The notes under the pieces are model-generated. The model saw only the letters and a program-made list of their open reading frames with translations. It was not told where the DNA came from and ran no database searches. 45,320 nt of DNA from Lentisphaeria bacterium (GTDB taxonomy: Bacteria > Verrucomicrobiota > Lentisphaeria > Victivallales > Victivallaceae), in NCBI GenBank assembly GCA_017450705.1, contig JAFSTC010000041.1, positions 1-45,320 on the forward strand, in the 5' to 3' direction. Positions 1 through 45,320 of this stretch are shown in pieces (within the stretch, counting starts at the first letter, position 1; the number at the start of each line of letters is the position of its first letter). The position numbers and the translations under genes are program-made.

Positions 1-395
1 AACACGACGCGGGCTTCGCCGGAAGCTGGCTCACCCAGTCTGACGGCACCATGGCCTGGGCGAACTTGGACACCCTTCCGGCGGGCTTCGCCGTCGTGGG
101 ATGCGGCGACTTCGACGGCGACGGCGTCGACGACGTGCTGCTCAAGAAAGGCTCCTACTACGGCGCATGGCTTGTTGAGGCGGGCAGCGTCAAGAGCTGG
201 TTCGGCATCGGCGACCTCGGGGGCGTCACGGTGGAACAGATCGCCGACTTCGACGGCGACGGCAAAGACGATCTGCGGATCCGCACCGCCGCGGGCGATA
301 TCGGTTCCCAACTCGTCCGTGCCGCCGACACCCTCGAATGGCGCTACTACGGTTCCGTCGGAGCCGAGTGGAGCACAAGCCTCGCCGCCATCTGA
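1..395 (+). CDS. C-terminal end of an FG-GAP/VCBS-repeat surface protein (5' truncated)
   Basis: The reading frame is open from the window edge (first full codon at position 3) to a TGA at 393-395, so the true start lies outside. The visible 130 residues contain two Ca-binding-like motifs, DFDGDGVDDVLL and DFDGDGKDDLRI, about 50 residues apart. These are the hallmark of FG-GAP/VCBS beta-propeller repeats found in large secreted or surface proteins. Tryptophan- and glycine-rich strands between the motifs fit that fold. No anchor or sorting signal is visible after the last repeat. The substrate or adhesion partner cannot be told from this fragment. The family call is sound; the function is inferred only as extracellular. 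Confidence 0.75.
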   Translation, partial: HDAGFAGSWLTQSDGTMAWANLDTLPAGFAVVGCGDFDGDGVDDVLLKKGSYYGAWLVEAGSVKSWFGIGDLGGVTVEQIADFDGDGKDDLRIRTAAGDIGSQLVRAADTLEWRYYGSVGAEWSTSLAAI

Positions 396-424
396 GCAAA
401 AGAGTCCGGGGCGACAGGCCGGAT

Positions 425-500
425 AGGCCGAATAAATCTTACAAATCTTGTAGGTCCTATGGGCCGGTCGGGAGGAAGCCCGCCGGCCCTGCCTCATCTC
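425..500. repeat. Intergenic repeat with GC-rich hairpin, copy 1
   Basis: This stretch starts AGGCCGAATAA, continues with loosely periodic TCTTA/TAGGTCCTATGG segments, and ends in a strong hairpin at 461-489 (GGGCCGG and CGGG pairing with CCCG and CCGGCCC). It matches 12081-12165 in order and sequence. Its position directly after a stop codon means the hairpin could also end transcription, although no T-run follows. Confidence 0.7.
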
Positions 501-537
501 CCGTCTCAAATTTGTGTTGAAATTTAGCGATATTCAT

Positions 538-566
538 TTGAAGAATCGGTCGGGAGCGGTTATACT
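538..566 (+). promoter_or_regulatory. Sigma-70-type promoter for the BamE-like lipoprotein gene
   Basis: TTGAAG (538-543) and TATACT (561-566) are separated by exactly 17 bp, 54 bp ahead of the ATG at 620. The same architecture recurs in front of several other genes in this window. Confidence 0.6.
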
Positions 567-619
567 ATGCATGGACAACCGTTGTTTTCGTATTTTTCCT
601 TGGATTTCGGGAGATTTTC

Positions 620-1198
620 ATGATGAAAAGATTTTGGATCATGCTGGCGGCGGCCGCGGTGCTGGCCGGGAGCGGCTGTGTGGAACCTGTGGTTTTCGCC
701 GAGGTGTTCCAGCTGAGGAAGGACCAGAAGATCTATACCGCGTGCAACATCTGGTACACGGATCCGGAGAACATCGACTGCCGGAACATCCAGCAGGGCA
801 GTTTCATCCCGGTGGGAACGGAGATCGAACCGGTCGGCACCGACGAATGGAGCGAGAAGATCACCTTCAAGGCCGCGGGAAAGACTTTTTCCATCCGCTT
901 CGACAACGGCATCCGGCTCTGCTCCATGCGCGATTACATCGAGGAGACCTTCACCACCAGCACCCGGGACGAACTTTTCAAGGACATCCCGGACAAGGCC
1001 CGGATCCGCATCGTCCGCGGCGAGGTCGTGCCCGGCATGGACCGCCGTCAGGTGCTCCTGGCCTTCGGCGCTCCGGCCGCCGTCCGCACGCCCGACAGGA
1101 AGAACGAAACCTGGATCTACTGGGTCTCGGATTCCAAGACCATCCGCCTGGTCTTCCGCGGCGATATCGTCCGCAAGGTCATCGCCGTCGATCTTTAG
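620..1198 (+). CDS. BamE/SmpA-like small lipoprotein
   Basis: A 192-aa protein with a signal peptide: MMKRF, a hydrophobic LAAAAVLAG run, then Cys21 in GSGC, which resembles a lipobox with Gly at -3, so outer-membrane lipidation is likely but not certain. The C-terminal third (residues about 130-192) has the BamE/OmlA pattern: a GEVVPGMDRRQVLLAFGAP segment followed by a YWVSD strand and a closing beta hairpin. BamE is an accessory of the outer-membrane beta-barrel assembly machine; the middle 100 residues do not match anything I recognise, so the role may differ. The start at 620 is preceded by GGGAG. A good promoter lies at 538-566. murF follows 13 bp after the stop and may be co-transcribed. 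Confidence 0.55.
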   Translation: MMKRFWIMLAAAAVLAGSGCVEPVVFAEVFQLRKDQKIYTACNIWYTDPENIDCRNIQQGSFIPVGTEIEPVGTDEWSEKITFKAAGKTFSIRFDNGIRLCSMRDYIEETFTTSTRDELFKDIPDKARIRIVRGEVVPGMDRRQVLLAFGAPAAVRTPDRKNETWIYWVSDSKTIRLVFRGDIVRKVIAVDL

Positions 1199-1211
1199 GG
1201 AGGAGGGCGTC

Positions 1212-2573
1212 ATGAGCTTTTCGGCGGATGAACTGCAGCAGGCCGTCCGCGGCGTCTGGCGCGGCGGCAGGGGCATCGGCGTCTCGGGCGTCTTCACCGA
1301 CACCCGTCTGGACGGGAAAGGAAAAATCTTCTTCGCTCTGGCGGGCGAGCGTTTCGACGCCCATGATTTTCTGGATCGCGCGGTCTCTTCCGGAGCCGCC
1401 GCCCTCTGCGTCCGGAGAAATGCTCAGGTCCCGCCGGATATCCCCGTTCTGGAGGTCGAGGATACCCTCGCCGCCTATCAGGCCCTCGGCGCCTGCAACA
1501 GAAGCCGTCTGCTGCACCTCAAAACGGTGGCCGTGACGGGCAGCGTCGGCAAAACCAGCGTCAAGGAGATGCTCCGGGCGGTCTTCTCCCGCGTCTGCGG
1601 CGCGGAAAGGGTCCTGGCCACCGCGGGCAATACCAACAATCACGTGGGCGTCCCGCAGAATCTGCTCAAACTCACCCCCGAACACCGCTTCGCCGTGCTG
1701 GAGATCGGCATGAGCCATCCGGGGGAGATCCTGCCCCTTGTCTCGCTGGTCAAGCCCGACGCCGCCGTAGTCAACTCCATCGCGCCGTGCCACATCGAGC
1801 ATCTGGGCTCCCTGGAGGGCATCGCCCGGGAGAAGGGCGACATCTTCAAGGGCCTGTCCGCCGCGGGCTGCGCCGTCATTCCGGCGGACCTTCCCCAGAC
1901 CGGGATCCTCGAGCAGGCGGCGGCCCCCCATCGGATGCTGCACTTCGGCCCGGGACCGGACTGCGACGTCCGCGCCTCCAGCCTCGGCAGCCGCATCGAC
2001 GGCGGCACCTTCGAACTTGCGTTCAGGGGGGAGAAAACCTACCGCATCGACTGGCGTCTGCCGGGAAGACATCAGGCGCTGAATGCGGCGGCGGCCGCCG
2101 CCGCCGCGTGGAGTCTGGGCATTTCCCCCGAAGACATCTGCGCCGCCCTTCCCGATACCGTTCTGCCGGGCATGCGGTCCAAGATCACCCGTCTCGGCGA
2201 AACGGTCTTCATCAACGACGCCTACAACGCCAACCCCGCCAGCATGGCGGCGGCGCTGGACTATCTGGAGGAGACCGTCCCGCCGGAACGCCTGATCCTG
2301 CTCCTCGGCGGCATGCTGGAGCTGGGGGAGACCTCCGACGCCATGCACGAACAGCTCCTTTCCTCGGCCCTGAGGAGGTTTCCCGGCGCGCAGATATTCG
2401 CTTTCGGGCCGCCCTTTGCCGGAGCGGCATCCCGTCTCGGCGTCTCCTTTTTCGAGGATCCCGCCGAAGCGGCGGAGATGCTCGCAAGGATCGCCGTTCC
2501 CGGCAAGACCGTCTTCGCCAAGGGCTCCCGGGGGATCGGCATGGAAAAGGTCCTGCCGCCCGAAGCCCGCTGA
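1212..2573 (+). CDS. murF: UDP-N-acetylmuramoyl-tripeptide--D-alanyl-D-alanine ligase
   Basis: MurF adds D-Ala-D-Ala to UDP-MurNAc-tripeptide, the last cytoplasmic step of the peptidoglycan precursor. The 453-aa length is normal for the family. Visible features are the N-terminal substrate domain with SGVFTDTR, the ATP-binding loop GSVGKTS at residues 110-116, GNTNNHVGVP, the conserved LEIGMSHPGEI, and the C-terminal Mur ligase domain with NDAYNANPASM. A GGGAGG ribosome site precedes ATG 1212. murE follows after 30 bp, but the usual order in dcw clusters is murE-murF, so here the order is inverted. Confidence 0.93.
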   Translation: MSFSADELQQAVRGVWRGGRGIGVSGVFTDTRLDGKGKIFFALAGERFDAHDFLDRAVSSGAAALCVRRNAQVPPDIPVLEVEDTLAAYQALGACNRSRLLHLKTVAVTGSVGKTSVKEMLRAVFSRVCGAERVLATAGNTNNHVGVPQNLLKLTPEHRFAVLEIGMSHPGEILPLVSLVKPDAAVVNSIAPCHIEHLGSLEGIAREKGDIFKGLSAAGCAVIPADLPQTGILEQAAAPHRMLHFGPGPDCDVRASSLGSRIDGGTFELAFRGEKTYRIDWRLPGRHQALNAAAAAAAAWSLGISPEDICAALPDTVLPGMRSKITRLGETVFINDAYNANPASMAAALDYLEETVPPERLILLLGGMLELGETSDAMHEQLLSSALRRFPGAQIFAFGPPFAGAASRLGVSFFEDPAEAAEMLARIAVPGKTVFAKGSRGIGMEKVLPPEAR

Positions 2574-2603
2574 ATTCCATGGGGACAGGGAGGTGCGGAT
2601 CCC

Positions 2604-4058
2604 GTGACGTGCGGTGAAATACTCAAGGAGCTTCTCCTCTCCCGGCGGGGGCCGGACATCCCTCTGCCCGACGGCGTGGCGCAGGACTCCCGCAAAGTCG
2701 TTCCCGGGGGCGTGTTCGTCGCCGTTCCGGGAAGCCGGACCGACGGGCACGACTCCATTCCTCAGGCGGAGAAGACCGCGGCCGCCATCGTTCTCGTCCG
2801 GGAGCCCCGGCGGTACGCTCCGGGCGTGACCTATTATTTCGTCAGCGACGCCGGCGCCGCCGCCGCGCTGCTTTTCCGGGCGAAGTACGGATCCCCCGAC
2901 AAGTCGCTCAAACTCCTCGGCGTCACCGGGACCAACGGCAAGACCACCACCGCCTTTCTCATGCGCCGCCTGCTGGGGGAAGAGCGCTGCGGACTGCTTT
3001 CCACCGTGGTCTTCCGCACGGGGAAGGCCGATCTGCCCGCCACCCACACCACCCCCGACGCGGAGACCTTCTTTTCCCTGCTCCGCGAGATGGCGCAAAA
3101 CGGGTTCGACTTCTGCTCGCTTGAGCTCTCCAGCCACGCCCTTGCCCAGCGCCGGACGGCGGGGGCCCGTTTCCGCGCGGCGGTGTTCACCAACCTCACG
3201 GGGGACCATCTGGACTACCACGGCGACATGGAGCACTACTATCAGGCGAAAAAGCGCTTCTTCACCGAACTGCTCTCCCCCGGGGGGATCGCCGTCGTCA
3301 ACACCGGCGACCCTTACGGGGCGCGGCTGGCCGGGGAGCTGGCCGGGCAGCGCCGCGTGGCGACTTTCGGCTCCCCCGATGCCCAATGGCGCATCGAAGA
3401 ACTCCAAAGCGGCCGGGAGGGTCTCTCCTTCGTGCTGAGGTCCCGGGACGCGTCTCTGCCCGTATATTCCAACCTCATCGGGGCCTTCAACGCCTGCAAT
3501 CTGGCCGGAGCGATCCTTGCCGTCATGGATTGCGGCGTCCCCTTTTCGCAGATCGACGACGCCCTGCGCCGGGGCATCACCGTGCCGGGCCGGATGCAGT
3601 TCCTCTCTTCCCCCTCGGGCGCGGGATTCGTGGTGGATTACGCCCACACCGACGACGCTTTGCGCAACGTCATTTCGACGCTCCGGCCCCTGACGCGGAA
3701 CCGGCTCTTCTGCGTCTTCGGCGCGGGCGGCGACAGGGACAGGACCAAGCGTCCCCGCATGGGGCTGGCCGCCTCTTCCGCGGATCACCTCATCGTCACC
3801 AGCGACAATCCGCGCTCGGAGGAGCCGGAAAAAATCATCGGAGACATCGTTTCCGGCATCCCGCAGGGCGCCTCTTTCGAGACCGTTCCGGACCGCCGCG
3901 CGGCCATTTGCCGCGCCTGCGCCCTGGCCGGACCGGGGGATATCGTCCTCGTCGCCGGGAAGGGCCATGAAAACTATCAGGAGATCAAAGGCGTCAGAAA
4001 TCATTTCTCCGACGCCGAAGTGATCTCCAACTGTTTCGAACACAAGGAGTCATTATGA
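2604..4058 (+). CDS. murE: UDP-N-acetylmuramyl-tripeptide synthetase, meso-DAP type
   Basis: MurE attaches the third amino acid to UDP-MurNAc-L-Ala-D-Glu in the cytoplasm. The 484-aa protein starts at GTG 2604, with GGGAGG upstream. It shows the ATP loop GVTGTNGKTTT (about residue 106), the SSHAL and NLTGDHLDYHG motifs of the central domain, and DNPR in the C-terminal domain. DNPR is the known determinant for meso-diaminopimelate rather than lysine, so the organism probably has Gram-negative-type peptidoglycan. The TGA stop overlaps the ATG of the next gene (ATGA), which suggests coupled translation. Confidence 0.93.
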   Translation: MTCGEILKELLLSRRGPDIPLPDGVAQDSRKVVPGGVFVAVPGSRTDGHDSIPQAEKTAAAIVLVREPRRYAPGVTYYFVSDAGAAAALLFRAKYGSPDKSLKLLGVTGTNGKTTTAFLMRRLLGEERCGLLSTVVFRTGKADLPATHTTPDAETFFSLLREMAQNGFDFCSLELSSHALAQRRTAGARFRAAVFTNLTGDHLDYHGDMEHYYQAKKRFFTELLSPGGIAVVNTGDPYGARLAGELAGQRRVATFGSPDAQWRIEELQSGREGLSFVLRSRDASLPVYSNLIGAFNACNLAGAILAVMDCGVPFSQIDDALRRGITVPGRMQFLSSPSGAGFVVDYAHTDDALRNVISTLRPLTRNRLFCVFGAGGDRDRTKRPRMGLAASSADHLIVTSDNPRSEEPEKIIGDIVSGIPQGASFETVPDRRAAICRACALAGPGDIVLVAGKGHENYQEIKGVRNHFSDAEVISNCFEHKESL

Positions 4059-5314
4059 AAAGACTGATCCTCAAAAACGTCGTTTCGAAGGGTTCCCTCA
4101 CGGATATCGCCATCGCCGGCAAGCGGTTCGAAAAGATCGCCCCGGGTCTGGACACCGCCGGCGCGGAAGTCATCGACGGGCAAGGACGTCTCGCCGTCCT
4201 GCCGCCCTTTTACAACACCCACGTCCACGCGGCCATGACCCTGCTGCGGGGCTACGCCGACGACATGGAGCTTTTCACCTGGCTCAACGACTACATCTGG
4301 CCCGCCGAGGCCAAGCTCACCGAAGAGGACATCTACGACGGCTCCCGGCTGGCCATCCTCGAAATGATCCGGAGCGGGACCGTGTTTTTCGCCGACATGT
4401 ACTGGCATCCCCGCCAGACGCAGCGCGCCGCCTGCGAAATGGGCGTGCGCGCCTCCGTCGGCATGCTCTTCATCTGCGGCAGCGACGGGGAGCCCCTTGA
4501 GAAGCTCCGGCTCGACAACGCGGAGATCCTGAAGGATGCCCGTTCATGGCCCGAGGAGACGACCCTCGCGTGCGCGCCCCACGCCATCTACACCGTGAGC
4601 GAAAAAGTCCTGCGCCAGGCGGCGGAGACGGCGGCGGAGCACGATCTTGACATCCACATCCACGTTTCGGAGACCGCCCGGGAGGTGGAGGAGTGTCGGG
4701 CCCGCCACGGCTGCACTCCCGTCGCCTATCTGGAAAAGCTGGGTCTGCTCACCCCCCGGACGCTCCTCGCCCACTGCACGCATTTGACGCCCGGCGACAT
4801 CGAGCTCATCGCGGCCAAAAAAAGCGTCATCGCCCACATGCCAGTCTCCAACATGAAGCTGTGCAGCGGCTCCTTCGATCTCCGTGCCGCGCTGGCCGGG
4901 AACTGCCGCGTCACCATCGGCACCGACGGGTGCTCCAGCAACAACAACCTCTCCATGCCCGAGGAGATGAAGTTCGCCGCCCTCCTCGCCAAGCAGGTCA
5001 CGGGAGATCCCGAAGCCGGCAAGGACAGTCTCATCTTCGATCTCGCCACCCGGTGCGGCGCGGAGGCCTTCGGCATCGACGCGGGCGTCATCGCCGAGGG
5101 AAAGCTCGCCGACGCGATTTTGGTCGATCTCGACAATCCCCTCATGGTGGGCGACTACAACATCACCGCCAACATGGTCTATTCGGCCGACAGCAGCGTC
5201 ATCGACACCGTCATCTGCGCCGGACGCGTCCTCATGCGCCGCAGGGAGATCCCGGGAGAGGCCGAGATCATCGACCGCGCCCGCCGGGTCTGCCGCAGGC
5301 TCGCCGGGGAATAA
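4055..5314 (+). CDS. Amidohydrolase of the SAH/MTA/5'-deoxyadenosine deaminase (TrzA/MtaD) type
   Basis: A 419-aa TIM-barrel metalloenzyme. It has the HxH metal motif in NTHVHAAM, a third ligand in HIHVSE, a fourth His in LLAHCTHL, and the catalytic Asp in IGTDGCSSNNN. The N-terminal and C-terminal strands form the composite beta-sandwich typical of the subtype-III amidohydrolases. The closest recognised group deaminates S-adenosylhomocysteine, methylthioadenosine or 5'-deoxyadenosine. The last product is of interest because radical SAM enzymes release it and two are encoded in this window, but substrate cannot be read from sequence. The start overlaps murE by 4 bp. Confidence 0.8.
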   Translation: MKRLILKNVVSKGSLTDIAIAGKRFEKIAPGLDTAGAEVIDGQGRLAVLPPFYNTHVHAAMTLLRGYADDMELFTWLNDYIWPAEAKLTEEDIYDGSRLAILEMIRSGTVFFADMYWHPRQTQRAACEMGVRASVGMLFICGSDGEPLEKLRLDNAEILKDARSWPEETTLACAPHAIYTVSEKVLRQAAETAAEHDLDIHIHVSETAREVEECRARHGCTPVAYLEKLGLLTPRTLLAHCTHLTPGDIELIAAKKSVIAHMPVSNMKLCSGSFDLRAALAGNCRVTIGTDGCSSNNNLSMPEEMKFAALLAKQVTGDPEAGKDSLIFDLATRCGAEAFGIDAGVIAEGKLADAILVDLDNPLMVGDYNITANMVYSADSSVIDTVICAGRVLMRRREIPGEAEIIDRARRVCRRLAGE

Positions 5315-5320
5315 AACTTT

Positions 5321-5349
5321 TTGCAGTCTCCGCCGAACCGTGCTATATT
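5321..5349 (+). promoter_or_regulatory. Sigma-70-type promoter for the glycosyltransferase operon
   Basis: TTGCAG (5321-5326), 17-bp spacer, TATATT (5344-5349); 38 bp ahead of ATG 5387. A second-rank signal is AAGGA ahead of the start codon. Confidence 0.7.
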
Positions 5350-5386
5350 AATAGACTGCGTATAACATCTTGAACAAGGACGCGAT

Positions 5387-7060
5387 ATGAGCACGCGGAA
5401 ACTGACGATCCTGGCCGTTTTCGCCGCCGCGCTGGTATATTTCGGCGGGCTGTGGCAGCGGCCTCTGCTGTCTCCGGATGAGATCCGTTATGCCGAGATC
5501 CCCCGCGAGATGCTCGTCACCGGCAACTTCGCCGTCCCCACGCTCAACGGTCTCGCCTACTACGAAAAACCGGTCCTCGGCTACTGGCTGACGGCGGCCG
5601 GCATGACGCTCTTCGGGCAGAACCGCTTCGCCGTGCGTTTCCCTTCGGCGCTTTTTTCGCTGCTGACCGCGGGGACGGTCTTCCTCCTCGGCGTCAGGGG
5701 CCGCGACCGCCGGACGGGAACGCTGGCCTGCGCGCTCTTTCTCTCTTCGGGGCTGGTCTTTGCCATCGGCACTTCCGCCGTTCTGGATCCCTTCTTCGCC
5801 TTTTTCGTGACGGCGGGGACCGCCGCGGGGTACTTTTATCACACGGAGAAGATCCGGCGCAAAAGGCTCCTCTGGCTCTTCCTCGCCGGACTTTTCATCG
5901 GATGCGGCATCATGGTCAAGGGTTTGCTTGCGCCGCTCCTGGCCGGTTCGGCCGTCGCCGCCTTTTTTCTGCTGAAAAAGCGATACCGGCAGCTGGCCGC
6001 GGCCGTTCTGCCCGTGCTGGCGGGCATGGCCGTTTCAGCGCTGCCGGGCGCGCTTTTCATGCATCACTCCGCCCCGGACTTCTGGAAGGAATTCATCCTC
6101 ATCGAGCATATCCGCCGGGGCCTCTCCGGAGCGGGGGCGGCGGATGACCGCGCCCAGCCCCCGTGGTTTTATCTCCCGGTCCTGATCGGCGGCGCGATGC
6201 CCGTTCTGGCGCTGCTCCCTTCCGGGATCGCCGCGGTGTGGAAAAAGAAAAAGGCATTTTTCCTCGGAGACGACCTCAACTGCTTCTGTTTCGTGACCGC
6301 GCTGCTGTGGTTTCTCTTCTTCTCCGTCGCCAGGGCGAAACTGGCCACCTATATCCTGCCGTTGTTCCCCTTTCTGGCGGTCCTCGCCGCCTCCGCGCTT
6401 CTCGAAGCGGAAAAGGAGGGGTTTCTTTACATCGCCGACCGCGTTCTCACGGGGTTCTGCACCTTTCTGGCGCCCGCGGCGATCCTCTTTCTCGTCTGGC
6501 ATCTCCTGCCCTCCGTCCCGGGAAAGTGGAAGCTCTATCCCGCCGTCGCGGCCGTGCCGCCCTTCATGACGGTCGTGCTGATGCTCCTCTGGTACAGCAT
6601 GGCGGCCCGCGAAAAAGACGTCTATCCTCAGCGGAAGCTCCTCTATTTCTGCATCGGGACGGCCGTGGCCATGCTGTCGGTCAATCAGCTGATCCCCTTC
6701 AAATTTCTCCGCGACGCCGATCCCGAAAGCTTCATCCGGCGGGCGGTGATGCCCCGTCTCAGGCCCGGCGCGGTCATCCTGGCCGACGGCGGCATGGCCG
6801 CCGCCGCCGCGTGGACGCTGAAACATCCCGTCATCGTCTACATCAAGCCGGGGGAATTCAAAAACGGCCTCGACCGGGCGGGAATCCCCCCCGTGACGCC
6901 GGGAGACCTTGAAAAAATGATCCCAGAAACGAAAAAAAGCGGCCGGCAGATCGTCGTCCTCACCCGCTCGAAAAACCGGCTGAAGGAGATGCCGCCCAAA
7001 AAGACCGTGGTCCGTTCCGGACGCATGGCGGCGGCCTTTTTCGGAGGGACGTCCAGATGA
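5387..7060 (+). CDS. ArnT/PMT-like membrane glycosyltransferase (GT39/GT83 type), copy 1
   Basis: A 557-aa protein with about a dozen hydrophobic segments. The first periplasmic loop carries SPDEIRYAEIPREML and YYEKPVLGYWL, the signature of ArnT-like enzymes that transfer a sugar from a polyprenyl-phosphate carrier to lipid A or a surface glycan; the Asp-Glu pair is the expected metal/catalytic site. A soluble tail of about 100 residues follows the last membrane segment. It overlaps the next gene, a paralogue with the same loop motifs, by ATGA. Whether the product adds aminoarabinose, mannose or something else is not visible. No ArnA/ArnB-type sugar genes lie nearby. Confidence 0.8.
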   Translation: MSTRKLTILAVFAAALVYFGGLWQRPLLSPDEIRYAEIPREMLVTGNFAVPTLNGLAYYEKPVLGYWLTAAGMTLFGQNRFAVRFPSALFSLLTAGTVFLLGVRGRDRRTGTLACALFLSSGLVFAIGTSAVLDPFFAFFVTAGTAAGYFYHTEKIRRKRLLWLFLAGLFIGCGIMVKGLLAPLLAGSAVAAFFLLKKRYRQLAAAVLPVLAGMAVSALPGALFMHHSAPDFWKEFILIEHIRRGLSGAGAADDRAQPPWFYLPVLIGGAMPVLALLPSGIAAVWKKKKAFFLGDDLNCFCFVTALLWFLFFSVARAKLATYILPLFPFLAVLAASALLEAEKEGFLYIADRVLTGFCTFLAPAAILFLVWHLLPSVPGKWKLYPAVAAVPPFMTVVLMLLWYSMAAREKDVYPQRKLLYFCIGTAVAMLSVNQLIPFKFLRDADPESFIRRAVMPRLRPGAVILADGGMAAAAAWTLKHPVIVYIKPGEFKNGLDRAGIPPVTPGDLEKMIPETKKSGRQIVVLTRSKNRLKEMPPKKTVVRSGRMAAAFFGGTSR

Positions 7061-8760
7061 AGAACGCCCTGCTGTTCCTGCTGTTTTTCTCGGCGGTCTA
7101 TCTCCTGCCCCTCGGCCAGCGTCCTCTGGTGACCCCCGACGAATTCAGGTACGCCGAGATCCCCCGCGAGATGCTCTGCTCGGGCAACTTCGCCGTTCCG
7201 CGTCTGATGGGCCGCCCCTATTTCGAAAAACCGGTGCTGGGGTACTGGCTGACCGCGGCGAGTTTCTTCCTCTTCGGTGAAAGTCCCTTCTCCGCGCGTC
7301 TCTCCGCGGCCCTCTCCACCGGGATCACCGCGCTTTTCATCATGCTCTGGGTCTTTTCCGCGCTGTACGACAAAAGACAGGCCCTGCTCGCGGGAGCCAT
7401 GTACCTGGGATGCGCCGTCGTCTGGGTGCTGGGCACCTTCGTCGTGCTGGATCCGCCCATGACCGCCTTCAGCACGGGAGCCATGCTCTGCGCCTTCGGG
7501 TATCTCCAGCGGGAGCGGTCGAGGGTCTCGAAGATCCTTCTGCTCATGCTCTGCGGCGTCTGCTGCGGTCTGGGGTTCATGACCAAGGGTCTCCCCGCGC
7601 TGGTCGCGCCGGCGCTGGGCGCTCTGGGCTTCATCCTCCTCGAAAGGCGCTGGAAAGAGCTGTTCCTCATGCCGTGGATCCCGGCGCTGTTCGCCCTGCT
7701 CGCGGTCCTGCCCTGGGGGATCGCCGTCCACCGGGCCGACCCGGACTTCTGGCGTTACTTCATCGAAGTCGAGCATCTGCAGCGCTTCTCGCAGGAGACT
7801 GACGGCCAGCATCCCCAGCCCTGGTGGTACCTGCTGCCCTTCTTTTTCGGCGGTCTCTTCCCCGCCGCGCTCCTGCTGACCGCGGGGATCGGCGGCATCC
7901 GTATGATCCTGCGCAAGATGGCCGCCGTTCCCCTTTACCGTTTCGCCCTGTGTGCCGCGGTCCTGCCGCTCGTCCTGTTTTCCTGTTCCCGGGGGAAGCT
8001 GCCGACCTACATTTTGCCCTGCATCCCGCCGGCCGCGGTTCTGATGGCCGGATTCGTCGCCCTTTCCCTCAGGGAGAACCGGAAGGGGGAGAAATGCGTC
8101 TGCCTGCTCTTCGACATCGCAGGCTGTATCGCGGCCGCGGGGGGCGTTCTCGCCGTCCTGACCGGGTACGCGGTGAGATTCCGTTTCGTTCCGGCGCCGC
8201 AGGAACTTTCGGCCGTCTCGTCGGCCGTCACCGCCGCCGGAGCCTGTTTCGCGGCCGCGGGGGCACTGCTGCTGCTCTCACGCAAAAAGGCGGTCCGTCC
8301 GAGACTGTGGGTCTTCTCGCTTCTCTTTGCACTTCCCCTCGCCGTCGTGCCCTTTTTCATCGGCGGGCAGGTGAATGAAAGCAAAATGCCCTCCGCCATT
8401 TTCGGCAAGATCAGGCGGTCTTTCGGGATCGTTCCGGAGAAGACCGTCATCGTGACCATCCCGTCGCTCATGCACGCCGCCGCCTGGGAGTTCGGCGTCA
8501 CGGACATCCGTCTGCTGGGCGCCGTCGGCGAAATGGAATACGCCGACCTGCGGGCGAAAAAGGAAAAACGCTCCCCCCTGACCATGAACACGGCGGACTT
8601 CAGAAACTTCATCCGCCGAAAGGACCGGAAAGACGTGCTCTATCTCCACTGGAGCGACCGTTCCTCGATCGAAGTTCCCGGCGTCGCGCCCGCCTTGACC
8701 TTTTCGGACTCCGACATCGCCGCAAAATACTATCCCGCAGGCGCAGGAGGACAAAAATGA
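7057..8760 (+). CDS. ArnT/PMT-like membrane glycosyltransferase, copy 2
   Basis: A 567-aa multi-pass membrane protein with the same N-terminal catalytic loop as its upstream neighbour (TPDEFRYAEIPREML, then YFEKPVLGYWL). It is clearly a tandem duplicate that has diverged, chiefly in the C-terminal half. The start overlaps the previous stop as ATGA, and the stop overlaps the next start the same way, so the three genes form a tight operon behind the promoter at 5321-5349. Two such enzymes side by side suggest two different acceptor sites or two donor sugars, which is inference. Confidence 0.8.
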   Translation: MKNALLFLLFFSAVYLLPLGQRPLVTPDEFRYAEIPREMLCSGNFAVPRLMGRPYFEKPVLGYWLTAASFFLFGESPFSARLSAALSTGITALFIMLWVFSALYDKRQALLAGAMYLGCAVVWVLGTFVVLDPPMTAFSTGAMLCAFGYLQRERSRVSKILLLMLCGVCCGLGFMTKGLPALVAPALGALGFILLERRWKELFLMPWIPALFALLAVLPWGIAVHRADPDFWRYFIEVEHLQRFSQETDGQHPQPWWYLLPFFFGGLFPAALLLTAGIGGIRMILRKMAAVPLYRFALCAAVLPLVLFSCSRGKLPTYILPCIPPAAVLMAGFVALSLRENRKGEKCVCLLFDIAGCIAAAGGVLAVLTGYAVRFRFVPAPQELSAVSSAVTAAGACFAAAGALLLLSRKKAVRPRLWVFSLLFALPLAVVPFFIGGQVNESKMPSAIFGKIRRSFGIVPEKTVIVTIPSLMHAAAWEFGVTDIRLLGAVGEMEYADLRAKKEKRSPLTMNTADFRNFIRRKDRKDVLYLHWSDRSSIEVPGVAPALTFSDSDIAAKYYPAGAGGQK

Positions 8761-9326
8761 GTTCTCTGTTCGTCCGGTTTCTGCGCCACCCGGGACAGGT
8801 GGGCGCGTTCTGCCCCTCCAGCCGCTTCCTCGCCGTCGAAATGACCAAAAAAATCGGCATGGAGGACGCCCGGACCGTCGTCGAACTGGGCCCGGGAACG
8901 GGCGCAATCACCCGTGAGATCGTTCCCCGGCTCCGGAAGGACGCCAGGTTCCTCACCGTGGAGCTGGATCCCGGCATGGCCGCCTCTCTGCACGCCGCCT
9001 TCCCCCGGGCCGACGTCCGCTGCGGCAGCGCCGCGGAACTGCCGCGGATTTTGGAGGACTCCGGATCTCCCCGGGCCGACGTGATCCTCTCGGGCCTGCC
9101 CTGGGCCGTCTTTCCGCCCGACCTTCAGGACGCGATCCTCGACGGCGTCATTTCCGGCCTGACCCCCGGCGGCGGATTCGCCACTTTCGCTTACATACAG
9201 GGCGTCGTCCTGCCCGCCGGGATCCGGTTCCGCAGAAAACTGGAGCAGCTCTTCAGGGAGGTCGAGTGCAGTCCCGTCGTCTGGCGCAACCTGCCCCCCG
9301 CTTTCGTCTACCGCTGCCGCAAATGA
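8757..9326 (+). CDS. Class I SAM-dependent methyltransferase (phospholipid N-methyltransferase-like)
   Basis: A 189-aa Rossmann-fold methyltransferase. The SAM-binding motif I is VVELGPGTGAIT (about residues 41-52), followed by an acidic motif II in LTVELDPGMA and a motif IV ILSGLPWAVFP. The N-terminal FLRHPGQVGAFCPSS segment is typical of PmtA/KsgA-related small lipid methyltransferases, which make phosphatidylcholine precursors. The gene is the last of the glycosyltransferase operon (ATGA overlap), which fits action on envelope lipids. An rRNA adenine methyltransferase is less likely because of the short length and the absence of an NPPY-like motif; the corresponding position reads SGLPW. 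Confidence 0.65.
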   Translation: MSSLFVRFLRHPGQVGAFCPSSRFLAVEMTKKIGMEDARTVVELGPGTGAITREIVPRLRKDARFLTVELDPGMAASLHAAFPRADVRCGSAAELPRILEDSGSPRADVILSGLPWAVFPPDLQDAILDGVISGLTPGGGFATFAYIQGVVLPAGIRFRRKLEQLFREVECSPVVWRNLPPAFVYRCRK

Positions 9327-9349
9327 CGGCGATTTTCTTTAACTTCAAG

Positions 9350-9373
9350 GGGACGGACTCCTTCCTCCGTCCC
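9350..9373. terminator. Perfect 8-bp hairpin between methyltransferase and panB
   Basis: GGGACGGA (9350-9357) pairs with TCCGTCCC (9366-9373) around an 8-nt loop. No T-run follows, so it may be a weak terminator or part of the panB leader; the panB ribosome site AGGAGG follows at about 9380. Confidence 0.4.
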
Positions 9374-9394
9374 GATCACAGGAGGTTCCCGATC

Positions 9395-10192
9395 ATGAAC
9401 AAAAAAACAACAGTCTCCGCATTCTCCAAACGCCGCGCGGCCGGGGAAAAGCTGGTGATGGTCACCGCCTACGACGCCCCCGGGGCCGCCGCCGCCGCCC
9501 GCGCCGGGATCGACATCCTTCTCGTCGGCGACTCTCTCGCCATGACGGTCCTCGGCTACGACAACACCCTTCCCGCCACCATGGACGAAATGATCCATCA
9601 CACCCGGGCCGTCCGCCGGGGCGCCCCCGAAGCCTTCATCGTCTTCGACATGCCCTTCATGAGTTACCAGACGAGCATGGAAAAGGCCCTCGAAAACGCC
9701 GGACGCGCCATGAAGGAGTCCGGCGCCGACGCCGTCAAGTTCGAGGGCGGAGAAGAGTACGCCGAACTTGTCCGCCGCCTTGTCAGCGCCGGGATCCCCG
9801 TCATGCCCCACATCGGGCTCCTCCCCCAGCGCATCCAGGCCGTCGGCGGGTACAAGGTCACCGGCCGCGGCGGCGACGCCGACCGACTCATGCGCGACGC
9901 CAAAGCCTTCGAAGAGGCCGGAGCCTTTGCCATTGTCCTCGAATGCGTCTCCCGCGAAACAGCGAAAAACATCACCGAAGCCCTTTCCATCCCCACCATC
10001 GGCATCGGTTCCGGTCCCGAGTGCGGCGGCCAGGTCCAGGTCTTCCACGACGTCATCGGCATGTTCGACGGCTTCACCCCCAAGCACAGCCGCCGCTACG
10101 CCGAGGCCGGAAAGATCATCACCTCCGCATTGGCCGCCTACGCCGACGACGTGCGCAACGGCCGCTTCCCCGCTCCCGAAAACTGCTTCTGA
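9395..10192 (+). CDS. panB: 3-methyl-2-oxobutanoate hydroxymethyltransferase
   Basis: PanB makes ketopantoate from 2-oxoisovalerate and methylene-tetrahydrofolate, the first committed step to pantothenate and CoA. The 265-aa length is standard. Recognisable motifs are VMVTAYDAP (residues 21-29), the metal-binding LLVGDSLAM (42-50), GYDNTLPATMDEM, FDMPFMSY, KFEGG and HIGLLPQ. ATG 9395 is chosen because AGGAGG precedes it and MNKK starts the family-typical N-terminus; the frame is open further upstream but that part overlaps the previous gene. No panC or panD is in the window. Confidence 0.95.
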   Translation: MNKKTTVSAFSKRRAAGEKLVMVTAYDAPGAAAAARAGIDILLVGDSLAMTVLGYDNTLPATMDEMIHHTRAVRRGAPEAFIVFDMPFMSYQTSMEKALENAGRAMKESGADAVKFEGGEEYAELVRRLVSAGIPVMPHIGLLPQRIQAVGGYKVTGRGGDADRLMRDAKAFEEAGAFAIVLECVSRETAKNITEALSIPTIGIGSGPECGGQVQVFHDVIGMFDGFTPKHSRRYAEAGKIITSALAAYADDVRNGRFPAPENCF

Positions 10193-10207
10193 CAAGGAGT
10201 TGAACTT

Positions 10208-11128
10208 ATGAAATACGTCGACATCCACGCCCACGCCTTCCGCAAACCCTATCCCTTCGTCACCCGCTTCTGCACCCCGGAGGAACTTCTGGAGCGCTAC
10301 GACCGCTACGGCATCGAAATGGGCGCCGTCCTCCCCGTCGTCAACGCCGAAGTCTACCTGCCCCAGGCCAACGAGGACATCCTCGACATGGTCCAAGATC
10401 ACCCCGACCGCCTCTTCCCCTTCTGCAACGTGGACCCCCGCGCCCTCATCAACCGATCCGACGCCCCCCTGGACATCGTGCTCCAGTACTACAAGGACTC
10501 CGGATGCAAGGGCGTCGGCGAGATCATGCCCAATATGGAGTTCATGGACGACCGCGTCCAGAACCTCTTCCGCTGCGCCGAAAAAGTCGGGCTCCCCGTC
10601 ACCACCGACGGCTCCGACCGCCCCGATGCCGACTTCGGCCTCTGCGACGCCCCCGGTCTCCCCGGACTCGAACATACCCTCCAGCGCTTCCCCAAACTCA
10701 AATTCATCGCCCACGGTCCCGTCTTCTGGGGAGAGATCTCCCTCCGCCGCCGACCCGCCCTCTGCAAACCCGTCTTCGGCACCGACGGACTCCAGCACGG
10801 CTCCCCCGGCAAACGTCATCAGAAACTCACCGAGGAAGGCGTCGCCTGGGAACTCCTCCGGGAATTCCCCAACCTCTACGGCGAACTCTCAGATGCCTAC
10901 TGGATCCTCCGAAACGACGAAGCCTTCGCCGTGAGATTCATGATAGAATTCCAGGACCGCCTCTTCTTCGGCACCGACTGCTGCAACAGCACCTGCGAAG
11001 CCAATTTCGAGATCAAACTCTGGTTCGACCGTCTCCACGACTCCGGCGCCCTCCCCGAAACCGTCTGGAAAAAGATCTGCCGCAACAACGCCATCGACTT
11101 CTTCGGTCTTCCCCTCCAGAAGGCTTGA
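10208..11128 (+). CDS. Amidohydrolase-2 family metal-dependent hydrolase
   Basis: A 306-aa TIM-barrel hydrolase starting at ATG 10208 behind AAGGAG. Metal ligands are visible: HxH in DIHAHAF, His in FIAHGPVFWGE, and Asp in FFGTDCC. This family includes decarboxylases and lactone or amide hydrolases, so the substrate is open. The segment around residues 179-205 (SLRRRPALCKPVF and following) is Arg/Lys-rich and does not resemble the family loop that I would expect between the His and the NLYGELS strand. It may be a genuine variant. Only 15 bp separate it from panB, and both share a strongly C-ending codon bias, so they are probably one transcript. Confidence 0.7.
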   Translation: MKYVDIHAHAFRKPYPFVTRFCTPEELLERYDRYGIEMGAVLPVVNAEVYLPQANEDILDMVQDHPDRLFPFCNVDPRALINRSDAPLDIVLQYYKDSGCKGVGEIMPNMEFMDDRVQNLFRCAEKVGLPVTTDGSDRPDADFGLCDAPGLPGLEHTLQRFPKLKFIAHGPVFWGEISLRRRPALCKPVFGTDGLQHGSPGKRHQKLTEEGVAWELLREFPNLYGELSDAYWILRNDEAFAVRFMIEFQDRLFFGTDCCNSTCEANFEIKLWFDRLHDSGALPETVWKKICRNNAIDFFGLPLQKA

Positions 11129-11241
11129 CCCGTGGGAGTCATGCGGGGGCGCTTGCGCCGCCCCCCGCACCCCCCGGCGCCCCGTGGCACGGGGAGGCGG
11201 GTAGGCCGGAGGCACGCAGGGCCGCGGGCTGGAAATGCGTG

Positions 11242-11302
11242 TTGCAAAATAAATAGCTCCTCTTCCCGCTTTTCTGCGGAAAGAGGAGCTACATATTTTG
11301 CA
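11242..11302. repeat. TTGCAAAA-ended palindromic element 1
   Basis: TTGCAAAATA at 11242-11251 and TATTTTGCAA at 11293-11302 are perfect inverted ends. Inside them TAGCTCCTCTT pairs with AAGAGGAGCTA, and CCGC with GCGG, around a TTTTCT loop. The whole 61-bp unit can fold into one long hairpin. Elements with the same TTGCAAA ends and internal hairpin lie at 11434-11519, 12755-12866 and 24075-24160. It could also act as a terminator of the panB transcript. Confidence 0.75.
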
Positions 11303-11344
11303 ACGGCTTGCCGGAAGGGGCAAGACAATCGTGTCGTACCTCCA

Positions 11345-11661
11345 CGATTTTCTTTCCCCCTTCACCCCCTATCTTCTCTGTTACTCGCGCAAGATGGACC
11401 TGGCAAAAACAGCGACGCCGGATTGGTGATGCATTGCAAAAATGGCGGGGCAGGCGGTTTCGAGGGGCGTACCCTTCTGCGGTACACCCCGAGGAAATGG
11501 CTGTTTCGCTCTTTTGCAAGGCGCACCAAGACAAGTCGGGGATTTTGACTGGGCCATCAATACCCCGTATGGTGACAGCGAAACCGCTGCGGTTTTATTT
11601 ACCGCTGGGCCGGGTGACAGCGGTCTCGTCGACGACTTCTTCGCCCCGCGGGCAGCGGTAA
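11345..11661. repeat. 317-bp interspersed repeat, copy 1
   Basis: It is nearly identical to 23986-24301. The first 262 bp differ at only about five positions, then about 30 bp are diverged, and the end (CCGCGGGCAGCGGTAA) is again identical. It holds palindromic element 2. A plus-strand frame starting at ATG 11442 is shared with the other copy. In this copy a 1-nt difference near 11646 shifts the frame away from the TAA that ends the other copy. No transposase or RNA-gene signature is recognisable. Confidence 0.8.
11434..11519. repeat. TTGCAAAA-ended palindromic element 2 (inside the 317-bp repeat)
   Basis: TTGCAAAA at 11434-11441 is inverted as TTTTGCAA at 11512-11519. The arms align along their whole length with small internal loops. 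The tip is GGGGCGTACC pairing with GGTACACCCC around CTTCTGC. Confidence 0.7.
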
Positions 11662-11710
11662 TGTCCGGCATGATTTCCCGCATGCTCTGTTTCGGCAAGG
11701 GCGACACTCC

Positions 11711-11738
11711 TTGAAATATCAGGGGAAAATGGTATATT
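11711..11738 (+). promoter_or_regulatory. Sigma-70-type promoter in the repeat-rich gap
   Basis: TTGAAA (11711-11716), 16-bp spacer, TATATT (11733-11738). Downstream come an 8-codon ORF (11773-11799, preceded by GGAGAG) and then the 62-aa ORF at 11848. Confidence 0.55.
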
Positions 11739-11847
11739 ATCCGGCAGACGGGAACGATTCTGCGGAGAGCCCATGAAAAACGAAAGACAGCCTCGGTGAA
11801 GATCCATGACGCCGGGCGTTTCGCGGCATTGCGGAAATGGCTGGAAA

Positions 11848-12036
11848 ATGAGTGAAGAAATGAAAAAGGCCGCCATCGCTCTTCAGCTCGCGGTCGACCG
11901 CGAACTGGAACGCAAGGCAAAACTCGGTTACAAGGCCGTCGTCGCCGACCGGAACGGAAATCCCAAACTGGTTTCCGCAAGGTACCTCGTCCGCCAAAGA
12001 AAGGCGTCCCGCGCCTCCGCCGAAACAGCGGTTTGA
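11848..12036 (+). CDS. Small hypothetical basic protein (62 aa)
   Basis: I do not recognise this protein. From ATG 11848 (preceded by GGAAA) it reads as a plausible soluble protein. An amphipathic helical half starts MSEEMKKAAIALQLAVDREL, and a basic tail contains GYKAVVADRNGNPKLVS and a C-terminal run rich in Arg, Ser and Ala. Codon use has the third-position C/G bias of neighbouring genes, and a good promoter lies at 11711-11738, both of which argue for a real gene. There is no Cys, membrane segment or known motif. An upstream in-frame ATG at 11806 would add 14 residues but lacks a ribosome site. A small DNA- or RNA-associated protein is only a guess from its charge. Confidence 0.45.
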   Translation: MSEEMKKAAIALQLAVDRELERKAKLGYKAVVADRNGNPKLVSARYLVRQRKASRASAETAV

Positions 12037-12080
12037 GTTTACTTCCGTGACGATCGGAGCCCGCGGGCCGTCGGCCCAAC

Positions 12081-12165
12081 AGGCCGAATAAGTCTTATGG
12101 GTCTTATAGGTCCTATGGGCCGGACGGGCGGCAGCCCCCCGGCCCCACCTCATACCTCATACCTC
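12081..12165. repeat. Intergenic repeat with GC-rich hairpin, copy 2, ending in heptamers
   Basis: It matches 425-500: AGGCCGAATAA, then period-9/10 TCTTATGGG-TCTTATAGG-TCCTATGGG units, then a hairpin at 12118-12144 with CCGGCCC/GGGCCGG arms. Unlike copy 1, it runs straight into ACCTCAT heptamers (12147-12166). Confidence 0.7.
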
Positions 12166-12285
12166 GACTCCCCCAAAAGTTGCCTTCGCCGCCGTTTGAG
12201 GCGGCTCACCCCGGCTCCGCCGGGGCTTCGGGTACTTTTCGCACGTCCCCGCGCTCCGTCACGGGTTGCACCCGCCGGCGTATAG

Positions 12286-12313
12286 CTGCGGCTTGCCCTT
12301 CGGGGAGCCGCAG
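12286..12313. repeat. Short GC-rich palindrome, also at 23879-23906
   Basis: A 28-nt hairpin (arms CTGCGGCT and AGCCGCAG, inner CCC/GGG, TTC loop) is identical at 12286-12313 and 23879-23906. A diverged form sits reversed at about 23940-23975, next to GCGTATA-type flanks seen here. It resembles REP-type extragenic palindromes. Confidence 0.65.
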
Positions 12314-12353
12314 GGGTGGACGGCCTTCCTGCGCCTCGTGCGTCAGCAGAAGA

Positions 12354-12381
12354 CGCAGTTGCACCGGTGCCGACGTTCGGC
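12354..12381. repeat. Inverted copy of the segment at 23855-23883
   Basis: CGCAGTTGCACCGG and the following GCCGACGTTCGGC match the reverse complement of 23855-23883 with about three mismatches, showing that modules of these gaps are shuffled in both orientations. Confidence 0.6.
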
Positions 12382-12434
12382 TGCTCGCACCTCACGGCGC
12401 TCCGCGTTTCATGACTGCGCGAAAGGCCGGTTTG

Positions 12435-12469
12435 ACCTCATACCTCATACCTCATACCTCATACCTTTT
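12435..12469. repeat. Tandem heptamer array (ACCTCAT)n
   Basis: Four perfect ACCTCAT units (12435-12462) followed by ACCTTTT. Related arrays lie at 12147-12166 and 24331-24381, always in gaps next to the other repeats. Confidence 0.8.
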
Positions 12470-12625
12470 CTTTTCCCCCGTTTTCGGGAAAATTTGTTTT
12501 TTTGCCGACAGATTCGCATGATCGGGGCCGTTCAAGTAGTAGATCCGCCCGAAAGGGGGCGGGTATCGGGCTGTTCGAAAGGTACGCCGATCGCCGGTTC
12601 CCCGGCGCGGGACGGGATATCGGGT

Positions 12626-12654
12626 TTGTAAAGTCACGGTTGTGATGCTATATT
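12626..12654 (+). promoter_or_regulatory. Probable promoter of the RiPP locus
   Basis: TTGTAA (12626-12631), exact 17-bp spacer, TATATT (12649-12654). It is the last clear promoter before the two precursor genes and implies a leader of about 370 nt with a long hairpin (12755-12866). A second, closer promoter cannot be excluded. Confidence 0.65.
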
Positions 12655-12682
12655 ATTTCCTCGGTTCAACTTCCGGAAAGGA

Positions 12683-12727
12683 ATGAAGACACGGAAAAAT
12701 ATTTTTGATCACAGACATATGACTTGA
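12683..12727 (+). CDS. Possible 14-codon leader ORF upstream of the RiPP precursors
   Basis: ATG 12683 opens MKTRKNIFDHRHMT and ends at TGA 12725-12727. GGAA lies 5 bp upstream and the ORF is the first one after the promoter at 12626-12654. It ends 28 bp before the long hairpin, a layout seen in leader-peptide attenuators. Nothing else supports translation, so this is tentative. Confidence 0.25.
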   Translation: MKTRKNIFDHRHMT

Positions 12728-12754
12728 AGAGTCGCGATATCTTCAAGGGATGGA

Positions 12755-12866
12755 TTGCAAAGGAAAACGCCAAATTTCATGGTTCTCCATCCGCTTGCAA
12801 GGTGTGTCGCATAGTGACGCACCCTTGTCTTGCGCGGAGAACGGGCATTGGCGTGCCTCCTTTGCA
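12755..12866. repeat. Long imperfect hairpin, TTGCAAAGG-ended palindromic element 3
   Basis: The left arm TTGCAAAGG...CGCCAA...GGTTCTCC...GCAAGGTGTGTC pairs in order with GACGCACC...GGAGAAC...TTGGCG...CCTCCTTTGCA on the right arm, around a loop at about 12812-12818. It belongs to the TTGCAA family but is longer. It lies in the presumed 5' leader of the RiPP transcript. It is followed at about 12875-12900 by a second GGGGG/CCCCC hairpin with TTTTTT in its loop. Confidence 0.65.
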
Positions 12867-13035
12867 GTGCAAACGGGGGTGCGCCTTTTTTGTGCCCCCC
12901 GGACGCGGATCCGTTTCGAACGGTCTTGTCCGTTATCCGGGGAAAGGGATTCCCCGGCGGAAATACAACCCGCGGCGGGATCGGGGGGCCGATGCCGCCG
13001 CAATGAGGGAAGATCCCTCGGAAAGGAGCCTTGTC

Positions 13036-13170
13036 ATGGCTTACAAGAAACCCCAGATGGTCGCGAAATCCTCCGCGAAGAAGTCCTACGTCGCCGGTTG
13101 CCCGGCAAATTCAGGTGCAACCTGCTGTAGTGCTTACAACACTTCTTGTGAAATTGCTCCCCGCGACTGA
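13036..13170 (+). CDS. Cys-rich RiPP precursor peptide 1 (44 aa)
   Basis: ATG 13036 follows a GGAG ribosome site. The N-terminal part reads MAYKKPQMVAKSSAKK then SYVAGCP. It is Lys-rich, has no classical double-glycine site, and is almost identical to that of the second peptide 32 bp downstream. The putative core after GCP contains further Cys as a CC pair and a single C near the end, giving four Cys in all, plus many Ser, Thr, Asn and Gly residues. Small Cys-rich peptides placed directly before PqqD-domain radical SAM/SPASM enzymes are the known layout of sactipeptide- and ranthipeptide-type RiPPs, where thioether bridges are made. It resembles what I remember of the FibroRumin-type Cys-rich peptides, but I cannot verify that name. 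The frame is open far upstream (to 12724), but that part is noncoding leader. Confidence 0.8.
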   Translation: MAYKKPQMVAKSSAKKSYVAGCPANSGATCCSAYNTSCEIAPRD

Positions 13171-13201
13171 CCACAAATAACTATTGCAGAAGGAATTTAT
13201 T

Positions 13202-13339
13202 ATGAACTACAAGAAACCCAAGATGGTCGCGAAATCTGTCGCGAAGAAATCCTATGTCGCCGGATGTCCGGAGAAGACAATTGGCAACGGAACGGCCTGT
13301 TGGAACGAGCCGAGTTGCGAAATCAGACGTGTAAAGTAA
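13202..13339 (+). CDS. Cys-rich RiPP precursor peptide 2 (45 aa)
   Basis: ATG 13202 is preceded by GAAGGAA. The leader MNYKKPKMVAKSVAKKSYV and the AGCP junction match peptide 1 at 20 of the first 23 residues. The core differs: it has three Cys (in AGCP, ACW and SCE) with a Trp after the second and a basic end, EIRRVK. The conserved spacing C-(15)-C near the end (TSCEI in peptide 1, PSCEI in peptide 2) suggests that the first and last Cys have the same role, while the middle one or two vary. Leader conservation with core divergence is what is expected when one enzyme set processes both. The peptide is followed 17 bp later by a strong hairpin. Confidence 0.8.
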   Translation: MNYKKPKMVAKSVAKKSYVAGCPEKTIGNGTACWNEPSCEIRRVK

Positions 13340-13356
13340 TTCCGCACAGTCATACT

Positions 13357-13396
13357 GACTTCTCCCGGCATCCCTGAACAGATGCAGGGAGAAGTC
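13357..13396 (+). terminator. Hairpin after the precursors, likely partial terminator
   Basis: GACTTCTCCC (13357-13366) pairs with GGGAGAAGTC (13387-13396), with an inner GCATC/GATGC extension. It is followed by TTCCCCACCTCATTTTTATC, which has only a distant T-run. Placed between precursors and enzymes, it would let precursors be made in excess over maturases. Confidence 0.6.
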
Positions 13397-13444
13397 TTCC
13401 CCACCTCATTTTTATCTTAAATTTTGCTGAAGAGACAACAATCA

Positions 13445-14443
13445 ATGAATATTGCCATCCAGTTTTCCCATTCCGGAAAGGAAGAAATTCCTGACAGACT
13501 GGCGCTTCATTCAAGACATTTCATCCCCCAGCCGAATGCTCCTTCCGGTTATTATCAACGGAGTTGGACAACTGCCCCGAATCATGGCAGAAAATTCCTG
13601 CAGGATGAGGGGAAATATGTTATTCCGGCAAGCGGGAAAGAGACTGTCCGAAAGGATCTTGCACTCTGGTGCGAAGCCGAATGGAATACCATGGCAAGGC
13701 GATTGAGTCAGCTCCCCAACGTTCCCGCAACCAGTATATATCCGGGTTGGCTTCATTGTTTTTGTCCCGTTCCGCCCGTCTTTACCGGTCCGTATGGACA
13801 GAATACGGATCCGTATGTTTTCGGGCCGCATTTCATTTACAGCAATTGCCGGCAGAATAATCGGGTATTGAGGCGCATCCGTTTTCAGCCGGGCGACATG
13901 ATCCTTTTCGGATCCATGAAGAGTAACCTCCAATCGCCCCGTTTCATGCTGGATACCGTTTTTATTGTGGGGGATATCCCTGCTTATAAAATTGGCAAAG
14001 GGGAAAAACTGTCCGATATCAGACGTGGATGCGGTTCCCTGATTACGCGCAATTTTGAAGAGACAGTGCTCAAACCGATTCTAAACGGACAACCTTATCC
14101 CGGAGCCGTATGTTTGCCGACAAACTTTACACTGTATTTCGGAGCATCTTTTCAACGGCCGTGGAAGGCAATCTATTCTTTTGTTCCCATAAAAGTTCCC
14201 GGGCTGACGAAATCAGCCAGCGGCAATGGCGACATCGGCTATGAAAGACTGACCTTTACGGCTCAAGATATGCGCTATCTGCCATTGCTTTCCCAAGTGA
14301 TCGATTTGAATTTGAACCCGCGGCGGGGAATTCATCCTTGCCCGGTCAATCCATCATTTGATACGGTCAGGATATGGCATGAACTGGTCAATTTTGCTAT
14401 TTCACGAGGATATGTTCTCGGAACGTATTTCAAGGAACCGTGA
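13445..14443 (+). CDS. Unrecognised 332-aa protein in the RiPP operon
   Basis: I do not recognise this gene with confidence. It is soluble: no signal peptide or membrane segment. Blocks that look conserved are HFIYSNCRQN, LRRIRFQPGDMILFGS, RFMLDTVFIVGD and TLYFGASFQRPW. The aromatic-rich YSNC block followed by a GDMILFG turn and a DTVF strand is reminiscent of PUA/ASCH-like or nucleotide-modification-associated (Nmad-type) domains, an idea based on memory of the fold patterns only. ATG 13445 (after GAAGAGA) is preferred; a TTG at 13424 would add seven residues. Its base composition is clearly more AT-rich than the flanks. The stop is 1 bp from the next start, so it is co-transcribed with the maturases and may bind the peptide, the cofactor or RNA. 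Confidence 0.5.
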   Translation: MNIAIQFSHSGKEEIPDRLALHSRHFIPQPNAPSGYYQRSWTTAPNHGRKFLQDEGKYVIPASGKETVRKDLALWCEAEWNTMARRLSQLPNVPATSIYPGWLHCFCPVPPVFTGPYGQNTDPYVFGPHFIYSNCRQNNRVLRRIRFQPGDMILFGSMKSNLQSPRFMLDTVFIVGDIPAYKIGKGEKLSDIRRGCGSLITRNFEETVLKPILNGQPYPGAVCLPTNFTLYFGASFQRPWKAIYSFVPIKVPGLTKSASGNGDIGYERLTFTAQDMRYLPLLSQVIDLNLNPRRGIHPCPVNPSFDTVRIWHELVNFAISRGYVLGTYFKEP

Positions 14444-14444
14444 G

Positions 14445-15839
14445 ATGCTCATTCAACTTTCCCGCCACGCTTTTGTCCGGCATTTTGGCAATATGTCGGA
14501 AGTCATCAATCAGCGCAATGATGCCAAATTCTGGCTCCAGGATGCCGAACCGTTTTTGCGGTTCATCGACCGCACGCCTCGGAAGGAGGAGGAGATCATC
14601 CGGGACATCGCGGGCGTCTACGGGTGTCCGCCGGAGGATGTGGCGGAAGACTTCCGGGCATTTGCAGAAAATATATCCGGAGCGCTTCTGCGGGGAGAAA
14701 CCGAAGCGGAATTGTCCACGCAGGAACCGGAGTTCCGTTATTATACGAGACAGGAAGCCGAGGCGGAAACAGCGAGATCCGTTTCCCTTTCAGTTGAACG
14801 ATCACAGGAAACCGATAATTTCAGTGACAGCGGCATCAATGATTTTCTGATCGCCCACAGACAGATCTCATCCCTGCATATCGATCTGACGGATGGTTGT
14901 ACCGAACGGTGCGTCCACTGCTATGTGCCGGAATACGGAACAAAAACCCTGTCTTTCGATGCCGTCTGCAAAGTTCTGAAGGAATACCGGGACATGGGAG
15001 GTCTCGAAGTGGAATTATCCGGCGGGGAACCGATGTGTCATCCGCAATTCCGCGAGATTTTGAGATACGCCCGGAACTGCGACCTGATGATCACGGTATT
15101 GTCCAATTTGACAGTGCTGGACGAAAAAACCGTCAAAACATTGTCTGATGTAAGAATCAAATATCTGCAAACCAGCGTTTACAGTATGATCCCGGAAGTG
15201 CACGATGCGATCACGCAGCGCCCGGGGTCTTTCGCCGAAACCATGCGCGGGATCGCTTTGATGCGGGAGTACGATGTCCCTATGAAGATCAATACCCCCG
15301 TTTTAAAAGAAAATTTTGGATCGTGGCGTACCGTCGAGGAGTTCTGCGCGGACCAGAATTATAAATTCAGCAGCAATGCGAGTCTGCTTGCCAGGGTCAA
15401 CCATGACTGCGGAAATCTCGACCACGGCTTGAGCGCCGCGCAGATGCACTCGTATCTCTCATCCTGCCAGAGCAGCAATCCGTGGGGGCCCGGAACATTC
15501 AATAAACAGCCGGATGACCCGATGTGCGAAGTATGCACCATTAAACTGCGTCTGGATGCGGCGGGGAATTATTATCCCTGCGTTGCGGGACGCGGTCTCG
15601 TGCTGGGGAATTGCCATAAAGTGACCATACGGGAGGCATGGAACAGTGAACTGGCCGAAAAACTCCGCGCGTTGAAACAGCGGGATTTCCCAGAGTGTTT
15701 CCAATGCAAAAGCAGATGTTTCTGTCTGGCCTGTCCCGCCGCCAATTTCAATGAAACGGGCGACCTTTACCGGCATCGCCCCGAATATTGCATGGAGCCG
15801 AAAATCAAATATCAACTCTGCAAGGAAAAATCATGCTGA
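14445..15839 (+). CDS. Radical SAM/SPASM peptide maturase 1, with PqqD/RRE-like N-terminus
   Basis: A 464-aa enzyme. Residues 1-95 form a PqqD-like domain (starts MLIQLSRHAFVRHFG), the module that binds RiPP leader peptides. The radical SAM core has CTERCVHC, with the CX3CX2C cluster ligands Cys152, Cys156 and Cys159, followed by VELSGGEP. A C-terminal SPASM domain (from about residue 361) has CEVCTIKLRLDAAGNYYPC and later CFQCKSRCFCLACPAANFN plus a final EYC, enough to bind two auxiliary Fe-S clusters. Enzymes of this build make thioether or C-C bonds on Cys-rich precursors. Start 14445 has AAGGA upstream; the frame is open further up but that overlaps the previous gene. It is clearly paralogous to the next gene, with more AT-rich codons. 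The stop overlaps the next start by 7 bp. Confidence 0.88.
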   Translation: MLIQLSRHAFVRHFGNMSEVINQRNDAKFWLQDAEPFLRFIDRTPRKEEEIIRDIAGVYGCPPEDVAEDFRAFAENISGALLRGETEAELSTQEPEFRYYTRQEAEAETARSVSLSVERSQETDNFSDSGINDFLIAHRQISSLHIDLTDGCTERCVHCYVPEYGTKTLSFDAVCKVLKEYRDMGGLEVELSGGEPMCHPQFREILRYARNCDLMITVLSNLTVLDEKTVKTLSDVRIKYLQTSVYSMIPEVHDAITQRPGSFAETMRGIALMREYDVPMKINTPVLKENFGSWRTVEEFCADQNYKFSSNASLLARVNHDCGNLDHGLSAAQMHSYLSSCQSSNPWGPGTFNKQPDDPMCEVCTIKLRLDAAGNYYPCVAGRGLVLGNCHKVTIREAWNSELAEKLRALKQRDFPECFQCKSRCFCLACPAANFNETGDLYRHRPEYCMEPKIKYQLCKEKSC

Positions 15840-17293
15840 TCCGTCTTTCCAAAAACACGTTCGTCCGCAATTACGGGAACTTCACCTACGTTTTCCACAA
15901 ACTCAACGCCTACGACGAGATGTTCGACGGGGCGGAGGTGTTCATGCGGTGGATCACCCGGGAACCGCGGGAGAAGTCGGAGATCCTGAAAAACATCTGC
16001 GGCGTCTACACGGAGACCGATCCGGCTGAGATCGCGGCGGATTTCGAGGAGTTCATCGCCCCCATGATCGCGGCGGGGGCGGTCCTGACGGGAAACACGC
16101 CCGCCGAACTGGACGCGCAGGAGGTGAGTTTCCGCTACGACATGCCGGATCCGAAGACCGAACGGGACACGACGCCGGTCACGAAGGAAGAAGCGGAGAA
16201 GATGCCTCAACTCGTGCTCAAGAAATACTTCGAGGAGCATCCGACGCTCTTCGACATCCAGCTGGACATCACGCAGGCTTGCACGGAGCGGTGCATCCAC
16301 TGCTACGTGCCGGAGTACAATCCGCTCTTTTTGCCGTACGAAAAGATCCGCGAGGTGATTGACGAGTTCCGGGAGATGGGCGGACTGCACGTCGGGCTCT
16401 CCGGCGGGGAGTGCATGCTGCATCCGGATTTCGAAAAGATCGTGCGGTACATCCGGAGCAAGGACTGCACTTGCGGCATCCTCTCCAATCTCACGCTGTG
16501 CGACGACGGCAAGGTCGCTCTGCTGAAGGAGATGGACTGCGGAGTCCAGGTTTCGCTTTACAGCATGGATCCGGAGATCCACGAGAGCATCACCAAAAGG
16601 AAAGGGTCGTGGCTGGAAACGAAGACAGCCATCGAAAAACTGTACAAAGCCAATGTGCCTGTCACGATCAGCTGTCCCACCATGCGGAAAAATTTCGAGG
16701 GCTATCTGGAGGTCATGAAATACGCGGAATCCATGCACATGTTCGCGCAGACCGATTTCATCATGATGGCGAAGGCGGATCACGATTCCAGCAACCTGGT
16801 CAACCGTCTGACCCTGCCGCAGACCAAATGTCTGCTGGAAGACATCATTCTGCGCGACGTGCCCATGATGAAGGAGTATTTCAACCCGGACGTGAAGGAC
16901 GAACTGCAGACGCCGGAAGAACGCGCCGAACAGCACATGTGCGGCGCCGGGACCGACAAGATGTGTCTCAATGCCGACGGGAATTATTACGCCTGTTCCG
17001 GATTTCAGGATTTCCCGCTGGGAAACTGTTTCAAACAGACCCTGCGGGACGTGTGGGAGAATTCTCCGCAGATCAAGTATCTGCGCGGACTGCGGGGCAA
17101 GGACATCCCGAAGTGCATCCACTGCAAAGACCGGAATTACTGTTCCATGTGTCTCGTGCGCAATTTCAACGAGACCGGGGACATGCTGAAAGTCGCGGAG
17201 CATTTCTGCAAGGTGGCCCGTCTCAATCACGAGATCGTGGACGAGCTCCATGCAAAACTGGAAAAAGAGTACCGGGCGGAACACGGGAAATGA
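15833..17293 (+). CDS. Radical SAM/SPASM peptide maturase 2, with PqqD/RRE-like N-terminus
   Basis: A 486-aa paralogue of the previous gene with the same order of domains: PqqD-like residues 1-95 (MLIRLSKNTFVRNYG), radical SAM cluster CTERCIHC (Cys150, Cys154, Cys157), HVGLSGGECM, and a SPASM domain from Cys370 (CGAGTDKMC, NADGNYYAC, CIHCKDRNYCSMC, EHFC). Codon use is GC-rich like the rest of the chromosome, unlike maturase 1, so the pair may have different histories. ATG 15833 follows AAGGAA. The stop overlaps the next gene as ATGA. With two precursors of different Cys pattern, the enzymes may each serve one peptide or act in sequence on both. Confidence 0.88.
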   Translation: MLIRLSKNTFVRNYGNFTYVFHKLNAYDEMFDGAEVFMRWITREPREKSEILKNICGVYTETDPAEIAADFEEFIAPMIAAGAVLTGNTPAELDAQEVSFRYDMPDPKTERDTTPVTKEEAEKMPQLVLKKYFEEHPTLFDIQLDITQACTERCIHCYVPEYNPLFLPYEKIREVIDEFREMGGLHVGLSGGECMLHPDFEKIVRYIRSKDCTCGILSNLTLCDDGKVALLKEMDCGVQVSLYSMDPEIHESITKRKGSWLETKTAIEKLYKANVPVTISCPTMRKNFEGYLEVMKYAESMHMFAQTDFIMMAKADHDSSNLVNRLTLPQTKCLLEDIILRDVPMMKEYFNPDVKDELQTPEERAEQHMCGAGTDKMCLNADGNYYACSGFQDFPLGNCFKQTLRDVWENSPQIKYLRGLRGKDIPKCIHCKDRNYCSMCLVRNFNETGDMLKVAEHFCKVARLNHEIVDELHAKLEKEYRAEHGK

Positions 17294-18036
17294 TCTGCGA
17301 CGCCCATGTGCATGTCGGCTATTTTCCCCGCAAGGGGCGGGAGGAACCCTTTTACTACTCGCCGCGGCGGATATTGGGGATCCTGAACCGGGCGGGCGTG
17401 GATGAATTCATTTTCTCTTCAACCAACGCGGTCTGGGATTTCGAAGGCGACGCCATGCACCGCGAGGCCCGGGAAATGCGCCGTCTCGCCGGGAAACGCG
17501 CCCACGCCTTTTTCTGGGTCACGGACGAATATCTGAAACGCGATCCCGATCTGGCGAAGCTGCCGTTTTTTTACGAAGGATTCAAGCTCCACGGCGGGGA
17601 GACCCCGTGGCTGGAGCATCCCCGGCTCCTTTCCCGGGTCCTCGCCGTTGCCCGGGAACGCAAATTCCCCGTCCAGATCCATACGGGGGAAAAGGACGAC
17701 AAGTCCGCCAATCCGATTTCGGGCTATCTGCCGTACTGCCGGAAATACCCGGAAGTCAGATTCGATCTCGCCCACGGCAAGCCCGCGGGGGACGTCCCCC
17801 GGGCGGTCAACGACAACGGCAACGTCTACGTGGACTGCGCCTACTGTTCCGCCGACGTCGTAAAAGGATGGCTGGACGCCGGAGCGCGGGAGGACCGGAT
17901 CCTCTTCGGCAGCGACATCCCCGTCCAGCAGAGACTTGCCGATCTGCCGCTGACGGCTTATCTGCGGAAGACCCTGCGGGGCTTTTCCTCCTCGAAAATA
18001 CGCTTCGAAAACTTCAGGGATTTTTTGAAAAAATGA
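17290..18036 (+). CDS. Amidohydrolase-2 family metal-dependent hydrolase in the RiPP operon
   Basis: A 248-aa TIM-barrel hydrolase. Metal ligands appear in order: HxH in CDAHVHVGYF (residues 6 and 8), His in VQIHTGE, His in DLAHGKP, and Asp in LFGSDIP. It is short for the family, nearer to TatD-like size. It overlaps maturase 2 upstream and the glycosyltransferase downstream, both by ATGA, so it belongs to the operon. In this context it could hydrolyse an amide of the modified peptide, including leader removal, since no dedicated protease is present; that is inference. An unrelated housekeeping role is possible. The in-frame open stretch upstream of 17290 is noncoding shadow of maturase 2. 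Confidence 0.72.
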   Translation: MICDAHVHVGYFPRKGREEPFYYSPRRILGILNRAGVDEFIFSSTNAVWDFEGDAMHREAREMRRLAGKRAHAFFWVTDEYLKRDPDLAKLPFFYEGFKLHGGETPWLEHPRLLSRVLAVARERKFPVQIHTGEKDDKSANPISGYLPYCRKYPEVRFDLAHGKPAGDVPRAVNDNGNVYVDCAYCSADVVKGWLDAGAREDRILFGSDIPVQQRLADLPLTAYLRKTLRGFSSSKIRFENFRDFLKK

Positions 18037-20027
18037 AGGAGATCGCCTACATTTCGCTTTGCCCCCTGGGCGACGTTGTCTGCTGTATGAACCAGCTGGA
18101 GCATCTGAAAAAGCTCTACGCCCCCTGCCGGATCACGGTTTTCGCCATCCCGCTCATCGCCGAACTGATGAAAAACTCCGCATGGGTGGACGAGGTCGTC
18201 GTGCTGAAGGGCAATGTCCGTTATGACCTCGAGCTGAGTGATTTCGTCCCCCCGGAAACGGAATTCGACGTTGTTTTCAACATGAGTTATTATCCGGTCT
18301 ACGTCGAATTGCAGAAAAGATTGAAATGCAAGGTCCGGTACGGCTCCGAGTGTCAGCCGCTGATCACGAAGGAACTGTGCGAAGCCAATTTCGACAAGTG
18401 GGTCAGTCAGGAATACTGGGACAACGTGACGCTCAAAAAATACCGGACGGTCTGCGAACAGATGGCGGAGCCGATCCGGCTGGTCGATCCGGAGTTCGAT
18501 TTCGTTTATCCGACGCTTACGCCGGAGACCTATCGTCTGGAGCCCTATCCCGGGGAACTGCCGGAAAAATTCGTGCTGTTTTTGCCCGGGACCAGCTGGA
18601 TCGGGAAATACTGGCCGGTCACGAAGTATCTCGCGGCCGCAAAGACTTTGAAAGCCGCGGGCGTGGATGCGGTCTTCGCCATCGGCCCGCAGGACCGGGT
18701 TCTGGTGCCGGAACTGGAAAAGAGCGGCTTCCCCGTGCTGGACACGCTGCCCTTTTCCCAGCTGGCGTATGTGGCGGATCGGGCGGAGCTTGTCATCGGC
18801 AACGATTCGGGGCCCATGCATTTCGCCGCCGCGTTCCACCGCAAAACGATCCACATCATCGCCAGCGGCTCCGCGTTCAACTGGTATCCCTACGAAGAAC
18901 CGGTCCACTCGCTTGTCATGCCGGACTGCGCAAGCGAAGAAAAATGCAACTCATGTCGGAAAACCTGCATCGGGAAGATCTCCGTGGAGAAGGTGGTGCG
19001 GAAACTCTTCGAAAAACTGGCTCTCCCGCAGCCGCGGATCCGGGAGGTCGCCTTCATGGTGCAGGACCGCATCGGCGATTCCCTCGTCAACATCGACGCC
19101 CTCGAGGCCGCGGCGAAAATCTGCGCGCCGTGCAATGTCACCGTTTTCGCGACGGAGACCATGGCGCCCTTCTTTCGGGCATACGCCTTTGCCGACCGGG
19201 TGATCGAGTTCCGCGGGGCGGAGACGGTTTTGCCGGACCGGGAATATGACGCCGTATTCAATTACCGCTACGACACGGCGTCGCTGGAGCTCCTGCGCCG
19301 GATGAAATACCGGACGGCTTACGGTTACGAACAGATCGACTTCCCGGAGTCCGTCTGCAAAGAGGTCTTCACGAAATATCTGCCGCTCTCGATGTGGGAC
19401 GACGTGAAACTGCGGCGCTACACCAGCGTCACGGAACAGGGCGCGTCTCTGATCCGGCTGGTCGATCCGGCGTATCACTGCAACGCGGTCTCCCTGGCGG
19501 AAAACACGCTGTGCACAGATTTCGCGGAACTGCCGGAAGGTCTGCTCGACCGCGACACGGTGCTGATCGTCCCCGGAGCCAGCAGCAGATACAAAGACTG
19601 GGGACTCGAAAATTACCTCCGTCTGGCCGCCGACCTGAAAGAAAAAGGGAAAAAACCGGTTTTCATTCTCGGCCCGCAGGAGAAAGATCTTTACGGGAAA
19701 CCGGCGGAAGGAGCCGGGTTCGAGACAGCGCTCGACCTTCCGCTGACTTCGATCGCCGCCCTGGCGTTCGCGTGCCGGCATCGCGGTTTCACCGTCGGCA
19801 ACGACACCGGCGTGATGCATCTCGTCCGCGCCTGCGGGTGCCCCAGCGTGACGGTCTGTTTCGAGGACACCAGTCTGACCTGGGCGCCCTACGCGGCGGA
19901 CATCCACAAAGTCGTTCACGCGGACTGCGCCGACTACGTTTCCTGCCGCAGGTGTGAAACGCGCGATTGCCGCAAAGACATGACCTATGAGAGAGTTTGG
20001 CATGAAGTCCGGCGTTTTCTCGCATGA
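18033..20027 (+). CDS. Double GT9 (heptosyltransferase-like) glycosyltransferase
   Basis: A 664-aa protein made of two fused glycosyltransferase-9 units. Unit 1 (about 1-330) starts IAYISLCPLGDVVCCMNQLE and has LPGTSWIGKYWPVTKY and IGNDSGPMH (from residue 255). Unit 2 (about 335-664) starts VAFMVQDRIGDSLVNIDALE and has VPGASSRYKDWGLENYL and VGNDTGVMH (from 588). Each unit ends with a Cys cluster, CNSCRKTC and CRRCETRDC. GT9 enzymes usually transfer ADP-heptose to LPS or, in some bacteria, to proteins; single-unit proteins of about 350 aa are the norm. Lying between RiPP maturases and an exporter with overlapping ends, it could glycosylate the peptide. LPS modification is the main alternative. 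Confidence 0.8.
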   Translation: MKEIAYISLCPLGDVVCCMNQLEHLKKLYAPCRITVFAIPLIAELMKNSAWVDEVVVLKGNVRYDLELSDFVPPETEFDVVFNMSYYPVYVELQKRLKCKVRYGSECQPLITKELCEANFDKWVSQEYWDNVTLKKYRTVCEQMAEPIRLVDPEFDFVYPTLTPETYRLEPYPGELPEKFVLFLPGTSWIGKYWPVTKYLAAAKTLKAAGVDAVFAIGPQDRVLVPELEKSGFPVLDTLPFSQLAYVADRAELVIGNDSGPMHFAAAFHRKTIHIIASGSAFNWYPYEEPVHSLVMPDCASEEKCNSCRKTCIGKISVEKVVRKLFEKLALPQPRIREVAFMVQDRIGDSLVNIDALEAAAKICAPCNVTVFATETMAPFFRAYAFADRVIEFRGAETVLPDREYDAVFNYRYDTASLELLRRMKYRTAYGYEQIDFPESVCKEVFTKYLPLSMWDDVKLRRYTSVTEQGASLIRLVDPAYHCNAVSLAENTLCTDFAELPEGLLDRDTVLIVPGASSRYKDWGLENYLRLAADLKEKGKKPVFILGPQEKDLYGKPAEGAGFETALDLPLTSIAALAFACRHRGFTVGNDTGVMHLVRACGCPSVTVCFEDTSLTWAPYAADIHKVVHADCADYVSCRRCETRDCRKDMTYERVWHEVRRFLA

Positions 20028-21825
20028 TCTTCTGGTCGCGAAACAGCTCTTCTTTCTGGCGAAGATCTTTTTCAGGGACCTGAAGAAACTGCTGGCAGTC
20101 AGTCTGGTGCTGGGATTTTTCGCCGAAACGCTGGCCATGCTCATGCCTCAGCTGACCGGGAACCTGGCCGGTTCGCTCGCCGACTGGACGGCCTTCCGGA
20201 GCGCCGCGTTTCTGTTTCTGGGGGTGGGGATCGTCCAGTTCCTGTTCGCTGTGAGCAACGACGTTTTCGACCGTCTGCTGAAAGACCGTCTGGAGCGGGA
20301 TTCCTGGTGCGCCGTGCACAGACAGCTCCTGACGATGGATCCCGATTACTATCAGACCCACGCCGCGGGGGAGATGCTGCTGAACATCAACTCCGGAAGC
20401 GGGATCGCCTATGAACTGCTGGAGCTGATCTGCTTCCCCGTCTTTTACGGAAGCGGCATGATCGCGGGGCTGATCCTGCTGACCCGTTCGCTGAGCGGGA
20501 TCCATCTCCCGGGCTGGCTGGTGGCGGCGCTGGTCGCGGCCATGGCGGCGCAGCCGTTCCAGACCTGGTATTTCGGGAAGCTGATCGCAAAGGCCTGCGT
20601 GAAGGTCCGCGAGAGCGGGACGCAGATCAACGAGGAGATCCTGAACGATCTCCACGCGCCGGCGGAGCTGCGGCTCCTGAACGCCGTGAAACGGCGGCTG
20701 GAGAAAATGTTCGCCGTCCAGCATCTGCTGGCCCTGCGCATGGATAAAGCCATGCTGCTGCACATCGCCAGCCGCTACTCCATGAGTCTGCTGATCCTGC
20801 TGTTCCAGTTCGCCATCGTCATTTCCGTTCTGATGAATTACGATTTGAAGGGAACGGTCGTCCGCGACCTGATTTCCTCCATTCTGCTGATCCCGCTGAT
20901 GTTCAATCATCTGAACAAGCTGCAGCAGATGTACAACGGGGTCAAGGACCGGGAACCCTACGTCGCGGCGGTCTACGAATTGTTCCGGCAGAAAAAGCGC
21001 CTTCCCGCCGGGACCCTCGACGGCCCCGGAGATCCCGCGGGCGGGATCGAGCTTGCCGGGGTCTCCTTCTCTTATCCGGAGGGGCCGCCGGTCCTGAAGG
21101 GGGTCGGCCTGTCGCTGCGGCCCGGCGGGACTTACGGACTGCTCTCCGCTTCCGGCGAGGGAAAATCGACCGTTCTCAAACTGCTCGGCCGACTCTATCT
21201 GCCCCAAGCCGGGGAGATCACCTGGGGCGGGACCGACATTTTCCGCATCCGCGAGGAGATCTACCGCGAAAGATGCGTCCTCTGTTCGCAGTTCCCGCTG
21301 TTCATAAAGGGGACGGTCCGCGACAATTTCAGGCTCCGGTCCCCGGAGATCTCCGACGAAGAGATCATCCGTCTGTGCAAGGAGACGGGATTCGCCGCCG
21401 TCATGGACACGCCCGAAAAAGCGATCCCCGATCTGGAACTCGCCCTCGGCGCGGACAACCTCTCCGGCGGGCAGAGAAGACTGCTCGCCCTCTCCGGGTG
21501 TCTCTCCGTCCATCCCCGGATCCTTCTGCTGGACGAACCCTCCTCGGGCGTGGACGGCCCCACGATCCGGGATCATCTCGTCCCCCTGCTCCAACGCCTG
21601 AAAGAACGAAATCTGCTCATCGTCGCGGCGGATCACAACGTGAACTTTCTCGCCGCCGTGTCGGACGAGATCTTCGTTCTGAAAGACGGCGCAGTCGCCG
21701 AACACGGCAAAACCTGTGCCCTCCGCCGCCGTCCGGACGGCCTGTTCCGCGCGTTCGCGGCAAAATGGAACGATCCGCAAGCCGAAGGCGGCCGTTTCCC
21801 GCTTTCCCGCCCCGGGAAAACTTGA
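19987..21825 (+). CDS. ABC transporter, fused membrane and ATPase domains, likely peptide exporter
   Basis: A 612-aa half-transporter. The N-terminal 330 residues hold about five or six membrane segments of the type-1 exporter fold. The C-terminal ATPase has a Walker A at 387-395 reading SASGEGKST, where the usual first Gly is Ser; a signature LSGGQRR at about 493; Walker B ILLLDEPSSG; and the switch His in VAADHN. There is no C39 peptidase domain, so it would not cleave the leader. It overlaps the GT9 gene; ATG 20002, preceded by GAGAG, is an alternative start five codons in. As the last gene of the operon it probably exports the finished peptide, or serves as self-immunity. Confidence 0.82.
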   Translation: MREFGMKSGVFSHDLLVAKQLFFLAKIFFRDLKKLLAVSLVLGFFAETLAMLMPQLTGNLAGSLADWTAFRSAAFLFLGVGIVQFLFAVSNDVFDRLLKDRLERDSWCAVHRQLLTMDPDYYQTHAAGEMLLNINSGSGIAYELLELICFPVFYGSGMIAGLILLTRSLSGIHLPGWLVAALVAAMAAQPFQTWYFGKLIAKACVKVRESGTQINEEILNDLHAPAELRLLNAVKRRLEKMFAVQHLLALRMDKAMLLHIASRYSMSLLILLFQFAIVISVLMNYDLKGTVVRDLISSILLIPLMFNHLNKLQQMYNGVKDREPYVAAVYELFRQKKRLPAGTLDGPGDPAGGIELAGVSFSYPEGPPVLKGVGLSLRPGGTYGLLSASGEGKSTVLKLLGRLYLPQAGEITWGGTDIFRIREEIYRERCVLCSQFPLFIKGTVRDNFRLRSPEISDEEIIRLCKETGFAAVMDTPEKAIPDLELALGADNLSGGQRRLLALSGCLSVHPRILLLDEPSSGVDGPTIRDHLVPLLQRLKERNLLIVAADHNVNFLAAVSDEIFVLKDGAVAEHGKTCALRRRPDGLFRAFAAKWNDPQAEGGRFPLSRPGKT

Positions 21826-21850
21826 AAAAGCGCCGCTCCGGCTCTATATT
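21822..21850 (+). promoter_or_regulatory. Promoter of the ECF sigma factor-kinase pair
   Basis: TTGAAA (21822-21827), exact 17-bp spacer, TATATT (21845-21850). It overlaps the stop of the ABC transporter gene and separates the two transcription units. Confidence 0.7.
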
Positions 21851-21876
21851 AGCCGTCGAAGGAACGGAATTTTGCC

Positions 21877-22467
21877 ATGCGCTATCCCACGACACGGAAA
21901 AGTCTGCTGGAACGGGTGCAGAGCGGCGACGAAGTCTCGTGGAACGAGTTTTACTGCCGCTACGCCCCCGTCGTCCGCGCCGTGGCCGCGCTCTACCGGC
22001 TCCACCCGGACGAGTGCGACGACGTCGTCCAGATGGTGATGACCAAATTCTTCGGAGCCCGGGAGCGCTACACCTACCGCGAAGGAAAAGTCAAGTTCCG
22101 CACGTACTTTGCGACGGTGATCCGCAGCTGTGCCGTCGATTACATCCGCGCCAACGCTTCGCCCGCGGGGACCCGTCTCCCGGAGCCCCCCGGCGAAGAC
22201 CCCTTCGGCGACCGCTTCCTCGAGGAGTGGCGCAAGGCGGTCCTCGACGAGGCCCTCGACGAACTCCGGCTCCGGGTCGACGGCAAAACCTATCAGGCCT
22301 TCGAGTGGTACGCGCTCCAGGGCCGTCCCGTCGCCGACGTCACGGCGGTCCTGTCGCTGACCCGCAATCAGGTCTATCTGGCCAAGTCCCGCTGCACCGC
22401 GATCCTGCGCGAGATCGTTTCCCGGCTCAACCGCGCCGACGGAGAACTCCATCTTGACTTGCCGTGA
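21877..22467 (+). CDS. ECF-type RNA polymerase sigma factor
   Basis: A 196-aa sigma-70 family protein. The region 2 helix reads NEFYCRYAPVVRAVAALYRL with DECDDVVQMVMTKFF as the conserved sigma2 tail. A region 4 helix-turn-helix follows at about 145-180 (GRPVADVTAVLSLTRNQVYLAKSR). The linker is long and acidic. The gene starts at ATG 21877, 27 bp behind a sigma-70-type promoter, so it may not be autoregulated. It overlaps a Ser/Thr kinase gene by 14 bp. In planctomycete-type genomes such sigma factor-kinase pairs replace anti-sigma control with phosphorylation, so the neighbour is the likely regulator. The target promoters are unknown. Confidence 0.82.
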   Translation: MRYPTTRKSLLERVQSGDEVSWNEFYCRYAPVVRAVAALYRLHPDECDDVVQMVMTKFFGARERYTYREGKVKFRTYFATVIRSCAVDYIRANASPAGTRLPEPPGEDPFGDRFLEEWRKAVLDEALDELRLRVDGKTYQAFEWYALQGRPVADVTAVLSLTRNQVYLAKSRCTAILREIVSRLNRADGELHLDLP

Positions 22468-23800
22468 GGGAGACACTTTCGAAGCGTACACCCTTCTCCG
22501 CAAATGCGGACAGGGCGCCTGCGGCACGGTCTTCCTCGCGGAGAACCGCATCACCCGCCGCCGGGTCGCGCTCAAAATGATCCCTCTCGGCGGACGCACC
22601 TGCGAACGGGAGATCCGGGGACTCACCGCCTATCAGGCGGTCTGCCGCCGCACCAATCTGCTCCAAATCTACCATGTCGGGACCGCGGAAGACGTCCTCT
22701 TTTACACCATGGACGCCGCCGACGACCGGGGCCAAGGGGAAAACTATATCCCCGACACCCTCGCCAACCGCCTCGCTTCCGACGGCTCTCTGCCGCCGGA
22801 GACCGTGCGGCAGATGGCTTCGGATCTGGCGGAGGACCTCGCGCGCCTTCACCGCGCAAATCTGCTGCACCGCGACATCAAGCCCGAAAACATCCTCTGG
22901 ATCGCCGGACGGGCCACGTTGGGCGACATCGGCCTGATCGCCCCGCCCGGCGGGACCGTCCCGGCCGGGACGCCCGGTTTCATGCCCCCCGAAGTGCTGG
23001 CGGGCCTGCGTCCGGCGGCCCCCGCGGACGATTTTTACGCTCTGGCAAGAAGCGTTTACTGCGCGCTGACGGGCTTGCCGCCCGAGAAGTTCCCCTCGCT
23101 CCCGGCCGAACTGGATCTGAAAAAATGCGCCGACCTGATCGCCCTCTACAACAAGTGGGATTCCGGCGCACCGGCCGTTCCGCTCACCCCGTCTCCCGCC
23201 CCGACCCGGCGTTCTTTTCTTTTGAAGATCGCGGCGGCGGTCCTGACGGCGGGGATCCTCGCCGCCCTCCTGTTCATGGCGGGGCGGCGGCCCGTTCCCC
23301 CCGGAATTTCGGCCCCCGTGAAAACACCCCGGCTGGACATCCGCGCCTACGCCCGGGCGGCCCGGGAGCTTGCCGCGCAAAATCCCCCGACCCCCGGGTT
23401 CACCGCCCTGATGCCCGCACTGGATCGGGAAGTCCGCCGCCGGCGGGACCTGCGCACGGCCGCGGAAAACGCCGCGTTTGCCCGGCCCGTTTCCCCCGAG
23501 GACCTGCGCCGCGCCGCCGCGGATCCGAAGCTTGCCCCCCACCCGGAGGCGTATTTGAGGATCCGCCGTTCGGATGAGGCCCGCGCCGAATTCGACCGGA
23601 AATTCGCGGACGACCCCGTGCACCTTTACTTTGCCGCCGCCGACCGCATCGCCTGCGAACTCGCCCGCATCGAAGCGCTGGCGGCGACGCCGGGGTTGGA
23701 TCTCGCCGACTTTTCCCGGGATCTGGAAAAACTCCGCGGCGACTTCTCCCTCCGCCGGGAAATGGAACGCCGTCTTCTCAAGGAAGGCGTCTCGCGGTAA
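22454..23800 (+). CDS. Membrane Ser/Thr protein kinase paired with the ECF sigma factor
   Basis: A 448-aa protein with a Hanks-type kinase domain in residues 10-240: glycine loop GQGACGTV, ATP-binding Lys41 in VALKMI, catalytic HRDIKPEN (His139), and DIG instead of the usual DFG. A single membrane segment lies at about 256-278 (AAAVLTAGILAALLFMAG), followed by a charged, Arg/Ala-rich extracytoplasmic domain of about 170 residues that I do not recognise and that is probably the sensor. The start is TTG 22454, preceded by GGAG, overlapping the sigma gene by 14 bp, so production is coupled. Likely role: to sense an envelope signal and phosphorylate the sigma factor. Confidence 0.82.
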   Translation: MTCREGDTFEAYTLLRKCGQGACGTVFLAENRITRRRVALKMIPLGGRTCEREIRGLTAYQAVCRRTNLLQIYHVGTAEDVLFYTMDAADDRGQGENYIPDTLANRLASDGSLPPETVRQMASDLAEDLARLHRANLLHRDIKPENILWIAGRATLGDIGLIAPPGGTVPAGTPGFMPPEVLAGLRPAAPADDFYALARSVYCALTGLPPEKFPSLPAELDLKKCADLIALYNKWDSGAPAVPLTPSPAPTRRSFLLKIAAAVLTAGILAALLFMAGRRPVPPGISAPVKTPRLDIRAYARAARELAAQNPPTPGFTALMPALDREVRRRRDLRTAAENAAFARPVSPEDLRRAAADPKLAPHPEAYLRIRRSDEARAEFDRKFADDPVHLYFAAADRIACELARIEALAATPGLDLADFSRDLEKLRGDFSLRREMERRLLKEGVSR

Positions 23801-23854
23801 AACCTCTATGCGGAAGGCACTTGCGCTTGCGGGAGCCGGGGAGGCGCTGGCGCC

Positions 23855-23906
23855 GGCCGAACGTCGGCTCCGGTGTAACTGCGGCTTGCCCTTCGGGGAG
23901 CCGCAG
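23855..23906. repeat. Shared palindromic modules in the second gap
   Basis: 23855-23883 is the inverted counterpart of 12354-12381. 23879-23906 is an exact copy of the 28-nt hairpin at 12286-12313. The two modules are fused here but separate and differently oriented in the first gap. Confidence 0.6.
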
Positions 23907-23985
23907 GAAAGGGCGGTCATGTTTCTGTCCGGCGCGTCCCCGCAAGGGCAACGCGCCGTTATACGCCAGAGGGTGCTGCCCGCCG

Positions 23986-24301
23986 CGATTTTCTTTCCCC
24001 CTTCACCCCCTATCTTCTCTGTTACTCGCGCAAGATGGACCTGGCAAAAACAGCGACGCCGGATTGGTGATGCATTGCAAAAATGGCGGGACTGGCGGTT
24101 TCGAGGGGCGTACCCTTCTGCGGTACACCCCGAGGAAACGGCTGTTTCGCTCTTTTGCAAGGCGCGCCAAGACAAGTCGGGGATTTTGACTGGGCCATCA
24201 ATACCCCGTATGGTGACAGCGAAACCGCTGCGGTTTTATTTACCGCTGGGCCGTCCGACGGCAAGCCTCTCGACGATTTCGTTGCCCGCGGGCAGCGGTA
24301 A
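23986..24301. repeat. 317-bp interspersed repeat, copy 2 (316 bp)
   Basis: The second copy of the element at 11345-11661, same orientation, 12.6 kb away. The frame from ATG 24083 (72 codons) ends at the terminal TAA of the repeat. Both copies lie between a regulatory or enzyme gene and a promoter, and both are flanked by the same smaller palindromes and ACCTCAT heptamers. Confidence 0.8.
24075..24160. repeat. TTGCAAAA-ended palindromic element 4 (inside the second 317-bp repeat)
   Basis: Same 86-bp palindrome as 11434-11519, with ends TTGCAAAA (24075-24082) and TTTTGCAA (24153-24160) and the GTACC/GGTAC tip conserved. Confidence 0.7.
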
Positions 24302-24330
24302 CTCCCACCCGGCCCGTTTCCGGGCAGTTC

Positions 24331-24381
24331 ATCTCTCATCTCTCATCTCTTTTACCTTATACCTCATACCTCATACCTCTT
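24331..24381. repeat. Heptamer arrays ATCTCTC and ACCTCAT abutting the tig promoter
   Basis: ATCTCTC twice and ATCTCTT (24331-24351), then ACCTTAT, ACCTCAT twice and ACCTCTT (24354-24381). The last unit overlaps the -35 hexamer of the trigger factor promoter by two bases. Confidence 0.75.
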
Positions 24382-24408
24382 GTAAAAGTCCGTTGCCCGT
24401 GCTATATT
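24380..24408 (+). promoter_or_regulatory. Promoter of tig-clpP-clpX
   Basis: TTGTAA (24380-24385), exact 17-bp spacer, TATATT (24403-24408); 82 bp ahead of ATG 24490. Confidence 0.7.
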
Positions 24409-24489
24409 ATATACTTGCAGTATTGTGCGAAGATTTTTGAAAGTCAGCAGAAAACATTTTCTGGAAATAGAGAAAGGCATCGGTTCAAA

Positions 24490-25794
24490 ATGGCGAAGAA
24501 ACTTTCCATCAGTCTTGAGGTCAAAGCGCCGCAGACCTGCGTGCGGGAACTTGAGTTCAAAGTGAGTGCGGATCAGCTCCGGGCGGAGTCCGACCGGGCG
24601 GCGGCCGCCTTCGCGGGCGTGGTCCAGATCCCGGGTTTCCGCGCGGGCAAGGCCCCCATGGGCATGGTCAAAAGCAAGTACGCTTCCGAGATCGCAGGCG
24701 AGCTCCGCAGCCGCGTCCTCTCCGCCGCCTTCGAGAAAGTCGGCGAGCAGAAGGATCTGGACGTCCTGACCCTGGTTTTCAAAGAGCCCGTGGGCGAGAT
24801 CGATCCCGGCAAAGATCTGACCTTCACCTTCGAGGCCAACGTGGCCCCCGAGATCGATCCCGGCGATTACAAGAGCATCAAGGTCGAGATCCCGCTGGAC
24901 GCCGTCGAGGAGAGCGCCATTGACGAGCGCATCGACTTCTACCGCTCCATGTACGGCTCCTACGCCTCCGTGGACGAGCCCGCAAAAGCGGAGGACATGC
25001 TCAAGGTGGACTACTCCAGCGATTTCGTTCCCGCCGAGGACGCCACGGCCTCCGTCAAGCGTCAGGCCGGCGCCTCCGACACCTTCGTGTGGCTCAATGA
25101 ACCCGAGACCATCCCCGGCGTCATCGCCGCCCTCACCGGCGCGAAAAAGGACGGCGAGTACGAGTTCAAGGCCGAGTATCCCGCCGACTACCGCGAAGCC
25201 GCCCTCGCCGGCAAGACCGTGGCCTACAAGGTGAAGGTCAAGGACGTCCAGCGCCGCTCCAAGCTGGACGACGCTGCCCTGATCGAGAAGCTCCGGGTCA
25301 AGTCCCTGGACGAGCTCCGCGACACGCTGCGCAAGGCCATGGAGCGCGACAACGAACAGGCCCGCCGCACCAAGGCCGCCGACGCCGTCTACAAGCGTCT
25401 GGACGAGATGGCCGGCGACTTCGAACTGCCCCCCGCCCTGCTCTCGGAGGAGATCGGCAAAGAGGTGCAGAAGGCCGCCCGCGCCCAGGTGAAGAGCGAA
25501 GAGGATGCCGAAAAGTTCAAGAAGGAGATCGACGCCAAGCGCGCCGAGGCCGAACCCGCCGCCCGCACCGCATTGCGCCGCAGTCTGATCCTTCGCAAGA
25601 TCGCGAAACTCGAAAACATCTCCGTGGGCGACTCCGAGCTGGAGGCCCAGCTGGCCATGATGAGCTACCAGTACGGCTGCAAGGCCAGCGAGCTCAAGAG
25701 CATGATGGAGAAAAACGGCGCCATCGACGAATTCCGCGCCGACATCGCCAACGCCAAGGTGCTGGACAAACTCGTGGAAAGCGCCCTGAAGTAG
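24490..25794 (+). CDS. tig: Trigger factor, ribosome-bound chaperone and prolyl isomerase
   Basis: A 434-aa protein of normal family length. The N-terminal ribosome-binding domain contains the signature [12 protein letters not shown], here [14 protein letters not shown] (the GFRxGKxP loop docks on ribosomal protein L23). The middle part (about 150-240) corresponds to the FKBP-like isomerase domain. It is weakly conserved, as often outside Proteobacteria. The C-terminal part is long, helical and rich in Lys, Glu and Ala, forming the chaperone cradle. ATG 24490 fits the family start; the upstream open frame runs through the promoter. clpP and clpX follow in the order commonly seen in bacteria. 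Confidence 0.92.
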
Positions 25795-25831
25795 TTTTCC
25801 CGCAATACCGAAACTGAGGAGGAACGCCCGT

Positions 25832-26446
<615 letters not shown>

Positions 26447-26458
26447 CGGGATTCTCTC

Positions 26459-27754
26459 ATGTCGGAGAAAAAGAACCAGTTCGTCTGCGCGTTCTGCGGA
26501 CGCAATTCACGCCAGAGCAAGGAGTTGTTCATCCCCAGCATGTACGAGGGGCTGGCGATCTGCTCGGAGTGTTCCCGCAAGGTCTCCGAAGTCATGCGCG
26601 AAGCGGAGACCGCCCGGGCCGGCAAACCCGCCCCGCTCAAGCTGGAGGTGCCTTCCCCCGCGGCGATCCGGGAAGAGCTGGATAAATATGTCATCGGTCA
26701 GGACGCGGCCAAAAAGACTTTGGCCGTCGCCGTCCACAACCATTACAAGCGCATCAAGACCGTTCTCGACGCCCGCTCGGGCGGCGGCGGGGCGGAGGAT
26801 CCCTTTGCCGACGTGGAGCTCGACAAGAGCAACGTGCTTCTGCTGGGCCCCACGGGCTGCGGCAAGACCCTGCTGGCCCGGACCCTGGCCAAGATGCTGG
26901 ACGTGCCCTTCGCCATCAGCGACGCCACCACCATCACGGAGGCCGGATATGTGGGCGAGGACGTGGAGAACATCCTCCTCAGGCTCTATCAGGCCGCCGA
27001 CGGCGACATGGCACGGACCCAGATCGGCATCATCTACATCGACGAGATAGACAAGATCTCCCGCAAGAGCGAGAACGCCTCCATCACCCGGGACGTTTCC
27101 GGCGAGGGGGTGCAGCAGGCCCTGCTCAAGATCATCGAGGGGACCGTGGCCAACGTGCCGCCCCAGGGCGGACGCAAGCATCCCCAGCAGGAGTGTCTGC
27201 ACATCGACACCACCAACATCCTTTTCATCTGCGGCGGCGCGTTCGTCGGGCTCGACAAGATCATCCGCCGCCGCTGCGGCAAACAGGTGCTGGGCTTCAA
27301 GCGTCTGGTGGACGACGAAGCCGTTTCCGTCGCCGAAGAAAACGAGAAACTGGCGAAAAATCCCCTCGAGCGCTGCGAACCCGCCGATCTCGTCCGGTTC
27401 GGACTGATCCCGGAGCTCGTGGGACGCATGCCGGTCATCGCCTCCCTGACGCCTCTTGACCGGGACGATCTGGCAAGGGTCCTGACCGAGCCCAAGAACG
27501 CGCTTGTCAAGCAGTACCAGCGGCTGCTGGCCATGGAAAAGGTGGATCTGGAATTCACGCCCGACGCGCTGACCGCGCTGGCCGATCAGGCCATCGACCG
27601 GGGCACGGGCGCCCGGGGCCTGCGCGCCATCATGGAAAATCTGATGCTCGACGTCATGTACGACGCGCCCGGAGGTCCCGGGGGCGTGTGCCGGATCGAC
27701 GCCGACGTCGTCAAAGGACTCAAGGCCGCCGCGGTCAAACGCGCCGGGAAGTGA
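26459..27754 (+). CDS. clpX: ATP-dependent Clp protease, unfoldase subunit
   Basis: A 431-aa AAA+ unfoldase. The N-terminal zinc-binding domain has FCAFCGRNS and ICSEC, giving four Cys (in ORF order FVCAFCGRN and LAICSEC). The AAA+ core has Walker A GPTGCGKT, the pore loop GYVGEDVE, Walker [10 protein letters not shown] and sensor II GARGLRA. The IGF-type ClpP-binding loop is expected around residue 270, where the sequence reads QVLGFKR, so the canonical IGF tripeptide is LGF here. The stop overlaps the ATG of a kinase-like gene by one base. Confidence 0.95.
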
Positions 27755-28845
27755 TGGGAACCATTGACAACGCCTCCTCCGGGAAGACGCTGATCGTAAC
27801 GCAGTCGTCCGATTCCGGTCCGGCGGGGAGCGGCGGATTTTTCGCGCGGCTCCCCCTCAAGCCTCAGGACAGATACAAGTTCATCCGCAGTATCGGATTC
27901 GGGGGCATGAAGGGTGTCCTGCTGGTCCACGACCGCGACACCGACCGCGAAATGGCCATGGCGATCATGCCGGATTTCCGCGAGCGCAGCGCCGCGGAGC
28001 TGGAGCGTTTCGCCCGGGAGGCCTATCTCACCGCCAGTCTGGAGCATCCCGGGATCGTTCCCGTCTACGACATCGGCATCGACAGTTCCGGGTCGCCTTT
28101 CTTCACCATGAAGTATCTGCCCGGTCTCTCGCTGGAGACGCTGCTCCAGCGCCTGAAGCGGGGAGATGCCCGGGAACTGAAGGAGTTCCCCCTCTCCCGG
28201 CTGCTGCTCATTTTCATCCGCATCTGCAACGCGGTGGGTTTTGCCCACTCCCGGGGCGTCTGCCACCTGGATCTCAAACCGGCCAATGTGAAGATCGGCG
28301 ACTTCGGCGAGACCTTCGTCCTCGACTGGGGCCTGGCCTGCCGGCTGGATGAAGACGGCTCCATCGCCCAGGATCTGGACGGCATGCGCGGAACGCCCGG
28401 CTTCATGGCGCCGGAGCAGTTCGACATGCGCAGCGGCTTCTCCCCCGGCGTCCGCAGCGACATCTTCTCTCTGGGGGCGATCCTCTATTCGATCCTGGCG
28501 CTGGAGACGCCTTTCGGCAAGGGATCCATGGAGGAGATCGCCCGCCTGACCGTCTCGGGACGGATCCCCAGACCCTCGAAGCGGGCGCCCGAGTTCTGGA
28601 CCGTCCCCTCCTCCCTCGAGGCCGTGGCCCTCAAGGCCATGTCGCCCCACCCCCTGGACCGCTACAGCAGCGTGAGAGACCTCCGGGACGACATCAGCGC
28701 CTTCTCCGCCGGTTTCGCGACGAGGGCGGAACGGGCCTCCACCTTCAGGCGGTCGCGGCTGTTCGTCGTCCGCCACTATCTTCTCATCATCATACTGATC
28801 CTGCTGCTGCTCCTGGTGTGGCAGCTGACCGAGGATCTTTTCTGA
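27754..28845 (+). CDS. Tail-anchored Ser/Thr kinase-like protein, probable pseudokinase
   Basis: A 363-aa protein. The kinase domain covers about residues 40-320, with IGFGGMKG in place of the glycine loop. Where related kinases read REVALKVL this one reads REMAMAIM, so the ATP-anchoring Lys is Ala70. The catalytic loop is HLDLKPANV (Asp173 kept, HRD to HLD), and DFG is DWG (191-193). A very hydrophobic C-terminal segment (IIILILLLLLVW) five residues from the end anchors it in the membrane with no outer domain. It starts at ATG 27754 overlapping the clpX stop, so it is co-expressed with the protease. It may be an inactive regulator or adaptor; an active enzyme with a displaced Lys is possible. 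Confidence 0.78.
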   Translation: MGTIDNASSGKTLIVTQSSDSGPAGSGGFFARLPLKPQDRYKFIRSIGFGGMKGVLLVHDRDTDREMAMAIMPDFRERSAAELERFAREAYLTASLEHPGIVPVYDIGIDSSGSPFFTMKYLPGLSLETLLQRLKRGDARELKEFPLSRLLLIFIRICNAVGFAHSRGVCHLDLKPANVKIGDFGETFVLDWGLACRLDEDGSIAQDLDGMRGTPGFMAPEQFDMRSGFSPGVRSDIFSLGAILYSILALETPFGKGSMEEIARLTVSGRIPRPSKRAPEFWTVPSSLEAVALKAMSPHPLDRYSSVRDLRDDISAFSAGFATRAERASTFRRSRLFVVRHYLLIIILILLLLLVWQLTEDLF

Positions 28846-28848
28846 ACC

Positions 28849-29994
28849 ATGGCCTCCCGTGAGACAGCGGAGATCCGCAACTTCGCCTTCGGCGGGGAGG
28901 CCTTTGGCCTTCTCCCTTCGGGCAAGGGGTGTTTCGTCCGCGGCGCGGTCCCCGGGGAACGGGTCGCCGTCGAGATCGTCTCGGAGCACGCCCGGTTCGT
29001 CCGGGCGAAACTCGTCGCCGTGGAGACCCCCGATCCCCGGCGCATCGCGCCCGCGTGCCCCTTTGCCGCACAGTGTCCCGGATGCTCCTTCGGCCACGTT
29101 TCACCCGAAAACGAACTTCTTTGGAAGCAGGAGATCTTTGCGCGCTTCATGGCCGGCGCGGGGGCGCCCGAAGAGGCGATCCGGCCCCCCTGCGCCGAAC
29201 CGGCGCGCTTCGGCTGGCGCAACAAACTGCATCTGGCCGTCGAAAACGGCGTCACGGGATACCGCGGCGAGGACAATCACTCCCTGGTCCCCGTGAACGC
29301 CTGTCTGCTGGCCGTACCGGAGATCAACGCCGCGCTGGAAAAGACCGATGCCGCCGGGTGCGATGCCGTCGAACTGCGCCACACGCCCCGCGACGGCGTC
29401 CTGCGGCTCGACGGAAACAACAGGGAGAAGATTTTGTCCGACACGCTGCCGGGCTTCGGCGATTTTCCCGTCCCCGCGGGGGCGTTTTTCCAGACCAATC
29501 CCGCCGTGGCGGCCCTGCTGGCGGAAGACGTGATACGGCTCATCCGCGAAAGCGGCGGGGAGGAGCTGACCGAGCTGCACTGCGGCGTCGGCGTGTTCTC
29601 GCTGTGCGCCGCGGAAAGGCTCCCCGGCCTGACGGCGGCGGGGGCCGAGATCACCGCCTCTTCCGTCGTCTGTGCCCGCCGGGCCGCCGGGGAGCGGGGA
29701 CTCTCTTCGAGATGCCGCTTCTTTCACCGGGACGCCGCCTCGTTCTACCGCGAGAGGAAAAAAGTTCCTCTTCTGCTGGCCGACCCGCCCCGGGGCGGAC
29801 TGGACAAGGGCCTTCTCCGGGAGATCGTCCGGCGGCCCCCCGAAAATATGATCTACGTCTCCTGCGCGCCGGACACGCTCCAGCGGGACATCAAAATCCT
29901 CCGTTCCTCCGGCGCGCAAATCGTCTCGACCCGGCTTTTCAACATGTTCCCCGCGACGGCCCATTTCGAATCCCTGACGCTTCTGCGGTGGTAA
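28849..29994 (+). CDS. TrmA/RlmD-family RNA 5-methyluridine methyltransferase
   Basis: A 381-aa enzyme. The N-terminal TRAM domain (about 1-60) is followed by an Fe-S cluster motif CPFAAQCPGCSFGH with a fourth Cys in VNACLLA. The methyltransferase core has FFQTNPAV, the SAM loop LHCGVGVFSL, LADPPRGGLD and the catalytic Cys in YVSCAPDTLQRD. The final block LFNMFPATAHFESLTLL matches the family end. It methylates uridine C5 in tRNA or 23S rRNA; which one (TrmA, RlmC, RlmD) cannot be decided. Three bases separate it from the kinase-like gene. Confidence 0.87.
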   Translation: MASRETAEIRNFAFGGEAFGLLPSGKGCFVRGAVPGERVAVEIVSEHARFVRAKLVAVETPDPRRIAPACPFAAQCPGCSFGHVSPENELLWKQEIFARFMAGAGAPEEAIRPPCAEPARFGWRNKLHLAVENGVTGYRGEDNHSLVPVNACLLAVPEINAALEKTDAAGCDAVELRHTPRDGVLRLDGNNREKILSDTLPGFGDFPVPAGAFFQTNPAVAALLAEDVIRLIRESGGEELTELHCGVGVFSLCAAERLPGLTAAGAEITASSVVCARRAAGERGLSSRCRFFHRDAASFYRERKKVPLLLADPPRGGLDKGLLREIVRRPPENMIYVSCAPDTLQRDIKILRSSGAQIVSTRLFNMFPATAHFESLTLLRW

Positions 29995-30019
29995 AGTCCG
30001 GGCGGAGCGGAAAAGAAAA

Positions 30020-30048
30020 TTGCAAAGTTCGCAAATCCAAGGTATATT
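30020..30048 (+). promoter_or_regulatory. Promoter of the rhaA operon
   Basis: TTGCAA (30020-30025), exact 17-bp spacer, TATATT (30043-30048); 35 bp ahead of ATG 30084. No clear operator palindrome is seen. Confidence 0.7.
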
Positions 30049-30083
30049 AAAGGAAGATACTGATTTTCACGGGAGAAGGTGAC

Positions 30084-31325
30084 ATGAAGGCATTCGATCT
30101 GGCGAAAGAGGTCTATGCGGCATTGGGCGTCGACGTCGAGTCCGCTCTCGGCCGCGTGAACGAAATACCGGTCAGCATCCACTGCTGGCAGGGCGACGAT
30201 GTCAACGGGTTCGAGAACGACAGCGCCCTGGACGGCGGCATCGCGGTGACGGGCCACCATCCCGGCCGGGCCCGGAACGCCGACGAACTCAGGTCCGATC
30301 TGGATGAAGTGTGGAAACTCGTCCCCGGTCCGAAACGGCTGAACATCCACGCCATCTACGCGGAAACGGGCGGCAAAAAAGTCAGCCGGGACGAGCTGAC
30401 GATCGATCACTTCTCGCGGTGGATCGACTGGGCCAAATCCAGCGGCTCGGGCCTGGACTTCAACCCCACGTGTTTCTCTCATCCCCTGGCCTCGGAGGGC
30501 TTCACCGTCTCCAGTCCCGACGCGGGGGTCCGGGATTTCTGGATCCGCCACTGCATCGCCTGCCGGGAGATCGCCGCGGCCATGGGACGGATCCTCAAAA
30601 ATCCCTGCGTGACCAACTTCTGGTTCCCCGACGGCTTCAAGGACACCCCCTACGACCGGCTCGCCGCCCGGGAGCGGCTGCGCGGCGCGCTGGACGAGAT
30701 CTTCGAAAAGGAGATCCCCCGCGAATACAACCTGGACGCCGTGGAGTCCAAACTTTTCGGCATCGGCGCCGAAAGCTGCACCGTGGGCTCCCACGAGTTC
30801 TACATGGGATACGCCGTGAGCCGCGGCAAACTGCTCTGCCTCGACGCGGGCCACTTCCACCCCACCGAGGTCATCTCCGACAAAATTTCCAGCTGTCTGC
30901 TCTATCTGGACGAGATCCTTCTGCACGTGAGCCGGGGCGTCCGCTGGGACAGCGACCACGTGGTGACGCTGAACGACGAGCTTCTGGCCATCGCCCAGGA
31001 GATCATCCGCCACGGTTTCGACAAAAGAGTCCACATCGGGCTGGATTACTTCGACGGCTCCATCGACCGCATCGCCGCGTGGGCCGTCGGCGGCCGCAAC
31101 ATGCGCAAGGCCCTGCTCCAGGCCGCGCTGGAGCCCGCATCCCTGCTCCGGGCGGCGGAGGAGAGCGGCGATAACGCCCGCCGTCTGGCCCTCCTCGAGG
31201 AGTGCCGGACCCTGCCCTTCGCCCCCGTCTGGGAGGAGTTCTGCCGCCGCTGCGGCGTCCCCGGTTCCTTCGACTGGTACGCCGAGATCGAACGCTACCG
31301 GAAAGACGTGACTTCGAAACGGTGA
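30084..31325 (+). CDS. rhaA: L-rhamnose isomerase
   Basis: RhaA converts L-rhamnose to L-rhamnulose, the first step of rhamnose breakdown. The 413-aa length is typical. Recognisable segments are [41 protein letters not shown], the metal-binding [12 protein letters not shown], and [21 protein letters not shown] ribosome site precedes ATG 30084. No rhaB, rhaD or transporter is adjacent; instead folE follows with overlap. The large rhamnogalacturonan-lyase-like gene at 37798-41355 would provide a rhamnose source. Confidence 0.95.
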
Positions 31326-31330
31326 ACGCC

Positions 31331-31870
31331 ATGCAGGATTTGATCCGACAGATGATCGCCGCCCTCGGGGAGGACCCCGACCGGCAGGGTTTGCAGAAAA
31401 CGCCGGAACGCGTGGAAAAAAGTCTGCAGTTCCTCACCCGCGGCTACAGTCAGAAACTGGAAGACGTGGTCAACGGCGCGCTCTTCGACGCCGTCTCCGA
31501 CGACATGATCATCGTGCGCGACATAGAGTTCTTCAGTCTGTGCGAGCACCATCTGCTGCCCTTCTTCGGCAAGTGCCACGTGGGGTACATCCCCAAAAAG
31601 AAGATCCTCGGCCTCAGCAAGGTGGCCCGGATCGTCGACATGTTTGCCCGCAGGCTCCAGATCCAGGAGCGCATGACAAGCCAGATCGCCACGGCGCTCA
31701 TGGACATCCTCGACGCCGAGGGCGTGGGGGTGGTCATCGAAGCCCAGCATCTGTGCATGCAGATGCGCGGGGTGGAAAAGCAGAACTCCGTGACGACCAC
31801 GAGCTCCATGCAGGGCAGTTTCCGCGCCAGTCTGGCCACCCGGAACGAGTTCACAAGGCTGATCCGATGA
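31331..31870 (+). CDS. folE: GTP cyclohydrolase I
   Basis: FolE converts GTP to dihydroneopterin triphosphate for folate (or queuosine-type) synthesis. The 179-aa protein has [18 protein letters not shown], supplying zinc ligands Cys and His, a third Cys in [10 protein letters not shown], and the [10 protein letters not shown] and QERMTSQIA motifs. ATG 31331 is preceded by GGTGA. An in-frame GTG at 31322 overlaps the rhaA stop (GTGA) and is a credible alternative adding three residues. The stop overlaps the next start. Confidence 0.95.
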
Positions 31871-32319
31871 GGGCTCTGGTCCAGCGCGTCACCTCCGGTC
31901 AGGTGGACGTCAGGGAGCCCGGCGGCGCCGTGCGCACCGCCGGGCGGATCGGACCGGGCCTGGTGGTTTTTTTCGGCGTCTCCGTCGGCGACGAGCTGCC
32001 GACGGCGGAGAAACTCGCCGAAAAATGCGCCCGCCTGAGGTGCTTCGAGGACGAACAGGGCAAGATCAATCTCGACATCCGGCAGACGGGAGGCGCGATC
32101 CTGGTCGTGTCGCAGTTCACTCTCTATGCGGATACCTCCCGGGGCAACCGCCCCTCCTTCTCGGGCGCGGCCCGGCCGGATCTGGCCGTTCCCTGCTACG
32201 AACGGTTCGTCTCCGCCCTGCGGCAGCTGGGGATCCCCGTCGAAACGGGGGAGTTCGGCGCGGACATGCTGGTCTCCATCCGAAACGACGGTCCCGTGAC
32301 TTTGATGCTGGAGCTGTGA
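31867..32319 (+). CDS. dtd: D-aminoacyl-tRNA deacylase
   Basis: Dtd removes D-amino acids (and Gly from tRNA-Ala) mischarged on tRNA. It is 150 aa long, as usual, and starts [11 protein letters not shown]. The catalytic SQFTLYAD motif and the cross-subunit loop near the end, here NDGPVTLML (family NxGPVT), are both present. It overlaps folE by ATGA and is followed 1 bp later by the O-antigen-ligase-like gene. Confidence 0.94.
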
Positions 32320-32320
32320 C

Positions 32321-34105
32321 ATGACGGAGAAAGAAAACACGGTCAGGCGGTCGTTCCCCGCCTTTGCCGCGGCGGCGGTCCTGCTGGCCCTGCCGCTGTT
32401 TTCGTATCCGCTGGTCTGGAAGAAACTGATCCTGGGCACTGTCCCCTACTGGGGAGAGGTCCAGTGCGTCTCCCTTCCGGTCCTGGGCGTCTGCGCCCTG
32501 TCGGCCATGCTGTTCTTCCCGGAGCGGCTGCTCCGGCTCTGGCGCGTGGTCCGGCTGCGCTTTCTGCTGGTCTTTTCCGTGCTCGGCGTCTGGGTCGCCG
32601 GACTTCAGAATCTGCATTACGGGGGCCCGGCCGACTTCATCGGCACCGCCGGGTTCTTCTTTTTCCTGCCCGTGGCGGGAGCCGTCTTCTCCTGCGAGAT
32701 CAAGCGTCTGGCCCCCCTGTTCGCCGCGGCGCTGTTCCTCCCCGCGCTCCTCGTCACCTGCCGCACGCCGGATCTCTCCGGATGGGCCGGCAACTGGAAC
32801 TGGAATTTTTCGCTGCTGGCCGTCACCTTTTCCGCCTGTTTCTTCCTCGTGCCCCGGTGGAGCCTGCGCAAGACCGCCCTGCTGGCGCTGACCGCCGTCA
32901 CGATCGGGCTGGCCGTCGTCTCCGTGCTCCGTCCCGAGATCGCGCCCCGGGGGACTTTCGCCGGGCTCCTCGGCGCCACCGCCGTCATCCTGATCTTCCG
33001 CAACATCGTTCCGGCGCGGCGCTGGGCCTTCGCCCTCTGGGCGGCGGCGCTGACGCTGGTCCTTTTCGTCGGCGCCGCGGGAACGATGTTCGAGAGCATC
33101 CGGGACTCCCGCTTCCAGCTCTGGCGCGGCAGTCTCGACTTCACGCTGGCCGGCCTGCCGCTGGGTTTCGGGCCGGACCGTTTCGAGAGCATGGTGCTGC
33201 CCTATCTGCCGGAGATCTACTATTTCACCCCCTTCGCGGCGGCGCGGCATCCCCATCCGCACAACGAATTTCTCAACTACGCCGCAGGTTACGGACTGGC
33301 GGGCGCGGTGTTCTTCATCCTGCTGATCCTGCTGGTCCTGCGGGGAATCCGTTTCCGCGACCGCTGCGGTCTGTGGCTGGGCTGGGCCGTCCTGCTGCTG
33401 GCGATCCACGGGCAGTTCGACGTTCTGCTGGCCGTCCCGCTGACGGGGGGCTGGTTCCTCCTCGGCGCGGGGGCGCTGGCCGGAGGCGGTCAGGGCGGAG
33501 CGGTCACTCCCCGCGGAAAAAATATCGGCCGCAGTCTGCTGAAACTCGCCGGATGCGCCGGATTCTGCCTCGCCGCCGTCATGGCGGTGAGGATCTGTCA
33601 GGGGACAACATATCTGCGGTCAGCCCGGCTCCAGCTCCTCGCGGGGAAGACCGCCGAGGCGCGGCAGAGCCTCGAAGAAAGCCTGAAACACCACGTCTCC
33701 CCCGCCGCCCTCTACACCGCGGGCGCCGTGGCGCTTTTCGATTTCCGCGATCCCGACGGCGCGATCCGGCACCTGGAGCGCATCGAGCACGAAACGGGAC
33801 TGCCGCTGGTCTATCACAGCAACGCCCTGCTGGGCCGCGCCTGGGCCGTCAGGGGGAATTACGAAAGATCCCTCGAATATTTCGACAGGGAACTGGTCAA
33901 TTATCCCTTCAGCGCCGCGGCTTCCGGACTGCGGCTCTCGGTCCTGAAGCAGGCCGGGTCCGACAGCCGGAGCATCGCGCGGGAGAGCGCCCGCTTCGCC
34001 GCCCTGATGAAACTGCGCGGCCTCGAACCGAAGGACCTGCCGCTGCTTCTGCGCAGCCAGCAGCGGGACGACGATCCCCTGAAAACCGAGGCCGACAAGC
34101 AGTGA
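32321..34105 (+). CDS. O-antigen ligase/polymerase-like membrane protein with TPR-like tail
   Basis: A 594-aa protein with about 11 membrane segments (first 420 residues) and a soluble C-terminal part. The large periplasmic loop has GFGPDRFESMVLPYLPE followed by HPHPHNEFLNYAAGYGL, the conserved H-(x)-NEFL segment of the Wzy_C/WaaL family that joins or polymerises surface glycans on lipid carriers. The tail (about 430-594) has TPR-like helix pairs such as GKTAEARQSLEESLKHHV and NYERSLEYFDRELVNYP. ATG 32321 follows GGAG. Its stop overlaps the GTG of the next membrane glycosyltransferase. Substrate unknown. Confidence 0.8.
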   Translation: MTEKENTVRRSFPAFAAAAVLLALPLFSYPLVWKKLILGTVPYWGEVQCVSLPVLGVCALSAMLFFPERLLRLWRVVRLRFLLVFSVLGVWVAGLQNLHYGGPADFIGTAGFFFFLPVAGAVFSCEIKRLAPLFAAALFLPALLVTCRTPDLSGWAGNWNWNFSLLAVTFSACFFLVPRWSLRKTALLALTAVTIGLAVVSVLRPEIAPRGTFAGLLGATAVILIFRNIVPARRWAFALWAAALTLVLFVGAAGTMFESIRDSRFQLWRGSLDFTLAGLPLGFGPDRFESMVLPYLPEIYYFTPFAAARHPHPHNEFLNYAAGYGLAGAVFFILLILLVLRGIRFRDRCGLWLGWAVLLLAIHGQFDVLLAVPLTGGWFLLGAGALAGGGQGGAVTPRGKNIGRSLLKLAGCAGFCLAAVMAVRICQGTTYLRSARLQLLAGKTAEARQSLEESLKHHVSPAALYTAGAVALFDFRDPDGAIRHLERIEHETGLPLVYHSNALLGRAWAVRGNYERSLEYFDRELVNYPFSAAASGLRLSVLKQAGSDSRSIARESARFAALMKLRGLEPKDLPLLLRSQQRDDDPLKTEADKQ

Positions 34106-35922
34106 GCGCTTCGGAATACATCCTCCTGATGCAGGGAGGTCTCCTCCCCGCGCTGGGCGTCGTTCTGCTCTTTTCCCTGGCCTGTCCGGGGATCGGGGGC
34201 GCGCTGACGAAACGCTGCGACGGCATCTCCTTCGCCCTCGGCATGGTCGTCCTCGGACTGGTCTTTGCGGCGGTCTTTCCGATCCCCCGCTCCCGCGGAG
34301 CGCTGGCGGCGGTCTACTTTTCCCTCGTGCCGCCCGCCCTTTTCGGCGGGTACCTGTTTGTCCGCGCCCTGCGGCAAAACGCCGGCTCCGTCATCTGCGG
34401 AAGCCTTCTTTTCGCGTTCTTTCTGGGGTCCGCCCTGCTGCCGCCCTACAGCTGGGACGAACAGGTCTATCAGGTGGAACTGCTCTCCCGGTACCTCCGG
34501 AACGGCTCTCAGGCGGTCCTGCCGGACAATCCCTACAGCGCCTGGCCGGGGTTCCTGCAGAGTTTTCTCCTCGGCGGCTGCACGCTGGGCGGGCTGGATT
34601 TCCCCAGGATCTTCAACGCCCTCACGGGCGCGGTCCTCGCCGGGACCCTTTTTTCCGCCTTGTCCGCCTTCGGCCGGAAAACGGGCCTCGTCTTCACAGC
34701 GGCCGCGGTGCTGTCGCCGCTCTTCCTCGTCGTCAACCGCGCCGTCTACGCGGAGAACACGACGGCCCTTTTCGTCGCGGCAGGGATGCTGGCCCTTTAC
34801 CGCATGCGCAAAACACCGAAGCAGGCCTGCGCTCTTGCCGGCGTGTTTGCCGGAGCCGCCGTCGCCGTGAAACTCACCTCGGGCGGCGCGGCGCTGGCGC
34901 TGCTCCTGCTGTGTGCGTGGGATCCCAAAAGGCGCCGGTATCTGCCGCTCTTTTTCCTGGGCGCGGCGGCGGCGCTGCCCTTCTTTTTCCGGGTCTGGGC
35001 CTGTACGGGCAACCCGGTGTACCCCTTCGCGGCGGCGGTCTTCGGCACCTCCCGGGCCGTGGAGGCCCATCACCTGCTGCTGGGAAGCGCCCGCTACGGC
35101 ATGGGGCCGCTGTACGGAACGGTCTTCGGCTGGATCGCCACCGCCTTCGGGGGGAAACTCTACGACGGCATCGTCACGGGGCTCCAGCAGCTCGTCATGC
35201 TGGCCGTTTTCTTTCTGGGGCTCCACTTCTCTTTCCGGGAGAAACGCGGAAAGATGGCGGCGGTCTTCTTTGCGGCGCTCGCCGTCATGTACCTCTTCTG
35301 GGGTCTCACCGCCCAGCAGACCCGCTTCCTGCTGCCGGCCTTCATCGGTCTGGCGGGGCTGGCCGCGTTTTCCCGGGGGCTTCTGCCGGTGAGATGCCGG
35401 GGAGCCGTCCTGATCTGCGTCCTCGCGGGGACGCTCCTTTCGCCGACCCTTTGGGCCCACTTCAGACACTTTCCCGTCGCATGGCGGATCGCCGGGACCG
35501 CCCGGCGTGAGCCGCTGCGCTTTCTCGCCTTTGCCCAGAAGGATCCGGTCTTCATCCGGGCCCTGGAGGCCGTCGGCCGGACGCCGAGGGACAGCCGCAT
35601 CCTCCTGCTGTACGAAAAGCGCGGTCTCTACGTCCCCCGCCGCCACGCCGTCGCCGATCCCGGTTTTCAGGAAAAGTATTTCACGTCGATCCCGGGATCT
35701 CCGGAGGAATTCGTGCAGGCGCTGGGAGACAGCGACTATCTGCTCATCGGTTCGGAGGAACGCAACGTGGATCTTCAGGAGAGCGGCCGCGAAAACAGGG
35801 AGCGGCTTCTGGCCCTCGCGGCCGGAGCGCTGGCCGAAGGGCGGCTCTCTCTCGTCTTTTCCGGGGACGGCGACGGCTGCCGGCTCCTCAAAATCGAACG
35901 GGGAAATACGGAAAAGAAATAG
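34102..35922 (+). CDS. Polytopic membrane glycosyltransferase-like protein
   Basis: A 606-aa protein starting at GTG 34102 (GTGA overlap with the previous stop); ATG 34129 is an alternative. It has about 12 membrane segments. The first large loop contains PPYSWDEQVYQVELLSRYL, the aromatic-Asp-Glu motif typical of GT-C enzymes (GT39/GT83 group) that use polyprenyl-phosphate sugars. The C-terminal 130 residues are soluble. It shares the general build but not the motif details of the pair at 5387-8760. With the ligase-like gene upstream it probably builds a surface polysaccharide. Confidence 0.72.
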   Translation: MSASEYILLMQGGLLPALGVVLLFSLACPGIGGALTKRCDGISFALGMVVLGLVFAAVFPIPRSRGALAAVYFSLVPPALFGGYLFVRALRQNAGSVICGSLLFAFFLGSALLPPYSWDEQVYQVELLSRYLRNGSQAVLPDNPYSAWPGFLQSFLLGGCTLGGLDFPRIFNALTGAVLAGTLFSALSAFGRKTGLVFTAAAVLSPLFLVVNRAVYAENTTALFVAAGMLALYRMRKTPKQACALAGVFAGAAVAVKLTSGGAALALLLLCAWDPKRRRYLPLFFLGAAAALPFFFRVWACTGNPVYPFAAAVFGTSRAVEAHHLLLGSARYGMGPLYGTVFGWIATAFGGKLYDGIVTGLQQLVMLAVFFLGLHFSFREKRGKMAAVFFAALAVMYLFWGLTAQQTRFLLPAFIGLAGLAAFSRGLLPVRCRGAVLICVLAGTLLSPTLWAHFRHFPVAWRIAGTARREPLRFLAFAQKDPVFIRALEAVGRTPRDSRILLLYEKRGLYVPRRHAVADPGFQEKYFTSIPGSPEEFVQALGDSDYLLIGSEERNVDLQESGRENRERLLALAAGALAEGRLSLVFSGDGDGCRLLKIERGNTEKK

Positions 35923-35988
35923 GACATCCCGAGAGACGCGCACGGCCGGGGAGCGCGGCGCGCCGTTATCCGCCCGCCCGTTACGCCG

Positions 35989-36978
35989 TCACTTTTTCGT
36001 CACTTTGCCGTCACTTGCCTTTTTAAAGCCCAAAGTGTTGAGCATGATGGCGTCATTTTTGGGAACGTAGGCGACGGAAGCTCCGGCGGCATTGGCGCCG
36101 GCGACGGCCGCCATGGCCCGGCTGGTGGTGTAGAGGCCGCAGACTTTGCCCTCGAACTGCGCGCAGTCCCCGCAGGCGAAGACACCGGGGACGCTCGTCC
36201 GCATGAAGGCGTCGACGGTCACGGCTCTCTCCCGGGCGATCTCCGGCGGGATCTTCTCCAGCGCCGGGCGGCTGCCGGTGGAAAAGAGCACGAAGTCGCT
36301 CCGGATCCGGGTCCCGTCGGCCAGAACCACCCCCTCGGGCGTCACCTCCCGGGTGTCCGCATTGCAGATGAGCCGCAGACCGGGCATTTCGGCCAAAGTC
36401 CGCGTCATGAACAGGGAGTCCTCGGGGGAGATGTTGCGCGACAGGAGGCGGTCGGCATGTTCCAGAAGCGTCACCCGAACGCCGCACGCAAGAAGAGCGT
36501 CCGCCGCCTCCAGCCCGAGGATGCCCGCGCCGACCAGAGTGGCCTCCCGGGCCCCCGCCGCCAGCCGGGCGCGGATGTCCAGCAAATCGGCGAAATTGCG
36601 CAGGGTGACGACGTTCTCCCCCCGCGCCCCGGGCAGGGGCGGCACGAAGGCGCGGCCCCCCACGGCGAGGACCAGCCGGTCGTACTTGACGGCGCCCGCG
36701 CCGCCGAACATCGCCGTTCCGGAGGGGAGGTCCAAAGCTTCGAGGGGACAACTCAGATGAAGTTCGATCCCGTTGTCGCGGTAAAAGGATTCCGGACGGA
36801 TGAAGATCTTTTCCGCCTCGGCCTTCTCCGCGCAGATCAGGCCCGGCAAGGCCGGACGGCGGTAGGGCGGCAGGGACTCCTCCGAGTAGACGGCCACCCG
36901 GGCGTCGGGGGCGTTTTTGCGGGCGGCGAGAGCGGCTTCGAAAGCGGAGACGCCTCCGCCGGCAATGACGATGTCCAT
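35989..36978 (-). CDS. FAD-dependent NAD(P)H oxidoreductase (rubredoxin/nitrite reductase-like)
   Basis: A 329-aa flavoprotein of the pyridine nucleotide-disulfide oxidoreductase class II type. The FAD loop is VIAGGGVSAFEAAL at residues 4-17, followed by YRRPALPG. The NAD(P)H loop is LVGAGILGLEAAD, and the second FAD motif is VPGVFACGDCAQ. No redox-active CxxC pair is present, so it is not a disulfide reductase. Likely partners are rubredoxin, ferredoxin or another small electron carrier; none is adjacent. It converges with the plus-strand genes: 66 bp separate the two stops. It lies 13 bp after the TtcA-like gene. Confidence 0.82.
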   Translation of the reverse strand: MDIVIAGGGVSAFEAALAARKNAPDARVAVYSEESLPPYRRPALPGLICAEKAEAEKIFIRPESFYRDNGIELHLSCPLEALDLPSGTAMFGGAGAVKYDRLVLAVGGRAFVPPLPGARGENVVTLRNFADLLDIRARLAAGAREATLVGAGILGLEAADALLACGVRVTLLEHADRLLSRNISPEDSLFMTRTLAEMPGLRLICNADTREVTPEGVVLADGTRIRSDFVLFSTGSRPALEKIPPEIARERAVTVDAFMRTSVPGVFACGDCAQFEGKVCGLYTTSRAMAAVAGANAAGASVAYVPKNDAIMLNTLGFKKASDGKVTKK

Positions 36979-36991
36979 AACGATCCTCCTG

Positions 36992-37801
36992 TCATGAGTT
37001 TTTGTTTCGTTCCGTCAACATATCACGTTTTGCGTCGAAATCAACTTTTTCCAGGGGGCGGAGCAGATGCTCCGGCTCCGGGCGCATGAGGGCGCGGACG
37101 ATGTTGGACCGCAGATTCGGGATGCGCTTCTCCCACGAATCGACCGTTTGGGCAAAGTATTTCCGGTCGCCGCAGTCCAGCTGTTCCTTGTAGCGGCAGA
37201 CCCCGGCAGGGGGCAGGTCCATTTCGCGCGCACACGCGGCGATGAGACTCTCGGGAACGAGGGCCAGCGGGCGGATGACCCAGGGCTTGCCGGGACTTTT
37301 CGGCGGGACGGCGGGAGCCATGGTGGAGATGCCCCGCCCCCGGCACAGATTCATCAGAAAGGAGACGATGATGTCGTCCAAGTGATGGCCGAGGGCGAGT
37401 TTGCCGCAGTCCAGCTCCCGGGCCAGACGGTACAGCCGCCCCCGGCGGAGACGGGAGCACAGCACGCAGGGGGCGCGGGAAAAATCCTTTTCGGCGACGA
37501 TGCCCGCGATGTCCATTTCGATCACGTGATGCTCCCAGTTTCGGGCGACGCAGAAGGCGCGGATCCCGGCAGCGTTGAACTCGGGGAACCCCGGATCGAA
37601 GGTGACGGCGACGACGTCGAAAGAAATGGGGGCCGCCGCCCGGAGTTTGTGGAGCACTTCCAGCAGGATGAAACTGTCCTTGCCGCCGGAGAGACCGACG
37701 AGGACCCTGTCGCCCTCGCCGATCATGCCGTAGCGGACGACCGCCTCCCCCGCGAGACGCCGGATCTTTTTGAACTGGGGAGGGAGCTCCGTCTCCTTCA
37801 T
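36992..37801 (-). CDS. TtcA-family tRNA thiolation-type PP-loop ATPase
   Basis: A 269-aa PP-loop protein. The ATP-pyrophosphatase motif SGGKDSF lies at about residues 40-46. A CVLCSRLRRGRLYRLA segment gives the CxxC that binds an Fe-S cluster in TtcA, followed by LALGHHLDDI. TtcA makes 2-thiocytidine at tRNA position 32. Related TtuA-like enzymes act on other positions, so the exact target is open. The ATG at 37801 overlaps the stop of the large upstream gene (ATGA). Confidence 0.8.
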   Translation of the reverse strand: MKETELPPQFKKIRRLAGEAVVRYGMIGEGDRVLVGLSGGKDSFILLEVLHKLRAAAPISFDVVAVTFDPGFPEFNAAGIRAFCVARNWEHHVIEMDIAGIVAEKDFSRAPCVLCSRLRRGRLYRLARELDCGKLALGHHLDDIIVSFLMNLCRGRGISTMAPAVPPKSPGKPWVIRPLALVPESLIAACAREMDLPPAGVCRYKEQLDCGDRKYFAQTVDSWEKRIPNLRSNIVRALMRPEPEHLLRPLEKVDFDAKRDMLTERNKNS

Positions 37802-40800
37802 CGGGCGGATCCGCTTTCGAAGTATCTCCTGTCCGCGGAGATGCGGTCGGCCCCCCGGAGGAGGATCCGGCCGTCGATGGCGGCGAAGCACTCCATTTCG
37901 ACGAGCCGGTCCTTGTCTTGGACCGGGAGCGCGACGACGGCGGCGCCGTCGCGGAATTTTTTCAGCTGGATGTCGTCGGCCTTGCCGTTTTCGACATGGA
38001 TCGTGCCGCCGTCGTTCAGGCGGAGACGCCAGAGCCCCACGTGGTTCCCGGCGTAGGAGACGACGACCTTTTTCCCGGCGGGGACCCGGAAATAGAAGCG
38101 CCGGAGCCCCATGTGGGAGACGGGAAGCCCCGCGGAGGACATGAAGACGGCATAGACCGCCTGCGAGGAGCCGTCCAGACTCCAGTCGCCGCCGAACTCG
38201 TCGGCGAACTCGAGGAAGAACCGGCTTCCCCGTTTCCCCGGGAGGACGAGGGGGATGTCCTGCCGCAGGATGTCCGGCCGGACCGTTTTCGCGAGAAGGA
38301 TCTTCCCCGCTTCGTCACGGAGAACGAACTTCGCCTCCTTCTTCGGCATGCCGCTGCGGATCCACCGGCGGAGGAGGATCTTCGCGTCGTCCGCCGTGGA
38401 AACGAGATGCCACCGGCTGCTGCCCCGCACCCGCCACTCGGGGACGGCGCCGTCATAGAGTTTCCTGCGCAGGGCCTCTTCGCCGTAGTCGGACTTGAGA
38501 CCGTGCTTCTTGTTCCACTCGGCCTCGGCCCGCAGATATTCGGCGAGGAAGGTGAATTCCAGTCCGAAGTGCTTGTGGTCCACCGCGTGGGGCGCGAGGA
38601 GCACCCGGGCCATCGCCCGCTGCGCCGCGGCGAAAAGCGCCGGATCGTCGGCGATCACCGCCGCCCCGGCCAGCGGGGGCGCGAGAAGCGGATTGGTCAT
38701 GCTCACCGGCCAGTTGAGCCCGGTCCCGTCCGCCGCGATGTCGTAGTTGAACCCCGCGCCGTTCCCGGGATTGAAGCCCTTGGCCAGCCACCGGGCCGCC
38801 GAGACGAGGGCGCGTTTGACGTCCCGATCTCCGGTCATGCGGTAATAATCGCACAGGCCCTGGATGAGGATGCTGACCTGGAAGCAGTTGTTGCCCAGCG
38901 TTTTGATCCCGTACCCGTCGCGGAGACGGCTGTTGATCGCGGGCCACGCGCCCTTGTCGTAGGCGCACTCGCGCACGGCCATGTCGGCCAGGGTCTTCGC
39001 GCCCTTGAAGTACGCCGGGTCGCCGGTCACCTCATACAGCGCCGTCAGGGCGCGGAGCATCCAGCCCGCCTCCCGGGCCCGGGCCCGGGCGACGATGCCC
39101 TTGTAGTTGGGGATCGCACCGAAGACGCAGTGTTCTCCGAACATCAGCGTGGAATCCATCACCACGGGATCGGCGGCGAGGAGCCAGACAAGAAGTCTGC
39201 CCCGGGTCCAGCTGTGGCCGTTGCCCGCCGTGGTGAAATGGGTGTAGGCGTGGGACCACTCCCGGCCGACGCCCGAGTGGCCCACGGCATGCTGGAGATT
39301 GGCGCCGACGAAAAAGGCGTTGGGATAGGCGTGACAGGTGTCCACATCCGCCTGATGCCGCGCGGCGGAAACGGCGTAACGGAGCATCTCCCGGTTGCCG
39401 GTGCGCAGAAAAGCCTCGGCCACGGCCTGCGCCGGATCGTACTCGTTGTTGGTCCAGCTGTGGCCCCGCTCGCCGAAGGAGTCCCCGTAGTTGAAGAAGC
39501 CGAACTCCCGCTCCTTTTCCTGCCGGGCGAGGTAGCGGCCGAAGGCCTCGGTGAAGGAAGCGTCCACCGGGGCGAGACCGCCGTCGTCGGGAGCAAAACC
39601 CTCCTTGCGGTAGTAGTCGAAGGGCAGGACGGCGATGACGGGCAGATCCCTGTCGGCGGCGAGGACCTTCTCGGAGGTGCCGCCGAAGTCGAAGGTGATC
39701 CGCTCGGTGAAGCTCATGCCCCACTTCATCCGGTAGTTGCCGTCGCTGTAGACGTAGCTCAGCTTCAGGGGCAGATCGGCGTTGAAATCCTTTCCGGGCT
39801 GAAGCGGGAGCAGCTCTATGAAAACCTTTCCCTCCTTCGCCGTCACCGCCTTGGGGTAACGCCTGTGCCAGTCGGCCAGCGCGATGCCGAAAGAAGGCGT
39901 GAAATTGAAAGCGCCGGAGAGTTTCCCCTTCTGCCGGGGGCCGCCGTCGAGGGAGAAGTCCCTCTCCGTCTCCTGAAAGGCGCGGAACTGTTTTTTCAGG
40001 GGATCCGCGGGCGCAAAGACCAGCGACAGGGACTTGAAATCGGTGAACTCCATCTCCAGCACGCTGTCGATGTGGGTGAAGTCCACGTCGAACCCGGGCC
40101 TGCCGTAAGCGAAAGCGATGCGGGCGACGTAGGATCCGGCGTTGCCCGTGTACTTGCCCGCGGCGCGCAATGTCAGACGGAGAGGACCGGCCTCGATGAG
40201 TTCGAAACTGTCGGGATCGGCGGGCGTGAAGCGGGAGCCGTCGGCCAGAACGATCTCCGCCGGGAGGAAACGGCCGCACCTTCTGCCGTCGAGCGTGATG
40301 TCGTCGACAAAGTTGAAGCCCTTTTGCCGGACCGTCCCCTTGAGGCGTCCGGCATCGACGGCAAGGACGCCGTCCTTGAAGGTCCAGGAAAGGCCCTCCC
40401 TGACGGGGGGCGCTTTCACCGCGTTGCCGAATTCGAGCGTGAAGTGCGTTTTTTCGTTTCCGGCCAGCCGGGTCCGGGCGGTGACGAAAAGGTGGCGCAG
40501 CGACTTGTCGTCGTAGCGGGACAGGGCCGAAAACTGCGCCGGGACCGGCTCCCCTTTGGCGGAGAGCAGTCTCAGACGGTCGAGACCGAAGACTTTGCCC
40601 CGGGAAAAAGGCACGCCGAAACGCAGCAGCACGTCCCGGGCCTCGCCGGATTCGTTGAGAAGCTCAAGGGAGACGGACTCCTTTTCCACGCTGCCGCGTC
40701 CCGAGACCGTGTCGTCCCACGGCAGTTTCGCGATGGGCGCGGGACGGGGGAAGGTCCGCTTGCCGAAATCGGCATACCGGGCCTCCTCCGGCGTGAGGCC

Positions 40801-41355
40801 CCGGTCGTCCGGCGCCAGCAGAGCGCAAACGGGCGTATTGACCTTGTAATGAAAGCTGGACGACCCGGAACGCCGCGGCACAAAGCGTTTGGAAAACGTG
40901 AGGCTGTGGAGCAGAAAAGCCTTGCCCGCCTTTTCCTGTATTTCCCGGTTGAAGAGAAAACTCACGCCGGTGATGTTTTCGAGTTTGCGGTCGAACTCGT
41001 ATTCCAGGACGGTCCTCTCTCCGTTTTTCAGGATCTTCTTTGCGGGGGCGTATTTGGGATGGAAACGGGCGGCCTCCTTCTTGCCGGAATAGAATTTGAA
41101 GGCGAGATCCCGCCGGGAGAAGCGCCCTTCCAGCGGCGTGATCTCGAGCTTCGCGCAGTTGATCCGGGCGAGGTCCCCGGGAGCGCCGAGATCGAAACAC
41201 ACCTCGGCGGAACGGGACGTTTTCGACGTCCTCACTTCGGGCAGGGAAATCTTCCCCTTGGCGTTGCGCAGCTGCGCCGTTTTCAAATCGATCTCGAATG
41301 CGGCGGCTCCCGCGCAGATGCAGAGGAGCCAGAGCCATATCCCCCAGCGTTTCAT
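37798..41355 (-). CDS. Large secreted exo-rhamnogalacturonan-lyase-like (PcRGLX/PL26-type) protein
   Basis: A 1185-aa protein. It has a signal peptide (MKRWGIWLWLLCICAGAAA), a first domain of about 200 residues with no clear match, then a RIFT-barrel-like domain: VLLRFGVPFSRGKV, EPVPAQFSALSRYDDKSLRH and THFTLEFGNA are typical of the PcRGLX N-terminal domain. An all-helical, toroid-like domain follows, with HAYPNAFFVGANLQHAVGHS, HFTTAGNGHSW and EAGWMLRALTALYEVTGD. Known relatives release unsaturated rhamnogalacturonan units from pectin. rhaA in the same window fits use of rhamnose. ATG 41355 follows AGAAAGG. The long plus-strand open frame over it is only its antisense shadow. Confidence 0.72.
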   Translation of the reverse strand: MKRWGIWLWLLCICAGAAAFEIDLKTAQLRNAKGKISLPEVRTSKTSRSAEVCFDLGAPGDLARINCAKLEITPLEGRFSRRDLAFKFYSGKKEAARFHPKYAPAKKILKNGERTVLEYEFDRKLENITGVSFLFNREIQEKAGKAFLLHSLTFSKRFVPRRSGSSSFHYKVNTPVCALLAPDDRGLTPEEARYADFGKRTFPRPAPIAKLPWDDTVSGRGSVEKESVSLELLNESGEARDVLLRFGVPFSRGKVFGLDRLRLLSAKGEPVPAQFSALSRYDDKSLRHLFVTARTRLAGNEKTHFTLEFGNAVKAPPVREGLSWTFKDGVLAVDAGRLKGTVRQKGFNFVDDITLDGRRCGRFLPAEIVLADGSRFTPADPDSFELIEAGPLRLTLRAAGKYTGNAGSYVARIAFAYGRPGFDVDFTHIDSVLEMEFTDFKSLSLVFAPADPLKKQFRAFQETERDFSLDGGPRQKGKLSGAFNFTPSFGIALADWHRRYPKAVTAKEGKVFIELLPLQPGKDFNADLPLKLSYVYSDGNYRMKWGMSFTERITFDFGGTSEKVLAADRDLPVIAVLPFDYYRKEGFAPDDGGLAPVDASFTEAFGRYLARQEKEREFGFFNYGDSFGERGHSWTNNEYDPAQAVAEAFLRTGNREMLRYAVSAARHQADVDTCHAYPNAFFVGANLQHAVGHSGVGREWSHAYTHFTTAGNGHSWTRGRLLVWLLAADPVVMDSTLMFGEHCVFGAIPNYKGIVARARAREAGWMLRALTALYEVTGDPAYFKGAKTLADMAVRECAYDKGAWPAINSRLRDGYGIKTLGNNCFQVSILIQGLCDYYRMTGDRDVKRALVSAARWLAKGFNPGNGAGFNYDIAADGTGLNWPVSMTNPLLAPPLAGAAVIADDPALFAAAQRAMARVLLAPHAVDHKHFGLEFTFLAEYLRAEAEWNKKHGLKSDYGEEALRRKLYDGAVPEWRVRGSSRWHLVSTADDAKILLRRWIRSGMPKKEAKFVLRDEAGKILLAKTVRPDILRQDIPLVLPGKRGSRFFLEFADEFGGDWSLDGSSQAVYAVFMSSAGLPVSHMGLRRFYFRVPAGKKVVVSYAGNHVGLWRLRLNDGGTIHVENGKADDIQLKKFRDGAAVVALPVQDKDRLVEMECFAAIDGRILLRGADRISADRRYFESGSAR

Positions 41356-41401
41356 GATGCCTGCCTTTCTCTGTTTTTCCGCCCGATCGGCGGCACGGCA
41401 T

Positions 41402-41430
41402 AATCTATATCGGAAACACGGCTTTGTCAA
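41402..41430 (-). promoter_or_regulatory. Promoter of the rhamnogalacturonan-lyase-like gene
   Basis: On the minus strand, TTGACA (41430-41425), 17-bp spacer, TAGATT (41407-41402), 47 bp ahead of ATG 41355. It overlaps the stop codon of the upstream kinase gene. Confidence 0.65.
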
Positions 41431-42410
41431 TCCCAAAGCAGCCGGACCAGCAGAAAAAGCGCCACGCCGCAGAGGAAGAGGAAAAGGATCCCGAGGGCCA
41501 GAGGGATGTACTTGAAAAAATCGAATCGCCCTCCCTTCCCCGCGGAGATGCCGGTCCCGGGAAGGGTGCGCATGCGCCCGCGGATGCGCAGAAGCGTCGT
41601 CTTCACCTCCAGCCAGTCCACAGGCCGGTCCGCGGGGGCCTTGGCGATCATGGCGTCCACGGCCCGGGCCAGTTCGGGATCCAGACCGGGTTTGGCATCC
41701 AGAAGCGGCGGCGGAGCAACTTCGAGATGCTGACGCAGAACGCTCTCCATGCTCCCCCGGAAGGGGGCCGCGCCGGAGATGAGCTCGTAGAGCATGATGC
41801 CGAAACTGTAGATGTCGCTTTTGACGCCGACGCTTCCGGTGCTGCCCATGATGACCTCTGGCGCGGCGTACAGGGGGGTGGCCATAATCTCTCCGCCCGG
41901 CTCGTCGCTGCCGGCGACCTTCGCGAGCCCCAGATCGGCCAGTTTCAGCGCGTTGTCGCTCTTGCGGATCATCAGATTGTCCGGTTTGATGTCGCCGTGG
42001 ATGACGTGGAAGTTCTGCCAGGCGTAGTCCAGGGCGTCGGCGAGAGAAATGCCGATGTCCAGCAGAAAGGGCAGCGTGATCCGGCCGGGATCGCCGGTGC
42101 GGATCTTTTCGAGGGAGGTCCCGTCCACGTATTCCATGGCGAAGTAGTAAAGCCCGTCGCTGCTGCCCACGTCCAGCGCCTGGATGATGTTGGGGTGGTC
42201 GAGCCGGGCCGCCATGCGCGCCTCGCGCACGAAATTCCGGATATACACGGGATTTCCGGCCAGGTCGGCGTGGAGTATCTTGCAGGCGGCGATGCGGTCC
42301 ATGGTCAGCTGGCGGGCCAGGTAGACGACGCCGTTGCCGCCGCTGCCGATCAGGTCCAGCAGTTTGAATCCGGCAACGATCTGCCCCTGAAGGTGTTCGA
42401 GATCTTTCAC
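41427..42410 (-). CDS. Tail-anchored Ser/Thr protein kinase
   Basis: A 327-aa kinase starting at GTG 42410, which overlaps the rsmI stop (GTGA). The domain has GSGGNGVVYLA, ATP-binding Lys in RIAACKIL, HGDIKPDNLM (HRD replaced by HGD) and DLGLA (DFG replaced by DLG), then the APEV loop. All catalytic residues needed are present. A C-terminal hydrophobic stretch, LALGILFLFLCGVALFLLV, anchors it with no outer domain, the same topology as the kinase-like protein behind clpX. The function is probably intracellular signalling; no substrate gene is evident beside it. Confidence 0.85.
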   Translation of the reverse strand: MKDLEHLQGQIVAGFKLLDLIGSGGNGVVYLARQLTMDRIAACKILHADLAGNPVYIRNFVREARMAARLDHPNIIQALDVGSSDGLYYFAMEYVDGTSLEKIRTGDPGRITLPFLLDIGISLADALDYAWQNFHVIHGDIKPDNLMIRKSDNALKLADLGLAKVAGSDEPGGEIMATPLYAAPEVIMGSTGSVGVKSDIYSFGIMLYELISGAAPFRGSMESVLRQHLEVAPPPLLDAKPGLDPELARAVDAMIAKAPADRPVDWLEVKTTLLRIRGRMRTLPGTGISAGKGGRFDFFKYIPLALGILFLFLCGVALFLLVRLLWD

Positions 42411-43105
42411 GCTCCGGGATCCTCCCCGGTCTTTTTCCTCTCCTCCGGATGGATGCCGATCACGAATTCGCCCTTCCAGTTCCGCCGGAGAGCGGCCAGC
42501 TCCGCGGCGGTCCCCCGGAGGATCTCCTCGTGGACCTTGGTGGCCTCGCGGATCAGCGCCGTCCGGCAGCCGGGGGCCAGTTCCGCCAGCAGCGCGAGAG
42601 TCGCCGCGACCCGGTAGGGTGACTCGAAAAAGAAACAGGTCATGCCCGACGAGAGCATCTCCCGCAAAAACTTCTCCTTCTGAACGGACTTGACGGGGGC
42701 GAACCCGCGGAAGCAAAACTTATCCACAGGCAGGGCGGAGGCGGTCACCGAGAAGGTCAGGGCCGAGACTCCGGGAACGACCTCGGGCTCGATCCCCTGC
42801 TCCACGGCCGTGCGCACCAGCAGGAACCCGGGATCCGCCACGGAGGGCGTCCCCGCGTCGGAGACCAGCGCCACGGCAGATCCGCTTCTCACCTGTTCCA
42901 CGAGGCCCGAGACCTTTTCGTGCTCGTTGAAGGCGTGACAGCTCACCAGCTGTTTTGCGCGGATCTCGTAATGATCCAGCAGCAGGCGGGTGTGCCGGGT
43001 ATCCTCGGCGGCGATGACATCCGCCTCGCGGAGGACCCGCAGGGCCCGCAGGGTCAGGTCCTCCATGTTCCCGATGGGGGTGCTGACGATGTAAAGGTGT
43101 CCCAT
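42407..43105 (-). CDS. rsmI: 16S rRNA (cytidine-1402-2'-O)-methyltransferase
   Basis: A 232-aa tetrapyrrole-methylase-fold enzyme. Motifs are LYIVSTPIGNMEDLTLRA, AAEDTRHT, VALVSDAGTPSVADPG, VVPGVSAL and FFFESPYRV, all diagnostic for RsmI. ATG 43105 is preferred because GGAAGG lies about 7 bp upstream and the family starts close to the LYIVSTPIGN block. An ATG at 43138, overlapping the phosphatase stop as ATGA, would add 11 residues and cannot be excluded. The C-terminal extension is short. Confidence 0.94.
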   Translation of the reverse strand: MGHLYIVSTPIGNMEDLTLRALRVLREADVIAAEDTRHTRLLLDHYEIRAKQLVSCHAFNEHEKVSGLVEQVRSGSAVALVSDAGTPSVADPGFLLVRTAVEQGIEPEVVPGVSALTFSVTASALPVDKFCFRGFAPVKSVQKEKFLREMLSSGMTCFFFESPYRVAATLALLAELAPGCRTALIREATKVHEEILRGTAAELAALRRNWKGEFVIGIHPEERKKTGEDPGA

Positions 43106-43134
43106 GCCCGCGCCTTCCCTTTTTTCCCGAGGAT

Positions 43135-43788
43135 TCATAAGGCAAGCTCCCGGTTGGCGGAAACGGGACGCGCGAAGCGTTCCTCCGCTTCCGAAGTCAC
43201 GTGGGAACAGTCGTTCCAAAAAACCAGCTGCCAGAGGCCGCGGACCAGACGGAAACACGAGAGAGAGGCGTTGCCGCAGACCGGCAGAAGCGGGGGCTTC
43301 TCCGTGTTCAAAATCAGTTTCAGCATCTGTTTGAGAAGCCCCCCGTGGGTGACGCAGAGGACGGTTTCGCCAGCGTGTTTTTCCGCCAGACGGCTCAAAA
43401 TTTCCGCCGCCCGGGCGCGGAAGGCCCCGGCGCTCTCCCCGCCGGGGGGAACGAAAAGCGGCGAGTCGGCGGCAAAGAGCCCGAACTCCTGCGGGAAATC
43501 CCGGCGCAGATCCTCGATTTTCCGCCCCTGCCAGTCGCCGAAACACCACTCCCGGAGCAGCGGCGCGGAGATGACGGGACGGCCCGCCGCGATCATTTCT
43601 GCCGTGTCCGACGCCCGGGAGAGGTCGCTGGTGAAAATTGCGTCGAACGGCTTCCCGGCCAGCCGGGAAGCGAGACACGCCGCCTGACGGCGCCCCGCCG
43701 GACTGAGGAGGAAATCCTGCTGGCCCTGAAGGATGCCCTCCGCGTTGGCGGTCGTCTCGCCGTGCCGCACGAAAAAGACGGTCGCCAT
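43135..43788 (-). CDS. Histidine phosphatase family protein (phosphoglycerate mutase-like)
   Basis: A 217-aa protein with the active-site FVRHGETTAN near the N-terminus, FTSDLSRASDTAEM, the conserved Glu in REWCFGDWQG, and the second catalytic His in VTHGGLL. The family includes alpha-ribazole phosphatase, phosphoglycerate mutase and broad phosphatases. There is no cobalamin gene nearby, so no specific substrate is assigned. ATG 43788 overlaps the stop of the upstream methyltransferase by one base. Confidence 0.85.
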   Translation of the reverse strand: MATVFFVRHGETTANAEGILQGQQDFLLSPAGRRQAACLASRLAGKPFDAIFTSDLSRASDTAEMIAAGRPVISAPLLREWCFGDWQGRKIEDLRRDFPQEFGLFAADSPLFVPPGGESAGAFRARAAEILSRLAEKHAGETVLCVTHGGLLKQMLKLILNTEKPPLLPVCGNASLSCFRLVRGLWQLVFWNDCSHVTSEAEERFARPVSANRELAL

Positions 43789-44612
43789 CACGCTCTCTCC
43801 CCGGCCCGGGGAAATCCCCGCTGGCGCACGGCCTCGTAAAGCAGAAGCGTCGTCGCCGTGGCCACGTTGAGGGAGTCGATCTTCCCCAGCATGGGGATGA
43901 CGACTTTCATGTCCGCGCCGTCCATCCAGAAATCGGTGAGCCCCGTCTGTTCGGCCCCCACCGCCAGAGCCACGCCGCAGGTGAGATCCGCGTCGGTGTA
44001 GCAAAGATCCGTATGGGGCGTCGCGGCGAGGATTTTGATGTTGTTTTTCCGGAGCCACGCCATGGCCGAAGCGTTGTCCGTCTCCGCCAGCGGCACGGAA
44101 AAAAGCGCCCCGGTGCTGGCCCGGATGACGTTGGGGTTGTAGATGTCGGTCCCCTTTTCGCACAGGATCACCCCCGTGGCGTTGACGGCGTCGGCGCTGC
44201 GCAGCATGGAACCGAGGTTGCCCGGCTTCTCCACCGTTTCGGCCACGAGGTAGAGGCCCCGGGGATCGACGGGGATGTCGTCGAGGGTGTGGGTCTTCAT
44301 GCCGGCGATGGCCAGAAGTCCCTCGGGCCGGTCGCGGTAGGAGACCTTTTCCAGCAGATGGGGGGCGAGTTCCCGCACGCGCACCCCCTTGGCGGCCAGC
44401 CGCTCAAGAAGGGGGAACTCGTTGGTGCCGAGGAAGTGCCGGGGCGAGAAAAAGCACTCGGAAAGTGTCATGCCGTATTCCTCGGCCCGGGTGAGTTCCC
44501 GGTAGCCCTCGAGGAGCGTGAGTTTCTCCCGGTCGCGGTGGCGGCGGTCCCGCAGTTTCACCAGATGCTTCACCGCGTCGTTTTGCGCACTTGTGATCAG
44601 TTCGAATTTCAT
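43788..44612 (-). CDS. SpoU/TrmH-family RNA 2'-O-methyltransferase
   Basis: A 274-aa SPOUT enzyme. The N-terminal RNA-binding domain (1-100) contains LLEGYRELTRAEEYG. The SPOUT core has motif 1 EKPGNLGSMLRSADA, motif 2 AVGAEQTGL and motif 3 PMLGKIDSLNVATATTLLLYE. These proteins methylate ribose 2'-OH in rRNA or tRNA; the size and N-domain fit RlmB-like or TrmH-like members. It is the first gene of a minus-strand operon whose promoter lies at 44663-44692. Confidence 0.88.
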   Translation of the reverse strand: MKFELITSAQNDAVKHLVKLRDRRHRDREKLTLLEGYRELTRAEEYGMTLSECFFSPRHFLGTNEFPLLERLAAKGVRVRELAPHLLEKVSYRDRPEGLLAIAGMKTHTLDDIPVDPRGLYLVAETVEKPGNLGSMLRSADAVNATGVILCEKGTDIYNPNVIRASTGALFSVPLAETDNASAMAWLRKNNIKILAATPHTDLCYTDADLTCGVALAVGAEQTGLTDFWMDGADMKVVIPMLGKIDSLNVATATTLLLYEAVRQRGFPRAGERA

Positions 44613-44662
44613 AATCCCGCGTCTTTTTTATCCGGATGTTGCGTCATTTTGTCACGCCTTGA

Positions 44663-44692
44663 AATATACACGCACCCTCAGGTGGTTGTCAA
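44663..44692 (-). promoter_or_regulatory. Promoter of the SpoU-rsmI operon
   Basis: Minus-strand TTGACA (44692-44687), 18-bp spacer, TATATT (44668-44663), 51 bp ahead of ATG 44612. The plus-strand clpB gene diverges from here; I see no convincing CIRCE element or sigma-32 box in the 152-bp gap. Confidence 0.6.
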
Positions 44693-44764
44693 GGGGCCTT
44701 TGGCATGTTTTTTGCTCCATCGCAGGTGAAAGTCCGAAAATGTCATAAAATATGGAGGTGTATC

Positions 44765-45320
44765 ATGAACATGGAAAAACTGACCAACAAGACGCGCGAA
44801 GCGCTCTCCGGAGCCCGGCAGATCGCCCTGGAGCGGCACAACACCGAGCTCAAAAACATCCACGTCCTCGCCGCGCTGCTCAAGGATGAGAACGGCCTTG
44901 CCGGTTCCATTTTGAGCCGCATGGGGGTCGACCGGAAACTTTTCGGGGGCCAGGTCGAAACCGCCCTCGACCGCCTGCCCCGGATGCAGTCCGCGGGCCA
45001 GGATCTTTACAACTCCAACGAAGTCCTGACCCTGCTCTCCGACGCCGCCAAAGCCGCCGAAAGCATGCAGGACGAATACATCAGCGTCGAACACCTGCTC
45101 CTGGCCATGCTCAAAAACCGCAGCGAGGCCTCTTCGCTTCTGGAACAGAGCGGCATCGACACCGACAGGATGCTCTCGGCGCTCCAGGCGATCCGCGGCA
45201 ACCAGCGGGTGACCTCCGAGGATCCCGAATCCACCTTCGAGGCCCTCAAAAAGTACTCCCGCGACCTCACCCAGCTCGCCATGCAGGACAAACTCGATCC
45301 CGTCATCGGAAGAGACGAGG
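44765..45320 (+). CDS. clpB: ATP-dependent chaperone ClpB, N-terminal part (3' truncated)
   Basis: The first 185 residues of a Clp ATPase. They comprise the complete double Clp-N domain (LTNKTREALSGARQIALE, then HNTELKNIHVLAALL and DEYISVEHLLLAML) and the start of the first AAA+ module (LTQLAMQDKLDPVIGRDE). The spacing between the Clp-N repeats and the VIGRDE block fits ClpB, the disaggregase that works with DnaK, better than ClpA or ClpC. GGAGG precedes ATG 44765. An in-frame ATG at 44771 is possible as start. The rest lies outside the window. Confidence 0.88.
   Translation, partial: MNMEKLTNKTREALSGARQIALERHNTELKNIHVLAALLKDENGLAGSILSRMGVDRKLFGGQVETALDRLPRMQSAGQDLYNSNEVLTLLSDAAKAAESMQDEYISVEHLLLAMLKNRSEASSLLEQSGIDTDRMLSALQAIRGNQRVTSEDPESTFEALKKYSRDLTQLAMQDKLDPVIGRDE

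What the first reader, a model, noticed from the sequence alone, without database searches (positions are those of the whole stretch)
13036..21825. RiPP operon combining two radical SAM maturases with a GT9 glycosyltransferase and an exporter
Seen: two Cys-rich peptides with shared leaders, two PqqD-SPASM radical SAM enzymes, a hydrolase, a double GT9 protein and an ABC exporter. From 14445 on, every gene overlaps the next. Known: PqqD/RRE plus SPASM enzymes form thioether or C-C links on RiPP precursors, and GT9 proteins transfer heptose-type sugars. Inference: the product is a crosslinked, possibly glycosylated peptide. I know of no established RiPP class that joins SPASM crosslinking with a GT9 enzyme, which makes this the best candidate for an undescribed system here.
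Basis: partly seen in the sequence, partly recalled or inferred. Interest (0 to 1): 0.88.

Follow-up and report, generated by a model that had tools for sequence, protein, structure and literature searches.

The report
Double-glycosyltransferase radical-SAM peptide operon, Verrucomicrobiota
Gut-type bacteria of the Victivallales carry a conserved operon that makes a small cysteine-rich peptide and very probably crosslinks it with two radical enzymes and decorates it with a sugar, using a heptose-transferase-like enzyme not previously reported in this setting in the literature I could search.

Summary
Two 44-45-aa peptides share a leader; behind them an overlapping operon encodes two RRE-SPASM radical SAM enzymes, an ACMSD-like metal-dependent TIM-barrel enzyme, a fused double GT9 and an ABC exporter. 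I read 18 related loci in 16 Verrucomicrobiota genomes: precursor with the shared leader (Y-K-K-P-x-x-V-A-K-S...A-G-C-P) in 16, second maturase universal, tandem maturases in 13, TIM-barrel enzyme in 14, GT9 in 8, ABC in only 4. RiPP-type GT9 occurs nowhere else in 137 genomes of the order, forms a clade apart from the genome's LPS-type GT9s and keeps its motifs in both halves; the genome encodes HldD above its curated cut-off. Product, linkage, sugar and acceptor are unproven. A minimal precursor + one maturase version sits on E. coli, Salmonella and Photobacterium plasmids. No NCBIfam or Pfam model covers the precursors. Verdict: a real, uncharacterised radical-SAM RiPP family with a new tailoring combination; interpretation partly supported.

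The parts
13036..13170 (+). precursor peptide A (44 aa), Cys-rich core CPANSGATCCSAYNTSCEIAPRD
13202..13339 (+). precursor peptide B (45 aa), core CPEKTIGNGTACWNEPSCEIRRVK
13445..14443 (+). 332-aa ORF of unknown function, only in this locus; membership in the operon uncertain
14445..15839 (+). rSAM1: RRE-radical SAM-SPASM maturase, accessory member of the tandem pair
15833..17293 (+). rSAM2: RRE-radical SAM-SPASM maturase, universal member; 92% identical to orthologues in G006 and G027
17290..18036 (+). Amidohydro_2 / ACMSD-like TIM-barrel metalloenzyme (hydrolase or decarboxylase); H6, H8, K99, H101, H131, H162, D209 invariant in 14 loci
18033..20027 (+). double GT9 glycosyltransferase; two full GT9 domains, each with GD, K-x-W and GND(S/T)GxMH motifs
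19987..21825 (+). half-size ABC exporter without a C39 peptidase domain (alternative start 20002)
21877..22467 (+). ECF-type sigma factor, probable regulator or recurrent partner of the operon
22454..23800 (+). Ser/Thr-type protein kinase overlapping the sigma gene (TTG start)

Best explanation
This is an uncharacterised RiPP family. rSAM2 (and rSAM1 where present) bind the conserved leader M-x-Y-K-K-P-x-x-V-A-K-S through their N-terminal RRE and form radical-mediated, most likely thioether (sacti/ranthipeptide-like), bonds in the Cys-rich core that begins at (Y/F)-V-A-G-C-P. rSAM2 handles the universal part; rSAM1 handles the extra C-terminal C-x(5-7)-C segment with an Asn before the last Cys. 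The TIM-barrel metalloenzyme then hydrolyses or decarboxylates the peptide. In the GT9 branch, the fused double GT9 transfers one or two sugars, most likely heptose from ADP-heptose, to the peptide, with Ser/Thr or Cys of the core as acceptor. In one subclade the ABC protein exports it; elsewhere export uses another transporter. The adjacent sigma/kinase pair probably switches the operon on. Shown: gene content, order, conservation, motif integrity, a GT9 clade dedicated to these loci, a heptose epimerase in the genome. Inferred: the chemistry, the order of steps, the sugar, the acceptor, the regulation.
For: Leader profile finds a precursor next to the maturase in 16 of 18 loci and in the same 8 genomes of the order that hold rSAM2. 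Two maturases with CxxxCxxC, a full SPASM Cys set, and a predicted N-terminal beta-sheet plus three-helix domain; top fold matches SuiB, SkfB, TigE, CteB, RRE-bearing RiPP maturases aligned over nearly the full length. Sequence profile best matches SkfB, E 1e-19. rSAM1 is one clade, found only in tandem with rSAM2, and precursors of tandem loci have longer cores (23-32 vs 12-20 aa) with a C..N..C segment (13/15 vs 0/5). RiPP-type GT9 only at these loci in 137 genomes, separate from LPS-type GT9s, motifs intact in both halves. HldD 374 bits over cut-off 274.6; an HldE-like kinase 322 bits against a cut-off of 345. Metal ligands of the TIM barrel invariant.
Against: No mass or activity data. The rSAM2 model has moderate confidence (mean pLDDT 60) and PqqD is below Pfam's cut-off. 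GT9 is missing from about half of the related loci and ABC from most, so glycosylation and this exporter are not needed for the family's core function. The rSAM1/core-length correlation may be a single evolutionary event, because single-maturase loci form one clade. A GT9 could act on lipid or cell surface rather than on the peptide.
Confidence: 0.6

Rival explanations
1. The radical SAM peptide is real, but the GT9 and ABC proteins do not tailor it: they alter the producer's LPS or envelope (self-protection) and the ABC moves a lipid-linked substrate.
For: GT9 and MsbA/CydC-like transporters are envelope families by default; the operon is complete without them in at least six loci.
Against: GT9 clade found only at these loci and far from the genome's LPS GT9s; coding overlap with the maturase operon; GT9 kept without the ABC in four loci.
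Confidence: 0.2
2. The precursor is a scaffold for a small redox cofactor or metallophore, as in PQQ or mycofactocin; the conserved Y-V-A-G-C-P residues become the product and the TIM barrel and GT9 finish it.
For: Invariant A-x-C core start in all precursors; universal rSAM2 with the ACMSD-like enzyme; mycofactocin, from my own knowledge, joins a SPASM enzyme with a glycosyltransferase.
Against: Variable cores with conserved extra Cys, duplicated diverged precursors in one operon, and cores that track rSAM1 presence look like a peptide product; mycofactocin and PqqE models score far below cut-off; patchy distribution.
Confidence: 0.12
3. The cassette is chiefly a mobile island that inserts beside sigma/kinase modules, so the neighbourhood (sigma/kinase, perhaps GT9 and ABC) reflects insertion preference rather than a joint function.
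For: Sigma/kinase beside 6 of 7 loci of the genus, from different sigma lineages; a 323-bp repeat brackets the window's unit; lower GC; a minimal relative on conjugative plasmids.
Against: The repeat has 44 full or partial matches genome-wide and is not specific; I saw no transposase in the unit; GT9 position and order behind the maturases are conserved; mobility would not remove the biosynthetic reading.
Confidence: 0.08

Closest known systems
Sactipeptide / ranthipeptide systems (SkfB, CteB, AlbA, PapB)
   Same: RRE + radical SAM + SPASM enzyme beside a short Cys-rich precursor with a conserved leader; best PDB sequence and fold matches
   Different: None of the curated maturase models reaches its cut-off; two maturases in tandem, ACMSD-like enzyme, GT9; leader unlike any curated precursor
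Glycocins (sublancin type)
   Same: A glycosyltransferase in a Cys-rich RiPP operon with an ABC exporter
   Different: GT9 instead of the SunS-type family (my own knowledge); no C39 peptidase-ABC; radical SAM chemistry present
Mycofactocin
   Same: SPASM radical SAM enzyme plus a glycosyltransferase acting on a peptide-derived product (own knowledge)
   Different: Mycofactocin maturase model 75.7 bits against cut-off 265; GT9; variable Cys-rich cores
Radical-SAM + glycosyltransferase clusters of Bacteroidales (PMC10352776)
   Same: Radical SAM RiPP clusters with accessory glycosyltransferases
   Different: The passages read speak of peptide S-glycosyltransferase or unspecified glycosyltransferases; no word beginning heptos- occurs in the text
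Bottromycin amidohydrolase PurAH/BotAH
   Same: A metal-dependent amidohydrolase in a RiPP pathway (PMC10885120)
   Different: The window's enzyme is a 248-aa Amidohydro_2 protein, closest by fold to ACMSD and other decarboxylases
GT9 LPS heptosyltransferases (WaaC/WaaF type)
   Same: PF01075 and motifs
   Different: Fused double; own clade; LPS equivalog models not reached (85 bits vs 185.3)

Membership tests
radical SAM (SPASM) RiPP locus | short precursor with conserved leader next to the maturase | tested here: met
radical SAM (SPASM) RiPP locus | CxxxCxxC motif and SPASM auxiliary-cluster cysteines | tested here: met
radical SAM (SPASM) RiPP locus | RiPP recognition element | tested here: inconclusive
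   PqqD E 0.04-0.05, below cut-off; fold and secondary structure agree with RRE-bearing maturases, moderate-confidence model
sactipeptide/ranthipeptide | Cys-to-alpha/beta/gamma-carbon thioether bonds | not testable with these tools
   needs mass spectrometry
sactipeptide/ranthipeptide | match to a curated maturase model (AlbA, StsB, SkfB, PapB) over cut-off | tested here: not met
   scores between about 7% and 20% of the cut-offs
GT9 glycosyltransferase family | PF01075 over curated cut-off, donor and base motifs | tested here: met
LPS heptosyltransferase I/II/III | equivalog models TIGR02193/02195/02201 over cut-off | tested here: not met
   85 vs 185.3; 64 vs 134.6; 65.4 vs 170.2
heptose-transferring GT9 | ADP-heptose available in the host | tested here: inconclusive
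   HldD over cut-off; HldE kinase part just under its cut-off
heptose-transferring GT9 | transfer of heptose to the peptide | not testable with these tools
   needs enzyme assay and mass spectrometry
glycocin | exporter with C39 peptidase domain | tested here: not met
   no peptidase hit in the ABC protein
mycofactocin | MftC-type maturase over cut-off | tested here: not met
   75.7 vs 265 bits

The most novel reading that the evidence does not exclude
A new RiPP class: a radical-SAM crosslinked peptide that is heptosylated by a fused double GT9, made under control of a linked ECF sigma/kinase switch in Verrucomicrobiota, with a stripped-down one-maturase relative on enterobacterial conjugative plasmids.
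Probability: 0.35. Interest if true: 0.78.

Novelty: new variant of a known kind. Interest (0 to 1): 0.6.

Why it matters
Protein heptosylation is known in bacteria only for a few surface adhesins (own knowledge); a GT9 acting on a radical-SAM RiPP would be a new combination of two well-studied chemistries and a source of glycosylated crosslinked peptides from a phylum little explored for them. The loci form a natural series (one maturase; two maturases; plus GT9; plus exporter), so each enzyme's contribution can be read off by comparing products.

Tried and rejected
Defence system: PADLOC gives only generic viperin hits to the radical SAM core and generic kinase hits; rejected. Viral origin: no relative in IMG/VR, no full-length relative in phage records. 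Known RiPP precursor family: no NCBIfam or Pfam hit for the precursors tested. Structured RNA: none in the window. Sigma/kinase as a generic neighbour: tested; 7 sigma copies in the genome and only two beside RiPP loci, but 6 of 7 RiPP loci of the genus have one within 10 kb (chance about 5e-8 if placed at random); linkage not rejected. PDB sequence search for the TIM barrel: nothing meaningful. 332-aa ORF: no family found; left unexplained. Core Ser/Thr as glyco-acceptor: all GT9-positive cores have Ser/Thr within two residues before a late Cys, but so do several GT9-negative cores; left as a hypothesis. Promoter and terminator scans around the precursors gave no more hits than shuffles.

Full report
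WHAT IS THERE. The window is contig C5 of a 3.97-Mb Victivallales-type genome (nearest named relatives are Lentisphaeria UBA1791 and a Victivallaceae MAG from horse faeces). Fifty-one bases after the ABC stop an ECF sigma factor and an overlapping protein kinase follow on the same strand.

CONSERVATION. Searches with the two maturases found the tandem pair in relatives. In all I read 18 loci in 16 Verrucomicrobiota genomes. A leader model found a precursor beside the maturase in 16 of them; the two exceptions are a contig that starts 111 bases before the maturase and the most distant locus. The aligned precursors, a plasmid relative included, keep M, Y, P, A, A, C and a second C in every row. 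A precursor profile searched across 137 genomes of the order hits clearly only in the 8 genomes that also hold rSAM2. Tandem maturases: 13 loci. Amidohydro_2 enzyme: 14. GT9: 8 (double in window, G006, G010, G027, G127 and, split over two contigs, G025; single in G209 and G232). ABC: 4 (window, G006, G010, G027). At least six loci end without GT9, with between 1.4 and 8.2 kb of sequence read beyond the last cassette gene.

MATURASES. The tree splits rSAM1 (13 rows, one side of a branch) from rSAM2 plus the single maturases. Single-maturase loci have short cores (12-20 aa); tandem loci have cores of 23-32 aa with an added Cys segment containing Asn (13/15 vs 0/5, Fisher p 0.001, not corrected for phylogeny and possibly one event). 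I infer that rSAM1 acts on that added segment. The closest solved sequences are SkfB, PqqE and CteB; the predicted fold, of moderate confidence, best matches SuiB, SkfB, TigE and CteB over nearly the whole length, N-terminal RRE included. No curated maturase model reaches its cut-off.

THE 'HYDROLASE'. Fourteen relatives keep D4, H6, H8, K99, H101, H131, H162 and D209. The fold (mean pLDDT 71) is nearest to ACMSD and other decarboxylases, with a 2-pyrone-4,6-dicarboxylate hydrolase and a TatD homologue further down the list, so decarboxylation is as likely as hydrolysis. It is kept even in two loci with one maturase, which makes it part of the core chemistry.

THE GT9. The halves are 32% identical and both carry GD near the start, a K-x-W motif and GND(S/T)GxMH. 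N and C halves each form one clade, apart from two other GT9s of the genome that I take to be LPS-type: an old duplication inside the RiPP-linked lineage. Across 137 genomes of the order the profile hits only RiPP loci (the split G025 gene continues on a second contig). The genome has an HldD above its cut-off and an HldE-like kinase just under its cut-off, so ADP-heptose is probably available. This makes a dedicated sugar-transfer step the best reading; that the acceptor is the peptide and the sugar heptose is inference.

REGULATION. The sigma factor is one of seven related copies in the genome. In six of the seven loci of the genus such a sigma gene lies within 10 kb of the RiPP genes, expected by chance at about 5e-8, and these sigmas come from different lineages (6 label changes on the tree, at least 3 forced), upstream in most loci, downstream in the window. 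This is repeated linkage, not simple inheritance; a function in regulation is inferred, an insertion preference is the alternative.

SPREAD. A plasmid search found 34%-identical full-length relatives on conjugative plasmids of E. coli, Salmonella and Photobacterium, each directly preceded by a 38-aa peptide with a related leader, MSYSKPTVLAKSSTYMAQCRPNSKPSGRPCNPPGPSGR: a minimal form of the family with no GT9, ABC or TIM barrel annotated next to it. Its DNA had no match in the collection of complete E. coli genomes, so it is rare. Spread in other phyla was not tested beyond plasmids, phages and viral contigs.

NOVELTY. No paper in the held library combines radical SAM, RiPP and heptosyltransferase or GT9; searches for Verrucomicrobiota or Lentisphaerae radical-SAM RiPPs gave nothing specific. 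Radical SAM with other glycosyltransferases is reported for Bacteroidales. The library lacks most subscription journals and I could not query RadicalSAM.org or antiSMASH, so a bare catalogue entry may exist. I class it as a new variant of a known kind.

Noticed in passing
window 21877-23800; L021, L022, L023, L024, L025: ECF sigma + Ser/Thr kinase pair beside six of seven RiPP loci of the genus, from several sigma lineages.
   Followed up: yes
L071:2770-4410, L072:7792-9428, L073:7797-9437: Enterobacterial and Photobacterium conjugative plasmids carry a one-maturase relative with a 38-aa precursor bearing a related leader.
   Followed up: partly
window 11339-11661 and 23980-24301: A 323-bp repeat (94% identical) brackets the RiPP + sigma/kinase unit in direct orientation; 44 full or partial matches in the genome.
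   Followed up: partly
window 13036-15839: Precursors, orphan ORF and rSAM1 have 48-52% GC against about 65% in the flanks, rising through the operon, suggesting recent or mosaic acquisition.
   Followed up: partly
window 13445-14443: 332-aa protein without any family match, present only in this locus.
   Followed up: partly
L021:13207-13425 and 14153-14371; L022:5842-6069: Small Cys-rich proteins (C-x2-C ... YKRW) downstream of the two GT9-less loci of the genus; possibly part of that variant.
   Followed up: no
window 15833-17293 vs L023, L026: rSAM2 is 92% identical between genomes while GT9 is 76-80% and ABC 58-63%: unusually strong constraint on, or exchange of, rSAM2.
   Followed up: no
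window 5387-8760: Two adjacent, mutually similar membrane proteins (SPDE.RYAEIPREM...) that resemble ArnT/PMT-type glycosyltransferases, by eye only.
   Followed up: no

Follow-up and report, generated by a model that had tools for sequence, protein, structure and literature searches.

Several described systems pair a short precursor peptide with a radical SAM (rSAM) maturase or with an RRE that recognizes its leader. In Streptococcus orisratti, the maturase NxxcB joins a cysteine to the beta carbon of the asparagine within the NxxC (Asn-x-x-Cys) core motif of NxxcA, giving a thioether (PMC8326336, PMC13361665). The freyrasin maturase PapB connects Cys with Asp within CX3D motifs and accepts other spacings as well (PMC9413430). 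Lasso peptide RREs bind the motif [Y/W]xxPx[L/V/I/F/A] (PMC13381572), and the bottromycin amidohydrolase PurAH/BotAH removes a follower peptide (PMC10885120). In the open-access literature searched, we found no description of rSAM-modified peptides from Lentisphaerota, Kiritimatiellota or Akkermansiaceae. Here, we describe a locus within 45,320 nucleotides ("the window") of a Lentisphaeria bacterium (GCA_017450705.1, contig JAFSTC010000041.1, positions 1 to 45,320, forward strand). An earlier note, made from the sequence alone, had pointed to two short open reading frames (ORFs) in the window with a common leader and divergent cores. Leaving the type of bond aside, these ORFs very probably encode precursors of rSAM-modified RiPPs.

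Results

Two probable precursor peptides with a common leader

Both peptides are encoded on the forward strand. Peptide 1 (13036..13170; 44 aa; MAYKKPQMVAKSSAKKSYVAGCPANSGATCCSAYNTSCEIAPRD) consists of the leader MAYKKPQMVAKSSAKKSYVAGCP and the core ANSGATCCSAYNTSCEIAPRD, which contains a CxxxNxxC motif, and has cysteines at positions 22, 30, 31 and 38. Peptide 2 (13202..13339; 45 aa; MNYKKPKMVAKSVAKKSYVAGCPEKTIGNGTACWNEPSCEIRRVK) carries the same type of leader, followed by the core EKTIGNGTACWNEPSCEIRRVK, with cysteines at positions 22, 33 and 39. The contrast of four cysteines including a CC pair with three cysteines was thus as noted earlier. A Shine-Dalgarno sequence preceded each ORF (GGAAAGGAGCC and AGAAGGA, respectively). 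No model in Pfam or NCBIfam recognized the peptides, and a profile of the family matched them with E-values of 1.6e-21 and 1.6e-24. Precursors of this length are easily missed in the annotation of metagenome-assembled genomes (MAGs). The remark that the second gene has only 45 codons was right about its small size, which holds equally for both genes.

The positions of the two ORFs and the agreement of their leaders in 20 of 23 residues were confirmed, as was the divergence of the cores thereafter; shuffling the second leader 100,000 times gave at most 12 matches. Among the leader codons, 15 were identical, five differed synonymously and three non-synonymously. The leaders had 58 of 69 bases in common, so with five synonymous differences the protein sequence was kept while the DNA drifted. 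The contrast between two sequences, which had been called direct evidence, is insufficient alone, since two paralogues could differ by chance. The evidence for enzyme-recognized precursors comes instead from comparison of the wider family.

Distribution of the family

About 40 distinct relatives were detected, distributed over Victivallaceae, Kiritimatiellae, Akkermansiaceae and other Verrucomicrobiota MAGs. Where sufficient flanking sequence was available, each of them adjoined an rSAM/SPASM gene. No peptide with testable flanks lay apart from a maturase. Viral contigs yielded no relatives of the peptide. A scan of 84,980 genomes with an alignment of the second maturase (rSAM2) gave 26 family loci (43–92% identity). 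These came from Victivallaceae/Lentisphaeria, Kiritimatiellae, Akkermansiaceae and other Verrucomicrobia MAGs, and many carry names that refer to ruminant or horse gut. With a profile built from the first eight peptides, precursors were detected at 25 of the 26 loci (29 precursors in total); the contig of the 26th begins inside the gene of the first maturase (rSAM1). Two different cores were present at some loci.

A third precursor copy (G000:C62:89400), accompanied by a separate rSAM pair and amidohydrolase, is encoded on another contig of the source genome. Precursors were present in six of the 34 genomes of the genus, namely the source genome and five others. Wider searches detected the peptide in 12/161 genomes of one Kiritimatiellae order and in 6/195 genomes of the Akkermansia family, so the system is patchy and accessory. 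Weak peptide matches in G329:C62, G337 and G254 looked like chance, and L064–L066 were merely distant rSAM genes. At a distant relative from Spirochaetales (L063), a 39-aa ORF (MEYRKPQNLGLVNGARDFGSKFGNNPYGKCDCPFPAFAG; 9770-9886) was located directly before a related rSAM gene (9905-11293). This candidate YRKP peptide hints that the family of YxxP leaders may extend beyond the PVC group.

Conserved leaders and variable cores

Conservation was unequal along the peptide. Across 34 close relatives, mean pairwise identity was 0.73 for residues 1-22 and 0.31 beyond, with 0.20 for shuffled cores. Residues M1, P6, A10, A20 and C22 were invariant in the family, and Y3, K4, K5, V9, V19, P23 and the last core Cys were nearly so. 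The common SCEI motif described earlier is real in the window pair; family-wide, only its Cys is kept, followed by E, M or other residues. The leaders contain the motif Y3-x-x-P6-x-[I/V/M/L] (YKKPQM and YKKPKM in the window), and the YxxP element fits the motif bound by lasso-type RREs. The boundary between leader and core is uncertain, because Cys22 lies in the conserved part without an assigned role.

The contrast was also seen at five Akkermansiaceae loci, at which rSAM2 was 95–99% identical and the leaders 91–100%, with cores of 30–74% identity; even a maturase identity of 99% went with differing cores. Apart from the core end, the core DNA of these loci diverged about as much as the downstream non-coding sequence. 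A diversity-generating retroelement was considered and rejected: in the alignment of L055, L056 and L057, the changes affected all bases, and non-coding DNA further downstream had diverged about as far as the core.

Two rSAM/SPASM enzymes with RRE-like domains

Downstream of the precursors come, in order, an orphan ORF, the two rSAM/SPASM genes, and then the genes for an amidohydrolase, a double GT9 protein and an ABC transporter. Several of these genes overlap at their start and stop codons. Both maturases, rSAM1 (14445..15839, forward strand) and rSAM2 (15833..17293, forward strand), combine an RRE-like domain with a radical SAM domain (CxxxCxxC) and a seven-Cys SPASM domain. The CxxxCxxC and SPASM cysteines were invariant among 25 rSAM2 sequences. 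The N-terminal 90 residues matched PqqD (PF05402) in 18 of 20 family members (best E-value 2e-6), and the scores of the window maturases alone were below the Pfam cut-off. In a profile search, the best solved relative of this domain was the lasso RRE TbiB1 (E-value 0.0023), an independent fit with the YxxP leader.

A structure model of rSAM2 (pLDDT 90) showed the RRE-like domain as strands and helices; an earlier model from seven sequences (pLDDT 64.5) was set aside as poor. The model resembled CteB (top structural match, Z 26.6), anSME, SuiB and SkfB, in comparisons that also used Foldseek, and aligned with SuiB over residues 2-463 (Z 26.0). The closest solved enzymes were the peptide maturases SkfB, PqqE, SuiB and CteB. 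Neither maturase reached a cut-off in NCBIfam. Scores of rSAM2 against the sactipeptide subfamily models were 70 of the 850 bits required for AlbA, 54 of 300 for SkfB and 63 of 625 for StsB, and a maturase scored 62.8 bits against the PapB model NF047865 (cut-off 340 bits).

In a tree of 61 sequences, 26 rSAM1 sequences formed one branch (support 93/96), which with midpoint rooting was nested among the rSAM2 sequences; loci with a single enzyme branched early. The simplest reading is that one duplication of an rSAM2-like gene gave rise to rSAM1, the faster-evolving paralogue, with rSAM2 evolving more slowly. This reading is provisional because of long branches.

Other genes of the operon

The amidohydrolase gene (PF04909; 17290..18036, forward strand) usually lies directly after rSAM2. 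Its profile matched every two-enzyme locus but one, at which the contig ends inside rSAM2. Residues H9, H11, H134, H165 and D212 were kept in 26 aligned sequences, and this pattern (HxH, two further His and an Asp) fits a metal site. The conserved set comprises the precursor, two RRE-rSAM/SPASM enzymes, of which one appears to be a fast-evolving duplicate, and the amidohydrolase.

A 332-aa ORF (13445..14443, forward strand) without a Pfam or NCBIfam match lies between the precursors and rSAM1. It had one good homologue (40%) among 100 related genomes, and it occupies this position solely in the source genome. It was rejected as a conserved component, as G027, G006 and G010 are without it. The sister loci L032 (9002-9394 region) and L035 (7949-8260) share a different inserted ORF (..KKQTxxxYDIPxLT..AIAMLLxAPNxTMT..) in matching positions, which suggests that precursor and rSAM1 flank a slot in which genes can be exchanged.

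The double GT9 (heptosyltransferase-like) protein (18033..20027, forward strand) and the ABC transporter, a candidate exporter (19987..21825, forward strand), are linked to the operon mainly in Victivallaceae-type loci. No C39 peptidase domain was found in the transporter, and none of the eight operon proteins scanned matched a lasso cyclase or B2 protease. Pairs of a sigma-70-like factor and a Ser/Thr kinase were seen in the window from 21877 onward and near L031-L034, L036, L047, L052, L054 and L061. They were not counted as part of the system, as there was no background frequency for comparison.

Core motifs and number of enzymes

The motif CxxxNxxC occurred in 15 of 34 cores, with 0.5 expected. 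NxxC was present in 19 of 30 cores from two-enzyme loci and in one of eight from single-enzyme loci (Fisher p 0.016). Conversely, CxxC[EDY]R was found in 0/30 and 7/8 cores, respectively (Fisher p 6e-7); for both tests the loci are related, which overstates their strength. Single-enzyme cores end in CxxC[ED]R, for example at L061. This distribution suggests that rSAM1 may be linked to the Asn motif. In the window, NxxC is present in peptide 1 and absent from peptide 2 (NEPSC). The latter is one of 11 of the 30 two-enzyme cores without NxxC, so no single fixed linkage covers all of them.

RNA elements

A hairpin at 13005..13019 (forward strand), directly before the Shine-Dalgarno sequence of peptide 1, covaries across loci; 20 other precursor genes have a covarying 5-bp hairpin in the equivalent position. 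Among precursor genes with AGGA, the hairpin ended 2–5 bases before the Shine-Dalgarno sequence in 21 of 26, compared to 13 of 188 control ORFs, and its covariation score was 0.52 (0.15 when shuffled). In Kiritimatiellae loci, it is joined by another hairpin, whose loop is GGGU-like. A strong hairpin after peptide 2 (13357..13396, forward strand; z -5.05) is a possible attenuator or mRNA stabilizer.

Upstream of the operon lies a structured RNA (12754..12900, forward strand) of approximately 150 nt, with a core ACGCCAAA...UUGGCGU, a covarying outer stem and a terminator-like hairpin plus T run at its 3' end. Compensatory changes were observed in 12 of 26 pairs. Read by eye, its 3' part has two possible pairing partners, the conserved ACGCCAAA side and a GGGGUACGU-U-run segment downstream, an arrangement known from transcription attenuators. 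Within the phylum, 55 of 288 genomes contained the RNA, at about 110 places with 1–6 copies per genome (Lentisphaerota/Verrucomicrobiota), including a second copy in the source genome (G000:C62:88870-89013). Of the seven peptide loci in the genus, five have the RNA upstream of the peptide (twice in G000, and in G001, G006 and G010). It also occurred upstream of varied small accessory genes, and in genomes without the peptide. There was no gathering-level Rfam match in the window or at six loci, and one match to a miRNA (E-value 0.3) was dismissed as chance. The family is apparently new, and looks like an undescribed riboswitch- or attenuator-type RNA.

Discussion

The locus is best explained by a new family of rSAM-modified RiPPs. 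The computational analysis showed the order of the genes, the contrast between leader and core, the RRE-like domain, the complete Cys motifs for cluster binding and the association with maturases. From the leader motif and the enzyme domains, we infer that residues 1-22 are a leader whose YxxPx[IVML] motif would dock on the N-terminal RRE domains of both adjacent rSAM/SPASM enzymes. Both enzymes would then modify the variable Cys-rich core, most likely by linking Cys through a thioether to a carbon other than the alpha carbon (ranthipeptide type). Such non-alpha thioethers are favoured by the NxxC core motif and by the chemistry of NxxcB and PapB. Thioether formation in the cores is moderately likely, and the assignment of an Asn-Cys linkage to the NxxC cores, by analogy with NxxcB, is tentative. 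The amidohydrolase probably acts after the rSAM enzymes, perhaps by removing the leader or trimming side chains, and export of the product in this genus is probably the task of the ABC transporter. With two cores in one operon, the same enzymes would give two products, which may have a signalling or antimicrobial function.

The strength of the precursor assignment lies in the family, which bore out the reasoning of the earlier note. It had proposed enzyme-recognized precursors rather than metal-binding proteins, and the conservation contrast, the maturase linkage, the RRE-like domain and YxxP all support this proposal. Unmodified small Cys-rich metal-binding or redox peptides would account for the high Cys content and for the CC, CxC and CxxC patterns that occur. 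However, the number (1–5 after the leader) and spacing of the cysteines vary while the Cys-poor N-terminus is conserved, the opposite of what a metal site needs, and RRE-bearing rSAM/SPASM genes are linked at every testable locus; this explanation is highly improbable. Scarcely credible is a small lipoprotein with VAGC as its lipobox: [YF]VAGC, with Cys at position 22, has the resemblance, but the preceding residues (KKPQMVAKSSAKKSYVAG) are without the hydrophobic signal stretch that lipoproteins need. The peptide might also be processed into a small redox cofactor, in the way that PqqA yields PQQ and MftA yields mycofactocin, and the PqqE-like rSAM/SPASM fold, the PqqD-like domain and a linked hydrolase recalling MftE agree with such a role. 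Precursors of this kind keep their cofactor-forming residues, whereas here the core is nearly unconserved save for one terminal Cys and some loci have two different cores, making a cofactor quite improbable.

A variant of the RiPP explanation, with sactipeptide-type C-alpha thioethers, C-C cross-links or epimerization in place of ranthipeptide chemistry, is a more serious contender, though still somewhat unlikely. In profile comparison with the PDB, the sactipeptide maturase SkfB comes closest; SuiB (Lys-Trp C-C link) and EpeE (epimerase) are among the structural relatives, and chemistry is not fixed by sequence similarity. Against this variant, NxxC and CxxxN are enriched and Asn keeps a constant position, which points to the beta carbon as the acceptor. 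Returning to ranthipeptide-type RiPPs, a fuller scenario would have an RRE-rSAM/SPASM gene duplicated and an Asn-centred cross-link added by rSAM1, possibly as two thioethers meeting at one Asn in CxxxNxxC. The core would be hypervariable under near-identical enzymes, a dedicated metal-dependent amidohydrolase would finish the product, and at several loci of the genus transcription of the operon would pass through an undescribed RNA attenuator. Taken as a whole, this scenario is speculative and unlikely to hold in every part.

The system is compact and testable, with a fixed leader, two paralogous maturases whose respective tasks can be explored by comparison with single-enzyme loci, and about 40 cores that form a natural library. 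Near-identical enzymes that tolerate very different cores are of practical interest for making cross-linked peptides.

Each known system shares some of these features. Like thuricin CD (TrnC/TrnD), the cluster has two rSAM/SPASM enzymes and two precursors, with the RRE on the enzymes (PMC12093266); thuricin CD contains sactionines, whereas the cores here are polar with NxxC, and the enzyme pair apparently goes back to a duplication inside the family. SCIFF (CteA-CteB) is also a Cys-rich peptide of approximately 45 aa, and CteB was the top structural match, but the present precursors have 2–6 Cys in total and a different leader, and no SCIFF family model was among the matches listed. The lasso RRE-leader pair of TbiB1 has the YxxP leader motif and an RRE domain of the same type; in contrast to lasso peptides, the RRE here is fused to the rSAM enzymes, and no cyclase or B2 protease was among the operon proteins scanned. 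Bottromycin PurAH/BotAH, likened here by description, is a precedent for RiPP cleavage by an amidohydrolase of the cluster, although bottromycin has no such leader. Freyrasin (PapA/PapB), a ranthipeptide, shares the Cys-X3-acceptor spacing and an rSAM/SPASM maturase, with six C-X3-D motifs in PapA (PMC9413430) and usually one C-X3-N here. NxxcA/NxxcB, an NxxC ranthipeptide or streptococcal RaS-RiPP set beside our family by description, likewise has a short precursor and an rSAM maturase, and its Asn-x-x-Cys core motif recurs in most two-enzyme cores here. No Rgg/SHP regulator was noticed in the present family. Further differences are that two maturases are present, that CxxxN occurs as an additional half-motif, that an amidohydrolase is linked, that the leader contains YxxP and that the hosts belong to the PVC group.
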